A stretch of DNA of 64,000 bases from Halocalculus aciditolerans (GTDB lineage: Archaea > Halobacteriota > Halobacteria > Halobacteriales > Halobacteriaceae), in the NCBI RefSeq assembly GCF_014647475.1, contig NZ_BMPG01000001.1, positions 558,001 through 622,000 on the forward strand, read 5' to 3'. Each line of letters starts with the position of its first letter. Positions within the stretch are counted from its first letter, which is position 1. Position numbers and translations under genes: made by a program. The notes under the pieces are model-generated. The model saw nothing but the letters and a program-made list of their open reading frames with translations, was not told the origin of the DNA and ran no database searches. This document shows positions 1-64,000 of this stretch, one piece after another.

Positions 1-129
1 CGTAATCACACACGGACTCCCTCTACAAAAACCCAACCCTTGGTCACTCCGTAAGGAAGTGGCCACGGGCGTCGTCGACCCCCGTGACGACCGAACGGTT
101 CTTGCGCGCGGCGGCCGCAGAGTCGGCGT

Positions 130-675
130 ATGGAGCAGGTGTTCGCGCCGTGGCGCATCGAGTGGGTGGAACGGGAGAACAAGAACCCCGACGTCGATTC
201 CTGCGTGTTCTGCGAACTCCCCGAGCGGGGCGACGACCGGGAGAACCTCGTCGTCGCGCGCGCCGACGAGGCGTTCGTCCTCCTCAACAACGCACCCTAC
301 AACCCCGGGCACGCGATGGTGATCCCGTTCGCGCACGGCGGCGACTTCACCGGCCTCGACGACGACGCCCTGCTGGCGTGCGCGCGACTGAAGCAGGTGA
401 CGCTCGACGCGCTCGACGAAGCGATGGGCGCGGACGCGTACAACACCGGCATGAACCTCGGCGGCGGCCCCGCCGGCGGGAGCATCGAGGACCACCTCCA
501 CGAGCACGTCGTCCCGCGCTGGGGCGGGGACACGAACTTCATGCCGGTCGTCTCCGACACGAAAGTCATCGTCGAGGGCCTCGGGGACTCCTACGACGCG
601 ATTCACGACGCGTTCGCCGACCACGACGCCGCGACCGGCGTCGCCGAGAGCGGTGCCGTCACCCTCGACCTCTAG
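130..675 (+). CDS. HIT family nucleotide hydrolase/transferase
   Basis: A 181-residue protein of the histidine triad superfamily, whose members hydrolyse or transfer nucleotidyl groups (Ap4A, AMP conjugates). The triad is seen as H122-x-H124-x-H126 followed by VVPRW; the PRW extension and the CVFC pair near residues 29-32 resemble the Ap4A-phosphorylase-like archaeal branch. ATG start with the HIT domain filling the protein. It converges on the aldehyde dehydrogenase gene with a 1-bp gap between stops. The true substrate cannot be read from sequence. Confidence 0.9.
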   Translation: MEQVFAPWRIEWVERENKNPDVDSCVFCELPERGDDRENLVVARADEAFVLLNNAPYNPGHAMVIPFAHGGDFTGLDDDALLACARLKQVTLDALDEAMGADAYNTGMNLGGGPAGGSIEDHLHEHVVPRWGGDTNFMPVVSDTKVIVEGLGDSYDAIHDAFADHDAATGVAESGAVTLDL

Positions 676-676
676 C

Positions 677-2146
677 TCACTCGAGGAGCTCGTAGTCGCG
701 GTCCTCGTGCTGGACGCTGATCCACTTCGGCTCGGTGAGCTCTTCGACGATCCACTCGCCGTTGTACCGGCCGAGGCCGGAGGCCTTCACCCCGCCGAAC
801 GGCGCGTTCGGCTCGTCCTGAATCGGGTGGTCGTTCACGTGCACCATCCCGGCGTCGATGCGGTCGGCGAGCGCGCGCCCCGCGTCGACGTCGGCGGCGA
901 ACACGCCCGCGGATAACCCGTACTCGGTGTCGTTCGCCAGCTCGACCGCTTCGTCCTCGCTCTCGACGGGGATGACGGGCGCGATGGGGCCGAAGTGCTC
1001 GTTGCACGCCGCGGACATCTCGTTCGTCGCGCCGGAGAGCACCGTCGGCTCGAAGAACAGGCCGTCGTACTCTCCGCCCGTCTCCACGGTCGCGCCCTCG
1101 GCGACGGTGGATTCGACGAAGTCCGCGAGCTTGTCGCGCTGACTCTCGTTCACGATGGGGCCGAAGTCCACCTCGCCAGCCGAGGGGTCGCCGACGTCGA
1201 GCGACTCCGCGTGCTCGACCAGCGCCTCGACGTACTCGTCGTAGACGTCCTCGTGGACGAGGTGGCGGTTGATACTGATGCAGACCTGACCCTGGTGGGT
1301 GAAGGAGCCGACCGCGCCCGCGGCCGCGGCCTGTTCGACGTCCGCGTCGCCCGTGACGACGAACGGGCCGTTCCCGCCGAGTTCGAGCGCCGGGAGCGTG
1401 ATCTGTTCGCCCGCGTGCTTCGCAACCGACCGGCCGACCTGCGTGCTCCCCGTGAAGGAGAGGACGCGCGGCGTCGGATGCCCCGCGAAGTGGTCGCCGA
1501 TTTCGGAGCCCTTCCCGGTGACGACGTTCAGGACGCCGTCGGGGACGCCGACCGAGTCCGCGACGTCCGCGAGCAACAGCGCGCCCGTGATGGGCGTGTC
1601 GCTCGCCGGCTTCAACACGACCGTGTTCCCGAGCGCGAGCGCCGGCGCGAGCGCGCGCGTCGACAGATGCAGGGGGTAGTTCCACGGCGAGATGATGCCC
1701 ACCACGCCCACCGGCTCGTGCACGATGTGGTGTCGCTTCCCGCCGACGAACGCCGAGTCACGCACGTCCTCCTCCGGCGGCTCCTCGGAGAGCGCCGTCT
1801 TGAAGTCCGAGAGCGCGATACCGACCTCGCCCGTCGCCTTCCCGGACGCGCTCCCACTCTCCCGTGCGAGCAGGCCCGCGATTTCACCGAACCGGTCTTT
1901 CAGCTCGTCGTGCATCGCCTCGACGTACTCCAGGCGCTCCGCGCGCGACAGCGCCGCCCACTCCGACTGCGCGTCCGCCGCCGCCGCGTAGGCGTCGTCG
2001 ACGTCGTCAACCGTCCCCGCCGGCACCTCAGCGAACGCCTCGCGCGTCGCCGGATTCTCCACCGCCATCGTCTCCCCGCTCGACGACGCCCGCCACTCAC
2101 CGCCGATGTACTGCCGCCACTCGCCGTCACTCGAACCTTCGGACAT
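677..2146 (-). CDS. NAD(P)-dependent aldehyde dehydrogenase
   Basis: A 489-residue ALDH-superfamily enzyme oxidising an aldehyde to the acid. Visible family signatures are the ELGGNGPF glutamate motif, the catalytic cysteine in HQGQVCISINR, and the PWNYPLHL segment of the cofactor fold. Length is normal for the family. The start is placed at the ATG giving MSEGSSDGEW; the longer reading frame upstream (to 2206) adds a non-conserved tail. Substrate is undetermined; succinate-semialdehyde or another small aldehyde are possibilities. Confidence 0.9.
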   Translation of the reverse strand: MSEGSSDGEWRQYIGGEWRASSSGETMAVENPATREAFAEVPAGTVDDVDDAYAAAADAQSEWAALSRAERLEYVEAMHDELKDRFGEIAGLLARESGSASGKATGEVGIALSDFKTALSEEPPEEDVRDSAFVGGKRHHIVHEPVGVVGIISPWNYPLHLSTRALAPALALGNTVVLKPASDTPITGALLLADVADSVGVPDGVLNVVTGKGSEIGDHFAGHPTPRVLSFTGSTQVGRSVAKHAGEQITLPALELGGNGPFVVTGDADVEQAAAAGAVGSFTHQGQVCISINRHLVHEDVYDEYVEALVEHAESLDVGDPSAGEVDFGPIVNESQRDKLADFVESTVAEGATVETGGEYDGLFFEPTVLSGATNEMSAACNEHFGPIAPVIPVESEDEAVELANDTEYGLSAGVFAADVDAGRALADRIDAGMVHVNDHPIQDEPNAPFGGVKASGLGRYNGEWIVEELTEPKWISVQHEDRDYELLE

Positions 2147-2343
2147 TACAACCGACAGACGAACGCCTCGCTCATAGAACTTCGCAAAGAACCACTCGGG
2201 TTCCACCTACCAAAAAACGAAACCACCCCGGGACCAGACGACCCCGAGGACCGCTAGTCGCCCGTCGCTTCGGGTCAGACGGGCCGAGTCAGTCGGCTAT
2301 CGCTCCGACTGTCACGCGCGAGTGAGCCGTCTGCCGACCCGGC

Positions 2344-3597
2344 TCACACGGGCTTCCCGAACGCGTAGACGGTCTGGTGCCCGGTGACTTCGACGTCGAG
2401 GAAGTCGCCGGGTTCGACGCCGTGCTCGGAGGCGTTCTGCACGATGACTTGGCGGTAGGCTTCGTCGTAGCACTTCACGGAGTCCGCCGTGCCCTCCTCG
2501 GTGACGAGGACGCTGCGGGTCTCGCCGACCATCGACTCGTAGGCCTCGGCGACGACCTCTCGCTTCAGTTCGCTCATCGCCTTCGAACGCTCCTTCTTCT
2601 TCGTCCCGCCGAGCCCCTTCAGGTCCGCGGCATCGGTTCCGGGACGCTTCGAGAACCGCGTCACGTTCACCTTCTCGGGGCGCGTCTCCCGCAGGAGCGC
2701 CATCGACATCTCGTGGTCCTCATCGGTCTCCGTGGGGTAGCCGACGATGAAGTCCGTCGAGAGCGTCCACTCGTCCAATTTCTCGTCGAACGTCTCGACG
2801 ATGTCGAGGTACTGCTCGACGCGGTGCTGGCGGCGCATGTGCTCCAGGACGTCGTCGCTCCCGGACTGCACGGGCGCGTGCAGGAAGTTGTAGATTTCGT
2901 CGTACTCCGCGAAGACGTCGGCGAGCTCCTCGCGGATGCCGTGCACGCCGCCGGGGTTCGCCATTCCGACGCGCACGCGGAAGTCGCCCTCGACCTCGGT
3001 GCAGATGCGTTCGAGGAGTTCCGGGAGCTTTCGCTCCCCGTTGTCCCAGCCGTACACGCCGGTGTCCTGACCGGTGATACGGATCTCCTTCGCGCCGGCG
3101 TGGACGAGCGCGCGCGCCTTCTCGACGTTCTCCTCGACCGGCGGTGAGTCCACGCGGCCGGTCGCGAACTTCGTGATGCAGTACGAGCAGTTCGACATGC
3201 AGCCGCGGGCGATCGGGAGGATGCCGATGACGCCGTCGAGAACGGGTTCGGCGTCCGGCGTGGTCGTCGGACACTCCCCGTTCGTGACGGCGTCCGGGAC
3301 TTCGTCCCAGTGGAGGACTTCGCCCTCGACGTCGGCGTCGCGGAACTCCTCGCCCTGCGCGAGCGCCATGCAGCCGGTGATGTAGAGGTCGGCGGTCTCG
3401 TCCGCGAGCTCCTCGGCGCGCCGGAGCATGTTCCGCTCCGTCTTCTCCACCACCGTACAGGTGTTCAGGATGGCGACGTCCGCCTCGTCGACGCCGTCGA
3501 CGCGGCGGTGACCGGCGTCGCGGAGCCGCCGCTCGATCTCCCGGCTCTCCCCCCGGTTCGACGTACAGCCGTACGTCTCGATGTGGTACCGGGCCAT
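2344..3597 (-). CDS. tRNA t6A37 methylthiotransferase (radical SAM, MtaB/CDKAL1 type)
   Basis: A 417-residue enzyme that converts t6A37 to ms2t6A37 in ANN-decoding tRNAs. Order seen: N-terminal UPF0004 domain (YGCTSNRGES plus further cysteines in LNTCTVV and ITGCM), the radical-SAM cluster motif GCMSNCSYC near residues 132-140, and a C-terminal TRAM domain. The start is the ATG giving MARYHIETYG, because the methylthiotransferase fold begins immediately there. The archaeal/eukaryotic branch (e-MtaB) is inferred from phylogenetic expectation. Confidence 0.9.
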   Translation of the reverse strand: MARYHIETYGCTSNRGESREIERRLRDAGHRRVDGVDEADVAILNTCTVVEKTERNMLRRAEELADETADLYITGCMALAQGEEFRDADVEGEVLHWDEVPDAVTNGECPTTTPDAEPVLDGVIGILPIARGCMSNCSYCITKFATGRVDSPPVEENVEKARALVHAGAKEIRITGQDTGVYGWDNGERKLPELLERICTEVEGDFRVRVGMANPGGVHGIREELADVFAEYDEIYNFLHAPVQSGSDDVLEHMRRQHRVEQYLDIVETFDEKLDEWTLSTDFIVGYPTETDEDHEMSMALLRETRPEKVNVTRFSKRPGTDAADLKGLGGTKKKERSKAMSELKREVVAEAYESMVGETRSVLVTEEGTADSVKCYDEAYRQVIVQNASEHGVEPGDFLDVEVTGHQTVYAFGKPV

Positions 3598-3726
3598 TTC
3601 CTCCTCCTTCGACGCGAACGCCCAAAAGGACGACGGAACGGGCACTCACCGGCCCGATAACTCCTGGCACACTCGCTCCGCCGGACACACCCGGGGTCGC
3701 CGGGGGCGGGCAGGAACCCCTGGGCG

Positions 3727-4806
3727 TCAGGGGTCATCGAGCGGGTCGCGGTGGACGAGTCGCGGGAGGACGCGGTCGGCGGCTTCGGCGACGAGGACGA
3801 CGAGGAGCGGGCCGAGGAAGAGGCCGTACCAGCCGAACACGACGGTTCCGACGACGTAGCCGAACATGACGAGTTCGACGCGGAGGTCCATGCGGCGGCC
3901 GGCGATCTGCGGGAGGACGAAGGTGAGCGGGACGAAGTCGGCGACGACGAACGTGACGAGGAGGAAGGCCAGTGGGAAGACGAGGAGGGCGTCGTCGACC
4001 TGCGCGGCCTGCCAGCCGAGGTAGCCGGCGGCGGGGAGGTAGACGACTTTCCCGGCGATGAGCGGGACGAGGCTCGCGAGCCCCATCGCGATGGCGAGCA
4101 CGGTCGGGAACGGGAGGGCGACGGCGGGGGGCGCGAGGACGTTGTAGCCCTGGAAGAGGAGTTCGGAGACGATGGCGACGAACGCGACGATGATGACGTT
4201 CGAGAAGTAGACGGATTCGAGGTCGGCGTCGACGGCGGACGCGTACGCCATCGCGAGGCTGCCGGGGCCGACGAGGCGCGCGAACCACGCGCGGAGCCGG
4301 TGGCCGTCGCGGAGGAGAGTGAAGGCGACGAGGAGGGCGACGCCGACGTTCGCGAGCCAGTTCGACGCGTGACCGAGGTAGGAGAGCGCGATGTCGATGT
4401 GGACGGGCGTGCTCGCGCCGTTCGCCATCAGGTAGCCGTAGAGCTGGCGAGCGGGATGTGTGAGGAGGGCGTCGACGTCGATGCCGGCGGTCGCGAGAAT
4501 CGAGCGGTACTCCGCGAGCTGTGGGGCGAGTTCACCGAGCGCGAGCACGGCGAAGTAGCCGGCGACGAGGAGGAAGGGGAGCGCCGTCACGAGCAGCGTC
4601 GCCGTCGCCGCGAGGCCCTGCGAGGGACTGTGGCGTTCGACGCGGCGGTGCATCGGGCGCGCGCCGTAGTACATGAAGACGCCGAGGAGGAACGTGCCGA
4701 GGAGTTTGAGGGCGACGAGCCCGACGACGGCGGCGAGAACCGCGACGACCCCCCACCAGGCGGCGCGCTCGCGGGACGGCGCGCTCGACGGGAGGTCCCA
4801 GCCCAT
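3727..4806 (-). CDS. AI-2E family transporter (membrane permease)
   Basis: A 359-residue polytopic membrane protein of the AI-2E/PerM superfamily, with around eight hydrophobic segments: two near the N terminus, one following the LALGELAPQLAEY region, and a cluster after residue 190. The family exports small signals or ions; the haloarchaeal substrate is unknown. The start is the ATG giving MGWDLPSSAPS, with a T-rich tract upstream. Monocistronic, same strand as deoC but separated by 69 bp. Confidence 0.8.
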   Translation of the reverse strand: MGWDLPSSAPSRERAAWWGVVAVLAAVVGLVALKLLGTFLLGVFMYYGARPMHRRVERHSPSQGLAATATLLVTALPFLLVAGYFAVLALGELAPQLAEYRSILATAGIDVDALLTHPARQLYGYLMANGASTPVHIDIALSYLGHASNWLANVGVALLVAFTLLRDGHRLRAWFARLVGPGSLAMAYASAVDADLESVYFSNVIIVAFVAIVSELLFQGYNVLAPPAVALPFPTVLAIAMGLASLVPLIAGKVVYLPAAGYLGWQAAQVDDALLVFPLAFLLVTFVVADFVPLTFVLPQIAGRRMDLRVELVMFGYVVGTVVFGWYGLFLGPLLVVLVAEAADRVLPRLVHRDPLDDP

Positions 4807-4875
4807 ACTCCACCCCTCTGGCTGAATCCTCAAAAACGGGGCGGCCGTCGCGACAGCAACACCGACGCCGACGCG

Positions 4876-5520
4876 TCAGGCGTAGTTCTCGACGTAGTCC
4901 TCGACGATGGCGACGCCGGAGCTCGCGCCGATGCGGGTCGCGCCCGCGTCGAACATCGCCGCCGCGGTCTCGTAGTCGCCGACGCCGCCGGACGCCTTCA
5001 CGGGGAGGTACTCGCTCATCAGTTCGACATCGGGGACGGTCGCGCCGCCGTCGGCGAACCCCGTCGCCGTCTTCACGAAGTCCGCGCCCGCCTCCCGAGC
5101 GAGCTTGCACGCTCGGTGTTTCTCGGGCGCTTCGAGCAGGCTCGTCTCGATGATGACCTTCACGTCGATCGGCACGGCGGCGACGACGGCCTCGATGTCC
5201 TCGCGGACCGCCTCCGTCTCGCCGGCGTGCAGTCGGCCGACGTTGATGACCACGTCGAGTTCGTCCGCGCCGTCGTTCCACGCGCGCTCGGCCTCGTCGC
5301 GTTTCGCCGCCGTCGCGTGCTGGCCGTGCGGGAACCCGATGACCGTGGCGAGCGTCACGTCCGGCGCGTAGTCGGCGGCTTCGGCGACGTAACACGGCGG
5401 GATACAGGCGTTCAGCCCGTACTCGACGCAGTCGTCGAGGAGGGATTCGACGTCGTCGGGCGTCGTCTCCGGCCCGAGCACGGTGTGGTCGATGCGCGCG
5501 GCGAGGTCGCGTGCGTCCAT
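4876..5520 (-). CDS. deoC: Deoxyribose-phosphate aldolase DeoC
   Basis: A 214-residue class I aldolase cleaving 2-deoxyribose-5-phosphate to glyceraldehyde-3-phosphate and acetaldehyde in nucleoside breakdown. Key residues seen are the Schiff-base lysine in VKTATGF (about residue 150) and the activating lysine in DVKVIIETS (about residue 118). Compact archaeal length. Together with the divergent ribose-1,5-bisphosphate isomerase gene about 0.7 kb away, it suggests a nucleoside-salvage neighbourhood. Confidence 0.95.
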
Positions 5521-5556
5521 ACCGGACGGCCGGCGCGGAGCGAGAAAAACCCGCCG

Positions 5557-6159
5557 CTAGTCCCGCGTCTGATTCCGGAGCGACGCCGTCGTGGTCGCCG
5601 CGACTCGGTCGTCGACGAGGCGACCGTAGCCGGGCGCGGAGTAGACGCCGCGGGCGCGGTGGCGCATCGTGAAGTCGCCGTCGACGACGTACCGGTCGCT
5701 CCCGGAGTCGACCGTGAGCGACTCGTCCCGGACGGCGCGGCTCGCGAGTGTCCCGTTCCCGGACGCGACGTACGCGTACGACCACGCGACCGTCGCCGAC
5801 GGCGTCACGGGGTTGTAGGCGACGGTGCGCTCCTGAACGCGCACCGCCAGGACCGGTCGGTCGTGACTCCCGTTCAGGGTCTCGACGCGCTCGACCGTGA
5901 GGCCGGCGCGTTCGAGGCGCGTCGCCACGCCGTCGGCCACCCGGTCGCTCCCCGGCCCCGCCGCGTGCAGGTGCATTCGTCCGTCGAACTCGCTCGTGGC
6001 GTTCCCGGCGACGGTCTTCCCCACCGTCGAATCGGTCGCCGCCTCGCTCGCCCCGACGTGGAACGGAACGAACGCGAACGCGGCGGCGACGGTCAGGCAG
6101 GCGACGGCGGTGACGGCGACCGCGGCGAGCGCGAGCGAACGGCGTGAGTCGAGTGACAC
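5557..6159 (-). CDS. Hypothetical membrane-anchored secreted protein
   Basis: Not recognised. About 200 residues with one N-terminal hydrophobic segment (alanine/valine-rich) preceded by an arginine pair, then an extracytoplasmic-looking domain rich in Ser, Thr and Asp with possible N-glycosylation sequons (NAT, NGS, NGT, NQT). The start is uncertain: I use the GTG at 6159, which puts SLDSRRSLAL just before the membrane segment; a TTG at 6201 would extend it by 14 residues. It sits between deoC and the divergent isomerase gene. Confidence 0.65.
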   Translation of the reverse strand: MSLDSRRSLALAAVAVTAVACLTVAAAFAFVPFHVGASEAATDSTVGKTVAGNATSEFDGRMHLHAAGPGSDRVADGVATRLERAGLTVERVETLNGSHDRPVLAVRVQERTVAYNPVTPSATVAWSYAYVASGNGTLASRAVRDESLTVDSGSDRYVVDGDFTMRHRARGVYSAPGYGRLVDDRVAATTTASLRNQTRD

Positions 6160-6234
6160 GTTCGCCGTCTCGTGGGGACGAGTGAAAAGCGCCGCGCCCA
6201 AGCGGTTTTGCCGGCCGGCCGCGAACCCCTATGT

Positions 6235-7182
6235 ATGGTCAGCGAGGCGGTGGAGCGAACCGCGGAGCGAATCGCGACGATGGAGGTGCGCGGCGCGGCG
6301 ACGATCGCGCGAGCCGCCGCCGAAGCGCTGGCGACGGCCGCCGAGGAGTCGGACGCCGACACCCCCGAGGCGCTCAGGGCGGACCTCCGGGAGGCCGCGC
6401 GCGTCCTCCACGACACGCGGCCGACGGCGGTCAGCCTCCCGAACGCCCTCCGCGTCGTCCTCACCGACGTGCAGGGGGAGACGGCGTCGGAGCTCCGCGC
6501 GTCCGTCGTCGAGACCGTCGACGCGTTCGTCGCGGGGCTGGACGCGGCGCGCGACGACCTCGGGCGCGTCGGCGCGAACCGCCTGCGCGACGGCGACACC
6601 GTCATGACGCACTGCCACTCGACGGACGCGCTCGCCTGCGTCGAACACGCCGTCGAAGACGGCAAATCGATTTCGGCGTACGTGAAGGAGACACGGCCGC
6701 GCCAGCAGGGCCACGTCACCGCCCACCAGCTCGCCGAGCTCGGCGTCGACGTGACGCTCATCGTGGACAGCGCGGCGCACCGGTACCTCGACGACGTGGA
6801 CCACGTGCTCGTCGGCGCGGACGCCGTCACCGCCGACGGCTCCGTGATAAACAAAGTCGGAACGGCCGGCCTGGCGGTGAGCGCGCGGGAGCGCGGCGTC
6901 CCCGTGCTGTGCGCGGCGCAGACGCTGAAACTCCACCCGGACACGCTCGCCGGGCACTCGGTCGAGATCGAGATGCGAGGCGAATCGGAGGTCATCGAGG
7001 CGGGCGAGCGCGAGCGCGTCGGCGACATCGAGGTCGCGAACCCGGCGTTCGACGTGACGCCCGCGCGGTTCGTGGACGCCGTCGTCACCGAGCGCGGTCA
7101 GTTCCCGCCGCAGGCCGTCGTCACGCTGATGCGCGAGCGCTACGGGGACGCGACGACCGACCCGTGGGCGGAGCCCGAATAG
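6235..7182 (+). CDS. Ribose-1,5-bisphosphate isomerase (eIF2B-alpha-like)
   Basis: A 315-residue member of the eIF2B/MtnA superfamily, isomerising ribose-1,5-bisphosphate to ribulose-1,5-bisphosphate in the archaeal AMP/nucleoside (pentose bisphosphate) pathway. Motifs matching this branch are THCHSTDAL with the likely catalytic Cys near 127, and LVGADAVTADGSVINKVG with the Asp near 196. The start is the in-frame ATG giving MVSEAVERTA, with a T-rich TATA-like tract at 6205-6210, 25-30 nt upstream, implying leaderless expression. Type III RuBisCO, the expected next enzyme, is not in this window. Confidence 0.85.
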   Translation: MVSEAVERTAERIATMEVRGAATIARAAAEALATAAEESDADTPEALRADLREAARVLHDTRPTAVSLPNALRVVLTDVQGETASELRASVVETVDAFVAGLDAARDDLGRVGANRLRDGDTVMTHCHSTDALACVEHAVEDGKSISAYVKETRPRQQGHVTAHQLAELGVDVTLIVDSAAHRYLDDVDHVLVGADAVTADGSVINKVGTAGLAVSARERGVPVLCAAQTLKLHPDTLAGHSVEIEMRGESEVIEAGERERVGDIEVANPAFDVTPARFVDAVVTERGQFPPQAVVTLMRERYGDATTDPWAEPE

Positions 7183-7217
7183 CAACCGTTTAACTGGCGC
7201 ACGCCCGGACTCGGGGT

Positions 7218-8015
7218 ATGGTGTTGCCCTCGGGTTTCACGTTCCCCGTCGCCTACCTCGCCGTGCTCGGCGCGGCGGCGCTCGCAGTCGGGTACGCGCT
7301 CTCGCGAGCCGACCCGGTCGTGGACGCGACGACGATTCTCGCCTGGGGGCCGTGGATGGCCGTCGGCTCCACGCTCTACGTCGCCTCCCAGCTCGGCCTC
7401 GTCGGCGGCGTGCTCGCACCCGCCGTCACCGCGCCGACCGTCTACCTCACGACGTTCGTCGCCGCCGGCGTCGTCTGGCTCGCGACGCTCCGCACGCCCT
7501 ATCCGCGCCGCGTCTTCGCCGGCGTCGGGTTCCTCGTTCTCTCCGTCCCAATCTCGCTCGCGCTCCGGTACGGCGCGACCCACGGCGGCCTCACGCTCGC
7601 GTGGCCGCTCGCCGGCGGCGTCGCCGCCTGCGCCGTCACCGCCGTCGTCTGGGTCGCCCTCGACCAGCTCGCGCCCGACGCGACGCGGGTCGCGGGCGCG
7701 GCCGGCGCGCTCGTCGTCTTCGGCCACACGCTCGACGCCGCCACCACCGCCGTCGGCATCGACATTCTCGGGTTCCACGAGCAGACGCCGCTCTCCGACA
7801 TCGTCATCCAGGCGGGTGCCGCCGTCGTCCCCGGCTACGGCGGCTGGCTCTTCCTCCTCGTGAAGACCCTGCTCGCCGCCGGCATCGTCGTCCTCCTCGC
7901 CGAGTACGCCCGGGAGGAACCCCGCGAGGGCTTCCTGCTCTACGGGCTCGTCGCCGCCGTCGGCCTCGGTCCGGGCGCGCACAACTTCCTCCTCTTCGTC
8001 GTCACGACGCCGTGA
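7218..8015 (+). CDS. DUF63 family membrane protein
   Basis: A 265-residue protein of about seven to eight hydrophobic segments that matches what I recall of the archaeal DUF63 family: the N-terminal PVAYLAVLGAAALAVGYAL, then DATTILAWGPWM, and the GHTLDAATTAVGID segment. Function unknown. ATG start preceded by a TATA-like GTTTAAC at 7188-7194, 24-30 nt upstream, so the transcript is probably leaderless. It follows the isomerase gene by 35 bp on the same strand. Confidence 0.75.
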   Translation: MVLPSGFTFPVAYLAVLGAAALAVGYALSRADPVVDATTILAWGPWMAVGSTLYVASQLGLVGGVLAPAVTAPTVYLTTFVAAGVVWLATLRTPYPRRVFAGVGFLVLSVPISLALRYGATHGGLTLAWPLAGGVAACAVTAVVWVALDQLAPDATRVAGAAGALVVFGHTLDAATTAVGIDILGFHEQTPLSDIVIQAGAAVVPGYGGWLFLLVKTLLAAGIVVLLAEYAREEPREGFLLYGLVAAVGLGPGAHNFLLFVVTTP

Positions 8016-8115
8016 CCGAGCGCGTACGCCCTCGCGCCTTCGACGCGCTGGCGAACCCGCCGTAATTCGGGCCGGGTTCGAAGTGCTTTCACGCCCCGGC
8101 GACCGACTACGGGTA

Positions 8116-9708
8116 ATGACGGACCTACTGGAGCGTTCGCTGGTGGAGTGGCGGCCGTGGGGGCCGGAGGCGTTCGCGGACGCGGCGGCGGCGGAGAAAC
8201 CCATCCTGCTCTCGGTCGTGACGCCGTGGTCGGAGTGGTGTGCGCGGATGGACGAGGAGGCGTTCGGCGTGCCGACGCTCGCCGGGAACATCCACGAGTC
8301 GTTCATCCCGGTGCGCGTGAACGCGGACGAACAGCCGATGGTGCGCGAGCGCCACACGACCGGCGGCTTCCCGTCGACCGTCTTCCTCACGCCCTCCGGC
8401 GAGCAGATTTCCGCGGTGACGTACATGGACGCGGAGGGGCTGCGGAGCGTGCTAGAACGCGTGCGCGAGGTCTACGACGAGAAAGGCGACGACGCCGGGC
8501 GGGTGCCGCGCGCGCTCGCGTCGAACACGCCGCCGCAGGGCGCGGTGACGCCGGACGTCGAGCGACTCCTCGCGGGCCAGCTAGAGGATAAGTTCGACGA
8601 GGTGAACGGCGGGTGGGGGAAGAACGAAAAATTCCCGATGCCGGGGACGGTGGAGTTCGCGCTGAAGCGCGACCGGGCGCGGGCGACGCGGACGCTGGAC
8701 GCCATCGAACGCCACCTCCGCGCCGACGACGGCGGCTTCTACCGGTTCGCGCACGAACCGGACTGGTCCGACCCACAGCGCGAGCGCCTGCTCGACACGC
8801 AGGCGGGCGTGACGCGGGCGTTCGCGCACGCCTACCTCGCGACCGGCGAGGAGGCGTACCGGGAGACGGCGGAAGCCGCAATCGACTACCTGACGGGGAC
8901 GCTCTGGACGGGCGACTTCTTCGCCGGGAGCGAAGTCGGCGAGGGCGTGGACGACCACGGCTTCGCGGACCGGAACGCGGTCGCCGCCGACGCGCTCCTC
9001 GCCTACGCGGCGTACACGGACGACGACGTCGCGGCGCGGTACGCGGAGCGCACGCTCGACTTCCTGGAGTCGCTCTGGGACGGCGAGGCGCTCACGCACT
9101 TCGTCACCGACGCGCCGCGCTCGGTGGGTCGCGTGGACTCGCCGACCGGGCTCCTCGGGGATTACGCCGGGGCGACGCGGGCGTTCGCGCACGCCGCCCA
9201 GATTCTCGACCCGGCCTACGCGGAGACGGCGGCCGCGCTCGCCGACGCCGCCATCGACTCCCTCTCCACGGAGAGCGGCGCGTTCAAGGACGGCCCGACG
9301 AGCGCGGAAGGCCTGCTCGACCGGGAACTCCACCCGGTGGACGACAACGCCGTGCTCGCGGACGCGCTCGTCGACCTCGCCGTCCTCACCGGCGACGAAT
9401 CCTACCGCGAGCGCGCCGAGGACGCCATCGGCGCGTTCGCCGGCGCGGCCGACCGCATGGGCGTCCAGGTCGCCGTCTACGGCACCGCCGCGTCCCGCGT
9501 CGTCGCCCGACCGCTCACGATTCGCGTCGCCGACGCCCCCGGCAGCGACCTCCACCGCGCCGCCCTCCGCATGGCCGACCACGAGAAAATCGTCGTCCCC
9601 GACGCCGACGGCCCCACGGGCACCGCCGCCGTCGAGACCGACGCGGGCGAACGGGGCCGCGCCGACGACCCCGAGTCCCTCGCGCGCCTCGTCGCCGACA
9701 GCGCCTGA
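8116..9708 (+). CDS. Thioredoxin-fold/DUF255 protein with six-hairpin glycosidase-like C-terminus (YyaL/Spata20 type)
   Basis: A 530-residue protein whose first about 120 residues match the DUF255 thioredoxin-like domain and whose remainder is the alpha/alpha-barrel seen in YyaL/SSP411 proteins (repeated TRAFAHA-type helices, KNEKFPMPG, DGGFYRFAHEP). The family's usual CHWCHVM site is here SEWCARM, so the first cysteine is lost and only one Cys remains, making disulfide redox chemistry doubtful. The start is the ATG giving MTDLLERSLV; the upstream in-frame ATG adds an unconserved tail. Confidence 0.85.
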   Translation: MTDLLERSLVEWRPWGPEAFADAAAAEKPILLSVVTPWSEWCARMDEEAFGVPTLAGNIHESFIPVRVNADEQPMVRERHTTGGFPSTVFLTPSGEQISAVTYMDAEGLRSVLERVREVYDEKGDDAGRVPRALASNTPPQGAVTPDVERLLAGQLEDKFDEVNGGWGKNEKFPMPGTVEFALKRDRARATRTLDAIERHLRADDGGFYRFAHEPDWSDPQRERLLDTQAGVTRAFAHAYLATGEEAYRETAEAAIDYLTGTLWTGDFFAGSEVGEGVDDHGFADRNAVAADALLAYAAYTDDDVAARYAERTLDFLESLWDGEALTHFVTDAPRSVGRVDSPTGLLGDYAGATRAFAHAAQILDPAYAETAAALADAAIDSLSTESGAFKDGPTSAEGLLDRELHPVDDNAVLADALVDLAVLTGDESYRERAEDAIGAFAGAADRMGVQVAVYGTAASRVVARPLTIRVADAPGSDLHRAALRMADHEKIVVPDADGPTGTAAVETDAGERGRADDPESLARLVADSA

Positions 9709-9771
9709 CCCGCTCCCGCCCCCTGTGAACTCCCCGATGGTTTAATCCGACACCGGGTCCTCAGAACGCGT

Positions 9772-10647
9772 ATGGCCACACTCCGCGACCTCGGACTCTC
9801 CGAGTACGAGGCGAACGCGTACCGGTCCCTCCTCGAAACCGGCCCGACAACCGCCAAAGAGTTGTCCGCCGCTAGTGACGTGCCGATGGGGCGAATCTAC
9901 GACGTGCTCTCCAGCCTCGAATCCCAACACCTCGTCCGCGCGCAGTCCGCCGGCCGCCCGAAATCCTACGCCGCCGTCGACCCCGAGAGCGCCCTCGACG
10001 ACCTCCTCGCCGCCCGGAAACGCGAACTCGCCGAGCAAGCCGAACAGTACGAGGACATCGTCGACGACCTCACCGGCGAGCTCTCCGGCGTCGACACCCC
10101 CGACGCGGGCTTCTGGGAGGCCGCCGTCGGCCCCGACGACGCCGTCTCCCTCCTCCTCGAACGCATCGCCACCGCCGACGACCACGTCCTCATGGCCGCC
10201 GCCACCCCCGTGAACGGCATCGACCTCTCCGACGTCTCCAACCGCCTCCTCACCGCGCTCGTCGACGCCGTCGACCGCGGCGTCACCGTCGACCTCCTCG
10301 CCAACACCGACCTCTACGCCGAACTCCCCACCGACATCAACGAACAGTACGTCACCGAACTCCTCGCCCGCGACGGCTACGACGCCCGCGCCACCGACGC
10401 CGTCGACGGCGACCTCACCGTCATCGACGACGCCGAAGTCTGCCTCAGCATGCCGAACCCCGTCGACCACGAAGAAACGTTCGCGCTCGTCGCCGTCACC
10501 GACCCCGAGTTCGCCGCCGAAGTCACCGACGAACTCCGGGAGACGTGGCAGGACGCCACGCCGCTCACCGCCGCAGAACCAGAGCGCGCGAACGCGGAAC
10601 CCGACGACGCACACACCGAGTTCGGCGACGCGAACCCCGAACCATAG
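9772..10647 (+). CDS. TrmB family transcriptional regulator
   Basis: A 291-residue regulator with an N-terminal winged helix (LGLSEYEANAYRSLLE; TTAKELSAASDVPMGRIYDV) and a C-terminal phospholipase-D-like sensor domain, the domain order of archaeal TrmB proteins that respond to sugars or related metabolites. A short acidic low-complexity tail ends the protein. A TATA-like TTTAAT at 9741-9746 lies 26-31 nt before the ATG, so the transcript is likely leaderless. Ligand and target promoters are not evident from neighbours. Confidence 0.9.
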   Translation: MATLRDLGLSEYEANAYRSLLETGPTTAKELSAASDVPMGRIYDVLSSLESQHLVRAQSAGRPKSYAAVDPESALDDLLAARKRELAEQAEQYEDIVDDLTGELSGVDTPDAGFWEAAVGPDDAVSLLLERIATADDHVLMAAATPVNGIDLSDVSNRLLTALVDAVDRGVTVDLLANTDLYAELPTDINEQYVTELLARDGYDARATDAVDGDLTVIDDAEVCLSMPNPVDHEETFALVAVTDPEFAAEVTDELRETWQDATPLTAAEPERANAEPDDAHTEFGDANPEP

Positions 10648-10782
10648 CGACCGCGGACTCTCCGCCCGTTCCCGTCGTTCGACGGACCCAGCCTCCGCCT
10701 TCGCTCTGCTCGCGGGTCGTTCCTCCCCGTCACCGGAACGCTCCGCGTTCCGGTTGCGAGCGAGAACCCCGTTCTCGCTCGC

Positions 10783-10870
10783 GCTCGCTTTTCCGCGGTT
10801 TTCGCGCGAACGCCAGTGCGTGCGAGCAGGGAGGGACTCGTTCCGACCGTGCTCACTCCTCCCTGCGGTC
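10783..10870. repeat. 88-bp direct repeat, copy 1
   Basis: Begins GCTCGCTTTTCCGCGG and ends CTCCCTGCGGTC. It matches the copy at 10894-10981 at all but about three positions. The embedded GAGCAGGGAGGGA...CTCCCTGC forms an inverted repeat, so each copy could fold. Confidence 0.85.
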
Positions 10871-10893
10871 TGCTCGCGTGTCGCTTCGCTCCC

Positions 10894-10981
10894 GCTCGCT
10901 TTTCCGCGGTTTTCGCGCGAACGCCAGTGAGTGCGAGCAGGGAGGAACTTGTTCCGACCGTGCTCACTCCTCCCTGCGGTC
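10894..10981. repeat. 88-bp direct repeat, copy 2
   Basis: Second copy, offset by 111 bp from the first, differing at about three positions. Related, more diverged sequence (CGAGCAGGGAAGAG...CTGACCGTGCTC) recurs near 16373-16416. Confidence 0.85.
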
Positions 10982-11038
10982 GTCGTTCCGAACCGCGTCG
11001 TCGTTCCGAACCGCGTCGTCGCTCCTTCCGAACCGCGT
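10981..11038. repeat. Tandem 18-bp repeat
   Basis: About three tandem units of CGTCGTTCCGAACCGCGT, the last carrying a small insertion (CGTCGCTCCTTCCGAACCGCGT). It directly follows copy 2 of the 88-bp repeat. No function is apparent. Confidence 0.7.
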
Positions 11039-11121
11039 TGGCTCGCGTGTCGCTCCCACAGGTCGCTCCCGCTCGCCTTATCGCGGTTCTCGCTCGCGCC
11101 TTCGGCGCTCTCCGAACCGCG

Positions 11122-12051
11122 TTACTCGTTCACTTCGGCGCGCAGGTCGCCGAGGGTCGCGACGCGCTCTGCGTGCGCGTTGTGCTGGTGGATGGACTCG
11201 TCGTTCGACTGCCGCATCGTCACGACCGCGCCGTCGTCGAGGCCGTCGTAGGCGTCGACGACCTGTTCGGCCATCGAGCGCACGCAGTCCTCGACGAACT
11301 TCGCGTTCGCGTGCGCCTGATAGGTCATGTGGTCTTCGTCCGGGCGCTTCGCGAGGTTGTAGATGCGCGCGCTCATCGAATCACGCGCGATGTCGACGAG
11401 GTCGAGCAGGTCGACGTCCGGCGTTCCCTCCGTCTGGAGGGTGAGCGTCGCGTGCCCGCGCTGGCTGTGTCCGGCCTGCGGGACCTCGCGCAGGAACGCC
11501 TTCACGTCCTCTTCGGCGACGCCGAGGTCTTCGAGGGCGTCGCGCGCGGTCGCGCTCATCATCTCCTGACTGCACGGACAGACCGTCATCCCCGTGACGC
11601 GCGCGCCGACCTCCTCGGTCGTCGGCTCGCCCTCGCGCGCCGTCGCCGACGCGATGACGTCCACCGTCCCCTGCGTCTCGCGGTCGGACGCCGGCGTGTC
11701 CTCCCGAATCATGTACTCGGCCTCCATCTCCACCGTCGCCGTCGTCGTGTAGTCGTGTTTCTCCAGCAGGCGGTCGGCGGCCTCGCCGCAGACGTCCTCC
11801 ACGCGGTACGCCGGCTCGCGCGTCGCCGCTTCCAGCGTCTCGTCGATGACCTCCATGTTCCGACTCATGTCGATGCCCTTCCGCTCTCTCGGGAGGTCGA
11901 CGTACACCTCGAACTCCGCCATCAACACGATGGGACGCTTCTCCTCGCGCGCGAGCTTCACGAGTTTCTCCACGCCGGTGACGCCGACCTGGCTCAGTCC
12001 GACGGACACGTCGGGCGCGGACGCCTGGACGTCCGGCAGCTGCTTACTCAT
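11122..12051 (-). CDS. mptA: GTP cyclohydrolase MptA/FolE2
   Basis: A 309-residue COG1469 enzyme that opens GTP to a dihydroneopterin (cyclic) phosphate, the first step of tetrahydrofolate/methanopterin biosynthesis. Signatures seen: [11 protein letters not shown], the metal/active-site cysteine region [10 protein letters not shown], and [12 protein letters not shown]. Length is typical. Haloarchaea use folate-type C1 carriers; the Mch gene at 46.6-47.5 kb belongs to the same C1 metabolism. Confidence 0.93.
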
Positions 12052-12139
12052 CGGTCGCTCTTCGCCCGGTCGCCGGTTAGTGGTTACTACTTACCACTCG
12101 GGTGTGCGAGCGGACGCCCGCGAGAACCACCGGTGTCGC

Positions 12140-12970
12140 CTACTCGAGTTTGTTCAACGCCTTGAAGAAGTCCGTGTCGGGGCCGGCGACCCGCGCGGGG
12201 ACGTCGGCGCGCTCCAGCGTCACCACGCTCGGCGGGTCGACCTCGACGCGGTCCGCGCCGTCGCTCGTCACGACGACTGACTCCGCGTCCGCCACCCGAA
12301 CCGATACCTCGCTCTCCGAGCCGACGACGAGCGGCGGCATCGCGTCGTCCGCGCAGAGCTGATTCAGCACGAAGCCGTCCATCGCGGGCGTGACGAGCGG
12401 GCCGCCCTCGCTCAGGTTGTACGCCGTGCTCCCCGCGGGCGTCGCGAGGAGAACGCCGTCGGCGCGCCCCGACGCGTACAGCGACTCGTCCACGCGCACC
12501 TCGACGTTCACCCCCTGCCCGTGGCCGCGCTGCGAGCCGAGCACGACGACCTCGTTCAGCGCGGGCGTCAGCGACCACTCCGCGTCGCCCGCCGACGCCG
12601 TGATGCGCGGCACGTCGCGCGCCCGAACGCTCCCGGTCTCCCGGAACCGCTCGACCTCGCGCGCCACCGCGTCCACCGCGTCGTCCGGCGACACCGGCGC
12701 TAAAAACCCGACCTCGCCGAGGTTCACGCCGAGCACGGGCGTCCCGTCCGCGCCGCGCGCCGCGAACAAGAACGTCCCGTCCCCGCCGATACTCACGACG
12801 AGGTCGCAGGCGTCGAACGAGTCGACCGCCCACCCCTCGACGTCGATATCCGCCGCGGTCGCCTCGTCGACGCGGGCGGAGACACCCTCGTCCCGGAGCA
12901 ACTCACGGACGTCCGCCGCGAGATAGGCGGCGCGCGCGTTCCCGCGCTGCGCCACGATTCCCACCAACAT
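12140..12970 (-). CDS. nadK: NAD kinase
   Basis: A 276-residue ATP/polyphosphate-dependent kinase making NADP from NAD. The conserved GGDGT motif appears in [12 protein letters not shown] near residues 61-66, followed by [10 protein letters not shown] and the second signature [19 protein letters not shown] start with the Rossmann-like strand [10 protein letters not shown] at the N terminus. Same strand as mptA, with 88 bp between. Confidence 0.95.
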
Positions 12971-13043
12971 ACCCGCCCCGACGGCGGCCCGGAGTAAAAA
13001 CCGGTCGGACGCGCGCGGCGGGCGAAACTACTTTGCGGAGTCC

Positions 13044-13062
13044 CACACTCGAAGGGAGTGTG
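13044..13062. promoter_or_regulatory. Inverted repeat upstream of the KaiC-like gene
   Basis: CACACTC(5 nt)GAGTGTG, a perfect 7-bp dyad 38-56 nt before the ATG at 13100. It could be an operator for a dimeric regulator or a 5' leader hairpin. Confidence 0.4.
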
Positions 13063-13099
13063 AACACCCGGGGCATCAACGCGGACAGGGGGTGGGACA

Positions 13100-14398
13100 A
13101 TGGCTGACGACGACGAGGAAGACTGGTTCGAGCGCGCGCTCCGCGAAGAGGACGGCGAATCCGAGGAGTCCGAGGACGAAGCGCGCGAAGCGGGCGACGA
13201 ACCCGCGGAGCCGGCGGAGACAGCCGACGCCGGCGACGTCGACGCCGACGGATCAGCCGAGGGCGAGTCCGCGCCGGCGGCCGACTCCGAGTTCGACTTC
13301 GACACCGAACCAGAGCCGGAAGCCGAACCCGAACCGGAACCCGGACCAGACGCCGAATCCGAATCGGCGTCCGAGTCCGAACCAGACGCCGAGTCCGAAC
13401 CGGCGTCCGACGACGAGTTCGCCGACGCCTTCGCGACTGACACGGCCGAGGAGCCGGCAGGCTCTGAGAGTGCCGGCGAGTTCGGAATGGGTGAGTCCGA
13501 GCCGGCGTCCGACGACGAGTTCGCCGACGCCTTCGGCGGTGGAGGCGGTGGTGGGGGCGGTGGCGGTGAGTTCGGGTTCGACCTCGACGAGGGCGGGAGC
13601 GGCGGCGACGGCGGCGGTGGCGGGTTCGGCTTCGACCTCGGTGGTGACGGGTCGCCCGGCGGCGCGGCCGAGGAGGAGTTCGACGAGGCGTTCGAGACCA
13701 ACATCCCCCGCATCGACCTCGGCATCGAGGGGCTGGACGCGATGGTGCAGGGCGGCGTCCCCGACCGCAGCCTCATCGTCGCTATCGGCTCGGCGGGAAC
13801 GGGGAAGACGACGTTCGGCCTTCAGTTCCTCAATCAGGCCATCGAGAACGACGAACGCGGCGTCTACATCACCTTAGAGGAGACCCGCGAGCGCATCGTG
13901 CAGTCCGCGTCCGAGAAGGGCTGGCCGTTCGAGGAGTACATCGAGCGCGGCGACCTCGCCGTCGTCGACTTAGACCCCGTCGAGATGGCGAACTCCCTGA
14001 AGAACATCCGGAACGAACTCCCGGCGCTCATCGAGGATTTCGGCGCGTCCCGCCTCGTCCTCGACTCCGTCAGCCTCCTCGAGATGATGTACGACGACCA
14101 GGCCGTCCGCCGCACCGAAATCTACGACTTCACGAAAGCGCTGAAGAAGGCCGGCGTCACCACGATGCTCACCTCGGAGGCGAGCGACGACAACGCCTTC
14201 TCCTCGCGCTACGGCATCATCGAATATCTCACTGACGCCGTCATCGTCCTCCGCTACGTCCGCCCCGAGGACTTCCGGGAAACCCGTCTCGCCATCGAGA
14301 TACAGAAAATCCGCGACGCCAACCACTCCCGCGAGACCAAACCCTACGAGATCACGAACAACGGCATCTCCGTCTACCGCCAGGCGAACATCTTCTAG
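13100..14398 (+). CDS. KaiC/RadA-like ATPase with acidic N-terminal extension
   Basis: A 432-residue protein. Residues 1 to about 190 are an acidic, low-complexity region (Glu/Asp/Ser/Pro then Gly-rich runs) with the segment SEPASDDEFADAF repeated. The rest is a single KaiC-type P-loop domain: GSAGTGKTT near 231-239, a Walker-B-like RLVLDSVSLL, and the C-terminal YRQANIF. Such proteins are often labelled HTR-like in haloarchaea and lack the second KaiC domain. A GGGGGTGG purine tract 9-16 nt before the ATG supports this start. Role unknown; a signalling ATPase is likely. Confidence 0.85.
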   Translation: MADDDEEDWFERALREEDGESEESEDEAREAGDEPAEPAETADAGDVDADGSAEGESAPAADSEFDFDTEPEPEAEPEPEPGPDAESESASESEPDAESEPASDDEFADAFATDTAEEPAGSESAGEFGMGESEPASDDEFADAFGGGGGGGGGGGEFGFDLDEGGSGGDGGGGGFGFDLGGDGSPGGAAEEEFDEAFETNIPRIDLGIEGLDAMVQGGVPDRSLIVAIGSAGTGKTTFGLQFLNQAIENDERGVYITLEETRERIVQSASEKGWPFEEYIERGDLAVVDLDPVEMANSLKNIRNELPALIEDFGASRLVLDSVSLLEMMYDDQAVRRTEIYDFTKALKKAGVTTMLTSEASDDNAFSSRYGIIEYLTDAVIVLRYVRPEDFRETRLAIEIQKIRDANHSRETKPYEITNNGISVYRQANIF

Positions 14399-14450
14399 CC
14401 CGACACGTCCACCCGGAACGGTTCTTAGGGGGCGTGCTCTACGTGAACGC

Positions 14451-15044
14451 GTGCCGGAATTCGAAACCGCCGACCTGACCGAGCGCGAACGCGCACGCAT
14501 CGTCAAGACCGCCGTCTCCCCGCGGCCCATCGCGTGGGTCGGAACCACGAGCCCGGACGGCGTCGACAACCTCGCGCCCTACAGCTCCTACAACTACGTC
14601 TCCTCCGCGGAGCCCGTCGTCGTCTTCAACTCGCCGAACGCCGATCACGGCGGCCTCAAGGACTCCGCGCGCAACGCCCTCGACACCGAGGAGTTCACCG
14701 TCAGCGTCGTCACCGAACCCCTCTTGGAGACGATGGACGCGACGGCCGAACGCCTCGGACCCGAGGAGAGCGAGTTCGACGCGTTCGACGTCGAGCGCGC
14801 GCCCTCGAAGACGGTGACGCCGCCGCGCGTCGCCGACGCCCTCGTCTCCATGGAGTGTACGCTCCACGACGCCGTCGAAGTCCACGACCGACTGATGGTT
14901 CTCGGCGACGTCACGCGCTTCCACGTCGCCGACGACGCCCTCGTCGACGGGAAAATCGACTCCCAGAACGTCCCGACCGTCGGCCGACTCGGCGGCCCGT
15001 TCTACACGGCCTCGACCCCCCTCCCCTTCGAGCGACAGAACTAA
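14451..15044 (+). CDS. Flavin reductase-like FMN-binding protein
   Basis: A 197-residue protein of the flavin reductase/split-barrel FMN-binding family. It has the SPRPIAWVGTTSPDGVDNLA strand, APYSSYNYVSS, and the C-terminal GRLGGPFY motif. Members reduce flavin or act as FMN oxidoreductases. GTG start at 14451. Its TAA abuts the stop of the convergent gene at 15045 with no intervening base. Confidence 0.85.
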   Translation: MPEFETADLTERERARIVKTAVSPRPIAWVGTTSPDGVDNLAPYSSYNYVSSAEPVVVFNSPNADHGGLKDSARNALDTEEFTVSVVTEPLLETMDATAERLGPEESEFDAFDVERAPSKTVTPPRVADALVSMECTLHDAVEVHDRLMVLGDVTRFHVADDALVDGKIDSQNVPTVGRLGGPFYTASTPLPFERQN

Positions 15045-15524
15045 TCAGAGCGGCGTGCCCTGCGTCCCCGTCTCGCTCGCGTTCTGACTCGCGCGCTCGC
15101 GCATCGCCTGCACCGGCTCGACGTAGTCGTATCCAGGGATGATTCCCTCGAACCACGTGCCCTCGACGTAGTTCACGACGGCGAGCGCGTCGTCCGGGGC
15201 GTTCCCCGGGCGCGCGTCGAGCGTCGTCGTCACCGTCACCTCCGCCGCGTCACGCTCCACCGTCGGCTCCCCCGTCTCCGCGTACGTGACGCCCTCCACG
15301 TCCTCCACGCGGAGTTCGAACGTCTCGAACCACCCGTCCTCAACGACGCCCGCCACCACGTCCTCCTCGACCACCGCATCGAGCGTCGGCACCGTCACCG
15401 CCACCGTTACCGTCCCCCCGTCCACGGTGACGACGGCGTCCCAGTCGTTCGTCGTCGGCTCGAACCCCTCGCCCCGCTCCGCGAACTTCCCGTGCGACTC
15501 GAACTCCGCCGTCACTTCACTCAT
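15045..15524 (-). CDS. Conserved haloarchaeal protein (DUF5813-like)
   Basis: A 159-residue soluble, acidic protein of unknown function. Its beta-rich sequence (repeated VTVDGGTVTVAV-like strands) and the C-terminal GIIPGYDYVEPVQAMR block look like the haloarchaea-restricted DUF5813 family, but that assignment is from memory. The start is the ATG giving MSEVTAEFES, upstream of which the frame is non-conserved. Convergent, stop-to-stop, with the flavin reductase gene. Confidence 0.7.
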   Translation of the reverse strand: MSEVTAEFESHGKFAERGEGFEPTTNDWDAVVTVDGGTVTVAVTVPTLDAVVEEDVVAGVVEDGWFETFELRVEDVEGVTYAETGEPTVERDAAEVTVTTTLDARPGNAPDDALAVVNYVEGTWFEGIIPGYDYVEPVQAMRERASQNASETGTQGTPL

Positions 15525-15663
15525 ACCGCGTGAATACGCGTTCGAACGGAAAGGGGCTTTCGTCACTCCACAGCCCCGAACCGGACCTCGCCGGAGCGAC
15601 GCGGGCGTTCGACCGACGGGACCCGGCCACCCCGTTTATCCATCCTCCCGGTGTGGTCGGAGT

Positions 15664-16041
15664 ATGGACTCCGTCGCCCAAAGCGTCTACGAGACGCTCG
15701 ACGACGTCGACGCGCTCCGGAGCGTCGCCTCCTTCGCCGCCACCGAACGCACCGTCGTCTTCCTCCGCGAAGACGTCGAACCCGACTTCCCCGAAACCCG
15801 CCAGCAGGACACTCTCCGAGAAGCCCTCTTCCAGACGATGGCCGCCCCCATCCTCGAAGAAGAATTCGGCGGCGACCTCCACACGACCACCCACGTCTTC
15901 GACGACAAACTCGTCTTCATCCACCGAGTCGACGCCGACGCCGACGCCGGCGTCTTCGTCTCCCTCGACAACAGCGGCGACTTCGCCCACCGCGAGATCC
16001 TCAGAGCCCTCGAAGCCGCGACCACCCAACACCGACAGTAG
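15664..16041 (+). CDS. Conserved haloarchaeal hypothetical protein
   Basis: A 125-residue small acidic protein with an alpha/beta pattern: helix MDSVAQSVYETLDDV, strands RTVVFLRE and KLVFIHRVDAD, and a C-terminal helix. I recognise it only as a haloarchaeal conserved type with no known function. It is divergently oriented to the DUF5813-like gene, with 139 bp between starts. Confidence 0.65.
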   Translation: MDSVAQSVYETLDDVDALRSVASFAATERTVVFLREDVEPDFPETRQQDTLREALFQTMAAPILEEEFGGDLHTTTHVFDDKLVFIHRVDADADAGVFVSLDNSGDFAHREILRALEAATTQHRQ

Positions 16042-16103
16042 CCGTCTCCCCTCGACGCCCGACGACGCGAGCGCTGTCGCTCGACGACCAGCCCGGTCTG
16101 CGG

Positions 16104-16240
16104 GGAGAGGGATTTGAACTTTGGTCGGACGTGCTCGCTGACTCGCGCCGACGGCGCTCGTCTTCCCGCGATTCTCACTCGCTGCGCTCGCTCCGAATCG
16201 CGTTCGCTGCGCGCGCCCTCCCGAGTTCAAATCCTCTCCT
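16104..16240. repeat. tRNA-3'-end-like inverted repeat, long form
   Basis: The left arm GGAGAGGGATTTGAACT (16104-16120) pairs with the right arm AGTTCAAATCCTCTCCT (16224-16240), apart from one G-tract difference. The arms match the T-arm and acceptor end of tRNA-Leu at 16.4 kb. About 100 bp of GC-rich sequence lies between the arms. Confidence 0.75.
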
Positions 16241-16277
16241 GAAAGTGAACACAGTCGCTCCGCGACGGGTTCGACAT

Positions 16278-16342
16278 GCGAGGAGCGTGATTTGAACTTT
16301 GGTCGCAAATCGGAGATTTGCTCCCTGATTCAAACTCCTCGC
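16278..16342. repeat. tRNA-3'-end-like hairpin element
   Basis: Outer stem GCGAGGAG (16278-16285) pairs with CTCCTCGC (16335-16342), and inner stem GCAAATC (16305-16311) pairs with GATTTGC (16315-16321) around a GGA loop. The segment 16275-16298 matches 22 of 24 bases at the tRNA-Leu 3' end (16421-16444). It shares GATTTGAACTTTGGTCG with the element at 16104 and is homologous in reverse orientation to the element downstream of tRNA-Val. Confidence 0.8.
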
Positions 16343-16423
16343 TCGCAGTTATTCTCGCTCCGCTCGCGTGAGTAGTACGAACGCGAGCAGGGAAGAGCCA
16401 CGCTCTGACCGTGCTCGAAAACA

Positions 16424-16508
16424 TGCGAGGAGAGGGATTTGAACCCACGAACCCCTGCGGGAGCGGATCTTAAGTCCGCCACCTTTGGCCAGACTCAGTC
16501 ATCCTCGC
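16424..16508 (-). tRNA. tRNA-Leu(TAA)
   Basis: An 85-nt class II tRNA read on the minus strand. The 5' acceptor GCGAGGA pairs with TCCTCGC before discriminator A; the anticodon loop contains TAA in GGACTTAAGATCC; a variable arm precedes GGTTCAAATCC of the T arm. No intron is visible and CCA is not encoded. It lies 55 bp downstream of the ferredoxin gene on the same strand. Confidence 0.95.
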
Positions 16509-16509
16509 T

Positions 16510-16524
16510 GGAGAGTAACTCTCC
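16510..16524. promoter_or_regulatory. Palindrome at the 5' end of tRNA-Leu
   Basis: GGAGAGT-A-ACTCTCC, a perfect 7-bp dyad with a single central base, 1 nt outside the mature 5' end of tRNA-Leu. It could be a leader hairpin in the pre-tRNA, a processing signal, or a terminator for the ferredoxin transcript upstream. Confidence 0.4.
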
Positions 16525-16563
16525 GAGTGGAGCAAACCGCCCGGCCTACCTGAATCTGACGGA

Positions 16564-16905
16564 CTACCAGTCGACGCTGATGGTGCCGTCGCCGTGGGGG
16601 TCGGGGGCGATTTCCTCGTTCGTGCGGCGGTCGATGACGTGGATGACGCCGGGGCCCTTCTTCGCGGGGCAGGCGTCGGCGGCGGCGACGTTGTCGTCGA
16701 GGGCGTCCTCGTCGAAGAAGTACGTCTTCGGGCGGCCCATCCCGCTCTTGATGTCCATCTCCCAGTTGTCGGAGACGGCGGCGCACTTCCCCGCGCCGAA
16801 GCATTTGTTCGCCTCGAAGAGGAGCTTGTAGGGGGCGTCCTCGACGGGCGGGGCGTTCGACTCGCCGATCTCGGTCGGGTCGACCGGTTCGTCCGCGTCG
16901 CTCAT
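16564..16905 (-). CDS. Ferredoxin, three-cysteine type
   Basis: A 113-residue small ferredoxin-like electron carrier. Cysteines are in KCFGAGKCAAVS and ADACPAKKG, i.e. C-x5-C then a distant CP, with the middle cysteine of the usual CxxCxxC absent. That pattern fits single [3Fe-4S] (or incomplete-ligand [4Fe-4S]) ferredoxins such as those serving P450s. The N-terminal about 25 residues are acidic. ATG start giving MSDADEPVDP. No partner oxidoreductase is adjacent. Confidence 0.75.
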   Translation of the reverse strand: MSDADEPVDPTEIGESNAPPVEDAPYKLLFEANKCFGAGKCAAVSDNWEMDIKSGMGRPKTYFFDEDALDDNVAAADACPAKKGPGVIHVIDRRTNEEIAPDPHGDGTISVDW

Positions 16906-17023
16906 ACGCGTACTCGGTGGCCCGGCCTCTTTCACGTGTCGGTGGCGGCGCGGACGGAGGACACGAAACGAGCGCGGAACGCGGAGAAACTGGGCGCGGG
17001 CGCGCGGTGCGTCGTCGTTGTGG

Positions 17024-17551
17024 TTAGCGGTCGTCGTGGATTTCGACGGATTCGAGCGTGACGTCCTTGACGGGGGCGTCGTTCCGGTCGGTGGGGACGT
17101 TGCCGATGTCCTCGACGACGTCCATGCCGTCGATGACTCTGCCGAAGACGGCGTGGCGGCCGTCGAGGTGGGGCTGGGCGTCGAGGGTGATGAAGAACTG
17201 GCTGCCGTTCGTGTTCGGGCCGGAGTTCGCCATGGAGACGATGCCGGCGTCGTCGTGGTTGAGGTCCTCGTGGAACTCGTCGTCGAACGTGTAGCCGGGG
17301 CCGCCGCGGCCGGTGCCGGTGCGGTCGCCGGTCTGAATCATGAAGCCGCTGATGATGCGGTGGACGGGGACGTCCTCGTAGTAGGGTTCGCCGTCGACTT
17401 CCTCCTCGGTCTCGGGGTCGATCCACGTCTTCTCGCCGGTGGCGAGGCCGACGAAGTTCTCGACGGTGTTCGGCGCGCGCTCGTGGTAGAGTTCGATTTC
17501 GATGTCGCCCTCGGACGTGTGGAGAGTCGCGGTCAGGTCGCTGTCGCTCAT
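17024..17551 (-). CDS. Cyclophilin-type peptidyl-prolyl isomerase
   Basis: A 175-residue cytoplasmic cyclophilin catalysing cis-trans isomerisation of prolyl bonds. Active-site landmarks are present: VHRIISGFMIQTGD (catalytic Arg and the FMIQ block), SMANSGPNTNGSQFFIT, and the LDGRHAVFGRV segment. No signal peptide. ATG start, family-typical length. Confidence 0.95.
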   Translation of the reverse strand: MSDSDLTATLHTSEGDIEIELYHERAPNTVENFVGLATGEKTWIDPETEEEVDGEPYYEDVPVHRIISGFMIQTGDRTGTGRGGPGYTFDDEFHEDLNHDDAGIVSMANSGPNTNGSQFFITLDAQPHLDGRHAVFGRVIDGMDVVEDIGNVPTDRNDAPVKDVTLESVEIHDDR

Positions 17552-17668
17552 GCGCCGAGGGAGGCGGCGAGCGCGGAAAACTGGTTCGGTTCCCGTACTC
17601 GGCGGCGTGTCCGAGCGGACCTCGAACGCGGTGCGGTCCGATGCTTCCGCGCCTCGATAGCGGCCGAG

Positions 17669-18730
17669 TCAGAAGGTGACGAGGTCGGCGAGGACCTGTT
17701 CGGCGTCGCCGGAGGCGATGGCGTCGCGGGCCATGTCGAGGCCGTCGTCGATGCTGTCGGCGTCCTGGCGGGCGTAGATGCGGAGCGCGGCGTTGAGGGC
17801 GACCGCGTCGGCGAACGCGTCGGTGCGGTCGCCGGCGAGGACGTCCCGGGTGATGTCCGCGGAGTCGGCGGCGACGTCGGCGACCTCCAGGGCCTCGCTG
17901 TCGAAGTCCATGCCGTACTCCTCGGTCTCGATGGTGAAGTCGTCGAGGTCGTCGTCGCCGTCGTTCCACTCGGCGACGACGGTGGAGCCGGGGCGGACGT
18001 CGTCGTAGCCCTCCATCCCCTGGAACATGAGGACGCGGTCGACGTCGGTCTCCTCGGACGCGCGGAAGGTGTCGGTGACCTTGGTGGCGAACGCGAGGTG
18101 GTAGAAGCTCCCGAGGTGGACGTCGGCGTTCGCGGGATTCGCGAGCGTCTCGACGGTGTTGACGAAGGTGCGGACGCCCATCCGCTCGCGGCGGCCGAAG
18201 AGGCCGTGGACGCCGGGGTTGAACCGCGGCTGGTAGTAGAACCCGAACCCGGTCGAGTCGACCATGTCCGCCGACTCGCTCGGGCCGAGGTCGGTGGTGA
18301 CGCCGAGTTCGTCGAGGACGTGCTTGTAGGCGACGCCCATCCCCGAGGGGACGTGGTCGCCCGAGTGGACGACCACGGGCGTGCCGGCGGCGGCGGCGAC
18401 GACGCCGGACGCGACGCCGAGGAGCGCGCTCCGGGATTTCCCGTCGTAGTTCGCGCCGCAGTCCACGGGGTCGCACTCGGGGACGCCGGTCTTCACGGAG
18501 TCGCGGCGCATCACGTCGAGGAACGCGCCCAGCTCCTCGGGATTGTTCTTCTTCCAGCGGTTCGCGAGCCAGAACGCGCCCAGCGTCGTCGGGTCGGGTT
18601 CGTCGGCGAGGATGCGCTCGAACGCCTCCGTCGCCTGCGCGGCCGTCATGTCGTCCGCGGACTTCGGCCCGGACCCGACGACCTCGGTCATCAACCGCTG
18701 CAGCGGCCAGTCGCCGAACGAATCGCTCAT
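17669..18730 (-). CDS. Anthranilate phosphoribosyltransferase-like protein (TrpD paralogue)
   Basis: A 353-residue protein of the TrpD/nucleoside phosphorylase class III fold. It has an N-terminal helical domain, GGTGDG-like motif replaced by DCGANYDGKSRS, and VVVHSGDHVPSG in place of the canonical KHGN segment. The real trpD is at 27.5 kb, so this is a paralogue (TrpD2/YbiB-like) and probably has another substrate or a nucleic-acid-binding role. Monocistronic. Confidence 0.8.
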   Translation of the reverse strand: MSDSFGDWPLQRLMTEVVGSGPKSADDMTAAQATEAFERILADEPDPTTLGAFWLANRWKKNNPEELGAFLDVMRRDSVKTGVPECDPVDCGANYDGKSRSALLGVASGVVAAAAGTPVVVHSGDHVPSGMGVAYKHVLDELGVTTDLGPSESADMVDSTGFGFYYQPRFNPGVHGLFGRRERMGVRTFVNTVETLANPANADVHLGSFYHLAFATKVTDTFRASEETDVDRVLMFQGMEGYDDVRPGSTVVAEWNDGDDDLDDFTIETEEYGMDFDSEALEVADVAADSADITRDVLAGDRTDAFADAVALNAALRIYARQDADSIDDGLDMARDAIASGDAEQVLADLVTF

Positions 18731-18824
18731 ACCTGAACGTTAGGGCTCGTCCAGCAAAAACGATGGCATCCCGATCGCGCGGAAGGCGAAAGACACCTAC
18801 TCCGGCGCGTCCTTACCCCCGGTA

Positions 18825-19913
18825 ATGGCGGACTGGCGCGAGGACTTGGATACGGTGGACGCTCGCCTCGTCGACGAATACCAGAGCGGCTTCCCCGTCG
18901 AGGTGAATCCGTTCGAGGCCGTCGCCCACGACCTCGGAATCACGGCGGACGAGGCGCTCGCCCGCGTCGAGCGACTGCGCGAGCGCGGCGTCTTCCGGCG
19001 GTTCGGCGCGGTCCTGAACCCGCCCGTCATCGGCTCGTCGACGCTCGCCGCGCTCAGCGTCCCCGAAGACCGCTTCGACGCGGTCGCCGACGTCGTCAAC
19101 TCCTACCGGCAGGTGAACCACAACTACCGCCGGAACCACGACTGGAACATGTGGTTCGTCGTCACCGCGTCCTCCCGCGAGAAACGCGACGGAATCCTCG
19201 CCGACATCGAAGCACGAACCGGCCTCGACGTCCTCGTCCTCCCGCTCGTCACGGACTACTACATCAACCTCGAGTTCCCCGTCGTGAACGGCGACGAGTT
19301 CGTCCGCGAATCCACCGGGAACACGCGCGTCGAACCCACGCCCGTGAGCGAGGACGCGATGACCGACCTCACGCCGCTCGAAGCGCGCGTCCTCCTCGCC
19401 ATCCAGGACGGCCTCCCGCTCTCCGCGACCCCGTACGCCGACGTCGCCGACGCCGTCTCCCGGGACGCAACGACCGACGGTGCCAGCCGCCCCGGAACCG
19501 CCCTCCACGCGTCCACGGAGGACGTCGTCGACACCATCGCCGGCCTCCTCGACCGGAACTGCATCAAGCGCGTCGGCTGCGTCGTCAACCACGTCGTCAC
19601 CGGATTCGACGCGAACTGCATGGTCGTCTGGGACGTCCCCGGCGACGAACTCGACGAGCGCGCCACCCGCGTCGGCGCGCTCCCCCACGTCACCCTCTGC
19701 TACAACCGCCCTCGCAGACCCGACCAGGACTGGCCGTACAACCTCTTCACGATGATTCACGGCCGGGAACAGGACGCCGTCGACGCCTGTATCGACGACC
19801 TCGCCGAGAACTACCTCCCCGTTCCCCACGAACGCCTCTACTCCACGGCGACCCTCAAACAGACCGGCGCGCGCTACGACGACCTCCTCGACTCGCCCGC
19901 ACCACGACCCTAA
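18825..19913 (+). CDS. Fused siroheme decarboxylase AhbA/AhbB (Lrp/AsnC fold)
   Basis: A 362-residue protein with two tandem Lrp/AsnC-type halves. Residues 1-150 carry an HTH and HNYRRNHDWNMWFVV; residues 180-350 repeat the plan with LCYNRPRRPDQDWPYNLFTM. These Tyr/His/Arg-containing motifs belong to siroheme decarboxylases, which convert siroheme to didecarboxysiroheme in the archaeal alternative haem pathway. The two subunits are usually separate genes in other organisms; here they are one polypeptide. ATG start. Confidence 0.88.
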   Translation: MADWREDLDTVDARLVDEYQSGFPVEVNPFEAVAHDLGITADEALARVERLRERGVFRRFGAVLNPPVIGSSTLAALSVPEDRFDAVADVVNSYRQVNHNYRRNHDWNMWFVVTASSREKRDGILADIEARTGLDVLVLPLVTDYYINLEFPVVNGDEFVRESTGNTRVEPTPVSEDAMTDLTPLEARVLLAIQDGLPLSATPYADVADAVSRDATTDGASRPGTALHASTEDVVDTIAGLLDRNCIKRVGCVVNHVVTGFDANCMVVWDVPGDELDERATRVGALPHVTLCYNRPRRPDQDWPYNLFTMIHGREQDAVDACIDDLAENYLPVPHERLYSTATLKQTGARYDDLLDSPAPRP

Positions 19914-19919
19914 CTCCGC

Positions 19920-20150
19920 TTACACACCCGTGAGTTCGAGGTCGCGCAACCACACGAACCAGAGCACGAACGCCGTCACGCCGTACCCCAACACCCAGAC
20001 GAGCTGTCCCGCGGTCACCGTGATGGCGAAGAGATTCGCGACCGGCACCGACCCGTAGCCCGCCGCGTACAACCCCGAACTCGCCAGCCCGAACCCGAGG
20101 ACGCCGCCGACGAGCACGACGAGAAATCGCGTCCACTCGTACGAAGCCAT
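19920..20150 (-). CDS. Small two-helix membrane protein
   Basis: 76 residues with two clear hydrophobic segments (FLVVLVGGVLGFGLASSGLY and QLVWVLGYGVTAFVLWFVWL) and short polar ends. Function unknown; haloarchaeal small membrane proteins of this plan are common. The start is the ATG giving MASYEWTRFL. It converges on the siroheme decarboxylase gene with a 6-bp gap and is the last gene before the low-GC island. Confidence 0.7.
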   Translation of the reverse strand: MASYEWTRFLVVLVGGVLGFGLASSGLYAAGYGSVPVANLFAITVTAGQLVWVLGYGVTAFVLWFVWLRDLELTGV

Positions 20151-20605
20151 AGTCGCGCCTTCGACGCGCGGATCCCTCAACCCCTCGGTTCCCGCTTCTT
20201 CGCGCTCCCCGCCGGCGACAACAACAGACACGTCACCGACATCTCTCGTGCGCGACTCGCCTGCCTAATTCGACCCCGAGTGTATCGGCGCGACATCGAG
20301 CGTGTTTGGGTACCCGAGATCTGCGCCGATTCACTCGCCGTCGACATTGAGCACGATACAGGATTCCTGTCTAAGATATTACAGATCAACCGCAAAACTA
20401 GCCACATACAAGCACGTCTGAGTGCTTTTGTATTCCGCCTAGAGCGGAGAGTGCATAAATCGCGGTCTATCGGGAGCTCTATAGTATGAGGGCTGCGTAC
20501 ACGTCTCCTACCCTCGCCCCCCATCCGTCGGGGTATGGGACTACGAAGATGGAGCGAGTATTGATAAGAACGCCACGGGGTGAACGGAGTGCACAGGCTT
20601 TCTGA
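20151..20605. other. Left border of the low-GC island, no confident gene
   Basis: 455 bp. Base composition falls noticeably after about 20270. It contains two short hairpins (20411-20429, 20434-20448). A 69-codon plus-strand frame (20280-20489) and an overlapping minus frame exist, but neither shows a recognisable domain or a convincing start signal, so I do not call them. Confidence 0.6.
20411..20429 (+). terminator. Hairpin with T tract
   Basis: AGCAC-(6 nt)-GTGCT followed by TTT. It resembles a short factor-independent terminator on the plus strand. A second hairpin, TCCGC-(5 nt)-GCGGA, follows at 20434-20448. Confidence 0.35.
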
Positions 20606-21043
20606 CTAGAGGAATCCACCGAACACGCCATATTGTAACTGTGCGAATAACGCGGATGATCCTATAAGAATCAGAATCAGATAGGCTAACCGGCGGTCGT
20701 TACTCTTCCCTCGGCTATAGTACGTTCCCAGAATAACTGCTAGAGACACCAGACCAACATTATATGTAAATAGTGTGAGAACTGAGAACGAACTGAGCCA
20801 AGCTAGGACTGCAGACTGCAATAAACCGGTATAGATTAAACCCAGAAATATTGTAATCCCAACACCAAGTGTGGCTACGAGGATGACCGGTTGATACTGC
20901 TCAAGGTTTCCGTCTCTCGCCACATCAGCAGGCCGAATTTTGTATCCACCGGTGTCCTTTTTGAATACCGCTATTGCGGCTATCTCTCCCAATATCAGAA
21001 GTGTTAGTACTGATGCAGTTTGTAACAAGATTCTGGGAGCCAT
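20606..21043 (-). CDS. Hypothetical four-helix membrane protein (island gene E)
   Basis: Not recognised. About 145 residues from the ATG giving MAPRILLQTA (an earlier ATG at 21088 would add 15). Four hydrophobic segments are evident, with short loops and a basic stretch (YYSRGKSNDRRL) between helices 3 and 4. Codon use is AT-richer than the chromosome, like the other island genes. It is the most distal gene of the minus-strand cassette and separated from it by about 380 bp, so it may have its own promoter. Confidence 0.65.
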   Translation of the reverse strand: MAPRILLQTASVLTLLILGEIAAIAVFKKDTGGYKIRPADVARDGNLEQYQPVILVATLGVGITIFLGLIYTGLLQSAVLAWLSSFSVLTLFTYNVGLVSLAVILGTYYSRGKSNDRRLAYLILILIGSSALFAQLQYGVFGGFL

Positions 21044-21204
21044 ATCGGTCCTGAGTGACACAACATTAAATCCGCACTGGTTTGCCATAATTTCCTACCG
21101 AACGATCCGTTTCTCTGCCTGGCTTTTGGCGTAGAGTCGGACATCTCCCCCCGAAATGCCCCCGAACCCTGCCGAAACGGCTAGGATACCTCGGCACTTT
21201 GTTT

Positions 21205-21402
21205 ATGCGGAAAAGATGGACACAGCACGAGAGCCACGACGACATGAAGGCCTGGTTGAGAGAACGCGAAGCAACCGACCTCCTCAACGGCCTCGTTATC
21301 TGCAGAGGATGGAACGGTCTGGAGACGTTTTTACAACACTACCGCGGCACGCACTCACCCGACGCGCAGAAACGCGAACGCGGGATGGTAGTGTGGTTGT
21401 AG
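21205..21402 (+). CDS. Possible small protein of unknown function
   Basis: A 65-residue frame from an ATG (MRKRWTQHESHDDMKAW...), opposite in strand to the surrounding cassette. It has a plausible soluble helical composition (LREREATDLLNGLVI) and a GC content above the island average. No family recognised; it may be a fragment of a larger protein. Called with low confidence because no promoter or conserved partner can be seen. Confidence 0.35.
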   Translation: MRKRWTQHESHDDMKAWLREREATDLLNGLVICRGWNGLETFLQHYRGTHSPDAQKRERGMVVWL

Positions 21403-21422
21403 AGAAGCGAATCGTTGGTCGT

Positions 21423-21659
21423 CTATATCGCGTTTTTTCGCTTGGTCGACACCCATAGAATTGACGAGAGAAAGAAGATCAAAGCAAGCGAGAGCAGTAT
21501 CCCAATTGCAGCGGCCCACGGTGGAAAAGTACCAGTGACTTCACCGGCTGCAAAGGAAAACTTCCAGAATGACCCTCTAGCAACCCCTCCGGCTAGCGCA
21601 ATAAATGACGCCGCGAACAAAGTCTCAGTCACTCCTTCGAATAATAGGAAGTCCCTCAT
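21423..21659 (-). CDS. Small two-helix membrane protein (island gene D)
   Basis: 78 residues, unrecognised. Two hydrophobic helices (LFAASFIALAGGVARG and AAAIGILLSLALIFFLSSIL) and a basic C-terminal tail (STKRKNAI), suggesting a cytoplasmic C terminus. It starts 2 bp after the stop of gene C on the same strand, so the two are almost certainly co-transcribed. Confidence 0.65.
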   Translation of the reverse strand: MRDFLLFEGVTETLFAASFIALAGGVARGSFWKFSFAAGEVTGTFPPWAAAIGILLSLALIFFLSSILWVSTKRKNAI

Positions 21660-21661
21660 TT

Positions 21662-22162
21662 CTATGGAAGGTCATAATAGTACGCGTAGATACAGAAGAT
21701 TACTCCAATCGCGAATACGGCTGCTAAAGGGTAGCCGCCGGCGACGACCATAGCTAACGTGAGGAGGCTCGTAATGGCGGCTCCGACTATTGCCGTAGCT
21801 CGAAATAACGGCTCGAGAACTGCCTTCCGGGATATGTCGGAGATGTGGGATTCCAATTCCATGGACTGAACCATTGCATCAGAGTTCCTTTCTGCGCTGC
21901 TAATCAGTAACTGGTCAAAAGAGATCTTTTGTCCGTCTGGGTGCTCTGGTTTGTTTACATGACCTGCATCCTCTTCATCTTCTAATGGATTGTCGTAATC
22001 AACGTGTAGAAGCGTATCGCCACTTTCCTCGTGGTCAAAGGCGAAGAGATTTGCAGAGCCCTGTGTCTCTTCCCCATCACGCTTTGTGGTTACCTGTTTA
22101 ACGTTGTCTAAATTAACCGTAGATCCCGTTGCTTCTTCTCGACTTAGGGTGTTCTCAGCCAT
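21662..22162 (-). CDS. Hypothetical protein with acidic cytoplasmic domain and two C-terminal membrane helices (island gene C)
   Basis: 166 residues, unrecognised. Residues 1 to about 110 are soluble and acidic with a helical stretch (QKISFDQLLISSAERNSDAM). Residues 120-163 hold two hydrophobic helices (AIVGAAITSLLTLAMVVAGG, then YPLAAVFAIGVIFCIYAYYY). The ATG overlaps the end of gene B by 8 bp, indicating translational coupling. The plan resembles a membrane-tethered effector or scaffold, but that is inference only. Confidence 0.7.
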   Translation of the reverse strand: MAENTLSREEATGSTVNLDNVKQVTTKRDGEETQGSANLFAFDHEESGDTLLHVDYDNPLEDEEDAGHVNKPEHPDGQKISFDQLLISSAERNSDAMVQSMELESHISDISRKAVLEPLFRATAIVGAAITSLLTLAMVVAGGYPLAAVFAIGVIFCIYAYYYDLP

Positions 22163-22808
22163 CTGAATGCTCGTTATGCGTATCTATTAGCTCATTAGCC
22201 AACTCTTTGAACTGCTCAATCTCAGACTTTGATACTCCGGCAGTTGTCCCGAATGAATTCATTGCCCTTATCTGCTGATTGATAAAGTATCCAATGAGAT
22301 TGAGGTTTGATGGGGGGCTTGCCTCAAATTCTACTGTCTCATCCAGAGCAATTTCCAACCGGTGGGTCATCCCATACCGATCTCCTTGGTCTCGAATAGT
22401 GAGGTCCGTATTGATTCGACTCCAAAACTTATCGCCCTGAAGACGAGCTAATCGAATAGAGGACATCTGCGTGCCGTAGAGTGAGAGTAAATGTACGAGG
22501 CCCTTAACATACTCCGGGCTTTCAGCCTCTCGTTGTAGATAATTAACGCTATCCAGGTCTCCATATATTATGAACTCAAAAATATTGAGACCGATATCTT
22601 TGGCTACGTCTGGCTTCACATCTGGAACCAGTGTCTGCCCGAGTGCCTGGACAATTGAGTCTTCTCTAACTCTGACTTCGATTCGGTTCCCGTGCTCATG
22701 TAGGACCTCTTCTAATAACTCAAAATTCTCTTTGACTACCTCCTCGTATTCAATAAGATTGTCCAGTGTTTCAAGAAAACCGTCTGAGATCTCGTCTTCA
22801 GGAACCAT
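22155..22808 (-). CDS. Hypothetical soluble helical protein (island gene B)
   Basis: 217 residues, unrecognised. Predominantly helical and acidic, with an N-terminal coiled-coil-like stretch (YEEVVKENFELLEEVLHEHG), a central DIGLNIFEFIIYGDLDSVNY block, and a C-terminal KSEIEQFKELANELIDTHNE helix. No membrane segment and no catalytic motif seen. It begins 2 bp after gene A and overlaps gene C by 8 bp. It is the largest product of the cassette and could be a sensor or adaptor. Confidence 0.7.
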   Translation of the reverse strand: MVPEDEISDGFLETLDNLIEYEEVVKENFELLEEVLHEHGNRIEVRVREDSIVQALGQTLVPDVKPDVAKDIGLNIFEFIIYGDLDSVNYLQREAESPEYVKGLVHLLSLYGTQMSSIRLARLQGDKFWSRINTDLTIRDQGDRYGMTHRLEIALDETVEFEASPPSNLNLIGYFINQQIRAMNSFGTTAGVSKSEIEQFKELANELIDTHNEHSDG

Positions 22809-22810
22809 AG

Positions 22811-23068
22811 TTACTCCTCGTCTTCCTCCTCGACTAGTAGCTCCGAGCCGTCTGCGACCACGTGAAGTGTCCGCCGTATCGCTTCACTTCTGGATATGTT
22901 GAGCGGCACGGTTCCGTCAGCCTGTTCCTGCCGGATAGGATTCATGAATTCATATAGGTCGCTTTCGGGGATTCGAGCGAAGTCGACTTCATTGTGTTGT
23001 CGTCGTGCGTTGCACTCATGTACTGAAATACTACCCGAGTACACATATGCTCTTGCCAATTTGCACAA
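22811..23068 (-). CDS. Small possible DNA-binding protein (island gene A)
   Basis: Up to 85 residues, first gene of the cassette. The segment GTVPLNISRSEAIRRTLHVV resembles the strand plus second helix of a ribbon-helix-helix repressor, and the C terminus is acidic (LLVEEEDEE). The start is unresolved: the frame opens with TTG at 23068, GTG at 23044 is possible, and the nearest in-frame ATG (residue 42) gives only 44 residues. A better-looking ATG (MSATHDDNTM) is in another frame and hits a stop, so a frameshift is possible. Confidence 0.5.
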   Translation of the reverse strand: MCKLARAYVYSGSISVHECNARRQHNEVDFARIPESDLYEFMNPIRQEQADGTVPLNISRSEAIRRTLHVVADGSELLVEEEDEE

Positions 23069-23452
23069 TCATTACTCCAACAGAACATCACAAAAGAATA
23101 GGGAAGTGCTGTAATACATAATATTAGTGGCGCAAGTAGTCATCTAAATCCCTGACGACATGATGAACCGTATGAAGCGGGATATCGGTCGTCGCATCGA
23201 AAAAGCCGGGAATCTACAGAACAAGAGCGAGCGGTGATGCGACGTGCACGCGAACACCTCGGCGATGTCGTCATTGAGGGCACAGAAAACAACAGCGACG
23301 AACAGACGGCCCAAAACTGAGGTACTGCTCAACGCCTGAAAAATCCACGCATGCCCCGTAAACAACGGTGGAACCGACTGCGAAGAGTCTGACGACGACG
23401 AGAACCACGCGAAAAATATCACCGAGGGCGGAGACGTTGAGAGGAATGAAGA
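23069..23452. other. Right border of the low-GC island
   Basis: 384 bp between the cassette and tRNA-Ile. It begins with an AT-rich tract (AATACATAATATTAGTGG, about 23112-23129) that could hold the cassette promoter on the minus strand. It then carries degraded coding remnants on the plus strand (next entry) and ends at the 3' end of tRNA-Ile. No integrase gene is visible. Confidence 0.55.
23160..23320 (+). pseudogene. Remnant of a small gene in two overlapping frames
   Basis: Two short frames join at TGATG: 23160-23237 (MMNRMKRDIGRRIEKAG...) and 23237-23320 (MRRAREHLGDVVIEGTEN...). Both have protein-like codon use and charge, and read together look like one frameshifted gene. No family recognised. 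Could instead be two genuine micro-ORFs. Confidence 0.35.
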
Positions 23453-23526
23453 TGGGCCAGTGCGGATTTGAACCGCAAACCTCCACCTTATCAGAGTGGC
23501 GCTCTACCTAATTGAGCTACTGGCCC
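23453..23526 (-). tRNA. tRNA-Ile(GAT)
   Basis: A 74-nt tRNA on the minus strand. The acceptor GGGCCAG pairs with CTGGCCC before discriminator A; anticodon GAT lies in CTCTGATAAGG; GGTTCAAATCC is the T loop. A TATA-like CTTAAACTC (minus strand, near 23560-23570) lies about 40 bp upstream. Its 3' end faces the low-GC island, the usual orientation for an integration site. Confidence 0.95.
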
Positions 23527-23656
23527 GGGCGTGCGTCTGCATTCCTTCGTAGCCGGGTTGTGAGTTTAAGAGTTTCCTTTCGGTACGAGAAATCGGATGC
23601 GAGGCGCGGGGTCGCGGGTGTGGTTTCGGCGGGCGCGCCGAGGTGCGAGAGAAGGG

Positions 23657-24256
23657 TTAGTTGCCGGTGGAGGAGCGGTCGTCGTCGTCGAATTCGATGT
23701 CGTAGGAGTCGTCGTCGAGGTCGACGTAGTCGCCGGAGCCGTCGGAGCTGCCGGTGTTCGCGTCGAAGCCGTCAAAGTCGTCGAAGCCGCCGAATCCCGG
23801 GTTACCGGTGTTGGCGCTGCCGCCGGCGTCGTTGGGGAAGCCGAAGGTGTAGACGTTGCCGGTGGCGAAGCCACCGGTTTCGGCGTCGAGCTTCGGGACG
23901 ATGACGTACTCCTTGAGCACCGTGCGGACGACGGCGCGGGTCGGCGGGAAGACGAGGAGGAACCCGGTGGCGTCGGTGACGAGGCCGGGCGTGAGGAGGA
24001 ACGCGCCGGCGGCGATGAGCAGGCCGCCGTCGACGAGTTCGTCGGTCGGTGTCTCCCCGACGGCGAGCTTCTCCTGGAGCTTCCGGATGGTGTGCCGGCT
24101 CTCGGAGCGCACGAACACCATGCCGAGCAGCGCCGTGATGACGACGGCGGCGACGGTGAGCTGCCACCCGATGGTTCCGGCGACGAACACTAAGAAGAGC
24201 GCGTCGAGGAGCGGGATGGCGAGCAGCCCGAGGCCGATCCACCGCAGACGTACCAT
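23657..24256 (-). CDS. FxsA family membrane protein
   Basis: A 199-residue FxsA-like protein: hydrophobic segments at residues 5-25, 30-48 and 78-100, the conserved GGLLIAAGAFLLTPGLVTDATG region, and a C-terminal tail of about 70 residues rich in Gly, Asp and Ser that is unique to this copy. Bacterial FxsA suppresses F-exclusion of phage T7; function in archaea is unknown. ATG start, monocistronic. Confidence 0.85.
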   Translation of the reverse strand: MVRLRWIGLGLLAIPLLDALFLVFVAGTIGWQLTVAAVVITALLGMVFVRSESRHTIRKLQEKLAVGETPTDELVDGGLLIAAGAFLLTPGLVTDATGFLLVFPPTRAVVRTVLKEYVIVPKLDAETGGFATGNVYTFGFPNDAGGSANTGNPGFGGFDDFDGFDANTGSSDGSGDYVDLDDDSYDIEFDDDDRSSTGN

Positions 24257-24315
24257 TACCCGTTCTTACCGCCAGACCGCTATCAACTTTGGGCTCCCGG
24301 GGCCGCGGGTCGTTC

Positions 24316-24385
24316 CGTGACTGACTCGTCTGTCGAACCGGGCCATATCGGGACTGACCTGTCTGTCGAACCGGGCCATACCGCG
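24316..24385. repeat. Two-copy tandem repeat, about 33 bp
   Basis: GTCTGTCGAACCGGGCCATA occurs at 24328 and again at 24361, with similar flanks (CTGACT/CTGACC). It lies in the spacer between divergent genes for FxsA and a small membrane protein, so it may be a binding site pair. Confidence 0.6.
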
Positions 24386-24428
24386 CGCGGCCCGTACGTT
24401 TTTGCCGCTCGCGGTCGAGAAATCGGGT

Positions 24429-24644
24429 ATGTTCGCCGCACTCCCCGCGCTCCCGGCGTTGCTCGCCGCGATGCCGCTCCAGCTCGACGCGTTCAACAGC
24501 ACGCTCGGCCGCCTCCTCCTCGCCGTCGTCGTCATCGGCGTCGTCGTCTTCGTCGGCCGATTCGTCCTCAGCGTCGCGTGGAAACTCGTCGTCGTCGCCG
24601 TCGTCGTCGTCGGCGCGCTCTGGGTCGTCAGCAACTTCCTCTGA
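24429..24644 (+). CDS. Small hydrophobic membrane protein
   Basis: 71 residues, almost entirely two hydrophobic helices (LLLAVVVIGVVVFVGRFVL and WKLVVVAVVVVGALWVVSNF) after a short N-terminal stretch. Function unknown. ATG with a GTTTTTG tract at 24398-24404, 25-31 nt upstream, fits a leaderless transcript. It converges on trpG. Confidence 0.65.
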   Translation: MFAALPALPALLAAMPLQLDAFNSTLGRLLLAVVVIGVVVFVGRFVLSVAWKLVVVAVVVVGALWVVSNFL

Positions 24645-24706
24645 GAAATCCTGAACCGGGCGTTCGGCCGGCCCGTTCGATTCGTTCGCCCCCTCTTTCT
24701 CCGCGC

Positions 24707-25291
24707 TCAGACGACGCCGGCGTCGGTGAGGAAGTTCTCGACGAGGTCGTGGCCGACGCCGGTGAGCACCGACTCGGGGTGGAACTGGACCGCTTCGAGC
24801 GGATACGTCTCGTGGCGGACGCCCATGGCGATGGTTTCGCCGGCTTGCTCGGTGGTGGCGGTGACGTCGAAGCAGTCGGGGATGTCGGTGCAGACGAGGG
24901 AGTGGTAGCGCGCGGCTTCGAAGCCGTCGGGGAGGCCGGCGTAGATGCCGTCGCCGTCGTGGGCGACGGGGCTCGACTTCCCGTGGACGGGGCTGGGCGC
25001 GCGCCCCACCGACCCGCCGTACTCGTAGACGGCGGCCTCCATCCCGAGGCAGACGCCGAGCGTCGGAATCCTCGTGCTTCGCTCCGTGAGCACGTCGGCG
25101 GTGACGCCGACGTCTCGCTCGTTCTTCGGATGGCCGGGGCCGGGCGAGATGACGATGGCGTCCGGGTCGACCGCGTCGACGTCCGCGAGCGACGCCGTGT
25201 TCCGGAGGACGTCGACCTCGACGTGCGCGGAGAGGTACTCCACGAGGTTGTACGTGAAGGAGTCGAAGTTGTCGACGACGAGGACGCTCAC
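24707..25291 (-). CDS. trpG: Anthranilate synthase component II (TrpG)
   Basis: A 194-residue glutamine amidotransferase supplying ammonia for anthranilate synthesis. Triad elements: Cys in GVCLGMEAA (about residue 81) and His-Glu in VQFHPES (about 169). The common LGHQ is here LGME. GTG start shares a GTGA overlap with the trpE stop, so translation is coupled. Last gene of the trpD-F-E-G operon. Confidence 0.93.
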   Translation of the reverse strand: MSVLVVDNFDSFTYNLVEYLSAHVEVDVLRNTASLADVDAVDPDAIVISPGPGHPKNERDVGVTADVLTERSTRIPTLGVCLGMEAAVYEYGGSVGRAPSPVHGKSSPVAHDGDGIYAGLPDGFEAARYHSLVCTDIPDCFDVTATTEQAGETIAMGVRHETYPLEAVQFHPESVLTGVGHDLVENFLTDAGVV

Positions 25292-26901
25292 CGCTCCACC
25301 TCCGGCGCGTCGGCCGATTCGTCGCGCTCGGTGATGGCGTCGAGCGCGTCGACGACGCCGCCCATCTTCTGCTCCGTCTCCTCGAACTCGCTCTCGGGGA
25401 CGGAATCCGCGACGATGCCCGCGCCCGCGCGGACGCGGACAGTGTCGTAGTCGCGGCCGTGCTCGACTGTCGCGGTCCGGATGACGATGGCGAGGTCGGC
25501 GTCGCCGGTCCACGAGAAGTAGCCGACTGCGCCGCCGTAGATGCCGCGTGGCCGGGCTTCGAGCGCGTCGATGTACTCCATCGCGCGGAGCTTCGGCGCG
25601 CCGGAGAGCGTCCCGGCGGGGAACGACGCGCGCACGGCGTCGAACGCGTCGTAGTCGTCGGCGAGCGTTCCCGTCACCGTCGATTCGATGTGCTGGACGT
25701 GGCTGTACTTGAGGACGCGCATGAACTCGGGGACGCGGACGCTCCCGGCCTCGCTGACGCGGCGGACGTCGTTCCGCGCGAGGTCGACGAGCATCGTGTG
25801 TTCCGCGCGTTCTTTCTCGTCGGCGAGCATCTCGCCGGCGAGCCGCCGGTCCTCGACGGGGCTCCCGCCGCGCGCGCACGTCCCCGCGATGGGGTTGTTG
25901 AGAACGCGCGTCCCCGCGACGGAGACGAGAGTCTCCGGGCTCGCGCCGACGACGGAGCGCTCCGGGCCGCGCAGGACGTACATGTACGGCGAGGGGTTGA
26001 CGTCCCGCAGCGACTCGTAGAGGCCGAGCGGGTCGAGGTCGCCCTCGATCTCCCGCGTTCGGCTGACGACGCCCTGGTAGAACTCGCCGTCGAGCACGGC
26101 CTCTTTCGCTTTCTCCACGGACTCCTCGTACGCGTCGCGCGGCGTCGTCTGCTCGCCGTGTTTCGTGAACCCGCCGGTCGCGGGGTCGGCGGCGTCGGCG
26201 AGCACGTCGGCGACGCGCTCGGCTTCCGCGTCGAGGCGGTCGTAGACGTCGCCCGGGTCGTCGCCGGGCGCGAGCACGGGCGTGCAGACGAGCTCCACTT
26301 CCGCCGTCGCCGCGTCGAACGTCACCGTCCGCGTGTTGAGCACGAACTCGGCGTCCGGCGTCGGCGTCTCCGCCGGCCGCTCCACGCCGACTTCCGCGAG
26401 GTGGAGGTCGTAGACCGCGTCGTACGCGAGGAAGCCCACGAACCCGCCCGTGAACGCCTGCCGGTCGCTGTCCGGGAACCCCCGACGCTCCACGTCCGGC
26501 AGTGCGTCTCGGAGCAAACCGAGGCAGTCACGGTCTCCACCGTCCGTCGAACCGGTGGCGACTGACACGTGTTCTGCGGCGCGTGAGTCGCGGCGGCGTT
26601 CCACCCCGGCGTCGCCGGCGTCGACGGTGACGACGGCGTCGGGGTCGTAGCCGACGAAGGAGTAGCGCGCGTGGCGTTCCTGGCCGTCCGTCGGCGGGCT
26701 GAACGCGCCGTCCGGGTCGCTCGCGGCGGTCTTAGGTGCGGATTCGAGGAGGAACGCGCGGTCGCCGTCCGCGAGCGCCGCGTAGGCGGCGAGCGGCGTC
26801 GTCTCCACGTCGAGCGTCGCGGTCGCGTACGCGACGACCGGGCCGTCGTCCGGCGCTGCGCGCTCCGTGAACGCCTCGCGCGTGCAGTCGAGCCCACTCA
26901 C
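25288..26901 (-). CDS. trpE: Anthranilate synthase component I (TrpE)
   Basis: A 537-residue chorismate-utilising enzyme converting chorismate to anthranilate. Seen: the N-terminal feedback-binding LLESA motif, FTGGFVGFLAYDAVYDL, and the catalytic C-terminal blocks GASPETLV, NPIAGTCARGG, FPAGTLSGAPKLRA and RAGAGIVADS. GTG start overlaps the trpF stop by 4 bp. The LLESA element predicts tryptophan feedback inhibition. Confidence 0.95.
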   Translation of the reverse strand: MSGLDCTREAFTERAAPDDGPVVAYATATLDVETTPLAAYAALADGDRAFLLESAPKTAASDPDGAFSPPTDGQERHARYSFVGYDPDAVVTVDAGDAGVERRRDSRAAEHVSVATGSTDGGDRDCLGLLRDALPDVERRGFPDSDRQAFTGGFVGFLAYDAVYDLHLAEVGVERPAETPTPDAEFVLNTRTVTFDAATAEVELVCTPVLAPGDDPGDVYDRLDAEAERVADVLADAADPATGGFTKHGEQTTPRDAYEESVEKAKEAVLDGEFYQGVVSRTREIEGDLDPLGLYESLRDVNPSPYMYVLRGPERSVVGASPETLVSVAGTRVLNNPIAGTCARGGSPVEDRRLAGEMLADEKERAEHTMLVDLARNDVRRVSEAGSVRVPEFMRVLKYSHVQHIESTVTGTLADDYDAFDAVRASFPAGTLSGAPKLRAMEYIDALEARPRGIYGGAVGYFSWTGDADLAIVIRTATVEHGRDYDTVRVRAGAGIVADSVPESEFEETEQKMGGVVDALDAITERDESADAPEVER

Positions 26902-27551
26902 GGCGTCACGACCTCCGCGTCTCCATGCTCCGCGTTCCGCACGAATCGCCGGACGGCGTCGTTGTCTTTCTCGCCGCCGCGGGCTTCGACGCCGGAGGCG
27001 ACGTCGACGCCGTAGGGTGCCACGACGCCGACCGCTTCCGCGACGTTGTCGGGCGTGAGGCCGCCCGCGAGGAGCACGGGGACGTCGAGGTCGCGCGCCA
27101 CGTCCGCGGTCGCCGGCCAGTCCGCCGTCTCGCCCGTGCCGCCCGCGCCCGCCGCGTCGAGAGAGTCGAGGAGCACCGCGTCGACCACGCCCGCGACGCG
27201 CGCCGCCTCTTCGGGGTTGGCGGCGTCGACGGCGGCGAGGAGCGCGCCGTCGAAGTTCGCCTTCACGTAGGCGAGGTCGCCGACGCCGAGTCCGCCGTGG
27301 AGCTGGATGGCGTCGACGCCGGCGTCCGCCGCGAGGCCGAGCGCCCGACCGGGCGTCTCCTGCATCGTCACGAGGACCGTGGTGACGAAGGGCGGGACGC
27401 GCGCGGCGAGTTCGGCCGCGCGCTCCACGGGAATCTCGCGCGGCGAGTCGACGGGGACGTCGACGAGGAAGCCGAGCGCGTCCGCGCCCGCGTCGACGGC
27501 CGCGTCGACGTCCGCTTCGCGGGTGAGCCCACAGACCTTCGCGCGCGTCAT
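26898..27551 (-). CDS. trpF: Phosphoribosylanthranilate isomerase (TrpF)
   Basis: A 217-residue TIM-barrel enzyme of tryptophan synthesis. The N-terminal KVCGLTRE holds the catalytic Cys, and VDAIQLHGG and the LLAGGLTPDNVAEAV phosphate-binding block are clear. It starts at an ATG that overlaps the trpD stop by 4 bp (ATGA) and ends in a 4-bp overlap with trpE. Confidence 0.95.
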   Translation of the reverse strand: MTRAKVCGLTREADVDAAVDAGADALGFLVDVPVDSPREIPVERAAELAARVPPFVTTVLVTMQETPGRALGLAADAGVDAIQLHGGLGVGDLAYVKANFDGALLAAVDAANPEEAARVAGVVDAVLLDSLDAAGAGGTGETADWPATADVARDLDVPVLLAGGLTPDNVAEAVGVVAPYGVDVASGVEARGGEKDNDAVRRFVRNAEHGDAEVVTP

Positions 27552-28555
27552 TGCGCGACCGACTCGGCGGTGAGGTCGTCGAGTTTCGCCGCGGCGTCAC
27601 CGGACGCGATGGCTTCGCGCGCGCGTTCGACGCCGCCTTCGAGCGAGTCGGCCTCGCCCGAGACGTAGATGGCCGCGCCCGCGTTCGCGAGGATGACGTC
27701 GCGCTTCGCGCCCGTCACGTCGCCCGTGACGATGCCGCGGAGGTCGCTCGCGTTCTCCTCCGGCGTCCCGCCCGCGATGGCTTCGACGGGTGCTCGTTCG
27801 ACGCCGATGTCCGCGGGTTCGAGCTCGTACTCCTCGATGTCCTCTCCTCGGACCTCCGCCACGGTCGTCGTGTCGTGGATGCAGATCTCGTCCATGCCGC
27901 TGCCGTGGACGACGAGCGCGTGCTCGACGGGCATGTGCGCCATCGCCCGCGCGATGACGGGGACGAGCTCCTCGCTGTAGACGCCGACGACCTGCGCGTC
28001 AGCGCCCGCGGGGTTCGTGAGCGGCCCGAGCACGTTGAACACCGTCCGCACGCCGAGTTCCTGCCGCGGCCCGATGACGGCCTTCATCGCCGGGTGGAAG
28101 ACGGTCGCGAGCATGAAGCCGATGCCGTCCTCCTCGATGGCTTCCTCCACGGCGGGCGGCTCTGCTTCGACGTCGACGCCCGCGACCTCCAGCACGTCCG
28201 CGCTCCCCGAGTTCGAGGAGACGGAGTAGTTCCCGTGCTTCGCCACCGGGACGCCCGCGCCAGCGGTCACGATCGCCGACGTGGTGGAGACGTTGATGGT
28301 GTCGTAGTCGTCGCCGCCCGTCCCGCAGGTGTCGACGAGCGGACGCCGGTCCGGGTCGATGGTCCGCGCGGCGTCCCGCATCCCCTGCGCGAATCCCGCG
28401 ATCTCCGCCTCCGTCTCGCCCTTCGCGCGCAACCCCGCGAGCAGCGCGCCGATCTGTGCGTCCGTCGCCCCTTCGAAGACCGCCGTCGCGGCGTCACGGG
28501 CGGCCTCGACGGAGAGGTCTTCGCCGTCCGTCACGCGCTCGATGTAATCCTGCAT
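27548..28555 (-). CDS. trpD: Anthranilate phosphoribosyltransferase (TrpD)
   Basis: A 335-residue enzyme joining anthranilate to PRPP. Canonical blocks are intact: DTCGTGGDD for PRPP, VAKHGNYSVSS, and FMLATVFHPAMK. The start is the ATG giving MQDYIERVTD; the further upstream in-frame start lies inside the promoter. First gene of the trpD-F-E-G cluster; trpC, trpB and trpA are elsewhere. Confidence 0.95.
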   Translation of the reverse strand: MQDYIERVTDGEDLSVEAARDAATAVFEGATDAQIGALLAGLRAKGETEAEIAGFAQGMRDAARTIDPDRRPLVDTCGTGGDDYDTINVSTTSAIVTAGAGVPVAKHGNYSVSSNSGSADVLEVAGVDVEAEPPAVEEAIEEDGIGFMLATVFHPAMKAVIGPRQELGVRTVFNVLGPLTNPAGADAQVVGVYSEELVPVIARAMAHMPVEHALVVHGSGMDEICIHDTTTVAEVRGEDIEEYELEPADIGVERAPVEAIAGGTPEENASDLRGIVTGDVTGAKRDVILANAGAAIYVSGEADSLEGGVERAREAIASGDAAAKLDDLTAESVAQ

Positions 28556-28587
28556 AGTGAACTCCAATGTCCGTTGTTGGCTTACGA

Positions 28588-28593
28588 TGTACA
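28588..28593. promoter_or_regulatory. TGTACA palindrome in the trp promoter
   Basis: A TGTACA dyad between the TATA-like element and the trpD start codon. TGTACA is the TRP-box bound by the TrpY repressor in Methanothermobacter; whether haloarchaea use it is unknown, and a single 6-bp match can be chance. Confidence 0.25.
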
Positions 28594-28605
28594 AGTCTGT
28601 CCATC

Positions 28606-28614
28606 AGTATAACT
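28606..28614 (-). promoter_or_regulatory. TATA-like element of the trp operon
   Basis: On the minus strand AGTTATACT, about 51-59 nt upstream of the trpD ATG, predicting a transcript start near 28580-28585 and a leader of roughly 25-30 nt. Confidence 0.5.
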
Positions 28615-28687
28615 CTTTCGCGCGGTCTTCCGATTCGAAACCGTCAAGTGTACCCCGCGGCTACGAAGAGATGCGAGGAAGCCCCGA

Positions 28688-28762
28688 GGGTTGGTGGTCT
28701 AGTCAGGCTATGACACCTCCTTGACATGGAGGAGGCCGGCGGTTCAAATCCGCCCCAACCCA
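28688..28762 (+). tRNA. tRNA-Val(GAC)
   Basis: A 75-nt tRNA. The acceptor GGGTTGG pairs with CCAACCC before discriminator A; anticodon GAC lies in CTCCTTGACATGGAG; GGTTCAAATCC is the T loop. No intron. It is divergent from the trp operon, about 130 bp from the trpD start. Confidence 0.95.
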
Positions 28763-28823
28763 CTTTCTGACGAAACAACGACGACGAGCGAAGCGAGGAG
28801 TCCGTTTTTCGCCGAAAGTGATC

Positions 28824-28891
28824 GGGCGGATTTGAACTAGGGAGCAACTCGGAGAGTTGCGACTGAGGTTCACAATCCGCCCCACCCCACT
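28824..28891. repeat. tRNA-3'-end-like hairpin element downstream of tRNA-Val
   Basis: The left arm GGGCGGATTTGAAC (28824-28837) pairs with the right arm GTTCACAATCCGCCC (28868-28882), with one bulged C. The inner stem GCAACTC (28844-28850) pairs with GAGTTGC (28854-28860) around GGA. The right arm and flank (28867-28891) nearly repeat the tRNA-Val 3' end at 28741-28764. Confidence 0.8.
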
Positions 28892-28964
28892 CTCTTATCC
28901 GGGTTTTCCCGGATTCAACGTTCTTCACTCCCCGCAGAAACGTCTGTGGTCGGGGGTGGTCTGC

Positions 28965-29075
28965 GTGAGTCAGACCACTTCGTTCGACCCGCCGATTTGC
29001 GAGTTCTGCGGCTGCTACATCACCGACGAGGACGCACCATGTCCCGCGCGTGACGACGGGAGGTGTTGTCCGTGA
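28965..29075 (+). CDS. Very small zinc-ribbon protein
   Basis: 36 residues from a GTG start. The core CEFCGCYITDEDAPCPARDD carries CxxC-x-C and further cysteines (GRCCP end), the pattern of haloarchaeal single-domain zinc-finger micro-proteins. Function unknown; relatives are linked to regulation or protein interaction. The stop overlaps the next frame by GTGA. Confidence 0.55.
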   Translation: MSQTTSFDPPICEFCGCYITDEDAPCPARDDGRCCP

Positions 29076-29184
29076 GTTCGCCGTCGACGCTCACGGAGGC
29101 CCGAGGAACTCGACCGCCGCGTCGGTGCGCCGCCGCGCCTGGTGCTCCCGGAGAAGTTCGAGCTCTCGTCGCTGGCGGGTAGGT
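29071..29184 (+). pseudogene. Frameshifted small gene remnant
   Basis: A GTG at 29071 overlapping the preceding stop opens VSSPSTLTEA; after a likely 2-bp loss near 29102 the sequence continues in another frame as EELDRRVGAPPRLVLPEKF. Read together these make a plausible haloarchaeal N-terminal helix and strand. No family recognised. Confidence 0.35.
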
Positions 29185-29300
29185 GTACATCTCTCCTCCC
29201 GGTTTCCGGCGGTCGTAGCCGACGTGCTTTCTGTCGCTGGTGGTTTACTGCTGGGTGAGGATACGCGGTACTTCTCTCCAGTTCGAAACGCGTTCGCCGC

Positions 29301-30083
29301 CTACTGGTTCTCGTAGCGGTCGTGCCAGTCGCCGAACTGGCCGGTGAGCGCGCCGAGCGTGGAGCCGACGTTGAGGACCTGGTAGCCGTCGTCGACTTTC
29401 TCGATGACGTCGTCCATGCCGGCGGTGAGGTTGCCGACGGGGACGCCGTGGTCGAGCGCGGAGTCGCGGATGGTTTCGACGGCCGCCCGGACGTCGGGGT
29501 GGTCGCGTTCGCCGGGGTGGCCGAGGGAGACGGAGAGGTCGTTCGGGCCGGCGAAGACGAAGCCGAGCTGTGGGACGGAGAGGATGTCGTCGATGTTCTC
29601 GACGGCGGCGGCGGTTTCGAGGGTGACGCCGACGACGACTTCTTCGTCTTCGGTCGCGGGATAGTTCTCGGCGCGGCCGTAGCGGGCGGCGCGGGGGCCG
29701 GCGAGCCCGCGGTTTCCGGGTTCGCCGTCGACCTCGAAGTAGGCGGCTTCGACGGCTTCGCGGACGTCGGCGGCGGTGTCGGCGCGCGAGAGGAAGACGT
29801 TGCGCGCGCCCGCGTCGAGGACTTTCCGGACCATCGCGGGGTCGCCGGCGGGCACGCGGACGAGGAGTTCCGTGTCGGTGAGTTCGGCGGCGCGCAGGAG
29901 GCCGTCGAGGCGCTCGCCGTCCATCGGGCTGGGGCCGGCGTGCTCTAAGTCGATCCAGACGAAGTCGAAGCCGAACTCGCCGAGGAGTTCGACGGCGGCG
30001 GGCGTGTAGGTGTTGTCGAGCACGCCGAACGCGGGGTCGCCGGCGTCGAGGATGTGTTTCAGGGAGTTCTCTCGCGGGTTCAT
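29301..30083 (-). CDS. HpcH/HpaI family aldolase
   Basis: A 260-residue class II aldolase/citrate lyase-fold enzyme, probably cleaving a 2-keto-3-deoxy acid such as 4-hydroxy-2-oxo-heptanedioate to pyruvate and an aldehyde. Seen: WIDLEHAGPSPMD (metal and base region), LVRVPAGDPAMVRKVLDAGA, and FAGPNDLSVSLG. The start is the ATG giving MNPRENSLKH. Monocistronic; the physiological substrate is unclear. Confidence 0.85.
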   Translation of the reverse strand: MNPRENSLKHILDAGDPAFGVLDNTYTPAAVELLGEFGFDFVWIDLEHAGPSPMDGERLDGLLRAAELTDTELLVRVPAGDPAMVRKVLDAGARNVFLSRADTAADVREAVEAAYFEVDGEPGNRGLAGPRAARYGRAENYPATEDEEVVVGVTLETAAAVENIDDILSVPQLGFVFAGPNDLSVSLGHPGERDHPDVRAAVETIRDSALDHGVPVGNLTAGMDDVIEKVDDGYQVLNVGSTLGALTGQFGDWHDRYENQ

Positions 30084-30196
30084 GCTGTCAACCTCGCTGG
30101 GAGTCGGGAAAAAACCGCGGGCCGCGGCGCGCGCCACCGCCAGCGGCGCGTGCTGGTGGGCGTAGGTCTTTGGCGGCGGCGGGTGATGGGTGACCT

Positions 30197-31624
30197 ATGA
30201 CGCACGTCGTGCTCATCGGCGCGTACGGGAGCGCGGGCTCCGCCGTCGCGGAAGTGCTCGCGGACGCGGAGGGCGTGGAGTTGACGATGGTCGACGACGG
30301 CGACCCGGGCGGCGGGCTCTGCATCCTCCGCGGGTGTATGCCGTCGAAGGAGGTGCTCTCCGCGGGCGAGCACAAGCACCAGGCGGAGCACGACCCGCGG
30401 TTGAACGCCGCCGTCGCGCCCGACGTCGACGCCATCGTCGAGCGGAAGGACGAGAACACGGGGCGGTGGGCGGGCTACCGCCGCGACGCCATCCACGACC
30501 TCGCCGAGCGCGACGGCGTCGAGTTCATTCACGACACCGCGCGCTTCGTCGACGCCGAGGAATCCCGCTCGTCGACCGACCGGCCGGAGACTGAGAGACA
30601 CACCGTAGCCGTCGGCGACCGCGAAATCGAGGCGGACTACGTGGTCGTCGCCACCGGCTCCTCGCTGAACGTCCCGGACCTGCCGGGCATCGAGGACGTC
30701 GACTACTGGGACTCCGCGCGCGTCCTCGACGCGACCGAGTTCCCCGACTCCGGCGTCGTGATGGGCTTCGGGTTCGTCGGCCTCGAACTCGCGCCCTACC
30801 TCGCCGAAGTCGGCGACGTGGACCTCACGGTCATCGAGCACGACGAGCGGCCGCTGGACGACGCGCCGGACCGCCTCGGCGACGACCTCCTCGACTGCTA
30901 CCGCGAGGAGTACGACATCGACGTGCGCACGAGCGTGCGCGAGGAAGCCGTCGAGGAAACTGACGAGGGCGTCGCCGTCCACCTCGATGACGGGTCGACG
31001 GTCGAGGCGGACGACCTCTTTCTGTTCACTGGTCGCGTGCCGACACTCGACGGTCTCGGTCTGGAACACACCGCGGTCGACCCCGGGGAAGGCTGGGTCG
31101 CAGAGACGATGCAGGCGCGCGGCGACGAGCGCGTCTTCGCCGTCGGCGACGTCACCGGCCGCGAGCAAGTCCTCCACGTCGCGAAAGAGGAAGGCTACAC
31201 CGCGGGGCGAAACATCCTCGCGCACGCTCGCGGCGAGGAGTTAGAGACCTACGACCCGACCGTTCACCGCGTGGTCTTCTCCGGCCTCGGGACCTACCCG
31301 TACGCGCGCCTCGGCCACACCGCCGACGCCGCGCGCGAGGCCGGCTACGACCCCATCGTTGTCTCCCGCGACGCGAGCGACGACGGCGTCTTCGAGGCGA
31401 AAGTCGTCCCGCGCGGCGGCGCGGACCTCGTCGTCGCCCAGGACGGCACGGTGCTCGGGTATCAGGGCCTCCACTACCACGCCGACGTCATGGCGAAAAC
31501 GATGCAGGTAATCGTCGAGCTCGGTCTCGACGTCCGCGACCTCCCGAGTCGCGCCTACCACCCGACGACGCCCGAAATTCTCGACGGTCTCTTCCGGGAC
31601 GCCGTCGACGAACTCGACGCCTAG
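30197..31624 (+). CDS. Dihydrolipoyl dehydrogenase-like flavoprotein disulfide reductase
   Basis: A 475-residue pyridine-nucleotide disulfide oxidoreductase. Redox-active pair in LCILRGCMPSK, NAD-binding MGFGFVGLELA, FAD-binding FAVGDVTGREQVLHVA, and a C-terminal dimerisation domain ending in YHPTTPEILDGLF. The first FAD loop reads GAYGSAGSA, an unusual form of GxGxxG. No E1/E2 genes are adjacent, so it may be a paralogue with another disulfide substrate. Confidence 0.85.
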   Translation: MTHVVLIGAYGSAGSAVAEVLADAEGVELTMVDDGDPGGGLCILRGCMPSKEVLSAGEHKHQAEHDPRLNAAVAPDVDAIVERKDENTGRWAGYRRDAIHDLAERDGVEFIHDTARFVDAEESRSSTDRPETERHTVAVGDREIEADYVVVATGSSLNVPDLPGIEDVDYWDSARVLDATEFPDSGVVMGFGFVGLELAPYLAEVGDVDLTVIEHDERPLDDAPDRLGDDLLDCYREEYDIDVRTSVREEAVEETDEGVAVHLDDGSTVEADDLFLFTGRVPTLDGLGLEHTAVDPGEGWVAETMQARGDERVFAVGDVTGREQVLHVAKEEGYTAGRNILAHARGEELETYDPTVHRVVFSGLGTYPYARLGHTADAAREAGYDPIVVSRDASDDGVFEAKVVPRGGADLVVAQDGTVLGYQGLHYHADVMAKTMQVIVELGLDVRDLPSRAYHPTTPEILDGLFRDAVDELDA

Positions 31625-31728
31625 CCCTCCGCGAGCGGCTCCCCGCAGTCGGGGCAGGCGTCGTCGGTGATGTCGCAGGTCGCATCGCAGGCCGGACAGA
31701 CTCGAAGGTAGCATGCCGGGTCTCCCAT
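31621..31728 (-). CDS. Very small two-motif zinc-ribbon protein
   Basis: 35 residues, MGDPACYLRVCPACDATCD... with CPAC near the middle and CPDCG near the C terminus, giving four ligands for one zinc ribbon. Small CPxC/CPxCG proteins are known in haloarchaea, with regulatory roles suspected. The ATG at 31728 has a purine-rich CCCCC/GGGGG context rather than a clear ribosome site. Its stop shares CTAG with the stop of the convergent flavoprotein gene. Confidence 0.6.
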   Translation of the reverse strand: MGDPACYLRVCPACDATCDITDDACPDCGEPLAEG

Positions 31729-31825
31729 GGGGGACGGTACCGTCCGACGACGTATCGGTGTTTCGGCGCGTCACGACCGCCTGCAACAACCTTCAAGAGT
31801 GTCGGCCGTGAATCCAGAGTACGCT

Positions 31826-32968
31826 ATGGACATCGCTGATATCGCGACCCCGGACTACGTCGAGGTCGAATCCGAAGACCGTCTCGGCAAAGTCCGTTCT
31901 CTCTTCGACGAGGAGAACCCGAAAGGCATCATCGTGATGGAGGCCGGCCAGTACGCCGGCGTCATCACCGAGCGCCAGCTGCTCCGCTCGCACATCGACG
32001 ACGACACGAAGGCGCACGCGATGATGAAGCCCGCGCCGAAAATCGACCGCACCGAGGACATCCGAGAGACCGCGCGGATGCTCGTCGAGGGTAACACGAA
32101 GGTCGCCCCCGTCTTCGAGGCCGACCGCCTCTGGGGCATCATCACCGAGGACCAGATCCTCGACGCCGTCCTCGACAGCCTCGACGCGCTCGACGTCGCC
32201 GACATCTACACCGCGAACGTCATCACCATCGACGAGGACGACACGATGGGCCGCGTCATCAACCTCCTCCGCGAGAACGGCATCAGCCGCCTCCCCGTCG
32301 TCGACGAGGACGGCTTCCTCACCGGCGTCGTCACGACGAACGACATCGTCGACTTCGTCGTCCGCCAGGGCGACAAGACGACGCGCGGCGACCGCAGCGG
32401 CGAAATCGAACGCCTCCTCGACCTCCCGGTCTACGACGTCATGTCGAGCCCGGTCGAGACCGTGGCGCTCGAAACGTCCGTCGAAGACGCCGTCGCGACG
32501 ATGCTCGAGAACGACTACTCCGGCCTCGTCGTGACCGACCCCGACGACGACCGCGTCGTCGGCGGCGTCCTCACGAAGACGGACGTGCTCCGCGCGCTCT
32601 CCTACACCGAGGAGGAGACGATGGACGTCCAGATCACGAACATCGACCTGCTCGAAACGCTCTCGCGCGACGACGTCCGCGAGACCATCAGCAAGGTCGC
32701 CTCGAAGTACGCGGAGATGGACGTCCTGCACGCGCACGTCCGCTTCCACCAGCACAAGGAGAAGCTCCGCGGCACCGCCCTCATCCAGTGTCAGATTCGC
32801 CTCCGCACCAACAAGGGCCAGGCGATGGGGACCGGCGAGGGCTACGGCGCGGACAACGCCTTCCACGTCGCCGTCGACAAGCTCGAACGCAACGTCCTCG
32901 AAATGAAGGGCATCCAGGCGGACGAGGAGTACGAAGGCCAGCTCCTCCGGAAGCTCAACCAGCTCTAA
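31826..32968 (+). CDS. Four-CBS-domain protein fused to an HPF/S30AE-like domain
   Basis: A 380-residue cytoplasmic protein. Residues 1 to about 265 carry four CBS repeats in two Bateman modules (sites such as GVITERQLL, GIITEDQILD, GVVTTNDIVDF and GVLTKTDVLRAL), which usually bind adenine nucleotides. Residues 280-375 (VASKYAEMDVLHAHVRFHQH, then AFHVAVDKLERNVLEMKG) resemble the ribosome hibernation factor fold. ATG at 31826; an upstream GTG-type extension is not conserved-looking. Confidence 0.85.
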   Translation: MDIADIATPDYVEVESEDRLGKVRSLFDEENPKGIIVMEAGQYAGVITERQLLRSHIDDDTKAHAMMKPAPKIDRTEDIRETARMLVEGNTKVAPVFEADRLWGIITEDQILDAVLDSLDALDVADIYTANVITIDEDDTMGRVINLLRENGISRLPVVDEDGFLTGVVTTNDIVDFVVRQGDKTTRGDRSGEIERLLDLPVYDVMSSPVETVALETSVEDAVATMLENDYSGLVVTDPDDDRVVGGVLTKTDVLRALSYTEEETMDVQITNIDLLETLSRDDVRETISKVASKYAEMDVLHAHVRFHQHKEKLRGTALIQCQIRLRTNKGQAMGTGEGYGADNAFHVAVDKLERNVLEMKGIQADEEYEGQLLRKLNQL

Positions 32969-33031
32969 GCCGCGCGACCCACTGTTCCTCGTTCTTTCAC
33001 GCCGCGTAGCCAACCGGCCGCGCGTCGTCGG

Positions 33032-33727
33032 TTAGGCGGAGGGGGCTTCGAGGCCGCGGTCGGTGATGGCGAAGTTCGCGCGTTCGCCTTCGGGTTTCGC
33101 GCCGTGTTTTTCGAGGACGGCGCGGCGGCGATTCCCCTTGTAGCGTTCGAGGCGGACGACGACGCCCGTCCAGTGCATGAGGGTGTGGCCGCCGAGCGGG
33201 CGCACGGAATCAGTGCCGGCGTCGGGGTCGGAGTAGACCTGGTTCGTCACGGCGACGGCGAGGTCGTGTTTCCGGGCGAGCGAGAGGAGGTGAGTGACCT
33301 GGCGGGTGACCTCCCGCAGGGAGTCGCCGCCCTGGTCGTCGCTTCCGCGTTCGAGGCGGTAGAAGCCGGTGATGGAGTCGACGACGACGAGGTCGGCCCG
33401 CTCGGCGAAGTCGCTCGCGTCTCGGACGGCCTCCGCCTGCTCGGCGAAGTCGTGCGCGGACTCGATGACGACGTTCCCCGCGGCCTCGTCTGGGTCCTCC
33501 GCGTTCGCTTCGAGGATTTGCCGGAAGCGCTCGACGCTCACGCCCTCCGTGTCCACGTAGACGGCGGTACCGCCGGCGTCGGCGGCCTGCACCGCCGCGG
33601 AGAGCGCGACGTTCGTCTTCCCCGCTCCCGGCGGCCCGTAGAGCTGCGTTACCTGCCCCCGTTCGAGGCCGCCGCCGAGAAGGTCGTCGAGCGGCGGACA
33701 GCCCGTCGAGACGTGCGAATCGCTCAC
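33032..33727 (-). CDS. radB: DNA repair and recombination protein RadB
   Basis: A 231-residue euryarchaeal RecA-family paralogue that assists RadA in recombination. It has the Walker A YGPPGAGKTNVAL (residues about 30-42), the Walker B LVVVDSITGFYR, and VTNQVYSDP, but lacks the N-terminal HhH domain of RadA, as RadB does. GTG start (MSDSHVSTGC). A small membrane-protein gene ends its upstream spacer. Confidence 0.95.
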   Translation of the reverse strand: MSDSHVSTGCPPLDDLLGGGLERGQVTQLYGPPGAGKTNVALSAAVQAADAGGTAVYVDTEGVSVERFRQILEANAEDPDEAAGNVVIESAHDFAEQAEAVRDASDFAERADLVVVDSITGFYRLERGSDDQGGDSLREVTRQVTHLLSLARKHDLAVAVTNQVYSDPDAGTDSVRPLGGHTLMHWTGVVVRLERYKGNRRRAVLEKHGAKPEGERANFAITDRGLEAPSA

Positions 33728-33766
33728 TACCCGGGAGTAGTTCGCCCCGTCGCAAAAGCAGTCCGG

Positions 33767-33970
33767 TCAGTCGGCGGCCCGGCCGACGTCTCGGTAGGCG
33801 CTCCGCCTGCCGTACGCGCGGCCGAGCGCCCAGGCGGCGAGGATGGCGACCCAGACGAACGCGAGGTTCCACGTGAGGAGCAGCGTGCTGACGACGGCGA
33901 GCGCGACGAGGAGGAGGGCCTGCGCCCAGCGGAGGCCGAGTTCCGCGTTGATGACTGCGGGAAGTCGCAT
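33767..33970 (-). CDS. Small two-helix membrane protein
   Basis: 67 residues with two hydrophobic segments (WAQALLLVALAVVSTLLLTW and LAFVWVAILAAWALGRAY) and a basic/polar C terminus. Unknown function. ATG start giving MRLPAVINAE, 39 bp upstream of radB on the same strand, so the two could be co-transcribed. Confidence 0.65.
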   Translation of the reverse strand: MRLPAVINAELGLRWAQALLLVALAVVSTLLLTWNLAFVWVAILAAWALGRAYGRRSAYRDVGRAAD

Positions 33971-34060
33971 ACCGCGCCGTTTCGGCGGTAGACGGGTATC
34001 TCTTCGGGTCGTCCCTCGGCGACGCGTGGCTTTTTGCCGCGCGAGAGCGAGGGTGGGAGC

Positions 34061-34792
34061 GTGATAGTCGTCGCGACGGCGGATTTCGAAGTCTACCACG
34101 AGGTCGTGAACGCGCTCAGAGACCGGGGCGTCGAGTTCACGACCATCGAACCGGACGAGGGGCTCCCGGCGGACGCGGACGTCGTCGTCACGGCGGAGTC
34201 GGACGACGCCGACTTCGACGTGGAGACGGTCGTCGCCGACCCCGACGACCCGCGGCGCGCCGTCGACGAAGCCCTCGCCTACCTCCGCGGCGGCGCGGAA
34301 CGAACAATTATCGGCGTCGACCCCGGCCCGAACCCGGGTATCGCCGTGCTCTCCGGCGACCTCGTCGTCGCCGCCTTCCAGGTCCCCGCCGAGGACGCCG
34401 CCGCCGTCGTCAACGACGAACTCGCCGGGGCGCTCGACCCGATCGTCAGAATGGGCGACGGCGCGCGCCTCCACGGCGCACGCATCCTCGACGACGTCGA
34501 CGCCCCCATCGAAATCGTCGACGAAACCGGCACCACCCCCTACCTCGGCGCGGGCGCGCGCGGCATGGACGACGTCCTCGCCGCCGTCAACATCGCCCGC
34601 CTCGAAGGCGAACGCACCACCTCCCGCGACTTCGAACCCACCGACGGCGAACTCCAAGTCATCAAAGCCGAATCCCGCGAACGCTCCCCCGACGACCGCA
34701 CCCTCCCCGACGACCTCGCCCGCCGCGTCGCCCGCGGCGAACTCAGCATCGACGACGCCCTCGACCAACACCGCGACCGCGTCGAAGAATAA
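34061..34792 (+). CDS. Predicted RNase H-fold (RuvC-like) archaeal protein
   Basis: A 243-residue protein. After an N-terminal about 80-residue domain it shows TIIGVDPGPNPGIAVL, a first-strand acidic motif like that of RuvC/YqgF nucleases, and further acidic residues at VNDELAG and ARGMDDVLAA. Nuclease activity is inference. GTG start at 34061, with a CTTTTTG tract 25-31 nt upstream pointing to leaderless expression. Divergent from radB, which is thematically consistent with DNA repair. Confidence 0.65.
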   Translation: MIVVATADFEVYHEVVNALRDRGVEFTTIEPDEGLPADADVVVTAESDDADFDVETVVADPDDPRRAVDEALAYLRGGAERTIIGVDPGPNPGIAVLSGDLVVAAFQVPAEDAAAVVNDELAGALDPIVRMGDGARLHGARILDDVDAPIEIVDETGTTPYLGAGARGMDDVLAAVNIARLEGERTTSRDFEPTDGELQVIKAESRERSPDDRTLPDDLARRVARGELSIDDALDQHRDRVEE

Positions 34793-34958
34793 TCGCTGAA
34801 CCGACCCCCGCCCCCGCCGGCCGTCGCGTCGGGGGTTCCGGCAACGGAGGGGGGCGGCGTCACGTCTTTGTAGACGCGTGTGGTAGTGAAACACACAGCA
34901 GCTGGCGGAAGATTCTTTCGTCGGCGTGAAAGATACCTCACCACAGAGACCCCAACCA

Positions 34959-37181
34959 ATGAACGAAGTCCAACTCGAGGTGGCGAAGGCGTACCCGAAC
35001 GACTCGGGACGCGGTATCGCCCGCCTCGACCCCGACACGCTCCTTCACCTGAAGCTGAGCCCGGGGGACATCATCGAGATCGAGGGCGCGGAGACGACCG
35101 CGGCGAAAGTCTGGCGTGCGGACCGTCAGGACTGGAATACTGATACTGTTCGCATCGACGGCTTCACCCGGCAGAACGCGGACGTCGGTATCGGCGAACG
35201 CGTCAAGATCCGGAAGGCGGAAGCGGAGAAAGCGGACACGCTCGTGCTCGCGCCGCCGGAGGAGGCGAGCGTGCAGTTCGGGAGCGACGCGGCCGGAATG
35301 GTGAAACGACAGATCCTGAAACGGCCCGTGGTCGAACGCGACATCGTCCCCGTGATGTCCTCGACGAACCACCCGTTCATGCGGTCGCCAGGGCAGGCCA
35401 TCCCGCTCATCGCCGTCGAGACCGAGCCGGAGGGCGTCGTCCTCGTCACCGAGGACACCGACGTCGAGCTGCGCGAGGAGCCCATCAGCGGCTACGAGCG
35501 CACCGGCGGCGGCATCACCTACGAGGATATCGGCGGACTCCAGAACGAGATTCAGCGCGTCCGGGAGATGGTGGAACTCCCGATGAAGCACCCGCAGATC
35601 TTCCAGAAACTCGGCATCGAACCGCCCCAAGGAGTCCTCCTCCACGGGCCGCCGGGGACGGGGAAGACCCTGCTGGCGAAGGCGGTGGCGAACGAGACGT
35701 CGGCGAGCTTCTTCTCCATCGCCGGCCCGGAGATCATCTCGAAGTACTACGGGGAGTCCGAGCAGCAGCTCCGCGAGATCTTCGAGGACGCGAAGGAGGA
35801 TTCGCCCTCCATCATCTTCATCGACGAACTCGACTCCATCGCGCCGAAGCGCGAGGACGTCACCGGCGAAGTCGAGCGGCGCGTCGTCGCCCAGCTCCTG
35901 ACGATGATGGACGGCCTCGAAGGGCGCGGGCAGGTGATCGTCATCGCGGCGACGAACCGCGTCGACGCCGTCGACCCCGCGCTGCGTCGGCCGGGTCGGT
36001 TCGACCGCGAGATCGAAATCGGCGTCCCCGACGAGGTGGGTCGCGAGGAGATCCTGAAGATTCACACGCGCGGGATGCCGCTCTCGGACGACATCGACCT
36101 CCCGCACCTCGCGGACGAGACGCACGGGTTCGTCGGCGCGGACATCGAGAGCCTGACGAAGGAGGCGGCGATGCGCGCGCTCCGGCGGTACCTCCCCGAG
36201 ATCGACCTCGACGAGGAGGACATTCCGCCGAGCCTCATCGACCGGATGATCGTCAATCGGACGGACTTCCGCGGCGCGTTGAACGAGGTCGAACCCTCGG
36301 CGATGCGCGAGGTCCTCGTCGAGCTCCCGAAGATCACGTGGGACGACGTCGGCGGGCTCACGGACGCGAAGGAGAACGTGAAGGAGTCCGTGGAGTGGCC
36401 GCTAAACAGCCCGGAGAAGTTCCAGCGGATGGGCGTCGACGCCCCGTCCGGCGTGCTCCTCTACGGGCCGCCGGGCACGGGGAAGACGCTGATGGCGAAG
36501 GCGGTGGCGAACGAGACGAACGCGAACTTCATCAGCGTGCGCGGCCCGCAGCTCCTCTCGAAGTGGGTCGGGGAGTCGGAGAAGGCGATCCGGCAGACGT
36601 TCCGGAAGGCCCGGCAGGTCAGCCCGACCGTCATCTTCTTCGACGAGCTGGACGCGCTCGCGCCCGGTCGCGGCCAAGATGCCGGAAACAACGTCTCCGA
36701 GCGCGTCGTGAACCAGCTCCTCACCGAACTGGACGGGCTGGAGGACATGGAGGACGTGATGGTGGTCGCCGCGACGAACCGGCCGGACATCATCGACCCG
36801 GCGCTCATCCGCTCCGGGCGCTTCGACCGGATGGTGATGGTCGGGCAGCCGGACGTCGACGGCCGCGAGCAGATCCTGAAGATTCACACGAGCGACACGC
36901 CGCTCGCGCCGGACGTCAGCCTCCGCGAGCTCGCGGAAATCACGGACGGCTACGTCGGGAGCGACCTCGCGAACATCGCCCGAGAAGCCGCCATCGAGGC
37001 GCTCCGCGACGACGACGACGCCGAGGAAGTCGAGATGCGGCACTTCCGCCGCGCCATGGAGAACGTCCGTCCCACCATCACGGACGACCTCCTCGACTAC
37101 TACGACACCGTCGAAGAACAGTTCAAAGGCGGAAACACGCCGACCCAGCAGCGCGAAAGCGGCCACATCGGCTTCCAGTAG
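34959..37181 (+). CDS. CDC48-type AAA+ ATPase CdcH (VCP-like)
   Basis: A 740-residue hexameric unfoldase. An N-terminal double-psi barrel/CDC48_2 region ([20 protein letters not shown]) is followed by two AAA modules. Walker A GPPGTGKT occurs near residues 230 and 505, with Walker B FIDELDS and FFDELDA, and two arginine-finger [13 protein letters not shown] segments. It feeds substrates to the proteasome. The acidic C-terminal tail is short. Start at the ATG in CCAATGAAC. Confidence 0.95.
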
Positions 37182-37278
37182 GCCGCCGCGCCGCGACCTC
37201 CTCTCCGGCTTCGCTCGGACTTTTCCTCCGCCTTCTCGCGCCGACTCTCCGCGTCGCTTCGCCGCGTCGAATCGGACG

Positions 37279-37404
37279 CTACCGCACGGCTTCCTCATCC
37301 GCCACCGACGACCGGCTATGTTGATACCCACCGGACTGGACAGGGGTTATATTGATAGGAACTGCTTCTATGTGTATCTGGTTCTTTGGGTCAAATGCCT
37401 CCAT
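37279..37404 (-). other. Compositionally odd spacer with a 41-codon frame
   Basis: Between convergent cdcH and the Bat-like gene the sequence drops in GC (TTATATTGATAGGAACTG region). A minus-strand frame runs from an ATG at 37404 (MEAFDPKNQIHIEA...) to 37279. Its codons look protein-like but nothing is recognised; it may be a relic of a mobile element. Confidence 0.3.
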
Positions 37405-37451
37405 TGGGGGATGGGGGAATGGAGTTGCCACAGGAACCACCACCGCCCACG

Positions 37452-40400
37452 CTAACTCCCGTGGACCCCACCTGATTCGGTTTTTCCGGGCGTCGACGTC
37501 GCGGAGTCCGCCGTCCGGCCGTCGAGAATGACGTCGAGGAGCTTGCGCTGTGCGGTTCTGAGCTGCTCGGAGACGGTGGGCTGTGAGACGCCGAGCATGT
37601 CGGCGACGTCGGTCCCGGTGCTCTGTCGCGGCGTGAGGAAGAACCCGCTGTAGTAGGCGGTCTCGAGGATTTCGCGCTGGCGGTCGGTGAGCACGTCGTC
37701 GAGCTCCGCGTGAATCCCTTCCCGAGTCTTCGGGGCGCGTTCGCGCTCGCGGCGCGCGACGAACTCCGTGCTCGCGTAGCGCCCGCGGAGCCACTCTACG
37801 AACTCGCGGACGCTCGCGGCCCCGGGGAGTTCGGCCGTCAGCTGGAGGCCGTCCACCGCGGGCGTCAGCGACCCGAGGGCCGCGCCGTACTCCGCGAGCG
37901 CGCCGACGACGCTCGGACCGGCGACGACGGCTTCCACGAAGACGCGGTCGCCGGCCGTCCCGAGGTACTGGCTCGACTCGACCGCGTCCACCTCGGCGAG
38001 CGCGTCGGTGACCGCGTCGGCGTCGACGTCGCGCGCGGCGAAGAACACGCGAACGCGGTCGTCGGCGAGCGGCAGGACCGCGTCCACGGTGAGGTCGGCG
38101 TCGAGCCGGCGGGCGAGCCGACCGAGGACGCTCGCGTCGTCGCCCAGGTGGAAATCGATCTCGACCACTCGGTCGCTGAGGAGCGCGCGCTTCGACTCCA
38201 CGGCGTTGACGGCGTTCGCGATCGTTTCGCCGAGTTCGACGAAGACCGACTCCTCCATCTCCTCGAAGACGCCGGGGCGGTCGGCGTAGACGGAGAGCAC
38301 GCCGTACGTCACGTCACCGTAGTGCAGCGGGACGCTGATGACGGACTGGAACTCCCGAGAGAACGCGTCCGCGCGCCACTGGCCGTCCCGGAGGTTCTCG
38401 GCGACGTTCGACACGACGGTCGCGTTACCCGTCCGGAGCGCGGTCACCGCGGGTTCGGCGGCCTCCGCGGGTGCCGGTGCGAGGTCGACGTCGTCGAGGT
38501 AGCCGCGCTCCTGTCCGCTCTGCGCCGCCGGAGCGAGCGCCTCCCCGCTGTCCGTCGGCGTGCCGATCCACGCGAACCGGAACCGGTCGCTGCGCGTGAG
38601 GCGCTCGCAGACGACGCGCTGAATCTCGTCGCGCGTCGTCGCCTCCACGAGCGCCTGGTCGACGTCGCGGATGATGGTGCTCACCTGATTCACGCGCTGG
38701 AGCCGCTGGTTCTGCTCCTGTAAGAGTTCGTCGCGCTCTCGGAGCGTCGCCTGACTCTCCACGCGGTCGAACGCGGCCTCCGCCGTCGCCGCGACCAGCT
38801 CGACGAGGTTCCGCGTGTTCCCGCTGAACCCGTCGTGTCCCGGTGCCGAGACGGCGAGCACGCCGTGTTCGCCGAGCGGCACGACGAGTGTGTCGCTCCC
38901 CGCACCCACGACGCCCGTGTCGCCGTCGACGAACGCCTGCCAGACGGCCGACCCCGCGCCGGCGTCGAGCGCGCGCGTCTCGCTCGCCCGGCCGTCGTCG
39001 CGCGCGGCCCAGCTCACGGCGTCGAGCGTGTTCTCCGCGGCGTCGAAGTGGTAGACGCAGGCGTCGTCGAGAGTGAGTTCGTCCGTGAGCGTCGTCACGA
39101 TGATGTCCCCGATTTCCTCGTGTGTCTCCGCGTGCAGGAGGTCGCGCGTCGACTGCTGGAGCGCTGTGAGCGTCCGCTCGCGCTCCTTCCGCCGCACCGC
39201 CGCGACCGCGTGACTGATCGTCTCGCCGAGCTCCGCCATCACCGCGACCTTCCGCTCGTCGAACGCCGACGCGCGGTCCGCAGAGACCACCAGTACGCCG
39301 TATTCGACGTCCTCGTGGACGAGCGGGACGGCGACCACCGACTCCCCGCTCTCGCTCTCCGAGTCGCTCGACACGAGTTCGCCGACGCGCTGGACGGTGC
39401 CCGTTCGCAGCGCGACCGCGCCCGCTTCACGGACTGCCGTCGCGCCGTCGCCGTCGCCCGCGTTGACTGCGTCGAGACGCGGCGCGTCGACGCCCGCCGC
39501 CGTCCGCGCCGTCATCGTCTCGTACTCCTCGTCGTACTCGCCGACCCACGCGGCCGCGTACGTCTCCGACGCCGCGAGCCGCTCGCAGACCGCCTCCTCG
39601 ATACCGTCCCGCGACGTCGCCGCGACGAGCGCCTGGTCGATATCCCGGATGACGGTGTTGATCTGGTTCAGCTCGTCGAGCTCGTCGCGCTGCTCGCGCA
39701 GCCGCTGCTCGTAGTCGTGGCGCTCCGTCATGTCCCGCGTGACCTTCGTGTACCCGCGGAGGTCGCCGCCTTCTCCGTAGCGCGCCGTGATGACGACGTT
39801 CGCCCAGAACCGCGACCCGTCCTTCCGCACGCGCCACCCCTCGTCTTCGACCCGCCCTTCCGCCGCCGCCCGCGCGAGGTTCGTCTCCGGCCGCCCCGCC
39901 TCCCGGTCGGCTTCCGTGTAGAACGTCGACACGTGCTCGCCCAGGATCTCCTCCTCCTCGTAGCCCTTCGCCCGCCGCGCCCCCTCGTTCCACGTCCGCA
40001 CTCGTCCTTTCTCGTCGAGCACGAAAATCGCGTAATCCGACACCGTCTCCACGAACTCGCGGAACTGCGCCTCCGCCAGCGACCCGTCGCCGTCGGCATC
40101 CGCGTCGGCACTGGCGTCGCTCCCGGCATCCCCGTCACCCTCAGCACTGCCGTCAGCGTCGGTGTCGTCACTCCCCTCACCGTCGCCGTCAGTCCTGCCG
40201 CCGGTCGCGGCTGCCGCTTCTACCGTCGCTTCCGGCGCTTCCTCGGGCGTCGTCGACGAACCTTCGACTCGCCACCACACGCGCCCCCGCGCGCCCACCT
40301 TCTTCGTCTCCAGCGCGCCGGACGCCGCGAGCGACTCCAGCTTCCCGTACGCCGTCCGGCGCGCACACCCCAGCTCCTCTGCGACCTCGCTCGCCGTCAA

Positions 40401-40481
40401 CGGCGTCCCCGGCGTCTCCGTCGCCTCGAACACCGCGACCACGTCCGAGCGCGTGTGCGTCGGCGTCGGCCCTTGCGTCAT
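37452..40481 (-). CDS. Multi-sensor regulator with PAS, GAF and bacterioopsin-activator HTH domains
   Basis: A 1009-residue cytoplasmic sensor. Order: N-terminal winged helix (TASEVAEELGCARRTAYGKL), an Asp/Ala/Gly linker near 90-135, a PAS domain (VSDYAIFVLDEKGRVRTWNEG), three GAF-like domains, each with the CERLAASE/CERLTRSD-type entry, then a C-terminal Bat-type domain and HTH (LTDRQREILETAYYSGFF, GVSQPTVSEQL). Such proteins sense light or redox-type signals and regulate transcription. Carrying an HTH at both ends is less usual. ATG start at 40481. Confidence 0.88.
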   Translation of the reverse strand: MTQGPTPTHTRSDVVAVFEATETPGTPLTASEVAEELGCARRTAYGKLESLAASGALETKKVGARGRVWWRVEGSSTTPEEAPEATVEAAAATGGRTDGDGEGSDDTDADGSAEGDGDAGSDASADADADGDGSLAEAQFREFVETVSDYAIFVLDEKGRVRTWNEGARRAKGYEEEEILGEHVSTFYTEADREAGRPETNLARAAAEGRVEDEGWRVRKDGSRFWANVVITARYGEGGDLRGYTKVTRDMTERHDYEQRLREQRDELDELNQINTVIRDIDQALVAATSRDGIEEAVCERLAASETYAAAWVGEYDEEYETMTARTAAGVDAPRLDAVNAGDGDGATAVREAGAVALRTGTVQRVGELVSSDSESESGESVVAVPLVHEDVEYGVLVVSADRASAFDERKVAVMAELGETISHAVAAVRRKERERTLTALQQSTRDLLHAETHEEIGDIIVTTLTDELTLDDACVYHFDAAENTLDAVSWAARDDGRASETRALDAGAGSAVWQAFVDGDTGVVGAGSDTLVVPLGEHGVLAVSAPGHDGFSGNTRNLVELVAATAEAAFDRVESQATLRERDELLQEQNQRLQRVNQVSTIIRDVDQALVEATTRDEIQRVVCERLTRSDRFRFAWIGTPTDSGEALAPAAQSGQERGYLDDVDLAPAPAEAAEPAVTALRTGNATVVSNVAENLRDGQWRADAFSREFQSVISVPLHYGDVTYGVLSVYADRPGVFEEMEESVFVELGETIANAVNAVESKRALLSDRVVEIDFHLGDDASVLGRLARRLDADLTVDAVLPLADDRVRVFFAARDVDADAVTDALAEVDAVESSQYLGTAGDRVFVEAVVAGPSVVGALAEYGAALGSLTPAVDGLQLTAELPGAASVREFVEWLRGRYASTEFVARRERERAPKTREGIHAELDDVLTDRQREILETAYYSGFFLTPRQSTGTDVADMLGVSQPTVSEQLRTAQRKLLDVILDGRTADSATSTPGKTESGGVHGS

Positions 40482-40579
40482 ACCCCTCGCTACGCGCTCG
40501 ACCCCGATAAACGATGCCGTCAACGGAATCCGGTCGGTGGCGGCCGCTCCGGGACGGGAGAAAACGGGTGAGAAACCGA

Positions 40580-40954
40580 TTATTCGAGCGCGACCGCGTT
40601 GACCTGGCCGTTCTGCCCCGGGCGGGACGTCACGCGCGCCTGCGTGCCGTCCTCCAGCTCGACGACCGCGCCCTTCGTGATGATGTTACGCCGAACGTAG
40701 TTCGGGTTCGCGTCGTTCTCCACGACGTCCACGATCTCCAGCCGGCTCGTGTCGCCGCCGTCCGTGACGTTCGCCACGTTCGTCGCGAGCGCGCGAACCT
40801 TCTTCTCGTTCCCGCGAGAGTCCACGGTGCGGAACCGCGGCTCGCCGACCGTCGTCTCCGTCGGCGACCGACCGAGCTCCGCCTTGCGCTTCTTGTGCTG
40901 CGGCCGCGTTCGCGCACCAGTCTTCGTGCGCTTAGACTTACCCTGGTATTGCAT
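40580..40954 (-). CDS. rps8e: Ribosomal protein S8e
   Basis: A 124-residue eS8 small-subunit protein, archaeal/eukaryotic type. N-terminal MQYQGKSKRTKTGARTRPQH and the central GEPRFRTVDSRGNEKKVRAL are characteristic. The start is the ATG at 40954; an upstream frame exists but lies outside the conserved domain. Isolated from the main ribosomal cluster. Confidence 0.95.
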   Translation of the reverse strand: MQYQGKSKRTKTGARTRPQHKKRKAELGRSPTETTVGEPRFRTVDSRGNEKKVRALATNVANVTDGGDTSRLEIVDVVENDANPNYVRRNIITKGAVVELEDGTQARVTSRPGQNGQVNAVALE

Positions 40955-41342
40955 ACGGAGGAAATAGCCCGTCGCGTACTTGATGCCTTCGCTTTCATCG
41001 GCGCTAGTACGCTTTCGTTCCCCACGTCGATTCGCTCCCACTCGGCTTCGTTCTGACCGCACTCTCGGCGAGCACTCGGTCTCACTCATCTCCGAATTCG
41101 TCGACGCCTTCTCCGAAAGCCGGCTCCCGCTCGCGCCCGCTCGACGACATATCCGCTCGCAAGCTCGCGGATAGGGGTCGCCGAGCGAACGCGACCAGTC
41201 GCCCCCTTTCGATGCCCCACCCGTAGTGGTTAGCTATCTGTTCGCGGGCGGTGATTGATTGGCCGGCTGCGTTCGGTGGTTGGGCCGTCGAGGCGGGTCG
41301 GGACCGCGGGGTTTAGGCCGCCGCGTGAGGGAGTACTCGGTA
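40955..41342. other. Divergent intergenic region
   Basis: 388 bp between rps8e and the DUF2240 gene. It has an imperfect inverted repeat TATCCGC(10 nt)GCGGATA at 41150-41173 and a TATA-like GTTTAG at 41311-41316 serving the plus-strand gene. No supportable gene. Confidence 0.6.
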
Positions 41343-41795
41343 ATGAGTCTCCGGGTCGCCGTGGGCGCGCCGTTCCTCCAGAAGGGCAAAGAGGAGATCG
41401 GCGAGCAGGAGTTCGTGGTGGCGCTCTCGCTGGACCGGGACTGGATGAGTCCCGACCAGGCGAAGAAACTCCTCGACGTCGGCGCGCGCGAGGGCTTGCT
41501 GCGCCGGGAGAACGGGCGGGTCGCGGCGACGTTCGACGCGAGCGACGTCGAGATTCCCGAGGAGTTCACGGTGGACGACTCCCTCTTCCGGGAGCGCTCG
41601 GCGTTCGAGCGCGTGCTCGACGACCTCGTCGCGGAGGGGCACGACCGCCAAGAGACGGTCGCCGCCATCAACGACCTCCAGGGGAATCTGGGTGTGACGG
41701 CGGACGCGGCGGCGGTCGTGTACGCGCGCCGGCACGGCCTCGCCGCCGACGACGCCGCTCGCGTGGCGCGGGACGCGCTGGAGGAGGAGGCCTGA
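41343..41795 (+). CDS. DUF2240 family protein
   Basis: A 150-residue archaeal conserved protein with a winged-helix-like N-terminal half (EEIGEQEFVVALSLDRDWMS, ARKLLDVG-like repeat) and a C-terminal helical region. DUF2240 proteins have no assigned function; the fold suggests nucleic-acid or protein binding. ATG start, leaderless by TATA spacing (27-32 nt). Its stop overlaps the next start by one base (TGATG). Confidence 0.8.
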   Translation: MSLRVAVGAPFLQKGKEEIGEQEFVVALSLDRDWMSPDQAKKLLDVGAREGLLRRENGRVAATFDASDVEIPEEFTVDDSLFRERSAFERVLDDLVAEGHDRQETVAAINDLQGNLGVTADAAAVVYARRHGLAADDAARVARDALEEEA

Positions 41796-42169
41796 TGGTC
41801 GCCGAGAAGACGACCGACGGCCGCCGCCTCGCGCAACTCCTCGCCTCTGAACTCACCGGCCGGCAGGTCCCGCCGTTCGACCGCGTCACCGTCGAGAACG
41901 CCGACACCGACGCCGAACCGACGCCGGACGGCACGCGGGCGTACGATATCGAACTGGACGGCGAGCGAGCGGGCGCGGTCTACATGCAGCCGGACCGCCT
42001 CTACGTCGACCTGCGTCGGGGGCGAGCGGACGCGCGGACGGCCGCGGCGGACGCCGGCCTGCGCGTTCGCCCCGTCGCGTCGAAACCGCCGCGTACGCTC
42101 GTCTTCGTCGCGGACGCGGCCGAGGTAAAGCGAGTTGTTGATGTACTGGCGGCCGCGCTTGGCGAGTAA
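41795..42169 (+). CDS. Conserved haloarchaeal protein of unknown function
   Basis: A 124-residue acidic alpha/beta protein (RRLAQLLASELTGRQVPPFD, then AGAVYMQPDRLYVDL and a C-terminal VKRVVDVLAAAL helix). No family recognised with certainty. It is translationally coupled to the DUF2240 gene (TGATG) and followed 2 bp later by pyrF, so the three form one operon. Confidence 0.75.
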   Translation: MVAEKTTDGRRLAQLLASELTGRQVPPFDRVTVENADTDAEPTPDGTRAYDIELDGERAGAVYMQPDRLYVDLRRGRADARTAAADAGLRVRPVASKPPRTLVFVADAAEVKRVVDVLAAALGE

Positions 42170-42171
42170 CG

Positions 42172-42972
42172 ATGGGCTTCTTCGACGACCTCGCCGACCG
42201 CATCGACGAGACGAACAGCGTCGTCTGCGTCGGCCTCGACCCCGACCTCGACCGGCTCCCCGACGACGTCCGCGACGCCGACTTCCCGCGCTGGCAGTTC
42301 AACCGACGGATTATCGACGCGACGCACGAACACGCCGCGTGCTACAAGCCGAACGCCGCCTTCTACGAGGACCCTGACGGGTGGACGAGCCTCGTCGAGA
42401 CCATCGCGTACGCCCACGGGAAGGGCGTCCCGGTCATCCTCGACGCGAAGCGCGCGGACATCGGGAACACCGCCCGCCAGTACGCCCGAGCGCTCGACCG
42501 CGCCGACGCCATCACCGTCAACCCCTATCTGGGTAGAGATAGCCTCCAGCCGTTCCTCTCGCGGGAGGACAAGGGCGTCATCGTCCTCTGTCGGACGTCG
42601 AACCCAGGGGGGAAGGACTTCCAGAACCTCGAACTCGCGTCGTACGACGAGTACCTCTACGAGCACGTCGCGCGGCGCGCGAGCGAGTGGAACGAGCACG
42701 GGAACGTCGGCCTCGTCGTCGGCGCGACCGCCCCGGAAGAACTGGAGACCGTCCGCGAACGCGCTCCGGACCTCCCGTTCCTCGTCCCCGGCGTCGGCGC
42801 GCAGGGCGGCGACGCCGAAGCAGCGGTGGAACACGGCCTGACCGACGCGGGCGTCGGCGTCGTGAACTCCACGCGCGGCATCATCTTCGCCGGCGAGGAC
42901 TCCCCGAACTGGGCGGGTGCCGCGGGCGACGCCGCTCGGAAGCTGAAGAAACGACTGAACGAGTACCGCTAG
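42172..42972 (+). CDS. pyrF: Orotidine 5'-phosphate decarboxylase
   Basis: A 266-residue enzyme forming UMP, the last step of pyrimidine synthesis. The catalytic Lys-Asp motif is in DAKRADIGNTA near residues 91-101; VCVGLDPD and FLVPGVGAQGG are the phosphate-binding ends. This is the longer OMP decarboxylase branch. ATG start. Its stop shares CTAG with the convergent zinc-finger gene. Confidence 0.95.
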   Translation: MGFFDDLADRIDETNSVVCVGLDPDLDRLPDDVRDADFPRWQFNRRIIDATHEHAACYKPNAAFYEDPDGWTSLVETIAYAHGKGVPVILDAKRADIGNTARQYARALDRADAITVNPYLGRDSLQPFLSREDKGVIVLCRTSNPGGKDFQNLELASYDEYLYEHVARRASEWNEHGNVGLVVGATAPEELETVRERAPDLPFLVPGVGAQGGDAEAAVEHGLTDAGVGVVNSTRGIIFAGEDSPNWAGAAGDAARKLKKRLNEYR

Positions 42973-43175
42973 CGGGGTTCGCCCCAGTCGTCCGGCCGGT
43001 CACCGCGCTCGCGGCCGCTCGTGGTTTTCTCCTCGCCGCCTCGTTGTTTCGCGCAGTCCGTACAGAGCCCGGAGCCGCGGTCGTAGTGGTCGGCGCAGAC
43101 GACGCGGCCGCAGCGGTCGCACGCGAAGCGTGCCTGCGCGGACTCGCACAGCTGACAGACGCCGGTGACGCTCAT
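42969..43175 (-). CDS. Small zinc-finger protein
   Basis: A 68-residue protein whose N-terminal half is a cross-brace zinc finger: CQLCESAQARFACDRCGRVV, then CADH and LCTDCAKQ, giving eight Cys/His ligands as in HIT/B-box-type fingers. The C-terminal half is polar and disordered. The start is the ATG giving MSVTGVCQLC. Convergent with pyrF through a 4-bp stop overlap. Confidence 0.75.
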   Translation of the reverse strand: MSVTGVCQLCESAQARFACDRCGRVVCADHYDRGSGLCTDCAKQRGGEEKTTSGRERGDRPDDWGEPR

Positions 43176-43277
43176 ACGCGGCTCTTCGGCGCGCGGCACA
43201 ATCAACGTGCGGGCGGCGACGGCGCGCCCGGACGGGGAGGGCCATCGTTTTTACCGGCAGCGCTCGTCGCCCTCGGT

Positions 43278-43913
43278 ATGACGACTGCCGTGTTCTTCGA
43301 CCTCGACGGGACGCTCGTCGCGTTCGACGACGGGTTCGACGCAGTGCTCGAAGACGCGTTCGACCGCGTCGTCGGCGCGTACGAGGACGCGTGGGGCGAC
43401 GTCTACGGCGAGGCGTTCTCCGGCGCGTTCGAAGCGCTCGACGACGAGCCGTACTCGGCGGGGATGTCGGCGGTCGTCCGCGAGTTCGGCCTCGACGCCG
43501 ACCCCGAGGCGCTGACGCGCGCGCTCGCCGCCGCGGAAGTCGAAGGCGTGCACGCGACGCCCGGCGCGTCCGTCCTCCTCGAACGGGTCGCCGCCCGCGG
43601 CCCAGTCGGCGTGCTCACGAACGGCGTCCGCTCCCTCCAGTCGCGGAAACTCGCCGCGACGGGGCTCGACGACCACGTCGACGCGCTCGTCACCTCGTAC
43701 GACGCGGGCGCGCACAAACCCGCGCCGGACGCCTTCGTCGCCGCCGAAGCCGCCCTGCACGCGACCGACTACGTCATGGTCGGTGACAGCGCCGACGCGG
43801 ACGTCGCCGGCGCAAAAGCCGTCGGCTGGCGCGCCGTCCACCTCGGCGGCGACGACACCCCCACGGTGTCGAGCCTCGTCGGCCTCGCCGACCTCGCGGA
43901 CACGTTCCGGTAG
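43278..43913 (+). CDS. HAD superfamily hydrolase
   Basis: A 211-residue phosphatase-type HAD enzyme. Motif I FFDLDGTLV (residues 6-14), motif II LTNGVRSLQ, motif III Lys in AHKPAPDAF, and motif IV VMVGDSADADVAGAKAVGWR are all intact. Likely acts on a small phosphomonoester. ATG at 43278 with GTTTTTAC 24-31 nt upstream. Confidence 0.9.
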   Translation: MTTAVFFDLDGTLVAFDDGFDAVLEDAFDRVVGAYEDAWGDVYGEAFSGAFEALDDEPYSAGMSAVVREFGLDADPEALTRALAAAEVEGVHATPGASVLLERVAARGPVGVLTNGVRSLQSRKLAATGLDDHVDALVTSYDAGAHKPAPDAFVAAEAALHATDYVMVGDSADADVAGAKAVGWRAVHLGGDDTPTVSSLVGLADLADTFR

Positions 43914-44030
43914 CCCGCCTCATCCGCTCACGGACAACCGCCGCTCTCTCACGAGCTCCCTACCCCTACTGTGCGAACGGTTCTCAGTTGTGCGAAGCAC
44001 GTATTTGGGTGTGGGCTCTTACCAATCCAC

Positions 44031-45632
44031 ATGGCCCTCGACCGCGCCGTCTTCCGCACCGCCCTCGAACGCGGTGAGGAGGAGGGCGGAAACGTCGAGT
44101 TCAAGGAACGGCTCACGCGAGACGTCCACTTGGCCGACGGCCGCCTGGAGAGTCTCGCCGCGCAACTCCGCCACCGCGTCCTCTCCGGGGACGGCGAAGC
44201 GCTCTACGTCGTCGGCGTCACCGACGACGGCGGCATCGCCGGAACCTCGCCCGAGGCGTTCTCGGAGACGCTCGACGTCCTGAGCTTCCTCGCCGAGGAA
44301 GCCGGCGCGCACATCGCCGACGTCCAGACGTGGGGCGCTGACAACGGCGGACTCGTCGGTATCGCGTCCATCCACGACGGCACGGCGCTCGACGGCGGCG
44401 ACGACCACATCATCGTCGGCACCGCCGGCCACGTCGACCACGGGAAATCCACGCTCGTCGGCTCGCTCGTCACCGGCCGCGCCGACGACGGCGACGGCGG
44501 CACGCGCGGCGTCATGGACGTCCAACCCCACGAGGTCGAACGCGGCCTCTCAGCCGACATCTCCTACGGCGTCTACGGGTTCGCCGACGGCGACACCGTC
44601 CACGTCGACCACCCGAACCGGAAACCCGAACGCGCGAAAGTCGTCGAAACCGCCGACCGAGTCGTCTCCTTCGTCGACACCGTCGGCCACGAACCCTGGC
44701 TCCACACCACGATTCGCGGGCTCGTCGGACAGAAGCTCGACTACGGCCTCCTCGTCGTCGCCGCCGACGACGGCCCGACCAGTACGACCAGAGAACATCT
44801 CGGCGTCCTCCTCGCCACCGAACTCCCCACCATCGTCGCCGTCACCAAGACCGACCTCGTCTCCGAGGAGCGACTCCGCGAGGTCGAAACCGAAGTCGAA
44901 CGGCTCCTCCGCGGCGCGGGCCGCACTCCCCTTCCCGTCTCGCGCTACGGCACGGAGACCGCCATCGAGGAACTCGACGACACCGTCGTCCCCCTCGTCC
45001 GCACGAGCGCCGTCACCGAGGACGGCTTCGACGTCCTCCACGAGATGTTCCGCCGCCTCCCCAAGACCGCCGGACAGCGCGACGGCGACTTCCGCCTCTA
45101 CGTCGACCGCGCCTACAACGTCACCGGCGTCGGCCCCGTCGCCTCCGGCACCATCGAATCCGGCAGCGTCGCCGCCGGCGACGAACTCGCCCTCGGCCCC
45201 TTCCCCGACGGCTCCTTCCGCGACGTCGACGTCCGGTCCATCGAGATGCACTACCACCGCGTCGACAAGGCGGACGCCGGCCGCATCGTCGGCATCGCCC
45301 TCAACGGCGTGCGCGCCGACGACATCACCCGCGGCATGGCGCTCGTCCCCCGCGACAGCGCCCCGCGCGCCACCCGGCGCTTCGAAGCCGACGTCATGGT
45401 CCTCAACCACCCCACCCGCATCGACGCCGGCTACGAACCCGTCGTCCACCTCGAAACCATCAGCGAAGCCGCCGTCTTCGAACCCGAGGGCGGCCAGCTC
45501 CTCCCCGGCGACACCGGCTCGGCGACTGTCCGCTTCAAGTTCCAACCGTACCTCCTCGAAGAAGGCCAGCGCTTCGTCTTCCGCGAGGGCTCCAGCAAAG
45601 GCGTCGGCACCGTGCGCACGCTCCTCGACTGA
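44031..45632 (+). CDS. GTPBP1-like translational GTPase
   Basis: A 533-residue GTPase of the EF-Tu/GTPBP1 group. Residues 1-125 form an N-terminal region (AlbA/GTPBP1-type), then G1 GTAGHVDHGKST near residues 130-141, G3 VDTVGHEPWLHTT, G4 TKTD, and two beta-barrel domains containing RAYNVTGVGPVASGTIESG. Eukaryotic GTPBP1 acts in mRNA decay and tRNA delivery; archaeal role unproven. ATG start at 44031 follows a spaced TATA-like tract. Confidence 0.88.
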   Translation: MALDRAVFRTALERGEEEGGNVEFKERLTRDVHLADGRLESLAAQLRHRVLSGDGEALYVVGVTDDGGIAGTSPEAFSETLDVLSFLAEEAGAHIADVQTWGADNGGLVGIASIHDGTALDGGDDHIIVGTAGHVDHGKSTLVGSLVTGRADDGDGGTRGVMDVQPHEVERGLSADISYGVYGFADGDTVHVDHPNRKPERAKVVETADRVVSFVDTVGHEPWLHTTIRGLVGQKLDYGLLVVAADDGPTSTTREHLGVLLATELPTIVAVTKTDLVSEERLREVETEVERLLRGAGRTPLPVSRYGTETAIEELDDTVVPLVRTSAVTEDGFDVLHEMFRRLPKTAGQRDGDFRLYVDRAYNVTGVGPVASGTIESGSVAAGDELALGPFPDGSFRDVDVRSIEMHYHRVDKADAGRIVGIALNGVRADDITRGMALVPRDSAPRATRRFEADVMVLNHPTRIDAGYEPVVHLETISEAAVFEPEGGQLLPGDTGSATVRFKFQPYLLEEGQRFVFREGSSKGVGTVRTLLD

Positions 45633-45765
45633 CCACCGCACCGCGGCCGCCGACGCCGCGTTTCCGCGGCCGCTGACGCCCCCTCCCGCGTGCGCTCCGA
45701 TACCGCGCTAAGCGGGCACCTGACCCGGCCGTACGGTTTATCAGACTCCACCCTGTCGAACGCGT

Positions 45766-46158
45766 ATGAAGCGCCGCCTCCGTCGCGTCGCCGGCGCGCT
45801 CGCCGCGGGCGCGATCACGAACGCCCTCGCGCTCCTCGTCCTCGTGCCGTTCCTCCCCTCGCCCTACCCGGCGGCTATCGCGTTCACGCTCGGCTCCCCC
45901 GTCGGCGCGCTCGCCACGCAGCGCGCTCGCGTCCGCCAGTACGTCACTACCCACTCGCACGCCCGCCTCTCAATCGACGCCGCCGCCGCGCTCGTCGCGT
46001 CCGCGCTCGGTGCTATCGCCCTCACCGCGGGCTTCGCGTCCGCCCCAGTCGTCGGCATCGACCCGATCTCCCTCTGGTGTGTCACCACGATGGCGGGCGC
46101 GCTCGGCGTCTACCTCCTCTGGTACCGCGCGCCCCGCCGCCCCCTCGAACCCATCTAG
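45766..46158 (+). CDS. Small four-helix membrane protein
   Basis: 130 residues with four hydrophobic segments (VAGALAAGAITNALALLVLV, the AFTLGSPVGALA stretch, AAAALVASALGAIALTAGF, and ISLWCVTTMAGALGVYLLWY). Basic N terminus (MKRRLRRV). Unknown function. ATG start with GGTTTAT at 45735-45741, 25-31 nt upstream, predicting a leaderless transcript. Confidence 0.7.
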   Translation: MKRRLRRVAGALAAGAITNALALLVLVPFLPSPYPAAIAFTLGSPVGALATQRARVRQYVTTHSHARLSIDAAAALVASALGAIALTAGFASAPVVGIDPISLWCVTTMAGALGVYLLWYRAPRRPLEPI

Positions 46159-46162
46159 TCCT

Positions 46163-46609
46163 CTAGCGGCGCTCGTTCGCGACTCGATACCCGCCGTCCG
46201 CTCGCTCCGCTAGTCCGAGGAGCTGACACCACGCGAGCAGCCGTGCGACTCGCTCCGCGTCACGCAGCACCGACGCCCGTGACGCGATGTCCTCTACTGT
46301 GCGTGGGTCGTCGTCGAGGACGTCGACGAGTTCGCGCGCGCCGTAGACGCGCTCGACGAACGCGTCCGCGAGCGCGCCCCGTTCGACCGCCGCGGCGCTC
46401 TGCGCGTACGTGCCGTCTCGCTCGTCGAGGAGACCGAGCGCCGCGAGGAAGACGAGCCAGTCCGCCGCCGTTCCGCGGTCGACGCCGACGGCGTCCATCA
46501 CGCGCGCACAGCAGTCCACGTCCGGGTCGACGGACTCCGGGAGGCTGTCGCGTGCGCGCGAAACCACGTCGGGTGAGTCCGGCGCGGGCGGCACGGGCTT
46601 GTACCGCAT
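46163..46609 (-). CDS. Conserved haloarchaeal protein, winged-helix-like
   Basis: A 148-residue protein with repeated helix-turn-helix-like stretches (AADWLVFLAALGLLDERDGT and RLLAWCQLLGLAERADGGYR). No confident family. It overlaps the end of the mch region closely: its ATG at 46609 lies 2 bp from the mch stop, so the two genes are probably co-transcribed with mch first. Confidence 0.7.
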   Translation of the reverse strand: MRYKPVPPAPDSPDVVSRARDSLPESVDPDVDCCARVMDAVGVDRGTAADWLVFLAALGLLDERDGTYAQSAAAVERGALADAFVERVYGARELVDVLDDDPRTVEDIASRASVLRDAERVARLLAWCQLLGLAERADGGYRVANERR

Positions 46610-46611
46610 CC

Positions 46612-47550
46612 TCACTCCCGCAGGTCGAACGAGTCGAGCAGGAGCTCCTCGTGGGTCTCCCCGACCGCGTAGGTCGGCCCGCCGACGACGTCCACCGTCA
46701 CTTGCGCCGGCGCGAACGCCCGCGGATCGACGTCCGCGAACTCCCACTCGGTCTCCGCGAATATCTCCGCGAACGGCGCGCCGTACTCCTCGAAGGCGTT
46801 CGACGGAATCTCGTCGAACGCGTCGAAGTCCTCGCGCACGCGCAGGGTGACCTGCCCGCCGAACGCCAGCGCGTCGTTCGTCCGCGCGATGGCTTCTTCC
46901 TCTGACGCCGCGACCGGCGCGACCGGCGCGCTCCCCGACGCCCCGAGGATGTCCGCCGGGTCGTAGCCGAGTTCGAACAGCCGGAAGGCCGCGAGCTCCG
47001 CCGGCCGCGCCGCCATCGACACGCTCCCCGCGACGCTCGCCGTCCGATACACCGGGAGGTAGAGACCGTCGGTCGCGGTGCCCGCGCGCTCCGCGATCTC
47101 CGCCGCCACGCGCTCCGACGGCAGCCCGTCCGTCTCCAGCGTCAACACCGTCAGGTCGAACGCGTCCGTATACCCGAGCTCGCGGAACTCCGGCTCGTCG
47201 GCGACGAGCGCGCGCGCCGGCCCGCTTCCCAGCGCCTCGAACCCGTCCACGGTGACCTCCCAGCCGGCCTTCTGACTGCAGAGCAGGGAGATCGCCGGGC
47301 GGTCACAGGACAGCTCGACGAACTGGAACGGCGCGCCCGCGACCTCGCCCATCCGCGTCTGCACCGTCGCCAACCCCGCCGTCTGTAACTCCGCGAGGAG
47401 CAGGCCGGCCTCGACGCCGCCGCGGTGGTCGACGCCGAAGTCGATAACGGTCGCGCCGTTCTCCAGGTCGAACGCGCCGACGTTCAACTCGCCCGCGAAC
47501 TCTACTGCCTCGTCCGCCAACTCGATGGCGTTCCGGCTCACGCTCTCCAT
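46612..47550 (-). CDS. mch: Methenyltetrahydromethanopterin cyclohydrolase-like (Mch)
   Basis: A 312-residue cyclohydrolase interconverting methenyl- and formyl-C1 carriers. Matches the Mch fold with NAIELADEAVEFAGEL at the N terminus, SLLCSQKAGWEV, SVSMAARPAELAAFRLFELG and EIFAETEWEFADVDP. Haloarchaea lack methanogenesis, so it presumably serves tetrahydrofolate-linked C1 metabolism. The start is the ATG giving MESVSRNAIE. Confidence 0.9.
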   Translation of the reverse strand: MESVSRNAIELADEAVEFAGELNVGAFDLENGATVIDFGVDHRGGVEAGLLLAELQTAGLATVQTRMGEVAGAPFQFVELSCDRPAISLLCSQKAGWEVTVDGFEALGSGPARALVADEPEFRELGYTDAFDLTVLTLETDGLPSERVAAEIAERAGTATDGLYLPVYRTASVAGSVSMAARPAELAAFRLFELGYDPADILGASGSAPVAPVAASEEEAIARTNDALAFGGQVTLRVREDFDAFDEIPSNAFEEYGAPFAEIFAETEWEFADVDPRAFAPAQVTVDVVGGPTYAVGETHEELLLDSFDLRE

Positions 47551-47762
47551 ACTCCACGAGTCGGGCGTCACCCCGTAAAGGGTTTCTCAGTCGGCGCTTC
47601 GACGGCCTTATGCCCGAAGCCACCCGAGTCAGGGACGGAGCGGTCGATCGCCGACGTAGGATACCGGCGAGTAACCCCGCTCCAACTCTACACCCACGGA
47701 GCGACAGCGTCACCGGCCGTCGACGCCGAAGTCGCGTTCTCCCCGACCTCACGCCCGCGGAG

Positions 47763-48080
47763 TCACTCCTCTCGCTCGCGTTTCGCCGGCCGGCCGAGCT
47801 CGCGCTCGACGTGTTCGACCTTCTCCCGCGCCGTCGACTCGCTCGTCCGCTTGTCGTCGATCTTCAGGACGGTCGACACGCGGTCGCCGGGAACGGCTTC
47901 GTGTGCGGCCTGCGCGGCGTCGAAGAGGGTCCCGACGTCTTCCGCTTCGATGGTCGTCCCCATCGGCGTCGTCTCGTAGGACACGTCGAAGTCGTCGAGG
48001 GCGTCGACGGCTTTCGCCACGTCAGCCGCCATGCTCCCCTCCCGAACCGGTGCGACGCTCAGAAACGCGATGGCCGTCAT
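47763..48080 (-). CDS. MTH1187 family thiamine-binding protein
   Basis: A 105-residue small ferredoxin-like-fold protein of the DUF77/MTH1187 group, reported to bind thiamine-type ligands. It has the N-terminal strand AIAFLSVAPVREG, ALDDFDVSYETTPMGTTIEA, and VSTVLKIDDKR. ATG start. No thiamine gene is adjacent; a riboswitch was not seen upstream. Confidence 0.85.
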   Translation of the reverse strand: MTAIAFLSVAPVREGSMAADVAKAVDALDDFDVSYETTPMGTTIEAEDVGTLFDAAQAAHEAVPGDRVSTVLKIDDKRTSESTAREKVEHVERELGRPAKREREE

Positions 48081-48291
48081 ACGTCGAGGTTGGAGGCCGC
48101 ACCACGTAAGTCGTTTCCCGCGCCCGTAGCCAGCGTTGCCTCCGACCCCGTCGGCGACGAGGCCAGCCTTCTAACGCGCGCGCTCGCATAAAGATATAGA
48201 GGGACGTGAGTCGTCGCGAGACGAGAACGGTTACTCGATGCGAAACACCAGTCGCTCGCGGATCCAGGTCACGAAAGGAAGGTTATGGATG

Positions 48292-48362
48292 TGCACTAGC
48301 CGAGATTTGAACTCGGGTTGTGACCATGGCAAGGTCACGTGATACCACTACACTACTAGTGC
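48292..48362 (-). tRNA. tRNA-Gly(GCC)
   Basis: A 71-nt tRNA on the minus strand. Acceptor GCACTAG pairs with CTAGTGC before discriminator A; anticodon GCC is in GACCTTGCCATGGTC; the T loop reads GAGTTCAAATCTCGG. An AT-rich AGTCTTTTTTACG on the minus strand (48390-48402) is the likely promoter. Confidence 0.95.
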
Positions 48363-48500
48363 TTGCCTGCATCCTATCCAATGCGGGTCACGTAAAAAAG
48401 ACTTGCGAATCGCGACAGGGGATGGGGGTTGGTGACGGGTCGGATACTGGGCGTGCGTACCGTGTGACGGCGTCTCAGCGTCGGATGGGAAGCAACACCC

Positions 48501-48507
48501 TTTTAAT
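48501..48507 (+). promoter_or_regulatory. Likely TATA box of the ribosomal protein operon
   Basis: TTTTAAT, 56-62 nt before the SPOUT methyltransferase ATG, predicting a transcript start near 48530 and a leader of about 30 nt. It is the only convincing promoter before the long ribosomal operon. Confidence 0.5.
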
Positions 48508-48562
48508 CGCAACGTCGGTAGTGTGGTTACAGTCTCGTGGTGAGACGTGGACGCGAATCGGC

Positions 48563-49429
48563 ATGACACTCAGCGTACTCGTGCCGTCGTCCCTCGTTCG
48601 AGAAGCCGAGGACAAACGCGAGGCGACTCGCAAGCTCGGCTACGTCGCCCGTGCGGCGGCGGTATACTCGGTCGACCGCCTCGTGGTCTTCGACGACCCC
48701 GACGGCGAGCGACAGTGGGGCGGCGGGTTCGTCGAAACGGTGTTGCGGTACGCCGCAACGCCACCGTACCTCCGAAAGGAGGCCTTCGACGAACGCGACG
48801 AACTGGAGTACGCCGGAATCCTGCCGCCGCTCCGCGTGTCAGCATGGACCGGCTCCGAATCGAGCGGTTCGGGGTCGAAACGACAGGGAATCGTGACCCA
48901 GGTCGGATCTGACGGGCGCGTTCGGGTCAATTGCGGCATGCAACACCCGGTCTCTCTCCTGACGCCTCCCGGTATGGAGGTTCGGGAGGGGGAGCGCGTG
49001 ACCATCAGGGTCTCTTCGCGACGACCGGTCCGCGCGAAACTCGTAGACGTTCCCCTTCCGGGGTTCGACGTGTTTCGCGGGACCATCGGGGGCGAACTCT
49101 CCCGTGACGACGCGGGCTACCGCGTGGCCACGTCACGCTTCGGAACGCCGTTGACGGCGTCCGGGCTGACGGACCACACGGACCGCGTCGCGCGTGAGGG
49201 GTTGACCGCGGTCTTCGGCGCGCCGACGCGTGGGCTGCCGCCAATGCTCGGCATCGACCCGAGTGCTATCGGGACCGAAGCCGCGCTCGACTGCGTCCCC
49301 ACCGACTCCACCGGCGCATCCGGACGGTTCGACGCCTGGCTCAACGTCATCCCGGACCAGGGCAGCGAGGTCGTGCGAACGGAAGAAGCTCTGTTCGCCG
49401 CCCTCGCGTGCCTGACGCTCACGGAGTGA
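48563..49429 (+). CDS. Putative SPOUT RNA methyltransferase (COG2106)
   Basis: A 288-residue SPOUT-fold protein, archaeal relative of eukaryotic SPOUT1 (C9orf114), first gene of the ribosomal operon. N-terminal TLSVLVPSSLVREAEDKREA and an inserted OB-type domain are visible; the C-terminal knot region holds PRGLPPML-like and LNVIPDQGSEVVRTEEAL, the latter being the cofactor loop. It ends 4 bp before rpl3. RNA target unknown. ATG at 48563 chosen over upstream frames lacking conservation. Confidence 0.85.
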   Translation: MTLSVLVPSSLVREAEDKREATRKLGYVARAAAVYSVDRLVVFDDPDGERQWGGGFVETVLRYAATPPYLRKEAFDERDELEYAGILPPLRVSAWTGSESSGSGSKRQGIVTQVGSDGRVRVNCGMQHPVSLLTPPGMEVREGERVTIRVSSRRPVRAKLVDVPLPGFDVFRGTIGGELSRDDAGYRVATSRFGTPLTASGLTDHTDRVAREGLTAVFGAPTRGLPPMLGIDPSAIGTEAALDCVPTDSTGASGRFDAWLNVIPDQGSEVVRTEEALFAALACLTLTE

Positions 49430-49433
49430 TACG

Positions 49434-50441
49434 ATGCCACAACCAAGCAGACCACGCAAAGGCTCGATGGGGTTCGGTCCCCGGAAGCGCGCGGCCAGTG
49501 AAGTTCCACGCTTCAGCTCTTGGCCGAGCGACGACGGGCAGCCGGGCCTCCAGGGCTTCGCCGGGTACAAGGCAGGCATGACGCACGTCGTGACGGTCGA
49601 CGACCAACCGGACTCCCCCACGGAAGGGATGGAGACCTCGGTCCCCGTCACTATCGTTGAAACACCACCGATGCGAGCGGCCGCAGTGCGCGTCTACGAG
49701 GACACGCCGTACGGTCAGAAGCCCCTCACGGAAGTGTGGGCGGACGACCTCGACGAGAACCTCGACCGCGCGCTCTCCGTCCCCGAAACGGGCGGCGACC
49801 CCGACGTCATCACCGAAGCGATCGAGAACGGTGACGTCAGCGACGTTCGCGTCATCACACACACCACGCCGGACGTTCTGTCCGGCGTGCCGAAGAAGAA
49901 ACCCGACGTGATGGAGACGCGCGTCGGCGGCGGTTCCATCGCGGACCGCGCCGACTTCGCGCTCGACCTCCTCGGCGACGGCGGCGAACACGAGTTCGGC
50001 GACGTCTTCCGAGCGGGCGAGTTCCTCGACGCCGCAGGCGTCACGAAGGGGAAGGGCACCCAGGGCCCGGTCAAGCGCTGGGGCGTCCAGAAACGCAAGG
50101 GCAAACACGCCCGCCAGGGGTGGCGGCGCCGTATCGGTAACCTCGGCCCGTGGAACCCCAGCCGTGTTCGCTCGACGGTCCCCCAGCTCGGTCAGACGGG
50201 GTACCACCAGCGCACGGAACTGAACAAACGCCTCCTCGACTTCGGTGAGGAGGACGACGTGAACGCCGACGGCGGCTTCGTCAACTACGGCGAAGTCTCC
50301 GGCGCGTACGCGCTCGTCAAGGGCTCGCTCCCCGGTCCGGACAAACGCCTCCTGCGTTTCCGGCCGGCGGTCCGCCCGAACGAATCGCCGCGCCTCGACC
50401 CCGAGGTGCGCTACGTCAGCACGGAGAGCAAGCAGGGATAA
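49434..50441 (+). CDS. rpl3: Ribosomal protein L3 (uL3)
   Basis: A 335-residue archaeal L3. MPQPSRPRKGSMGFGPRKRA at the N terminus, GYKAGMTHVV, and VTKGKGTQGPVKRWGVQKRK are hallmarks; the long internal acidic extension is normal for haloarchaea. It binds 23S rRNA near the peptidyl-transferase centre. ATG start; 3-bp gap to rpl4. Confidence 0.97.
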   Translation: MPQPSRPRKGSMGFGPRKRAASEVPRFSSWPSDDGQPGLQGFAGYKAGMTHVVTVDDQPDSPTEGMETSVPVTIVETPPMRAAAVRVYEDTPYGQKPLTEVWADDLDENLDRALSVPETGGDPDVITEAIENGDVSDVRVITHTTPDVLSGVPKKKPDVMETRVGGGSIADRADFALDLLGDGGEHEFGDVFRAGEFLDAAGVTKGKGTQGPVKRWGVQKRKGKHARQGWRRRIGNLGPWNPSRVRSTVPQLGQTGYHQRTELNKRLLDFGEEDDVNADGGFVNYGEVSGAYALVKGSLPGPDKRLLRFRPAVRPNESPRLDPEVRYVSTESKQG

Positions 50442-50444
50442 ATC

Positions 50445-51197
50445 ATGCAGGCAACCGTACGCAGCCTCGACGGCGACGACGCTGGCACGCTGGACCTCCC
50501 GGCGGTCTTCGATTCCGACTTCCGCCCGGACCTCATCCAGCGCGCCGTGCTCGCCGCTCAGGCCAACCGAAAACAGAAATACGGCGCGGACGAGTTCGCG
50601 GGTCTCCGCACGTCCGCTGAATCCTTCGGGAGCGGTCGCGGGATGGCCCACGTCCCCCGCAGTGAGGGACAGGGTGCTCGCGTTCCGCAGACGGTCGGTG
50701 GCCGGAAGGCCCACCCGCCGAAGAAGGAGAAAGACCAGTCGCTCGACCTCAACACGAAAGAGCGGAAGGCGGCCGTCCGGAGCGCCATCGCGGCGACCGC
50801 GGACGCCGACCTCGTCGCCGAACGCGGCCACGTGTTCGACGACGACACCGAGATTCCGCTCGTCGTCTCCGACGACTTCGAGGACCTCGTGAAGACGAAG
50901 GAGGTCGTCTCCTTCCTCGAAGCCGTCGGCGTCGACGGCGACATCGAGCGTTCCGAGGACGGCCGGACCGTCCGCGCGGGGCAGGGGAAGCTCCGCGGTC
51001 GGAAGTACAAGCAGCCGAAGTCCATCCTCTTCGTCACGTCCAGCGAGGCCGGCCCGTCGAAGGCCGCGCGGAACCTCGCCGGCGTGGACGTCGCCACCGC
51101 GGCGAACGTCAGCGCGGAGGACCTCGCGCCCGGCGCGGACGCCGGACGCCTCACCGTCTGGACGGAAGCCGCAGTCGAGGAGGTGAGCGAGCGATGA
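50445..51197 (+). CDS. rpl4: Ribosomal protein L4 (uL4)
   Basis: A 250-residue archaeal L4 lining the exit tunnel with its extended loop (GRGMAHVPRSEGQGARVPQT). The KAHPPKKEK segment and the C-terminal alpha/beta domain fit. Its last codons overlap rpl23 by 4 bp (ATGA), coupling translation. Confidence 0.97.
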   Translation: MQATVRSLDGDDAGTLDLPAVFDSDFRPDLIQRAVLAAQANRKQKYGADEFAGLRTSAESFGSGRGMAHVPRSEGQGARVPQTVGGRKAHPPKKEKDQSLDLNTKERKAAVRSAIAATADADLVAERGHVFDDDTEIPLVVSDDFEDLVKTKEVVSFLEAVGVDGDIERSEDGRTVRAGQGKLRGRKYKQPKSILFVTSSEAGPSKAARNLAGVDVATAANVSAEDLAPGADAGRLTVWTEAAVEEVSER

Positions 51198-51454
51198 GTG
51201 ACCGCGACGTCATCGACTACCCGCTCGTCACCGAGAAAGCGATGAACGACATGGACTTCGACAACAAGCTCCAGTTCATCGTCGACATCGACGCGCACAA
51301 GCCCGACGTCCGTGACGCCGTCTCCGAACAGTACGACGTCACCGTCACCGACGTGAACACGATGATCACGATGAAGGGCGAGAAGAAAGCCATCGTGACG
51401 CTCTCCGAGGAGGACGACGCGCAGGACGTCGCCTCCCGCATCGGGGTGTTCTAA
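51194..51454 (+). CDS. rpl23: Ribosomal protein L23 (uL23)
   Basis: 86 residues, the tunnel-exit protein that docks signal recognition particle. Typical YPLVTEKAMNDMDFDNKLQF start and VTDVNTMITMKGEKKAIV strand. Compact archaeal form without N-terminal extension. 2 bp before rpl2. Confidence 0.96.
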   Translation: MSDRDVIDYPLVTEKAMNDMDFDNKLQFIVDIDAHKPDVRDAVSEQYDVTVTDVNTMITMKGEKKAIVTLSEEDDAQDVASRIGVF

Positions 51455-51456
51455 CA

Positions 51457-52179
51457 ATGGGACGCAGAATCCAAGGGCAGCGACGCGGGCGCGGGACGTC
51501 GACGTTCCGTGCGCCGTCGCACCGATACAAGGCGAATCTCACGCACAAGAACGCAGAGGACGAAGACGTCCTCGCCGGCGAAGTCGTCGGCGTGGAGCAC
51601 GACCCGGCGCGCAGCGCGCCGGTCGCGCAGGTCGAGTTCTCCGACGGCGACCAGCGCTACGTCCTCGCTCCCGAGGGCGTCGGCGTCGGCGACGCCATCG
51701 AAGTCGGCGTCTCCGCGTCCATCGAACCGGGCAACACGCTGCCGCTCGGCGAGATTCCCGAGGGCGTGCCCGTCTGCAACGTCGAGAGTCAGCCGGGCGA
51801 CGGCGGGAAGTTCGCGCGCTCCAGCGGCGTGAACGCGGACCTCATCACGCACGAGCGTGACGCCGCGGTCGTTCAGCTGCCGAGCGGCGAGATCAAGCGG
51901 CTCTCCCCGGACTGCCGCGCCACCATCGGCGTGGTCGCCGGTGGCGGCCGCACGGAGAAGCCGTTCGTGAAGGCCGGGACGAAACACCACAAGATGAAGG
52001 CGCGAGGCACGAAGTGGCCGCGCGTCCGTGGCGTCGCGATGAACGCCGTCGACCACCCGTTCGGTGGCGGTGGCCGCCAGCACCCCGGTCGTCCGAAGTC
52101 CGTCTCGAAGAACGCGCCGCCGGGCCGCAAGGTCGGGGACATCGCGTCCCGCCGCACCGGTCGCGGAGGTGGCAAGTAA
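51457..52179 (+). CDS. rpl2: Ribosomal protein L2 (uL2)
   Basis: A 240-residue protein essential for subunit association. MGRRIQGQRRGRGTSTFRAP and the conserved histidine region MNAVDHPFGGGGRQHPGRPK, which sits near the peptidyl-transferase site, are intact. 3-bp gap to rps19. Confidence 0.97.
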   Translation: MGRRIQGQRRGRGTSTFRAPSHRYKANLTHKNAEDEDVLAGEVVGVEHDPARSAPVAQVEFSDGDQRYVLAPEGVGVGDAIEVGVSASIEPGNTLPLGEIPEGVPVCNVESQPGDGGKFARSSGVNADLITHERDAAVVQLPSGEIKRLSPDCRATIGVVAGGGRTEKPFVKAGTKHHKMKARGTKWPRVRGVAMNAVDHPFGGGGRQHPGRPKSVSKNAPPGRKVGDIASRRTGRGGGK

Positions 52180-52182
52180 CCC

Positions 52183-52605
52183 ATGAGCACGCAATACCGA
52201 ACCGGCCGCGAGGGTGAGTTCACCTACCGCGGCTACGAGCTCGACGAACTCCAGGAGATGGACCTGGACGAAGTCGCGGAACTGCTGCCCGCACGCCAGC
52301 GGCGAACCATCGTCCGTGGACTCTCCGAGGAACACCAGAAGGTCCTCGAGAAAGCTCGCAAGCGAAGCGAGGAGGAGTCGGCGAACAACCCGATCCGGAC
52401 GCACCTGCGCGACATGCCGGTGCTCCCGGAGTTCGTCGGGAAGACGTTCGCCGTCTACGACGGCCACGAGTTCGGCCGCGTCGAGGTCGAACCCGAGATG
52501 CTCGGGCACTACCTCGGCGAGTTCGAACTCACGCGCACGTCCGTCGAACACGGGCAGGCGGGTATCGGCGCGACCCGCTCCTCGAAGTTCGTGCCGCTCA
52601 AGTAA
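52183..52605 (+). CDS. rps19: Ribosomal protein S19 (uS19)
   Basis: A 140-residue archaeal S19 contacting 16S rRNA in the head. [20 protein letters not shown] and [11 protein letters not shown] are the diagnostic blocks; the N-terminal [14 protein letters not shown] is the archaeal extension. 3-bp gap to rpl22. Confidence 0.97.
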
Positions 52606-52608
52606 ACC

Positions 52609-53070
52609 ATGGGAATCCACTACAGCGTCGAAACCGACCCCGAGACCACGGCGAAAGCCATGCTCCGGGAGCGGCCGATCAGCTTGAAGCACAGCAAGGC
52701 CATCGCGCGCGAAATCAAGGGGAAGACGGCGACGGACGCCGTCTCCTACCTCGAAGACGTCGTCGCGGAGAAACGCTCCGTCCCCTTCAAACAGCACAAC
52801 GATTCCGTCGGGCACCGCTCCGACATCGACGGCTGGGACGCGGGCCGCTATCCGAACAAGGCCAGCAAGGCGTTCCTCGACCTCCTCGAGAACGCCATGA
52901 ACAACGCCGACCAGCAGGGGTTCGATGCGGACAGCATGACCGTTATGCACGTCGCCGCGCACAAGGTCGGGGAGTCCCCGGGGCGAAAGCCGCGGGCGAT
53001 GGGTCGCGCCACGGCGTGGAACACCACGCAGTGCGACGTCGAACTCGTCCTCGAGGAGGCAAGTGAATAA
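52609..53070 (+). CDS. rpl22: Ribosomal protein L22 (uL22)
   Basis: A 153-residue protein lining the exit tunnel. The KASKAFLDLLENAMNNADQQ helix and RKPRAMGRATAWNTTQCDVE loop are characteristic. Stop and the rps3 start overlap in TAATG. Confidence 0.97.
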   Translation: MGIHYSVETDPETTAKAMLRERPISLKHSKAIAREIKGKTATDAVSYLEDVVAEKRSVPFKQHNDSVGHRSDIDGWDAGRYPNKASKAFLDLLENAMNNADQQGFDADSMTVMHVAAHKVGESPGRKPRAMGRATAWNTTQCDVELVLEEASE

Positions 53071-54020
53071 TGGCTGACGAACTCGAATTCATCGAAGAAG
53101 GCCTGCAGCGGTCGCAGATTAACGAGTTCTTCGCGGAAGAACTCGGCCGCGCGGGCTACGGTGGTATGGACGTCGCCCACACGCCGATGGGGACGCAGAT
53201 CGTCCTCCACGCGGAGAAACCCGGTATGGTCATCGGGAAGGGCGGGAAGAACATCCGGAAGGTCACCCGGCAGCTCGAGGAGCGATTCGACCTCGAGGAC
53301 CCGCAGATCGACGTGCAGGAGGTCGAAGAACCCGACCTGAACGCACAGATCGTCGCGGACCGCCTCGCGAACGCGCTCGAGCGCGGCTGGTACTTCCGGA
53401 AAGCGGGTCACACGACCATCGACCGCATCATGGAATCCGGCGCGCTCGGCGCTGAGATCGTCCTGAGCGGGAAGGTCACGGGTGCCCGGAGCCGCGTCGA
53501 GAAGTTCAACCGCGGCTACATCAAGCACAACGGCGAGCCCGCCGAGGAGATCGTCGACCACGGCCAGGGTGTCGCGGTCATGAAGCTCGGCACCATCGGC
53601 GTGAACGTGAAGATCATCCCGCCGAACGCGGAGCTCCCGGACGACTTCGAGATCGACGAGGAGGCCGACATCTCGGACCTCGTCGTCGACGAGGAGGAAG
53701 CCGGCGAGAGCGTCGAGGAACTCCTCGAAGGCGAGCCCGCCGAGGACGAGGCCGCGGACGCCGCGGAAGCGGCGGACGTCGCTCAGGAAGCCATCGCCGA
53801 AGAAGAGTTCGAGGCCGAGGAGGGCGCGAGCCCGACCTCGCCGCCGGACTCCGAGGAAGCGGTGGAGGAAGCCCTCGACGAGCTCGAAGCGGAAGTCGAA
53901 GCGGACGCCGAAGACGTCGACGAAGAGGACTTCGACGACGTCGAAGCCGGCGCTGCCGAGGAAGCAGACGAGCTCCTCGAAGAGATGGAAGGCGAAGAAG
54001 AAGAAGAAACGGAGGAGTAA
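53070..54020 (+). CDS. rps3: Ribosomal protein S3 (uS3) with long acidic tail
   Basis: 316 residues. The KH domain has GKGGKNIRK near residues 53-61 and the C-terminal S3 domain ends around residue 190. The remaining about 125 residues are almost wholly Glu/Asp/Ala (EEEFEAEEGASPTSPP and so on), a haloarchaeal acidic extension of unproven role. Starts in TAATG with rpl22. Confidence 0.96.
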   Translation: MADELEFIEEGLQRSQINEFFAEELGRAGYGGMDVAHTPMGTQIVLHAEKPGMVIGKGGKNIRKVTRQLEERFDLEDPQIDVQEVEEPDLNAQIVADRLANALERGWYFRKAGHTTIDRIMESGALGAEIVLSGKVTGARSRVEKFNRGYIKHNGEPAEEIVDHGQGVAVMKLGTIGVNVKIIPPNAELPDDFEIDEEADISDLVVDEEEAGESVEELLEGEPAEDEAADAAEAADVAQEAIAEEEFEAEEGASPTSPPDSEEAVEEALDELEAEVEADAEDVDEEDFDDVEAGAAEEADELLEEMEGEEEEETEE

Positions 54021-54023
54021 TAC

Positions 54024-54224
54024 ATGGCAATCCTCTACCCCGAAGAAATCCGTGACATGACGCCCGCGGAGCGGGAGAACGAGCTCGAAGAGCTCGAGAC
54101 CGAACTCCTGAACGCGAAGGCCGTGAAGGCCGCTGGCGGCATGCCGGAGAACCCCGGTCGTATCGGGGAGCTCCGGAAGACGATCGCGCGACTGAAAACG
54201 ATTCAGAACGAAGAAAGCGACTAA
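54024..54224 (+). CDS. rpl29: Ribosomal protein L29 (uL29)
   Basis: 66 residues, a two-helix protein at the tunnel exit: [20 protein letters not shown] then [20 protein letters not shown]. Canonical archaeal length. 2-bp gap to the RNase P subunit gene; the sui1-like gene found here in some archaea is absent. Confidence 0.95.
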
Positions 54225-54226
54225 CG

Positions 54227-54667
54227 ATGCCGCTCACACCCGAAACCCTGACCCGACACGAACTCGCCGGCCTCCACGTCGAGGTCGTCGAGTCGACCGA
54301 CCCCTCGCGGGTCGGTCTCTCGGGTCGCATCGTCCGTGAGACGATGAACACGCTCGTCATCGAAGCCGGTGGCGAGGGGGAACCGGGTGTGCGGCAGGTC
54401 GAGGCGGCCGAGCGGAGTTCGGCCGGTCGACCGGGCGGGGAGGCGGCTTCCCGCAAACAGGTCCCGAAGCGGGGGACCGTCTTCGAGTTCCGACTCACAG
54501 ATGAATCCGCGGCAACCCGGGAGGGTGCCGGGACCGCGTCGGAACCGGTCAGTGGCGAGAGCCATACTGCCGGCTACGGCGCGGCCTACGTTACGGTGGA
54601 TGGAGTCGAACTGCTCTCACGACCCGCATTACGTTCCGAGAACGGAGTCGATTCGAAATGGCAATAG
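54227..54667 (+). CDS. rnp1: RNase P protein component 1 (Rpp29/Pop4)
   Basis: A 146-residue subunit of ribonuclease P, which matures tRNA 5' ends. [20 protein letters not shown] and [15 protein letters not shown] match the Sm-like core, and [12 protein letters not shown] the second half. An insertion of about 30 Gly/Glu/Ala-rich residues separates the two, making it longer than most archaeal homologues. Overlaps rps17 by 10 bp. Confidence 0.9.
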
Positions 54668-54984
54668 GATTAAACGTTGACGAGCCGTCGGGCGAATGCG
54701 CCGACGATAGCTGTCCGTTCCACGGGAGCCTTTCCGTGCGCGGGCAGATCATCGAGGGCGAAGTCGCCTCGACGGCAATGGACAAAACCATCGTCGTGGA
54801 ACGAGAGTACGACGTCTTCGTACCGAAGTACGACCGGTACATGAAGCGTCGTTCCCGCGTTCCGGCTCACGCCCCGGAGTGTTTCGACATCTCCGAAGGC
54901 GACGTGGTTCGTATCGCAGAGACCCGACCGCTTTCCAAGACGAAATCCCACGTCGTCGTGGAGATCACGGAGAGTGAAGACTGA
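54658..54984 (+). CDS. rps17: Ribosomal protein S17 (uS17)
   Basis: A 108-residue OB-fold protein binding 16S r[23 protein letters not shown] and [20 protein letters not shown] are diagnostic. The N terminus has an archaeal C-x4-CPFHG segment. It begins 10 bp inside rnp1 and its stop overlaps rpl14 (TGATG). Confidence 0.96.
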
Positions 54985-55382
54985 TGGAAGCGATCAAAGC
55001 TGACGTCACGCAGGGTCTGGAGAAAGGCTCGATCATTACGTGCGCCGACAACACCGGCGCGCGCGAACTGAAAGTGCTCTCCGTCATGGGCTACCAGGGG
55101 ACGAAGAACCGTCACCCGAAAGCCGGTGTCGGCGACAAGATCACCGTCTCGGTCACCAAGGGGACGCCGGAGATGCGTCGCCAGGTGCTCGAAGCGGTGG
55201 TCGTCCGCCAGCGGAAGTCGATCCGCCGGCCGGACGGCACGCGCGTGAAGTTCGAGGACAACGCCGCGGTCATCATCGACGACCTCGGCGAGCCTCGCGG
55301 GACCGAGATCAAGGGTCCGATCACGCGCGAGGTCGCAGAACGCTACGGGAGCGTCGCCAGCACGGCAACGATGATCGTCTAA
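54984..55382 (+). CDS. rpl14: Ribosomal protein L14 (uL14)
   Basis: 132 residues. [20 protein letters not shown] and the basic [20 protein letters not shown] block are typical of archaeal L14, which contacts the small subunit in a bridge. One base separates it from rpl24. Confidence 0.97.
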
Positions 55383-55383
55383 C

Positions 55384-55740
55384 ATGAGTGAACAACCACG
55401 CAAACAGCGAACGCGGTCCCGCCGCGCGCCCCTGCACAAGAAGCAGAAGCAGGTTCGAGCGCACCTCACGGAGGACCTCCGTGAGGAGTACGGGCAGCGC
55501 CGCGTCCGCGTCGCCACGGGCGACACCGTCGAGGTGACGCGCGGCGACGACGCCGGCACGGAAGCCGAGGTCGCGCGTGTCGACCTGACGGACGCGAAGG
55601 TGTACGTCGAGGACGTCACCATCGAGAAGGCGGACGGCGAAGAAGTCCTTCGCGCGCTCGACGCGTCGAACCTCGTCGTCACCGACCTCAACCTCGAAGA
55701 CGACGTGCGCGCGGACCGCATCCGAGGTGACAACGAATGA
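55384..55740 (+). CDS. rpl24: Ribosomal protein L24 (uL24)
   Basis: 118 residues. The KOW motif lies in [20 protein letters not shown], preceded by the archaeal N-terminal [16 protein letters not shown] helix. An assembly-initiator protein of the large subunit. Overlaps rps4e by 4 bp. Confidence 0.96.
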
Positions 55741-56441
55741 GTAACCACCAGAAACGACTGTCGGTGCCGAAGTCGTGGCCGGTCGAGCGGAAGACCGCCA
55801 CGTTCACGGCGAAGGCGGGCGCGGGCCCGCACGGCGAATCGGGCGTTCCGCTCGTCGTCGTGCTCCGGGACGTGCTCGGCTACGTCGACTCGGCGAAGGA
55901 AGCGAAGTACGCCGCACACCACGACGGTGTGCTCGTCAACGGCGGCTCGGTGAGCGACATCAACCGCCCCATCGGGATGTTCGACCTGCTCGGCTTCCCG
56001 GAGCGAGACGAGTACTACCGCGTGTTCCCCGACGAGGGCGGCCGGCTCGGTCTGACGGAGATCGACGCGGCCGACGCGGACGCGAAACTCGGGAAAGTCG
56101 TCGACAAGACGCTCGTCTCCGGCGGCCGCGTGCAGCTGAACCTGCACGACGGGCAGAACATCCTCATCGACGAGGACGAAGACGAGTACTCCGGCGGCGA
56201 CTCCATCGTCGTCGAGAACGAGACGGACGACATCGTCGCGCACTTCCAGTACGAGGAAGGCGCGCTCGTCACCGCCGTCGCCGGCCAGCACGCCGGTGAA
56301 ATCGGCGAAGTCGACGAGATCACGGTCACGCCCGGTAGCGCGTCGAACACCGTCGAGGTGTCGACCGACGACGGGTCGTTCGAGACCGTCGACGAGTACA
56401 TCGTCGTCATCGACGAGAACTTCACGGGTGATGAGGAATGA
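55737..56441 (+). CDS. rps4e: Ribosomal protein S4e (eS4)
   Basis: A 234-residue archaeal/eukaryotic protein with an S4-like RNA-binding domain ([20 protein letters not shown]), a central domain, and a KOW motif in [20 protein letters not shown]-terminal [20 protein letters not shown] is diagnostic. Overlaps rpl5 by 4 bp. Confidence 0.97.
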
Positions 56442-56950
56442 GCGTCACCGATAGCGAGATGCGCGAACCGCGCGTCGAGAAGGTCGTCGTCCACATGGGC
56501 GTCGGTCAGGGTGGCCGCGAACTCCAGAACGCCGAGGAGATCCTCGAAGAGATCACCGGCCAGGAGTCGGTTCGAACGACGGCGACGGAGACGAACCCGA
56601 CGTTCAACATCCGCGAGGGCGACCCGATCGGCGCGAAGGTCACGCTCCGCGACGACGCAGCCGAGGACTTCCTCGCCCGCGCGCTCGACTTCACGTCGCT
56701 GCGCCGCCGCCAGTTCGACGAGACCGGGAACGTGAGCTTCGGTGTCGACGAACACACCGACTTCCCGAGTCAGGAGTACGACCCGAACATCGGTATCTAC
56801 GGGCTGGACGTCACGGTGAACCTCGTGCGTCCCGGCTACCGCGTGTCGAAGCGCGACAAGCACTCCCGTCAGATCCCGAAGAACCACCGTCTCACTCCCG
56901 AGGACGCCATCGCGTACCTCGAGGAGCACTTCGACGTGGAGGTCAACTGA
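56438..56950 (+). CDS. rpl5: Ribosomal protein L5 (uL5)
   Basis: A 170-residue 5S-rRNA-binding protein. [20 protein letters not shown] and [20 protein letters not shown] fit. The stop overlaps the rps14 start (TGATG). Confidence 0.97.
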
Positions 56951-57108
56951 TGAGCGAATCCGAAACCGCACAGGAAGAGACCGGGCAGTCCCACGAGTGC
57001 CGGCGCTGTGGCCGTAAGCAGGGCCTCGTCGGCAAGTACGACGTGTGGCTGTGCCGACAGTGCTTCCGCGAGATCGCCCGCGACATGGGCTTCAAGAAGT
57101 ACAGCTAA
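56950..57108 (+). CDS. rps14: Ribosomal protein S14 (uS14, zinc type)
   Basis: 52 residues, with the zinc-binding CRRCGRKQG and [15 protein letters not shown] halves of the C+ form. Short archaeal version with a polar N terminus. Overlaps rpl5 by one base and lies 2 bp before rps8. Confidence 0.96.
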
Positions 57109-57110
57109 CA

Positions 57111-57503
57111 ATGACAGGACGAGATCCCCTGGCCGACGCGCTCTCCGGTGTGAACAACGCCGAGAGCGTCGGTCATCTGGAACACGACATCAAGCCCGCG
57201 TCGAACACTATCGGGTCCATTCTCGAAGTGTTCTACGACCGTGGTTACATCGGCGGCTTCGAGTTCGTCGAGGACGGTCGCGGCGGGCGGTTCGACGTTG
57301 AACTGACGGGCGCTATCAACGAGTGCGGGCCGGTGAAGCCCCGCTACTCCGTGAGCGCCGACGACTACGAGAAATGGGAGAAGCGATACCTCCCGGCCCG
57401 TGACTACGGGACGCTCATCGTCACGACGAGTCACGGCATCATGAGCCACTACGAGGCCCGCGACGAGGGCATCGGTGGTCAGGTTATCGCGTACGTATAC
57501 TAA
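57111..57503 (+). CDS. rps8: Ribosomal protein S8 (uS8)
   Basis: 130 residues, binding helix 21 of 16S rRNA. DPLADALSGVNNAESVG and the C-terminal LIVTTSHGIMSHYEARDEGI are typical. The ATG after the rps14 stop gives MTGRDPLADA; an upstream frame belongs to rps14 sequence. Stop overlaps rpl6. Confidence 0.97.
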   Translation: MTGRDPLADALSGVNNAESVGHLEHDIKPASNTIGSILEVFYDRGYIGGFEFVEDGRGGRFDVELTGAINECGPVKPRYSVSADDYEKWEKRYLPARDYGTLIVTTSHGIMSHYEARDEGIGGQVIAYVY

Positions 57504-58039
57504 TGGCACGAATCGAACTCGAAATTCCGGCAGACGTCGACGCCGAGGTCGACCACCTCGACCTCACCGTCGACGGCCCGAACGGCTCGGTCACTCGCCG
57601 CCTCTGGTACCCGGACGTCACGGTCACCGTCGAGGACGACACCGTCGTCATCGAGTCCGACGAGGAGGACGCGAAGACGCGTTCGACTCTCGGGACGTTC
57701 GAGAGCCACGTGGCGAACATGTTCCACGGGGTCGTCGACGGCTGGGAGTACCGGATGAAAGTGCATTACTCTCACTTCCCGATGCAGGTGAACGTCGAGG
57801 ACGGCGAAGTCGTCATCGAGAACTTCCTCGGGGAGCGAGCGGCGCGCCGCACGCCCGTTCGTGGCGACACGGACGTCCAAGTCGACGGTGAAGAGCTGAC
57901 GCTCTCCGGGCCGTCGAAGGAGGACGTCGGGCAGACGGCCGCCGACATCGAGCAGCTCACGCGCGTCACGGACAAGGACACGCGCGTGTTCCAGGACGGT
58001 GTCTACATCGTCCAGAAACCCGCGAAAGGAGGTGCCTAA
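57503..58039 (+). CDS. rpl6: Ribosomal protein L6 (uL6)
   Basis: A 178-residue protein with two similar domains near the factor-binding site. EIPADVDAEVDHLDLTVDGP, FESHVANMFHGVVDGWEYRM and LTRVTDKDTRVFQDGVYIVQ match archaeal L6. Starts in TAATG with rps8. Confidence 0.97.
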   Translation: MARIELEIPADVDAEVDHLDLTVDGPNGSVTRRLWYPDVTVTVEDDTVVIESDEEDAKTRSTLGTFESHVANMFHGVVDGWEYRMKVHYSHFPMQVNVEDGEVVIENFLGERAARRTPVRGDTDVQVDGEELTLSGPSKEDVGQTAADIEQLTRVTDKDTRVFQDGVYIVQKPAKGGA

Positions 58040-58042
58040 TAG

Positions 58043-58750
58043 ATGGCTGACGAAATCGAGTCCATCGAGGACATCAGTGGTGTCGGGCCGTCGAAGGCCG
58101 AGGCGCTCCGCGACGCCGGCTACGAGTCCGTCGAGGACGTGAAGGCCGCATCGCAGGACGACCTCGCCGACGTCGACGGTATCGGGAACGCCCTCGCCGC
58201 CCGTATCAAGGCGGACGTCGGCGGGCTCGAAGTCTCCGAGGAGACCGAAGCGGCGGTCGAAGAAGAGACCGAGGAAGCCGAAGCGGAGGAAGCCGAGGAA
58301 GTCGAAACCGAGCTTCAGCCGCGCGGGCACGCCGACAAGACGCCGGAGCTGACCGAGGAGGAAGAACGCCTCCTCAAGCAGCGAAAGCGCATCGGCAAAC
58401 CCCAGTTCTTCCGTCAGGACTACCACAAGAAGAAGCGCACGCCGACGTCGTGGCGTCGACCCCGCGGTGGGCTGTCGAAGCAGCGACGCGGGCAGAAGGG
58501 CAAAGGCGACAAGGTCGAAGCCGGGTTCCGAACGCCGAAAGCGGTGCGCGGCAAGCACCCGAGCGGCTTCGAGGAAGTCCACGTGCACAACGCGGCCGAC
58601 CTCGACGGCGTCGACGCGGACACCGAGGCCGCCCGCATCGCCTCGACGGTCGGCGCGCGGAAGCGCGAGACCATCGAGGAGAAGGCCGAAGACATGGGCG
58701 TTCGCGTCCTCAACCCGACCTACGTCGAAGTCGAGGTAGACAATGAGTGA
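58043..58750 (+). CDS. rpl32e: Ribosomal protein L32e with N-terminal HhH extension
   Basis: 235 residues. The L32e domain occupies about residues 100-230 ([20 protein letters not shown], then [20 protein letters not shown]). Before it lies a helix-hairpin-helix module ([33 protein letters not shown]) and an acidic linker, a known haloarchaeal add-on. Overlaps rpl19e by 8 bp. Confidence 0.95.
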
Positions 58751-59192
58751 TCTGAGCGCACAGAAACGACTCGCAGCCGACGTCCTCGACGTCGGGGAGA
58801 ACCGCGTCTGGTTCGACCCCGATTCGCAGGGCGAAATCGCGGACGCCATCACGCGCGACGACATCCGCGACCTCGTCCAGCAGGGGACGATTAAAGCGAA
58901 GGACGCACAGGGCAACTCCCGCGGTCGCGCACGCGAGCGCGACGCGAAACGTGCTTACGGGCATCAGACCGGTGCCGGTTCCCGCAAGGGGAAGAAGGGC
59001 GGCCGGTCGAACTCGAAGGACGAGTGGAAGAACCGAATCCGCGCACAGCGCCGGGAGCTCCGCGAGCGACGTGACTCCGGCGACCTCACGCCGACCCAGT
59101 ACCGGAAGCTCTACCGGATGGCGAACGGCGGCGAGTTCGATAGCGTCCGGCGGCTGCGCAACTACATCGAAGAGCACTACGGTGAACAATAA
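58743..59192 (+). CDS. rpl19e: Ribosomal protein L19e (eL19)
   Basis: 149 residues, helical, with [20 protein letters not shown] at the N terminus and [12 protein letters not shown] at the end. Binds 23S rRNA and an inter-subunit bridge. Overlaps rpl32e by 8 bp and rpl18 by one base. Confidence 0.97.
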
Positions 59193-59743
59193 TGGCTAGC
59201 GGCCCACGATACAAAGTACCGATGCGGCGTCGCCGCGAGGTCCGGACGGACTACCATCAGAGGTTGCGCCTCCTGAAGTCGGGGAAACCCCGACTCGTCG
59301 CTCGGAAGAGCAACAACGGAATCTCGGCGCAGCTGATCGTCATGGGACCGGACGGCGACATCACGGAAGCGAGCGCGAACGCACAAGACCTCACCGAGTT
59401 CGGCTGGGAGGCACCGACGGGTAACATGCCCGCGGCCTACCTCACCGGCTACCTCGCGGGGAAGCGGGCGGTCGACGCCGGCCTCGACGAGGCCGTGCTC
59501 GACATCGGCCTGAACACCGCGACCCAGGGGTCGAAGGTGTTCGCCGTGCAGGAAGGCGCTATCGACGCCGGCCTCGACGTGCCGCACAACGAGTCCGTGT
59601 TCGCGGACTGGCAGCGCACGCGCGGTCAGCACATCGCCGACTACGCGGAGCAGCTCGACGAGCCGCTCTACAGCGGCGAGTTCGACGCGACGACGCTCCC
59701 CGAGCACTTCGACGACGTGCTCGAAACACTCCAGGAGGACTAA
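59192..59743 (+). CDS. rpl18: Ribosomal protein L18 (uL18)
   Basis: A 183-residue 5S-rRNA-binding protein of archaeal L18/L5e type. [20 protein letters not shown] and the [20 protein letters not shown] helix are diagnostic. 1-bp gap to rps5. Confidence 0.97.
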
Positions 59744-59744
59744 C

Positions 59745-60380
59745 ATGAGCTACAACAACTGGGAACCCCAGACGCGACTCGGTCGACTCGTCCAGGACGG
59801 CGAGATCGACACGATGGAGGACGCGCTGAACTCCGGTCTCCCGCTGAAGGAGCCGGAGCTCGTCGATTCGCTCCTCCCGGGTCTCGAGGACGAAGTCCTC
59901 GACATCAACATGGTACAGCGCATGACTGACTCCGGCCGCCGCGTGAAGTTCCGCTGCGTCGTCGCCGTCGGTAACCGCGACGGCTTCGTCGGGTACGCGG
60001 AAGGCCGCGACGACCAGGTCGGTGGCGCGATTCAGAAAGCCATCGAGGTCGCGAAACTGAACATCATCGACGTCTCCCGCGGCTGTGGGTCGTGGGAGTG
60101 TGGCTGCGGGCGTCCGCACACGGTCGCGCTGAAGACGACCGGGAAGGCCGGCAGCGTCGAAGTGGAACTCCGCCCCGCCCCGCGCGGTCTCGGCCTCGCG
60201 GGCGGTGAGACGGTCCGGCACGTCCTCGACCTCGCCGGTATCGAGGACGTCTGGACGCATTCGTCCGGGAAGACGCGGACGACGGTGAACTTCGCGAAGG
60301 CGACGTTCAACGCGCTCCGCAACACCGCGGAGGCCCGCGTCCCGGAGCGCACGCGCGAGAAGCGCGAGGTGATCGAGTGA
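59745..60380 (+). CDS. rps5: Ribosomal protein S5 (uS5)
   Basis: 211 residues, at the mRNA entry site. [20 protein letters not shown] is the S5 RNA-binding domain and [20 protein letters not shown] the second domain. The stop overlaps the rpl30 start in TGATG. Confidence 0.97.
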
Positions 60381-60844
60381 TGCAGGCAGTTGTCCAGCTT
60401 CGCGGTGAAGTCAACATGCGTGACACGGTGGACGACACGCTGCAGATGCTCAACATTCACAGCGTGAACCACTGCGCGCTCGTCCCTGAGACGGAGACGT
60501 ACCAGGGCATGGTCGCGAAAGTGAACGACTACGTCGCCTACGGCGAGCCCTCCGAGGAGGTCGTCGCGTCGCTCATCGAGCGCCGCGGTGAGCCCCTCGA
60601 AGGCGACGCCGACGTCGACGACGAGTGGGTGGCGGAGAACACCGACTACGACGACGTCGCCGACCTCGCGAGCGCGCTCCTCGACGAGGAGACGACGCTC
60701 CGCGACGCCGGTCTCGCGCCGGTGCTCCGCCTTCACCCGCCGCGCGGCGGCCACGAGGGCATCAAGCAGCCGCGCGCGCAGGGCGGCCAGCTCGGCAAAC
60801 AGTCCAGCGAGGATATCGACGAACTCCTCCGGAGGATGCGATAA
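60380..60844 (+). CDS. rpl30: Ribosomal protein L30 (uL30)
   Basis: A 154-residue archaeal L30/L7e form. [20 protein letters not shown] and LRLHPPRGGHEGIKQPRAQG fit. I use the ATG at 60380; a GTG one codon earlier is possible. Overlaps rpl15 by one base. Confidence 0.96.
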   Translation: MQAVVQLRGEVNMRDTVDDTLQMLNIHSVNHCALVPETETYQGMVAKVNDYVAYGEPSEEVVASLIERRGEPLEGDADVDDEWVAENTDYDDVADLASALLDEETTLRDAGLAPVLRLHPPRGGHEGIKQPRAQGGQLGKQSSEDIDELLRRMR

Positions 60845-61326
60845 TGACGAGTAAGAAACGACGCCAGCGCGGGTCGCGCACGCACGGCGGCGGCACTCAC
60901 AAGAACCGGCGTGGTGCCGGACACCGTGGTGGCCGTGGCCGCGCCGGCCGCGACAAGCACGAGTTCCACAACTACGAACCGCTCGGGAAACACGGCTTCA
61001 CGCGTCCGGACAAAGTCCAGGACGACGTCGCCGAGATCAGCGTGCAGGAACTCGACGAGAACGCGGTGCTCTACGTCGAGGACGGGTCGGCCGAGGAGAC
61101 GGACTTCGGCTTCCGCATCGACGCGCGTGACGTCGTCGAGGACGGCCACGAGGTCGACGTCGTGAAAGTCCTCGGTGACGGTCAGGTGCGCAATCAGCTC
61201 GAAGTGACGGCGGACGCGTTCAGCGCGTCGGCGGTCGAGCTCATCGAGGAAGAGGGCGGCGACGCCGTGCTCTCCGAGCGCGCTGAGACTGCAGACGAGA
61301 ACGAGAGCGAAGAGAGCGAGAACTGA
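60844..61326 (+). CDS. rpl15: Ribosomal protein L15 (uL15)
   Basis: 160 residues. KKRRQRGSRTHGGGTHKNRR, GHRGGRGRAGRDKHEFHNYE and the acidic C terminus are typical of haloarchaeal L15. Start ATG overlaps the rpl30 stop (TAATG). 1 bp before secY. Confidence 0.96.
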   Translation: MTSKKRRQRGSRTHGGGTHKNRRGAGHRGGRGRAGRDKHEFHNYEPLGKHGFTRPDKVQDDVAEISVQELDENAVLYVEDGSAEETDFGFRIDARDVVEDGHEVDVVKVLGDGQVRNQLEVTADAFSASAVELIEEEGGDAVLSERAETADENESEESEN

Positions 61327-61327
61327 G

Positions 61328-62818
61328 ATGAGCTGGAAGGAGACGGCTGGCCCGGTCCTCACCCGCATGCCGACAGTGCGTCGGCCGGACGGTCACGTGC
61401 CGTTCAAGCGGAAGCTCATGTGGACCGGGATCGTTCTCCTGCTGTATTTCTTCCTGACGAACGTCTTCCTCTGGGGCCTCCAGGGCGACGGGAGCGACCT
61501 GTTCGGACAGTTCCGAGCGCTCCTCGCCGGCGGTCAGGGGACGGTCCTCCAGCTCGGTATCGGACCAATCGTCACGGCGAGCATCGTCCTGCAGCTTCTG
61601 GGCGGTGCGAACCTCCTCGGTTTGGACACGAACGACCCCCGTGACCAGCAGATCTACCAGGGCCTCCAGAAGTTCCTGGTGCTCGTGATGATCTGCCTGA
61701 CGGGGATTCCGATGGTGTTCCTCGGGAACTTCCTCCCGGCGAGCCCGCAGCTCGCGAGCAGCCTCGGCATCGGGATCTTCGGCGTACAGGTCATCCTGTT
61801 CGCGCAGATCTTCGTCGGCGGCGTGCTCATCCTCCTCTTGGACGAAATCGTCTCCAAGTGGGGTGTCGGGTCCGGTATCGGCCTGTTCATCATCGCCGGT
61901 GTCAGCCAGAGCCTCATGGGCGGGCTGTTCTACTGGGGCGGTGAGAGCGGGTCGATGGGCGTGATTCCGTTCTGGATCAACGTCATCCTCGGGAACGTGC
62001 AGGACGTGCCGGCGCTCTTCTCCGGCCAGGGGATTAACTTCCTCCTGTTCAACTCGAACGGCGGCCTGCTCGCCATCGTCACGACGGTCCTCATCTTCGC
62101 GGTCGTCGTGTACGCGGAGTCCGTCCGCGTCGAGATCCCGCTCAGTCACGCTCGCGTGAAGGGCGCACGTGGTCGGTTCCCCGTGAAGCTCATCTACGCG
62201 AGCGTCCTGCCGATGATCCTCGTTCGGGCGCTCCAGGCGAACATCCAGTTCCTCGGTCGCATCCTCTACAGCCAGCTCGGCGATTCGGGGATGCCGGACT
62301 GGCTGGGCGTCTACACGCAGGGCTCCGGCGGGTTCTCGCCCGTCGACGGCGTGTTCTACTATCTCGCGCCGATTCACAGCCCCGGGGACTGGATGTGGTT
62401 CGTGCAGGGCGTCTCCCAGGAGCCGTGGCAGATTCTGCTCCGCGTCTTCTTCGACTTGCTGTTCATGGTCGTCGGCGGCGCGATATTCGCCGTCTTCTGG
62501 GTGGAGACTGCGGACATGGGTCCGGAGTCGACCGCCCAGCAGATTCAGAATTCGGGGATGCAGATTCCCGGGTTCCGGCAGAACGTCGGCGTCGTGGAGA
62601 AGGTGATGGAGCGGTACATCCCGCAGGTCACCGTCATCGGTGGCGCGCTCGTCGGGCTGCTCGCCGTCGCGGCGAACATGCTCGGGACGATCGGGAACGT
62701 CTCCGGGACGGGGCTCCTGCTTACCGTCTCCATCACGTACAAGCTCTACGAGGAGATCGCGGAAGAACAGCTCATGAACATGCATCCGATGATGCGCCAG
62801 ATGTTCGGCAACGAGTAG
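61328..62818 (+). CDS. secY: Protein translocase subunit SecY
   Basis: 496 residues with about ten membrane helices forming the Sec61-type channel. The plug region follows helix 1; GIGPIVTASIVLQLLGGANL is helix 2, and VYAESVRVEIPLSHARVKGA is a conserved cytoplasmic loop between helices 5 and 6. The long extracytoplasmic insertion (GVYTQGSGGFSPVDG) is usual for haloarchaea. Last gene of the ribosomal operon, as in most archaea. Confidence 0.97.
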   Translation: MSWKETAGPVLTRMPTVRRPDGHVPFKRKLMWTGIVLLLYFFLTNVFLWGLQGDGSDLFGQFRALLAGGQGTVLQLGIGPIVTASIVLQLLGGANLLGLDTNDPRDQQIYQGLQKFLVLVMICLTGIPMVFLGNFLPASPQLASSLGIGIFGVQVILFAQIFVGGVLILLLDEIVSKWGVGSGIGLFIIAGVSQSLMGGLFYWGGESGSMGVIPFWINVILGNVQDVPALFSGQGINFLLFNSNGGLLAIVTTVLIFAVVVYAESVRVEIPLSHARVKGARGRFPVKLIYASVLPMILVRALQANIQFLGRILYSQLGDSGMPDWLGVYTQGSGGFSPVDGVFYYLAPIHSPGDWMWFVQGVSQEPWQILLRVFFDLLFMVVGGAIFAVFWVETADMGPESTAQQIQNSGMQIPGFRQNVGVVEKVMERYIPQVTVIGGALVGLLAVAANMLGTIGNVSGTGLLLTVSITYKLYEEIAEEQLMNMHPMMRQMFGNE

Positions 62819-62967
62819 CCGAACGGGTCTGACGCACTCTCGGATTCTCTCCGTTCTCACGCCGCCTAGCCGTCGGCTCGCGCGTCGTGGAGCCGGCCTG
62901 TGTGGTGTGGTTTCAGTGTGCCCTCGGGGTCGAAACCGACTTTTACGAGGGTCGTGTGGGAGTGGGT

Positions 62968-63003
62968 ATGCAAGTACGGAGGGACCGTCGATGCGTGTCG
63001 TAA
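62968..63003 (+). other. Possible 11-codon leader ORF overlapping the trkA start
   Basis: ATG at 62968 (MQVRRDRRCVS) is 22-29 nt after a TTTTAC TATA-like tract, where a leaderless transcript would begin. It ends inside trkA. It also contains the GGAGGG that would serve as ribosome site for the trkA ATG at 62991. Confidence 0.3.
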
Positions 63004-64000
63004 TCGTCGGTGCCGGCGAAGTCGGGTCGAGCATCGCGGCCGACCTGAGTGACGCGCACGACGTGGTCGTCATCGACGTCGACTCCGAGCGCGTAGAGGC
63101 GTTGACGTACAACGTCGACGTGCTGCCGGTGGAGGGCGACGGGACGGACCCGGCCGTGCTCGAGGAAGCGTCCGTGGACGCGGCAGATATGGTTATCGCG
63201 TCGACGGACGACGACGAGACGAATCTGGCGGTGTGCGGGACGGCGGCGACGCTCGGCGACCCGTTCACTATCGCGCGCGTGCAGAAGACGACGTACCTCC
63301 AGACGTGGCGGCGGGCGCAGGGCGCGTTCAGCGTGGACTTCATGGTGTGTACGGACCTGTTGACCGCGCAGTCGGTGGTGCGGGTCATCGGGTTCCCGAC
63401 GGCGACGGACGTCGACCCGTTCGCGGGCGGGCGCGTGCAGATGGCGGAGTTCGAAGTCCCCGAGGACAGTCCGATTGCGGGGCAGACGGTGCAGGAGGCA
63501 GACCGGTTCGAGTCGCTGACGTTCGCGGCGGTGATTCGGGACGGCGAGACGCACGTGCCGCGCGGGGAGACGGTGTTGACGGCGAACAGCCGCGTGCTCG
63601 TCATCGGGACGCCGCAGAGCGTGGAGGCGTTCGCGGCGGCGATTACGCCGGAGCGCGCGGTCGGGAACGCAGAGGACGTGCTCATCGTCGGCGGGAGCCA
63701 GCAGGGCTTCCTCATCGCGAAGCTCCTCGGAGAGCGCGGGTTCAGCCCGCGGCTCATCGAGCGGGACGAGGCGCGCGCTCGCGACCTCGCGGAGCGCCTA
63801 CCGGAGACGACGGTGATGGCGCACGACGCGACGGACGCAGAGTTCTTAGAGCGCGAGCACGTCGGCGAGTCGGACGTCGTCATCTCCTGTCTCGACAGCG
63901 ACGAGAAGACGCTGCTCGCGTCCCTCCTGGTGAAGCGGCTGGGGGCGGCGCGGTCGGTGGCGGTCGTGGACTCCGCGGAGTACGTCGACCTCTTCGAGAC
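62991..64000 (+). CDS. trkA: Trk-type potassium uptake regulator TrkA (3' end beyond the window)
   Basis: At least 336 residues, cut by the window end. Two RCK modules: the first begins MRVVIVGAGEVGSSIAADLS (NAD-binding GxGxxG, acidic end VVVIDVDSE), followed by a TrkA-C domain (MAEFEVPEDSPIAGQTVQEA); the second Rossmann fold starts near residue 230 (DVLIVGGSQQGFLIAKLLGE). It gates a TrkH-type K+ transporter, important for salt-in haloarchaea. The ATG with GGAGGG about 8 nt upstream supports this start. Confidence 0.9.
   Translation, partial: MRVVIVGAGEVGSSIAADLSDAHDVVVIDVDSERVEALTYNVDVLPVEGDGTDPAVLEEASVDAADMVIASTDDDETNLAVCGTAATLGDPFTIARVQKTTYLQTWRRAQGAFSVDFMVCTDLLTAQSVVRVIGFPTATDVDPFAGGRVQMAEFEVPEDSPIAGQTVQEADRFESLTFAAVIRDGETHVPRGETVLTANSRVLVIGTPQSVEAFAAAITPERAVGNAEDVLIVGGSQQGFLIAKLLGERGFSPRLIERDEARARDLAERLPETTVMAHDATDAEFLEREHVGESDVVISCLDSDEKTLLASLLVKRLGAARSVAVVDSAEYVDLFE

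Follow-up and report, generated by a model that had tools for sequence, protein, structure and literature searches.

Arrays of hairpin units carrying copies of the local tRNA 3′ end in haloarchaea: candidates for small, target-templated mobile DNA

Introduction

Archaeal att regions have been placed at the T stem-loop and the 3′ end of tRNA genes (PMC8371274), and a paper on Haloquadratum walsbyi treats partial tRNA copies as prophage ends (PMC3119063). That paper, the closest that we found in the literature searched, also describes the SMR-A sequences of Haloquadratum walsbyi, the movement of which it calls enigmatic (PMC3119063). Two further kinds of DNA bear on the present case: integrons, which are reported from archaea (PMC9668308), and Streptomyces telomeres, the single-stranded DNA of which forms GCA loops closed by sheared G.A pairs (PMC4513846).

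Here we describe arrays of short hairpin units behind tRNA genes, starting from a 64,000-nt stretch of the Halocalculus aciditolerans genome (hereinafter the window, meaning the whole stretch that was analyzed). The preliminary description of the window had noticed partial copies of a tRNA-Leu 3′ end in a row and had read them as scars of successive integration and excision of elements using that tRNA as attachment site.

Results

Hairpin units behind tRNA-Leu(TAA) and tRNA-Val(GAC)

A repeat search bore out the three direct copies of the tRNA-Leu(TAA) 3′ end that had been noticed, placing them at 16096-16119, 16274-16297 and 16421-16444. The middle copy is, as had been described, identical to the copy in the tRNA at 22 of 24 positions (92%), reaching beyond the mature end, and the first two copies indeed have in common GATTTGAACTTTGGTCG (16111-16127 and 16289-16305), which is absent from the tRNA. 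The motif GATTTGAAC occurs eight times in the window against 0.12 expected, a count reached in none of 100 shuffles. In addition to the copies listed earlier, we found inverted copies of the tRNA-Leu end at 16329-16346 and 16225-16239; accordingly, the extra direct copies each serve as the 3′ arm in a long hairpin, and both stretches running from an inverted to a direct copy behind this tRNA fold as long hairpins. One unit consists of a spacer (S), an inverted copy (A′), a hairpin core (x) and a direct copy (A) that reaches from the T loop to slightly beyond the end of the mature tRNA, and the order along the minus strand is tRNA, spacer, A′, core x, A, spacer, A′, core x, A:

16424-16508, minus strand: tRNA-Leu(TAA), anchor of the array (ARAGORN; RF00005 match at G000:C1:574424-574508)
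16421-16444, minus strand: A0, the tRNA's own 3′ end, running from the T loop and stopping 3 nt beyond the mature end (repeat family and reading)
16347-16423, minus strand: S1, spacer from the tRNA end to the first inverted copy, containing the GAGCGGAGCGAG motif (reading)
16329-16346, minus strand: A′1, inverted tRNA-end copy that forms the 5′ arm of hairpin 1 (reading and fold)
16298-16328, minus strand: x1, type A hairpin core TCAGGGAG...CGACCAAA with an inner stem-loop (pattern match C1:574294-574334, which is window 16294-16334; fold)
16274-16297, minus strand: A1, first extra direct 3′-end copy, 3′ arm of hairpin 1 (repeat search)
16240-16273, minus strand: S2, second spacer (reading)
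16225-16239, minus strand: A′2, second inverted copy (reading and fold)
16120-16224, minus strand: x2, long hairpin core CTCGGGAG...CGACCAAA, about 105 nt (reading and fold)
16096-16119, minus strand: A2, second extra direct copy, more diverged, with 75% identity to the middle copy (repeat search)

The same type of unit stands behind tRNA-Val(GAC) at 28.7 kb, where reading and folding place a hairpin at 28824-28891:

28688-28763, plus strand: tRNA-Val(GAC), second anchor in the window (ARAGORN)
28764-28823, plus strand: spacer with GAGCGAAGCGAG at 28786-28797 (reading)
28824-28837, plus strand: A′ copying the tRNA-Val end (reading)
28838-28867, plus strand: x core of type A behind tRNA-Val (pattern match C1:586831-586871, which is window 28831-28871; fold)
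28868-28891, plus strand: A copy of the tRNA-Val end, with an extra T-loop base, TTCACAATCC (reading)

Three GAGCGNAGCGAG motifs occur in the window, where chance would give 0.30; all of them fall within the Leu and Val arrays and on the tRNA strand. The spacers, tens of nt to about 100 nt long, are free of genes, with no recombinase element between the copies, and none of the ten open reading frames scanned at 11.1-22.8 kb of the window encodes an integrase. Elsewhere in the window, ARAGORN calls a tRNA-Val at 13181-13274 that lies inside a long open reading frame and is without a match to the Rfam tRNA model, and is likely a false call; positions 49434-62818 hold an ordinary ribosomal protein operon (L3, L4, L2, S3, S4e, L5, L32e, S5) ending in secY.

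At all RF00005 loci of the whole genome (G000; 3.38 Mb in 27 contigs), the end of each tRNA, taken to begin at the T loop, was compared with the 400 nt that follow the gene. The tRNA's own end scored at least 28 downstream at 14 of 41 loci, as against 0.7% in comparisons with the regions behind other tRNAs and 0/41 in upstream regions. By a 17-nt criterion, at least one copy stands at 18 of the 41 loci; the loci lacking a direct copy by that criterion number 23/41 here, and 18/42 and 16/42 in two further genomes, G007 and G001, respectively.

Spread across the class and binding to tRNA loci

As a search pattern for other genomes, we used the commonest core type, type A (TTTGAA..., GAG, a variable loop, CGAC and GTTC), so that the resulting counts take in this type only and are undercounts. 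The pattern matched 243 of 391 genomes in the class, representing 71 of its 86 genera; for the reversed pattern, used as a control, two matches were seen among those listed (G027 and G224). A sample of the phylum gave the pattern in 28 of 53 genomes of the order and in none of the 241 other genomes of the phylum. The pattern also turned up in Halorutilus salinus (L044, L045) and in two MAGs that bear the name Euryarchaeota (L025, L036); at these four loci the direct arms are identical or close to identical to the ends of the local tRNAs. The host lineage of the units is taken to be the haloarchaea.

The units are bound to tRNA loci. After removal of flank duplicates and of two chance hits (L094 and L095), 117 of the 128 distinct hairpins selected by the pattern have an ARAGORN tRNA at most 600 nt upstream on the same strand. 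The direct copies begin at the GTTC of the T loop and continue past the mature end; in 116 of 117 cases the copy is nearer to the local tRNA than to other isotypes (mean score 17.1 vs 7.8), and the cores of this set always have one orientation relative to the tRNA. The 11 other hairpins were assigned by reading: four stand behind intron-bearing tRNA-Trp genes missed by ARAGORN (L173, L176, L202, L214), three seem to sit further inside extended arrays (L192, L195, L197), and the remaining four follow inserted DNA that has a displaced tRNA end or hairpin (L108, L111, the second copy in L156, L219). Units measure about 90-180 bp. Seventeen of the 117 A copies have one extra base, which differs between copies, at exactly TTCA^AATC in the T loop (e.g., window 28868-28891); it could be a junction mark, a functional bulge or a device that disables the copy. 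At one locus behind tRNA-Thr(CGT) (L156:3357-6225), a 2.9-kb stretch encoding a 435-aa DUF6895 protein lies between hairpins with the same 49-nt core. This is the only stretch between two hairpins with an open reading frame, its right side is without an A copy before S, and it may represent either a unit that carries a gene or an independent insertion.

At eight loci compared with Rfam, the cut-off was reached by the tRNA only, with no RNA family recovered for the unit. Searches of viral contigs gave two hits, both judged to be chance by reading, and neither these nor the plasmid and phage searches yielded a carrier element for the units.

Shared cores and local arms

Near-identical cores recur behind different tRNAs. 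The genomes G007, G001 and G000 together contain 77 A′-x-A units, of which the 72 with cores of at least 20 nt were clustered at 90% identity; seven of the 12 core clusters combine units from more than one tRNA species, and both arms of those units match the local tRNA. For instance, one 22-nt core has a single perfect match in G001 and four in G007, besides a copy with a single mismatch, at loci that by position are those of Leu-TAG, Arg-CCG, Lys-TTT, Arg-TCT and Leu-TAA (a sixth G007 match, with two mismatches, was left unplaced). In the Leu-TAA array of G007, the A copy of one unit is one base from the tRNA-Leu(TAG) end, its borders falling inside the shared GGTTCGAATCC; two more arrays, Arg-TCT of G007 and Val-TAC of G000, likewise contain a copy that is nearer to another tRNA for that amino acid. 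A scan for foreign copies with thresholds of 15 and 4 flagged nine, of which four in G001 and one in G007 belong to a neighboring tRNA-Met array and two in G007 are Leu-GAG/Leu-TAG look-alikes. The spacers in the G001 and G007 arrays also form families common to several tRNA loci (e.g., Leu-TAG of G007 and Val-CAC of G001), which suggests that whole S-A′-x units may travel together.

Folding, strand bias and covariation

Folding is biased toward the tRNA strand. In a set of 63 distinct units with 61 cores, chosen by their arms alone, this strand folds better than its complement in 53 of 63 units, with RNA and DNA parameters alike, although the two strands are close in DNA energy for each of the three window hairpins on its own. 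The sequence GCGNAGC is a very stable DNA mini-hairpin motif; the 61 cores contain 31 on the tRNA strand and one on the other, against a shuffle mean of 1.8. A crude loop search found a single GNRA tetraloop in 171 cores. A 52-nt consensus hairpin matches stretches of 20-27 nt in four Streptomyces/Kitasatospora plasmid records, with the best place within about 230 bases of the record end in all four (including NZ_CP108563.1 and NZ_CP108459.1; one of the records read as linear). There are thus hints, short of proof, that the unit folds as DNA. An excess of G.U pairs in type A cores was dropped as a sign of RNA, since the search pattern partly builds it in and the arm-selected cores lack it (31 vs 34); kink-turn, bulge-helix-bulge and box C/D structures do not fit by eye.

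The pairs of the inner stem change on both sides, from G-C to C-G and from A-T to G-C, across 22 sequences. Where the outer arms deviate from the tRNA, A′ alone does so in 209 cells, A alone in 54 and both alike in six, so that the arms do not covary (six cells vs 263). Taken together, these counts and the inner-stem pairing make the arms look like decaying copies of the tRNA, while the core keeps its pairing.

Turnover between related species

Gain or loss of copies is fast. G001 and G007 are congeneric species, and of the 42 orthologous tRNA loci at which they were compared, 19 differ in the number of 3′-end copies; the comparison has no outgroup, so these differences stand for gain or loss alike, and recombination between A copies very probably contributes losses. 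At ten loci picked for few gaps, flank identities range from 0.80 to 1.00, and the alignments shown contain clean differences such as 101 bp immediately after tRNA-Glu(CTC) and 137 bp after tRNA-Asp (at tRNA-Glu(TTC), the G001 stretch is cut short by a contig end). Exact tandem units of identical sequence also occur (e.g., L157), which slippage alone can produce.

Integrase-bearing elements at the same sites

A search of relatives for insertions and recombinase genes, as the earlier interpretation invites, recovered elements with a PF00589 integrase that split tRNA-Thr(CGT) from its array in two relatives. The distance from this tRNA to the array is about 25 kb in G300 and about 8 kb in G336, and in both a PF00589 gene adjoins the array. 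The end of the G300 element, the one read in detail (L111), has a tRNA-end copy without a preceding A′-x, and the array lies behind it. The G336 element between tRNA-Thr and the array (L325:573-5904) encodes, besides its PF00589 integrase, a DUF6884 protein and two that are TGT-like, a gene content that recalls DNA 7-deazaguanine modification systems.

Discussion

Comparison with known mobile elements sets the units apart from each kind considered. Like them, SMR-A are non-coding, haloarchaeal sequences of about 110 bp with inverted ends and no known transposase, but SMR-A sit in IS605-type elements and PATEs with fixed ends of their own, whereas the ends of the units copy the host tRNA (PMC3119063); instead of being inserted in IS605-type palindromes, 117 of 128 units stand behind a tRNA. 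MITEs resemble the units in being short and non-coding, with inverted arms, and in being spread through the genome, but the units lack the fixed terminal repeats of a transposase and their arms vary with the target: in place of constant terminal inverted repeats, the direct arm agrees with the local tRNA in 116 of 117 cases, as do both arms around shared cores. The hairpins of Streptomyces telomeres share GNA loops closed by sheared G.A pairs (PMC4513846); telomeres, unlike the units, are replicon ends and involve no tRNA, and the likeness is probably a convergence on a stable fold of single-stranded DNA.

The reading toward which we lean, tentatively, is that the array is made up of small, mobile, target-templated non-coding hairpin units that are anchored on tRNA 3′ ends and fold as a single strand. 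That the units are mobile or copy themselves we infer from their distribution and turnover. In the putative mechanism, the core on the folded tRNA strand would land at the T-loop sequence GGTTCRAATCC, which is common to nearly all tRNAs, and both arms would then be written from the tRNA where it lands, either by site-specific strand exchange on the folded strand or by hairpin self-priming, between which we make no choice. The putative enzyme would be supplied in trans, no unit encoding a gene for it. The spread of cores could also be gene conversion or homologous recombination within the T-loop homology, in place of transposition.

The main rival is passive template switching. Replication could by itself give rise to such arrays if template switching or hairpin-capped ends at tRNA palindromes made inverted triplications (A S A′ x A) and slippage then amplified and deleted them, with no dedicated element involved. 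The order A-S-A′-x-A is indeed that of an inverted triplication, and a precedent comes from yeast, where inverted copies are reported to form through hairpin-capped DNA (PMC10766183). Exact tandem units are expected under such a process, as is the faster decay of A′ than of A with seldom any covariation (209, 54 and six cells), which is how passive copies would behave. However, random switching should not remake the same core, and the core families are conserved across genera and tRNAs with their inner pairing kept; in the pattern set, moreover, the core has one orientation to the tRNA. We therefore consider this explanation unlikely. Simple slippage taken by itself was rejected, as it accounts for the exact tandem units and not for the shared cores.

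Next comes a role for the unit as a functional RNA in the 3′ trailer of the tRNA, serving in processing, quality control or as an antisense switch, with concerted evolution keeping it matched to the tRNA. The fixed place downstream of the tRNA, the fixed strand, the better folding of the tRNA strand and the compensation in the inner stem would all suit it. Yet an element of this kind sits poorly with the 23/41 (G000), 18/42 (G007) and 16/42 (G001) loci that lack a direct copy, with a copy number that differs at 19 of 42 orthologous loci, and with outer arms that show no compensatory change (six cells against 263). Likewise, one GNRA tetraloop in 171 cores contrasts with the commonness of GCGNAGC, a mini-hairpin motif of DNA. 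A trailer RNA thus appears distinctly unlikely.

An integron-like origin, with the hairpin as an attC-like site, the T loop as attI and S-A′-x as empty cassettes moved by a tyrosine recombinase, draws on a likeness of shape. In common with attC sites and cassette arrays, the units have a folded single-strand hairpin with a variable terminal loop, a GTT foot and an arrangement in arrays behind one anchor. The units form an imperfect, strand-polar hairpin with a GTT foot and a variable tip, with a fourth base that differs from the attC consensus (GTTC, not GTTR); the AAC...GTT foot, the short boxes, the variable terminal structure and the strand polarity all recall attC, the junctions fall in the T loop, and the 2.9-kb stretch of L156 places a DUF6895 gene between two hairpins of the same 49-nt core. 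The likeness is nevertheless in shape only: nearly all units are gene-free, their anchor is a T loop and their arms match the local tRNA, whereas both the 3′ end and the A′ would be wrong if a circular cassette arrived from another tRNA. On this balance we regard integron-like cassettes as very unlikely.

The scars of ordinary integrating elements that the preliminary description had proposed, in the manner of the att duplications of tyrosine recombinases, are highly improbable. Part of that proposal holds: the copies span the T loop to just past the tRNA end, which is the classical extent of an att site; PF00589 elements use the same kind of loci in relatives, standing at tRNA-Thr(CGT) beside such arrays in G300 and G336; Haloquadratum prophages leave partial tRNA copies (PMC3119063); and, as scars would predict, the loci are not static, differing in copy number at 19 of 42 orthologous loci instead of keeping one structure free of insertions in all relatives. 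The copies are, however, not bare scars, each being the arm of a hairpin, in units of about 90-180 bp, together with an inverted copy and a conserved core that is not derived from the tRNA. Integration and excision at one tRNA would not yield the same cores at several tRNA species, no integrase was found in the ten open reading frames at 11.1-22.8 kb, and the one element end read in detail (L111, in G300) has no A′-x before its tRNA-end copy; ordinary scars therefore explain neither the hairpin nor the sharing of cores.

A further step from target-templated hairpin units, and a rather doubtful one, is a class of selfish DNA that owns only its hairpin core: the folded strand would recognize the common T loop and land behind any tRNA gene, and the arms would be rewritten from the target. 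Such DNA, if real, would always be matched to its site, would leave the tRNA intact and would need no coding capacity.

The kind of unit looks undescribed, no description of it having been found in the literature searched, itself a part of the literature only. What we report is a repeat family that is bound to the 3′ ends of tRNAs, occurs in the majority of genera of a well-studied class of archaea and has arms adapted to each tRNA; it matches none of the types of mobile DNA or RNA element against which it was tested. These units can mislead the annotation of att sites and prophage ends in haloarchaea, and they bear on the question of why tRNA ends are favored sites of integration. If the units do move, they would show that an element can be retargeted by copying its target.
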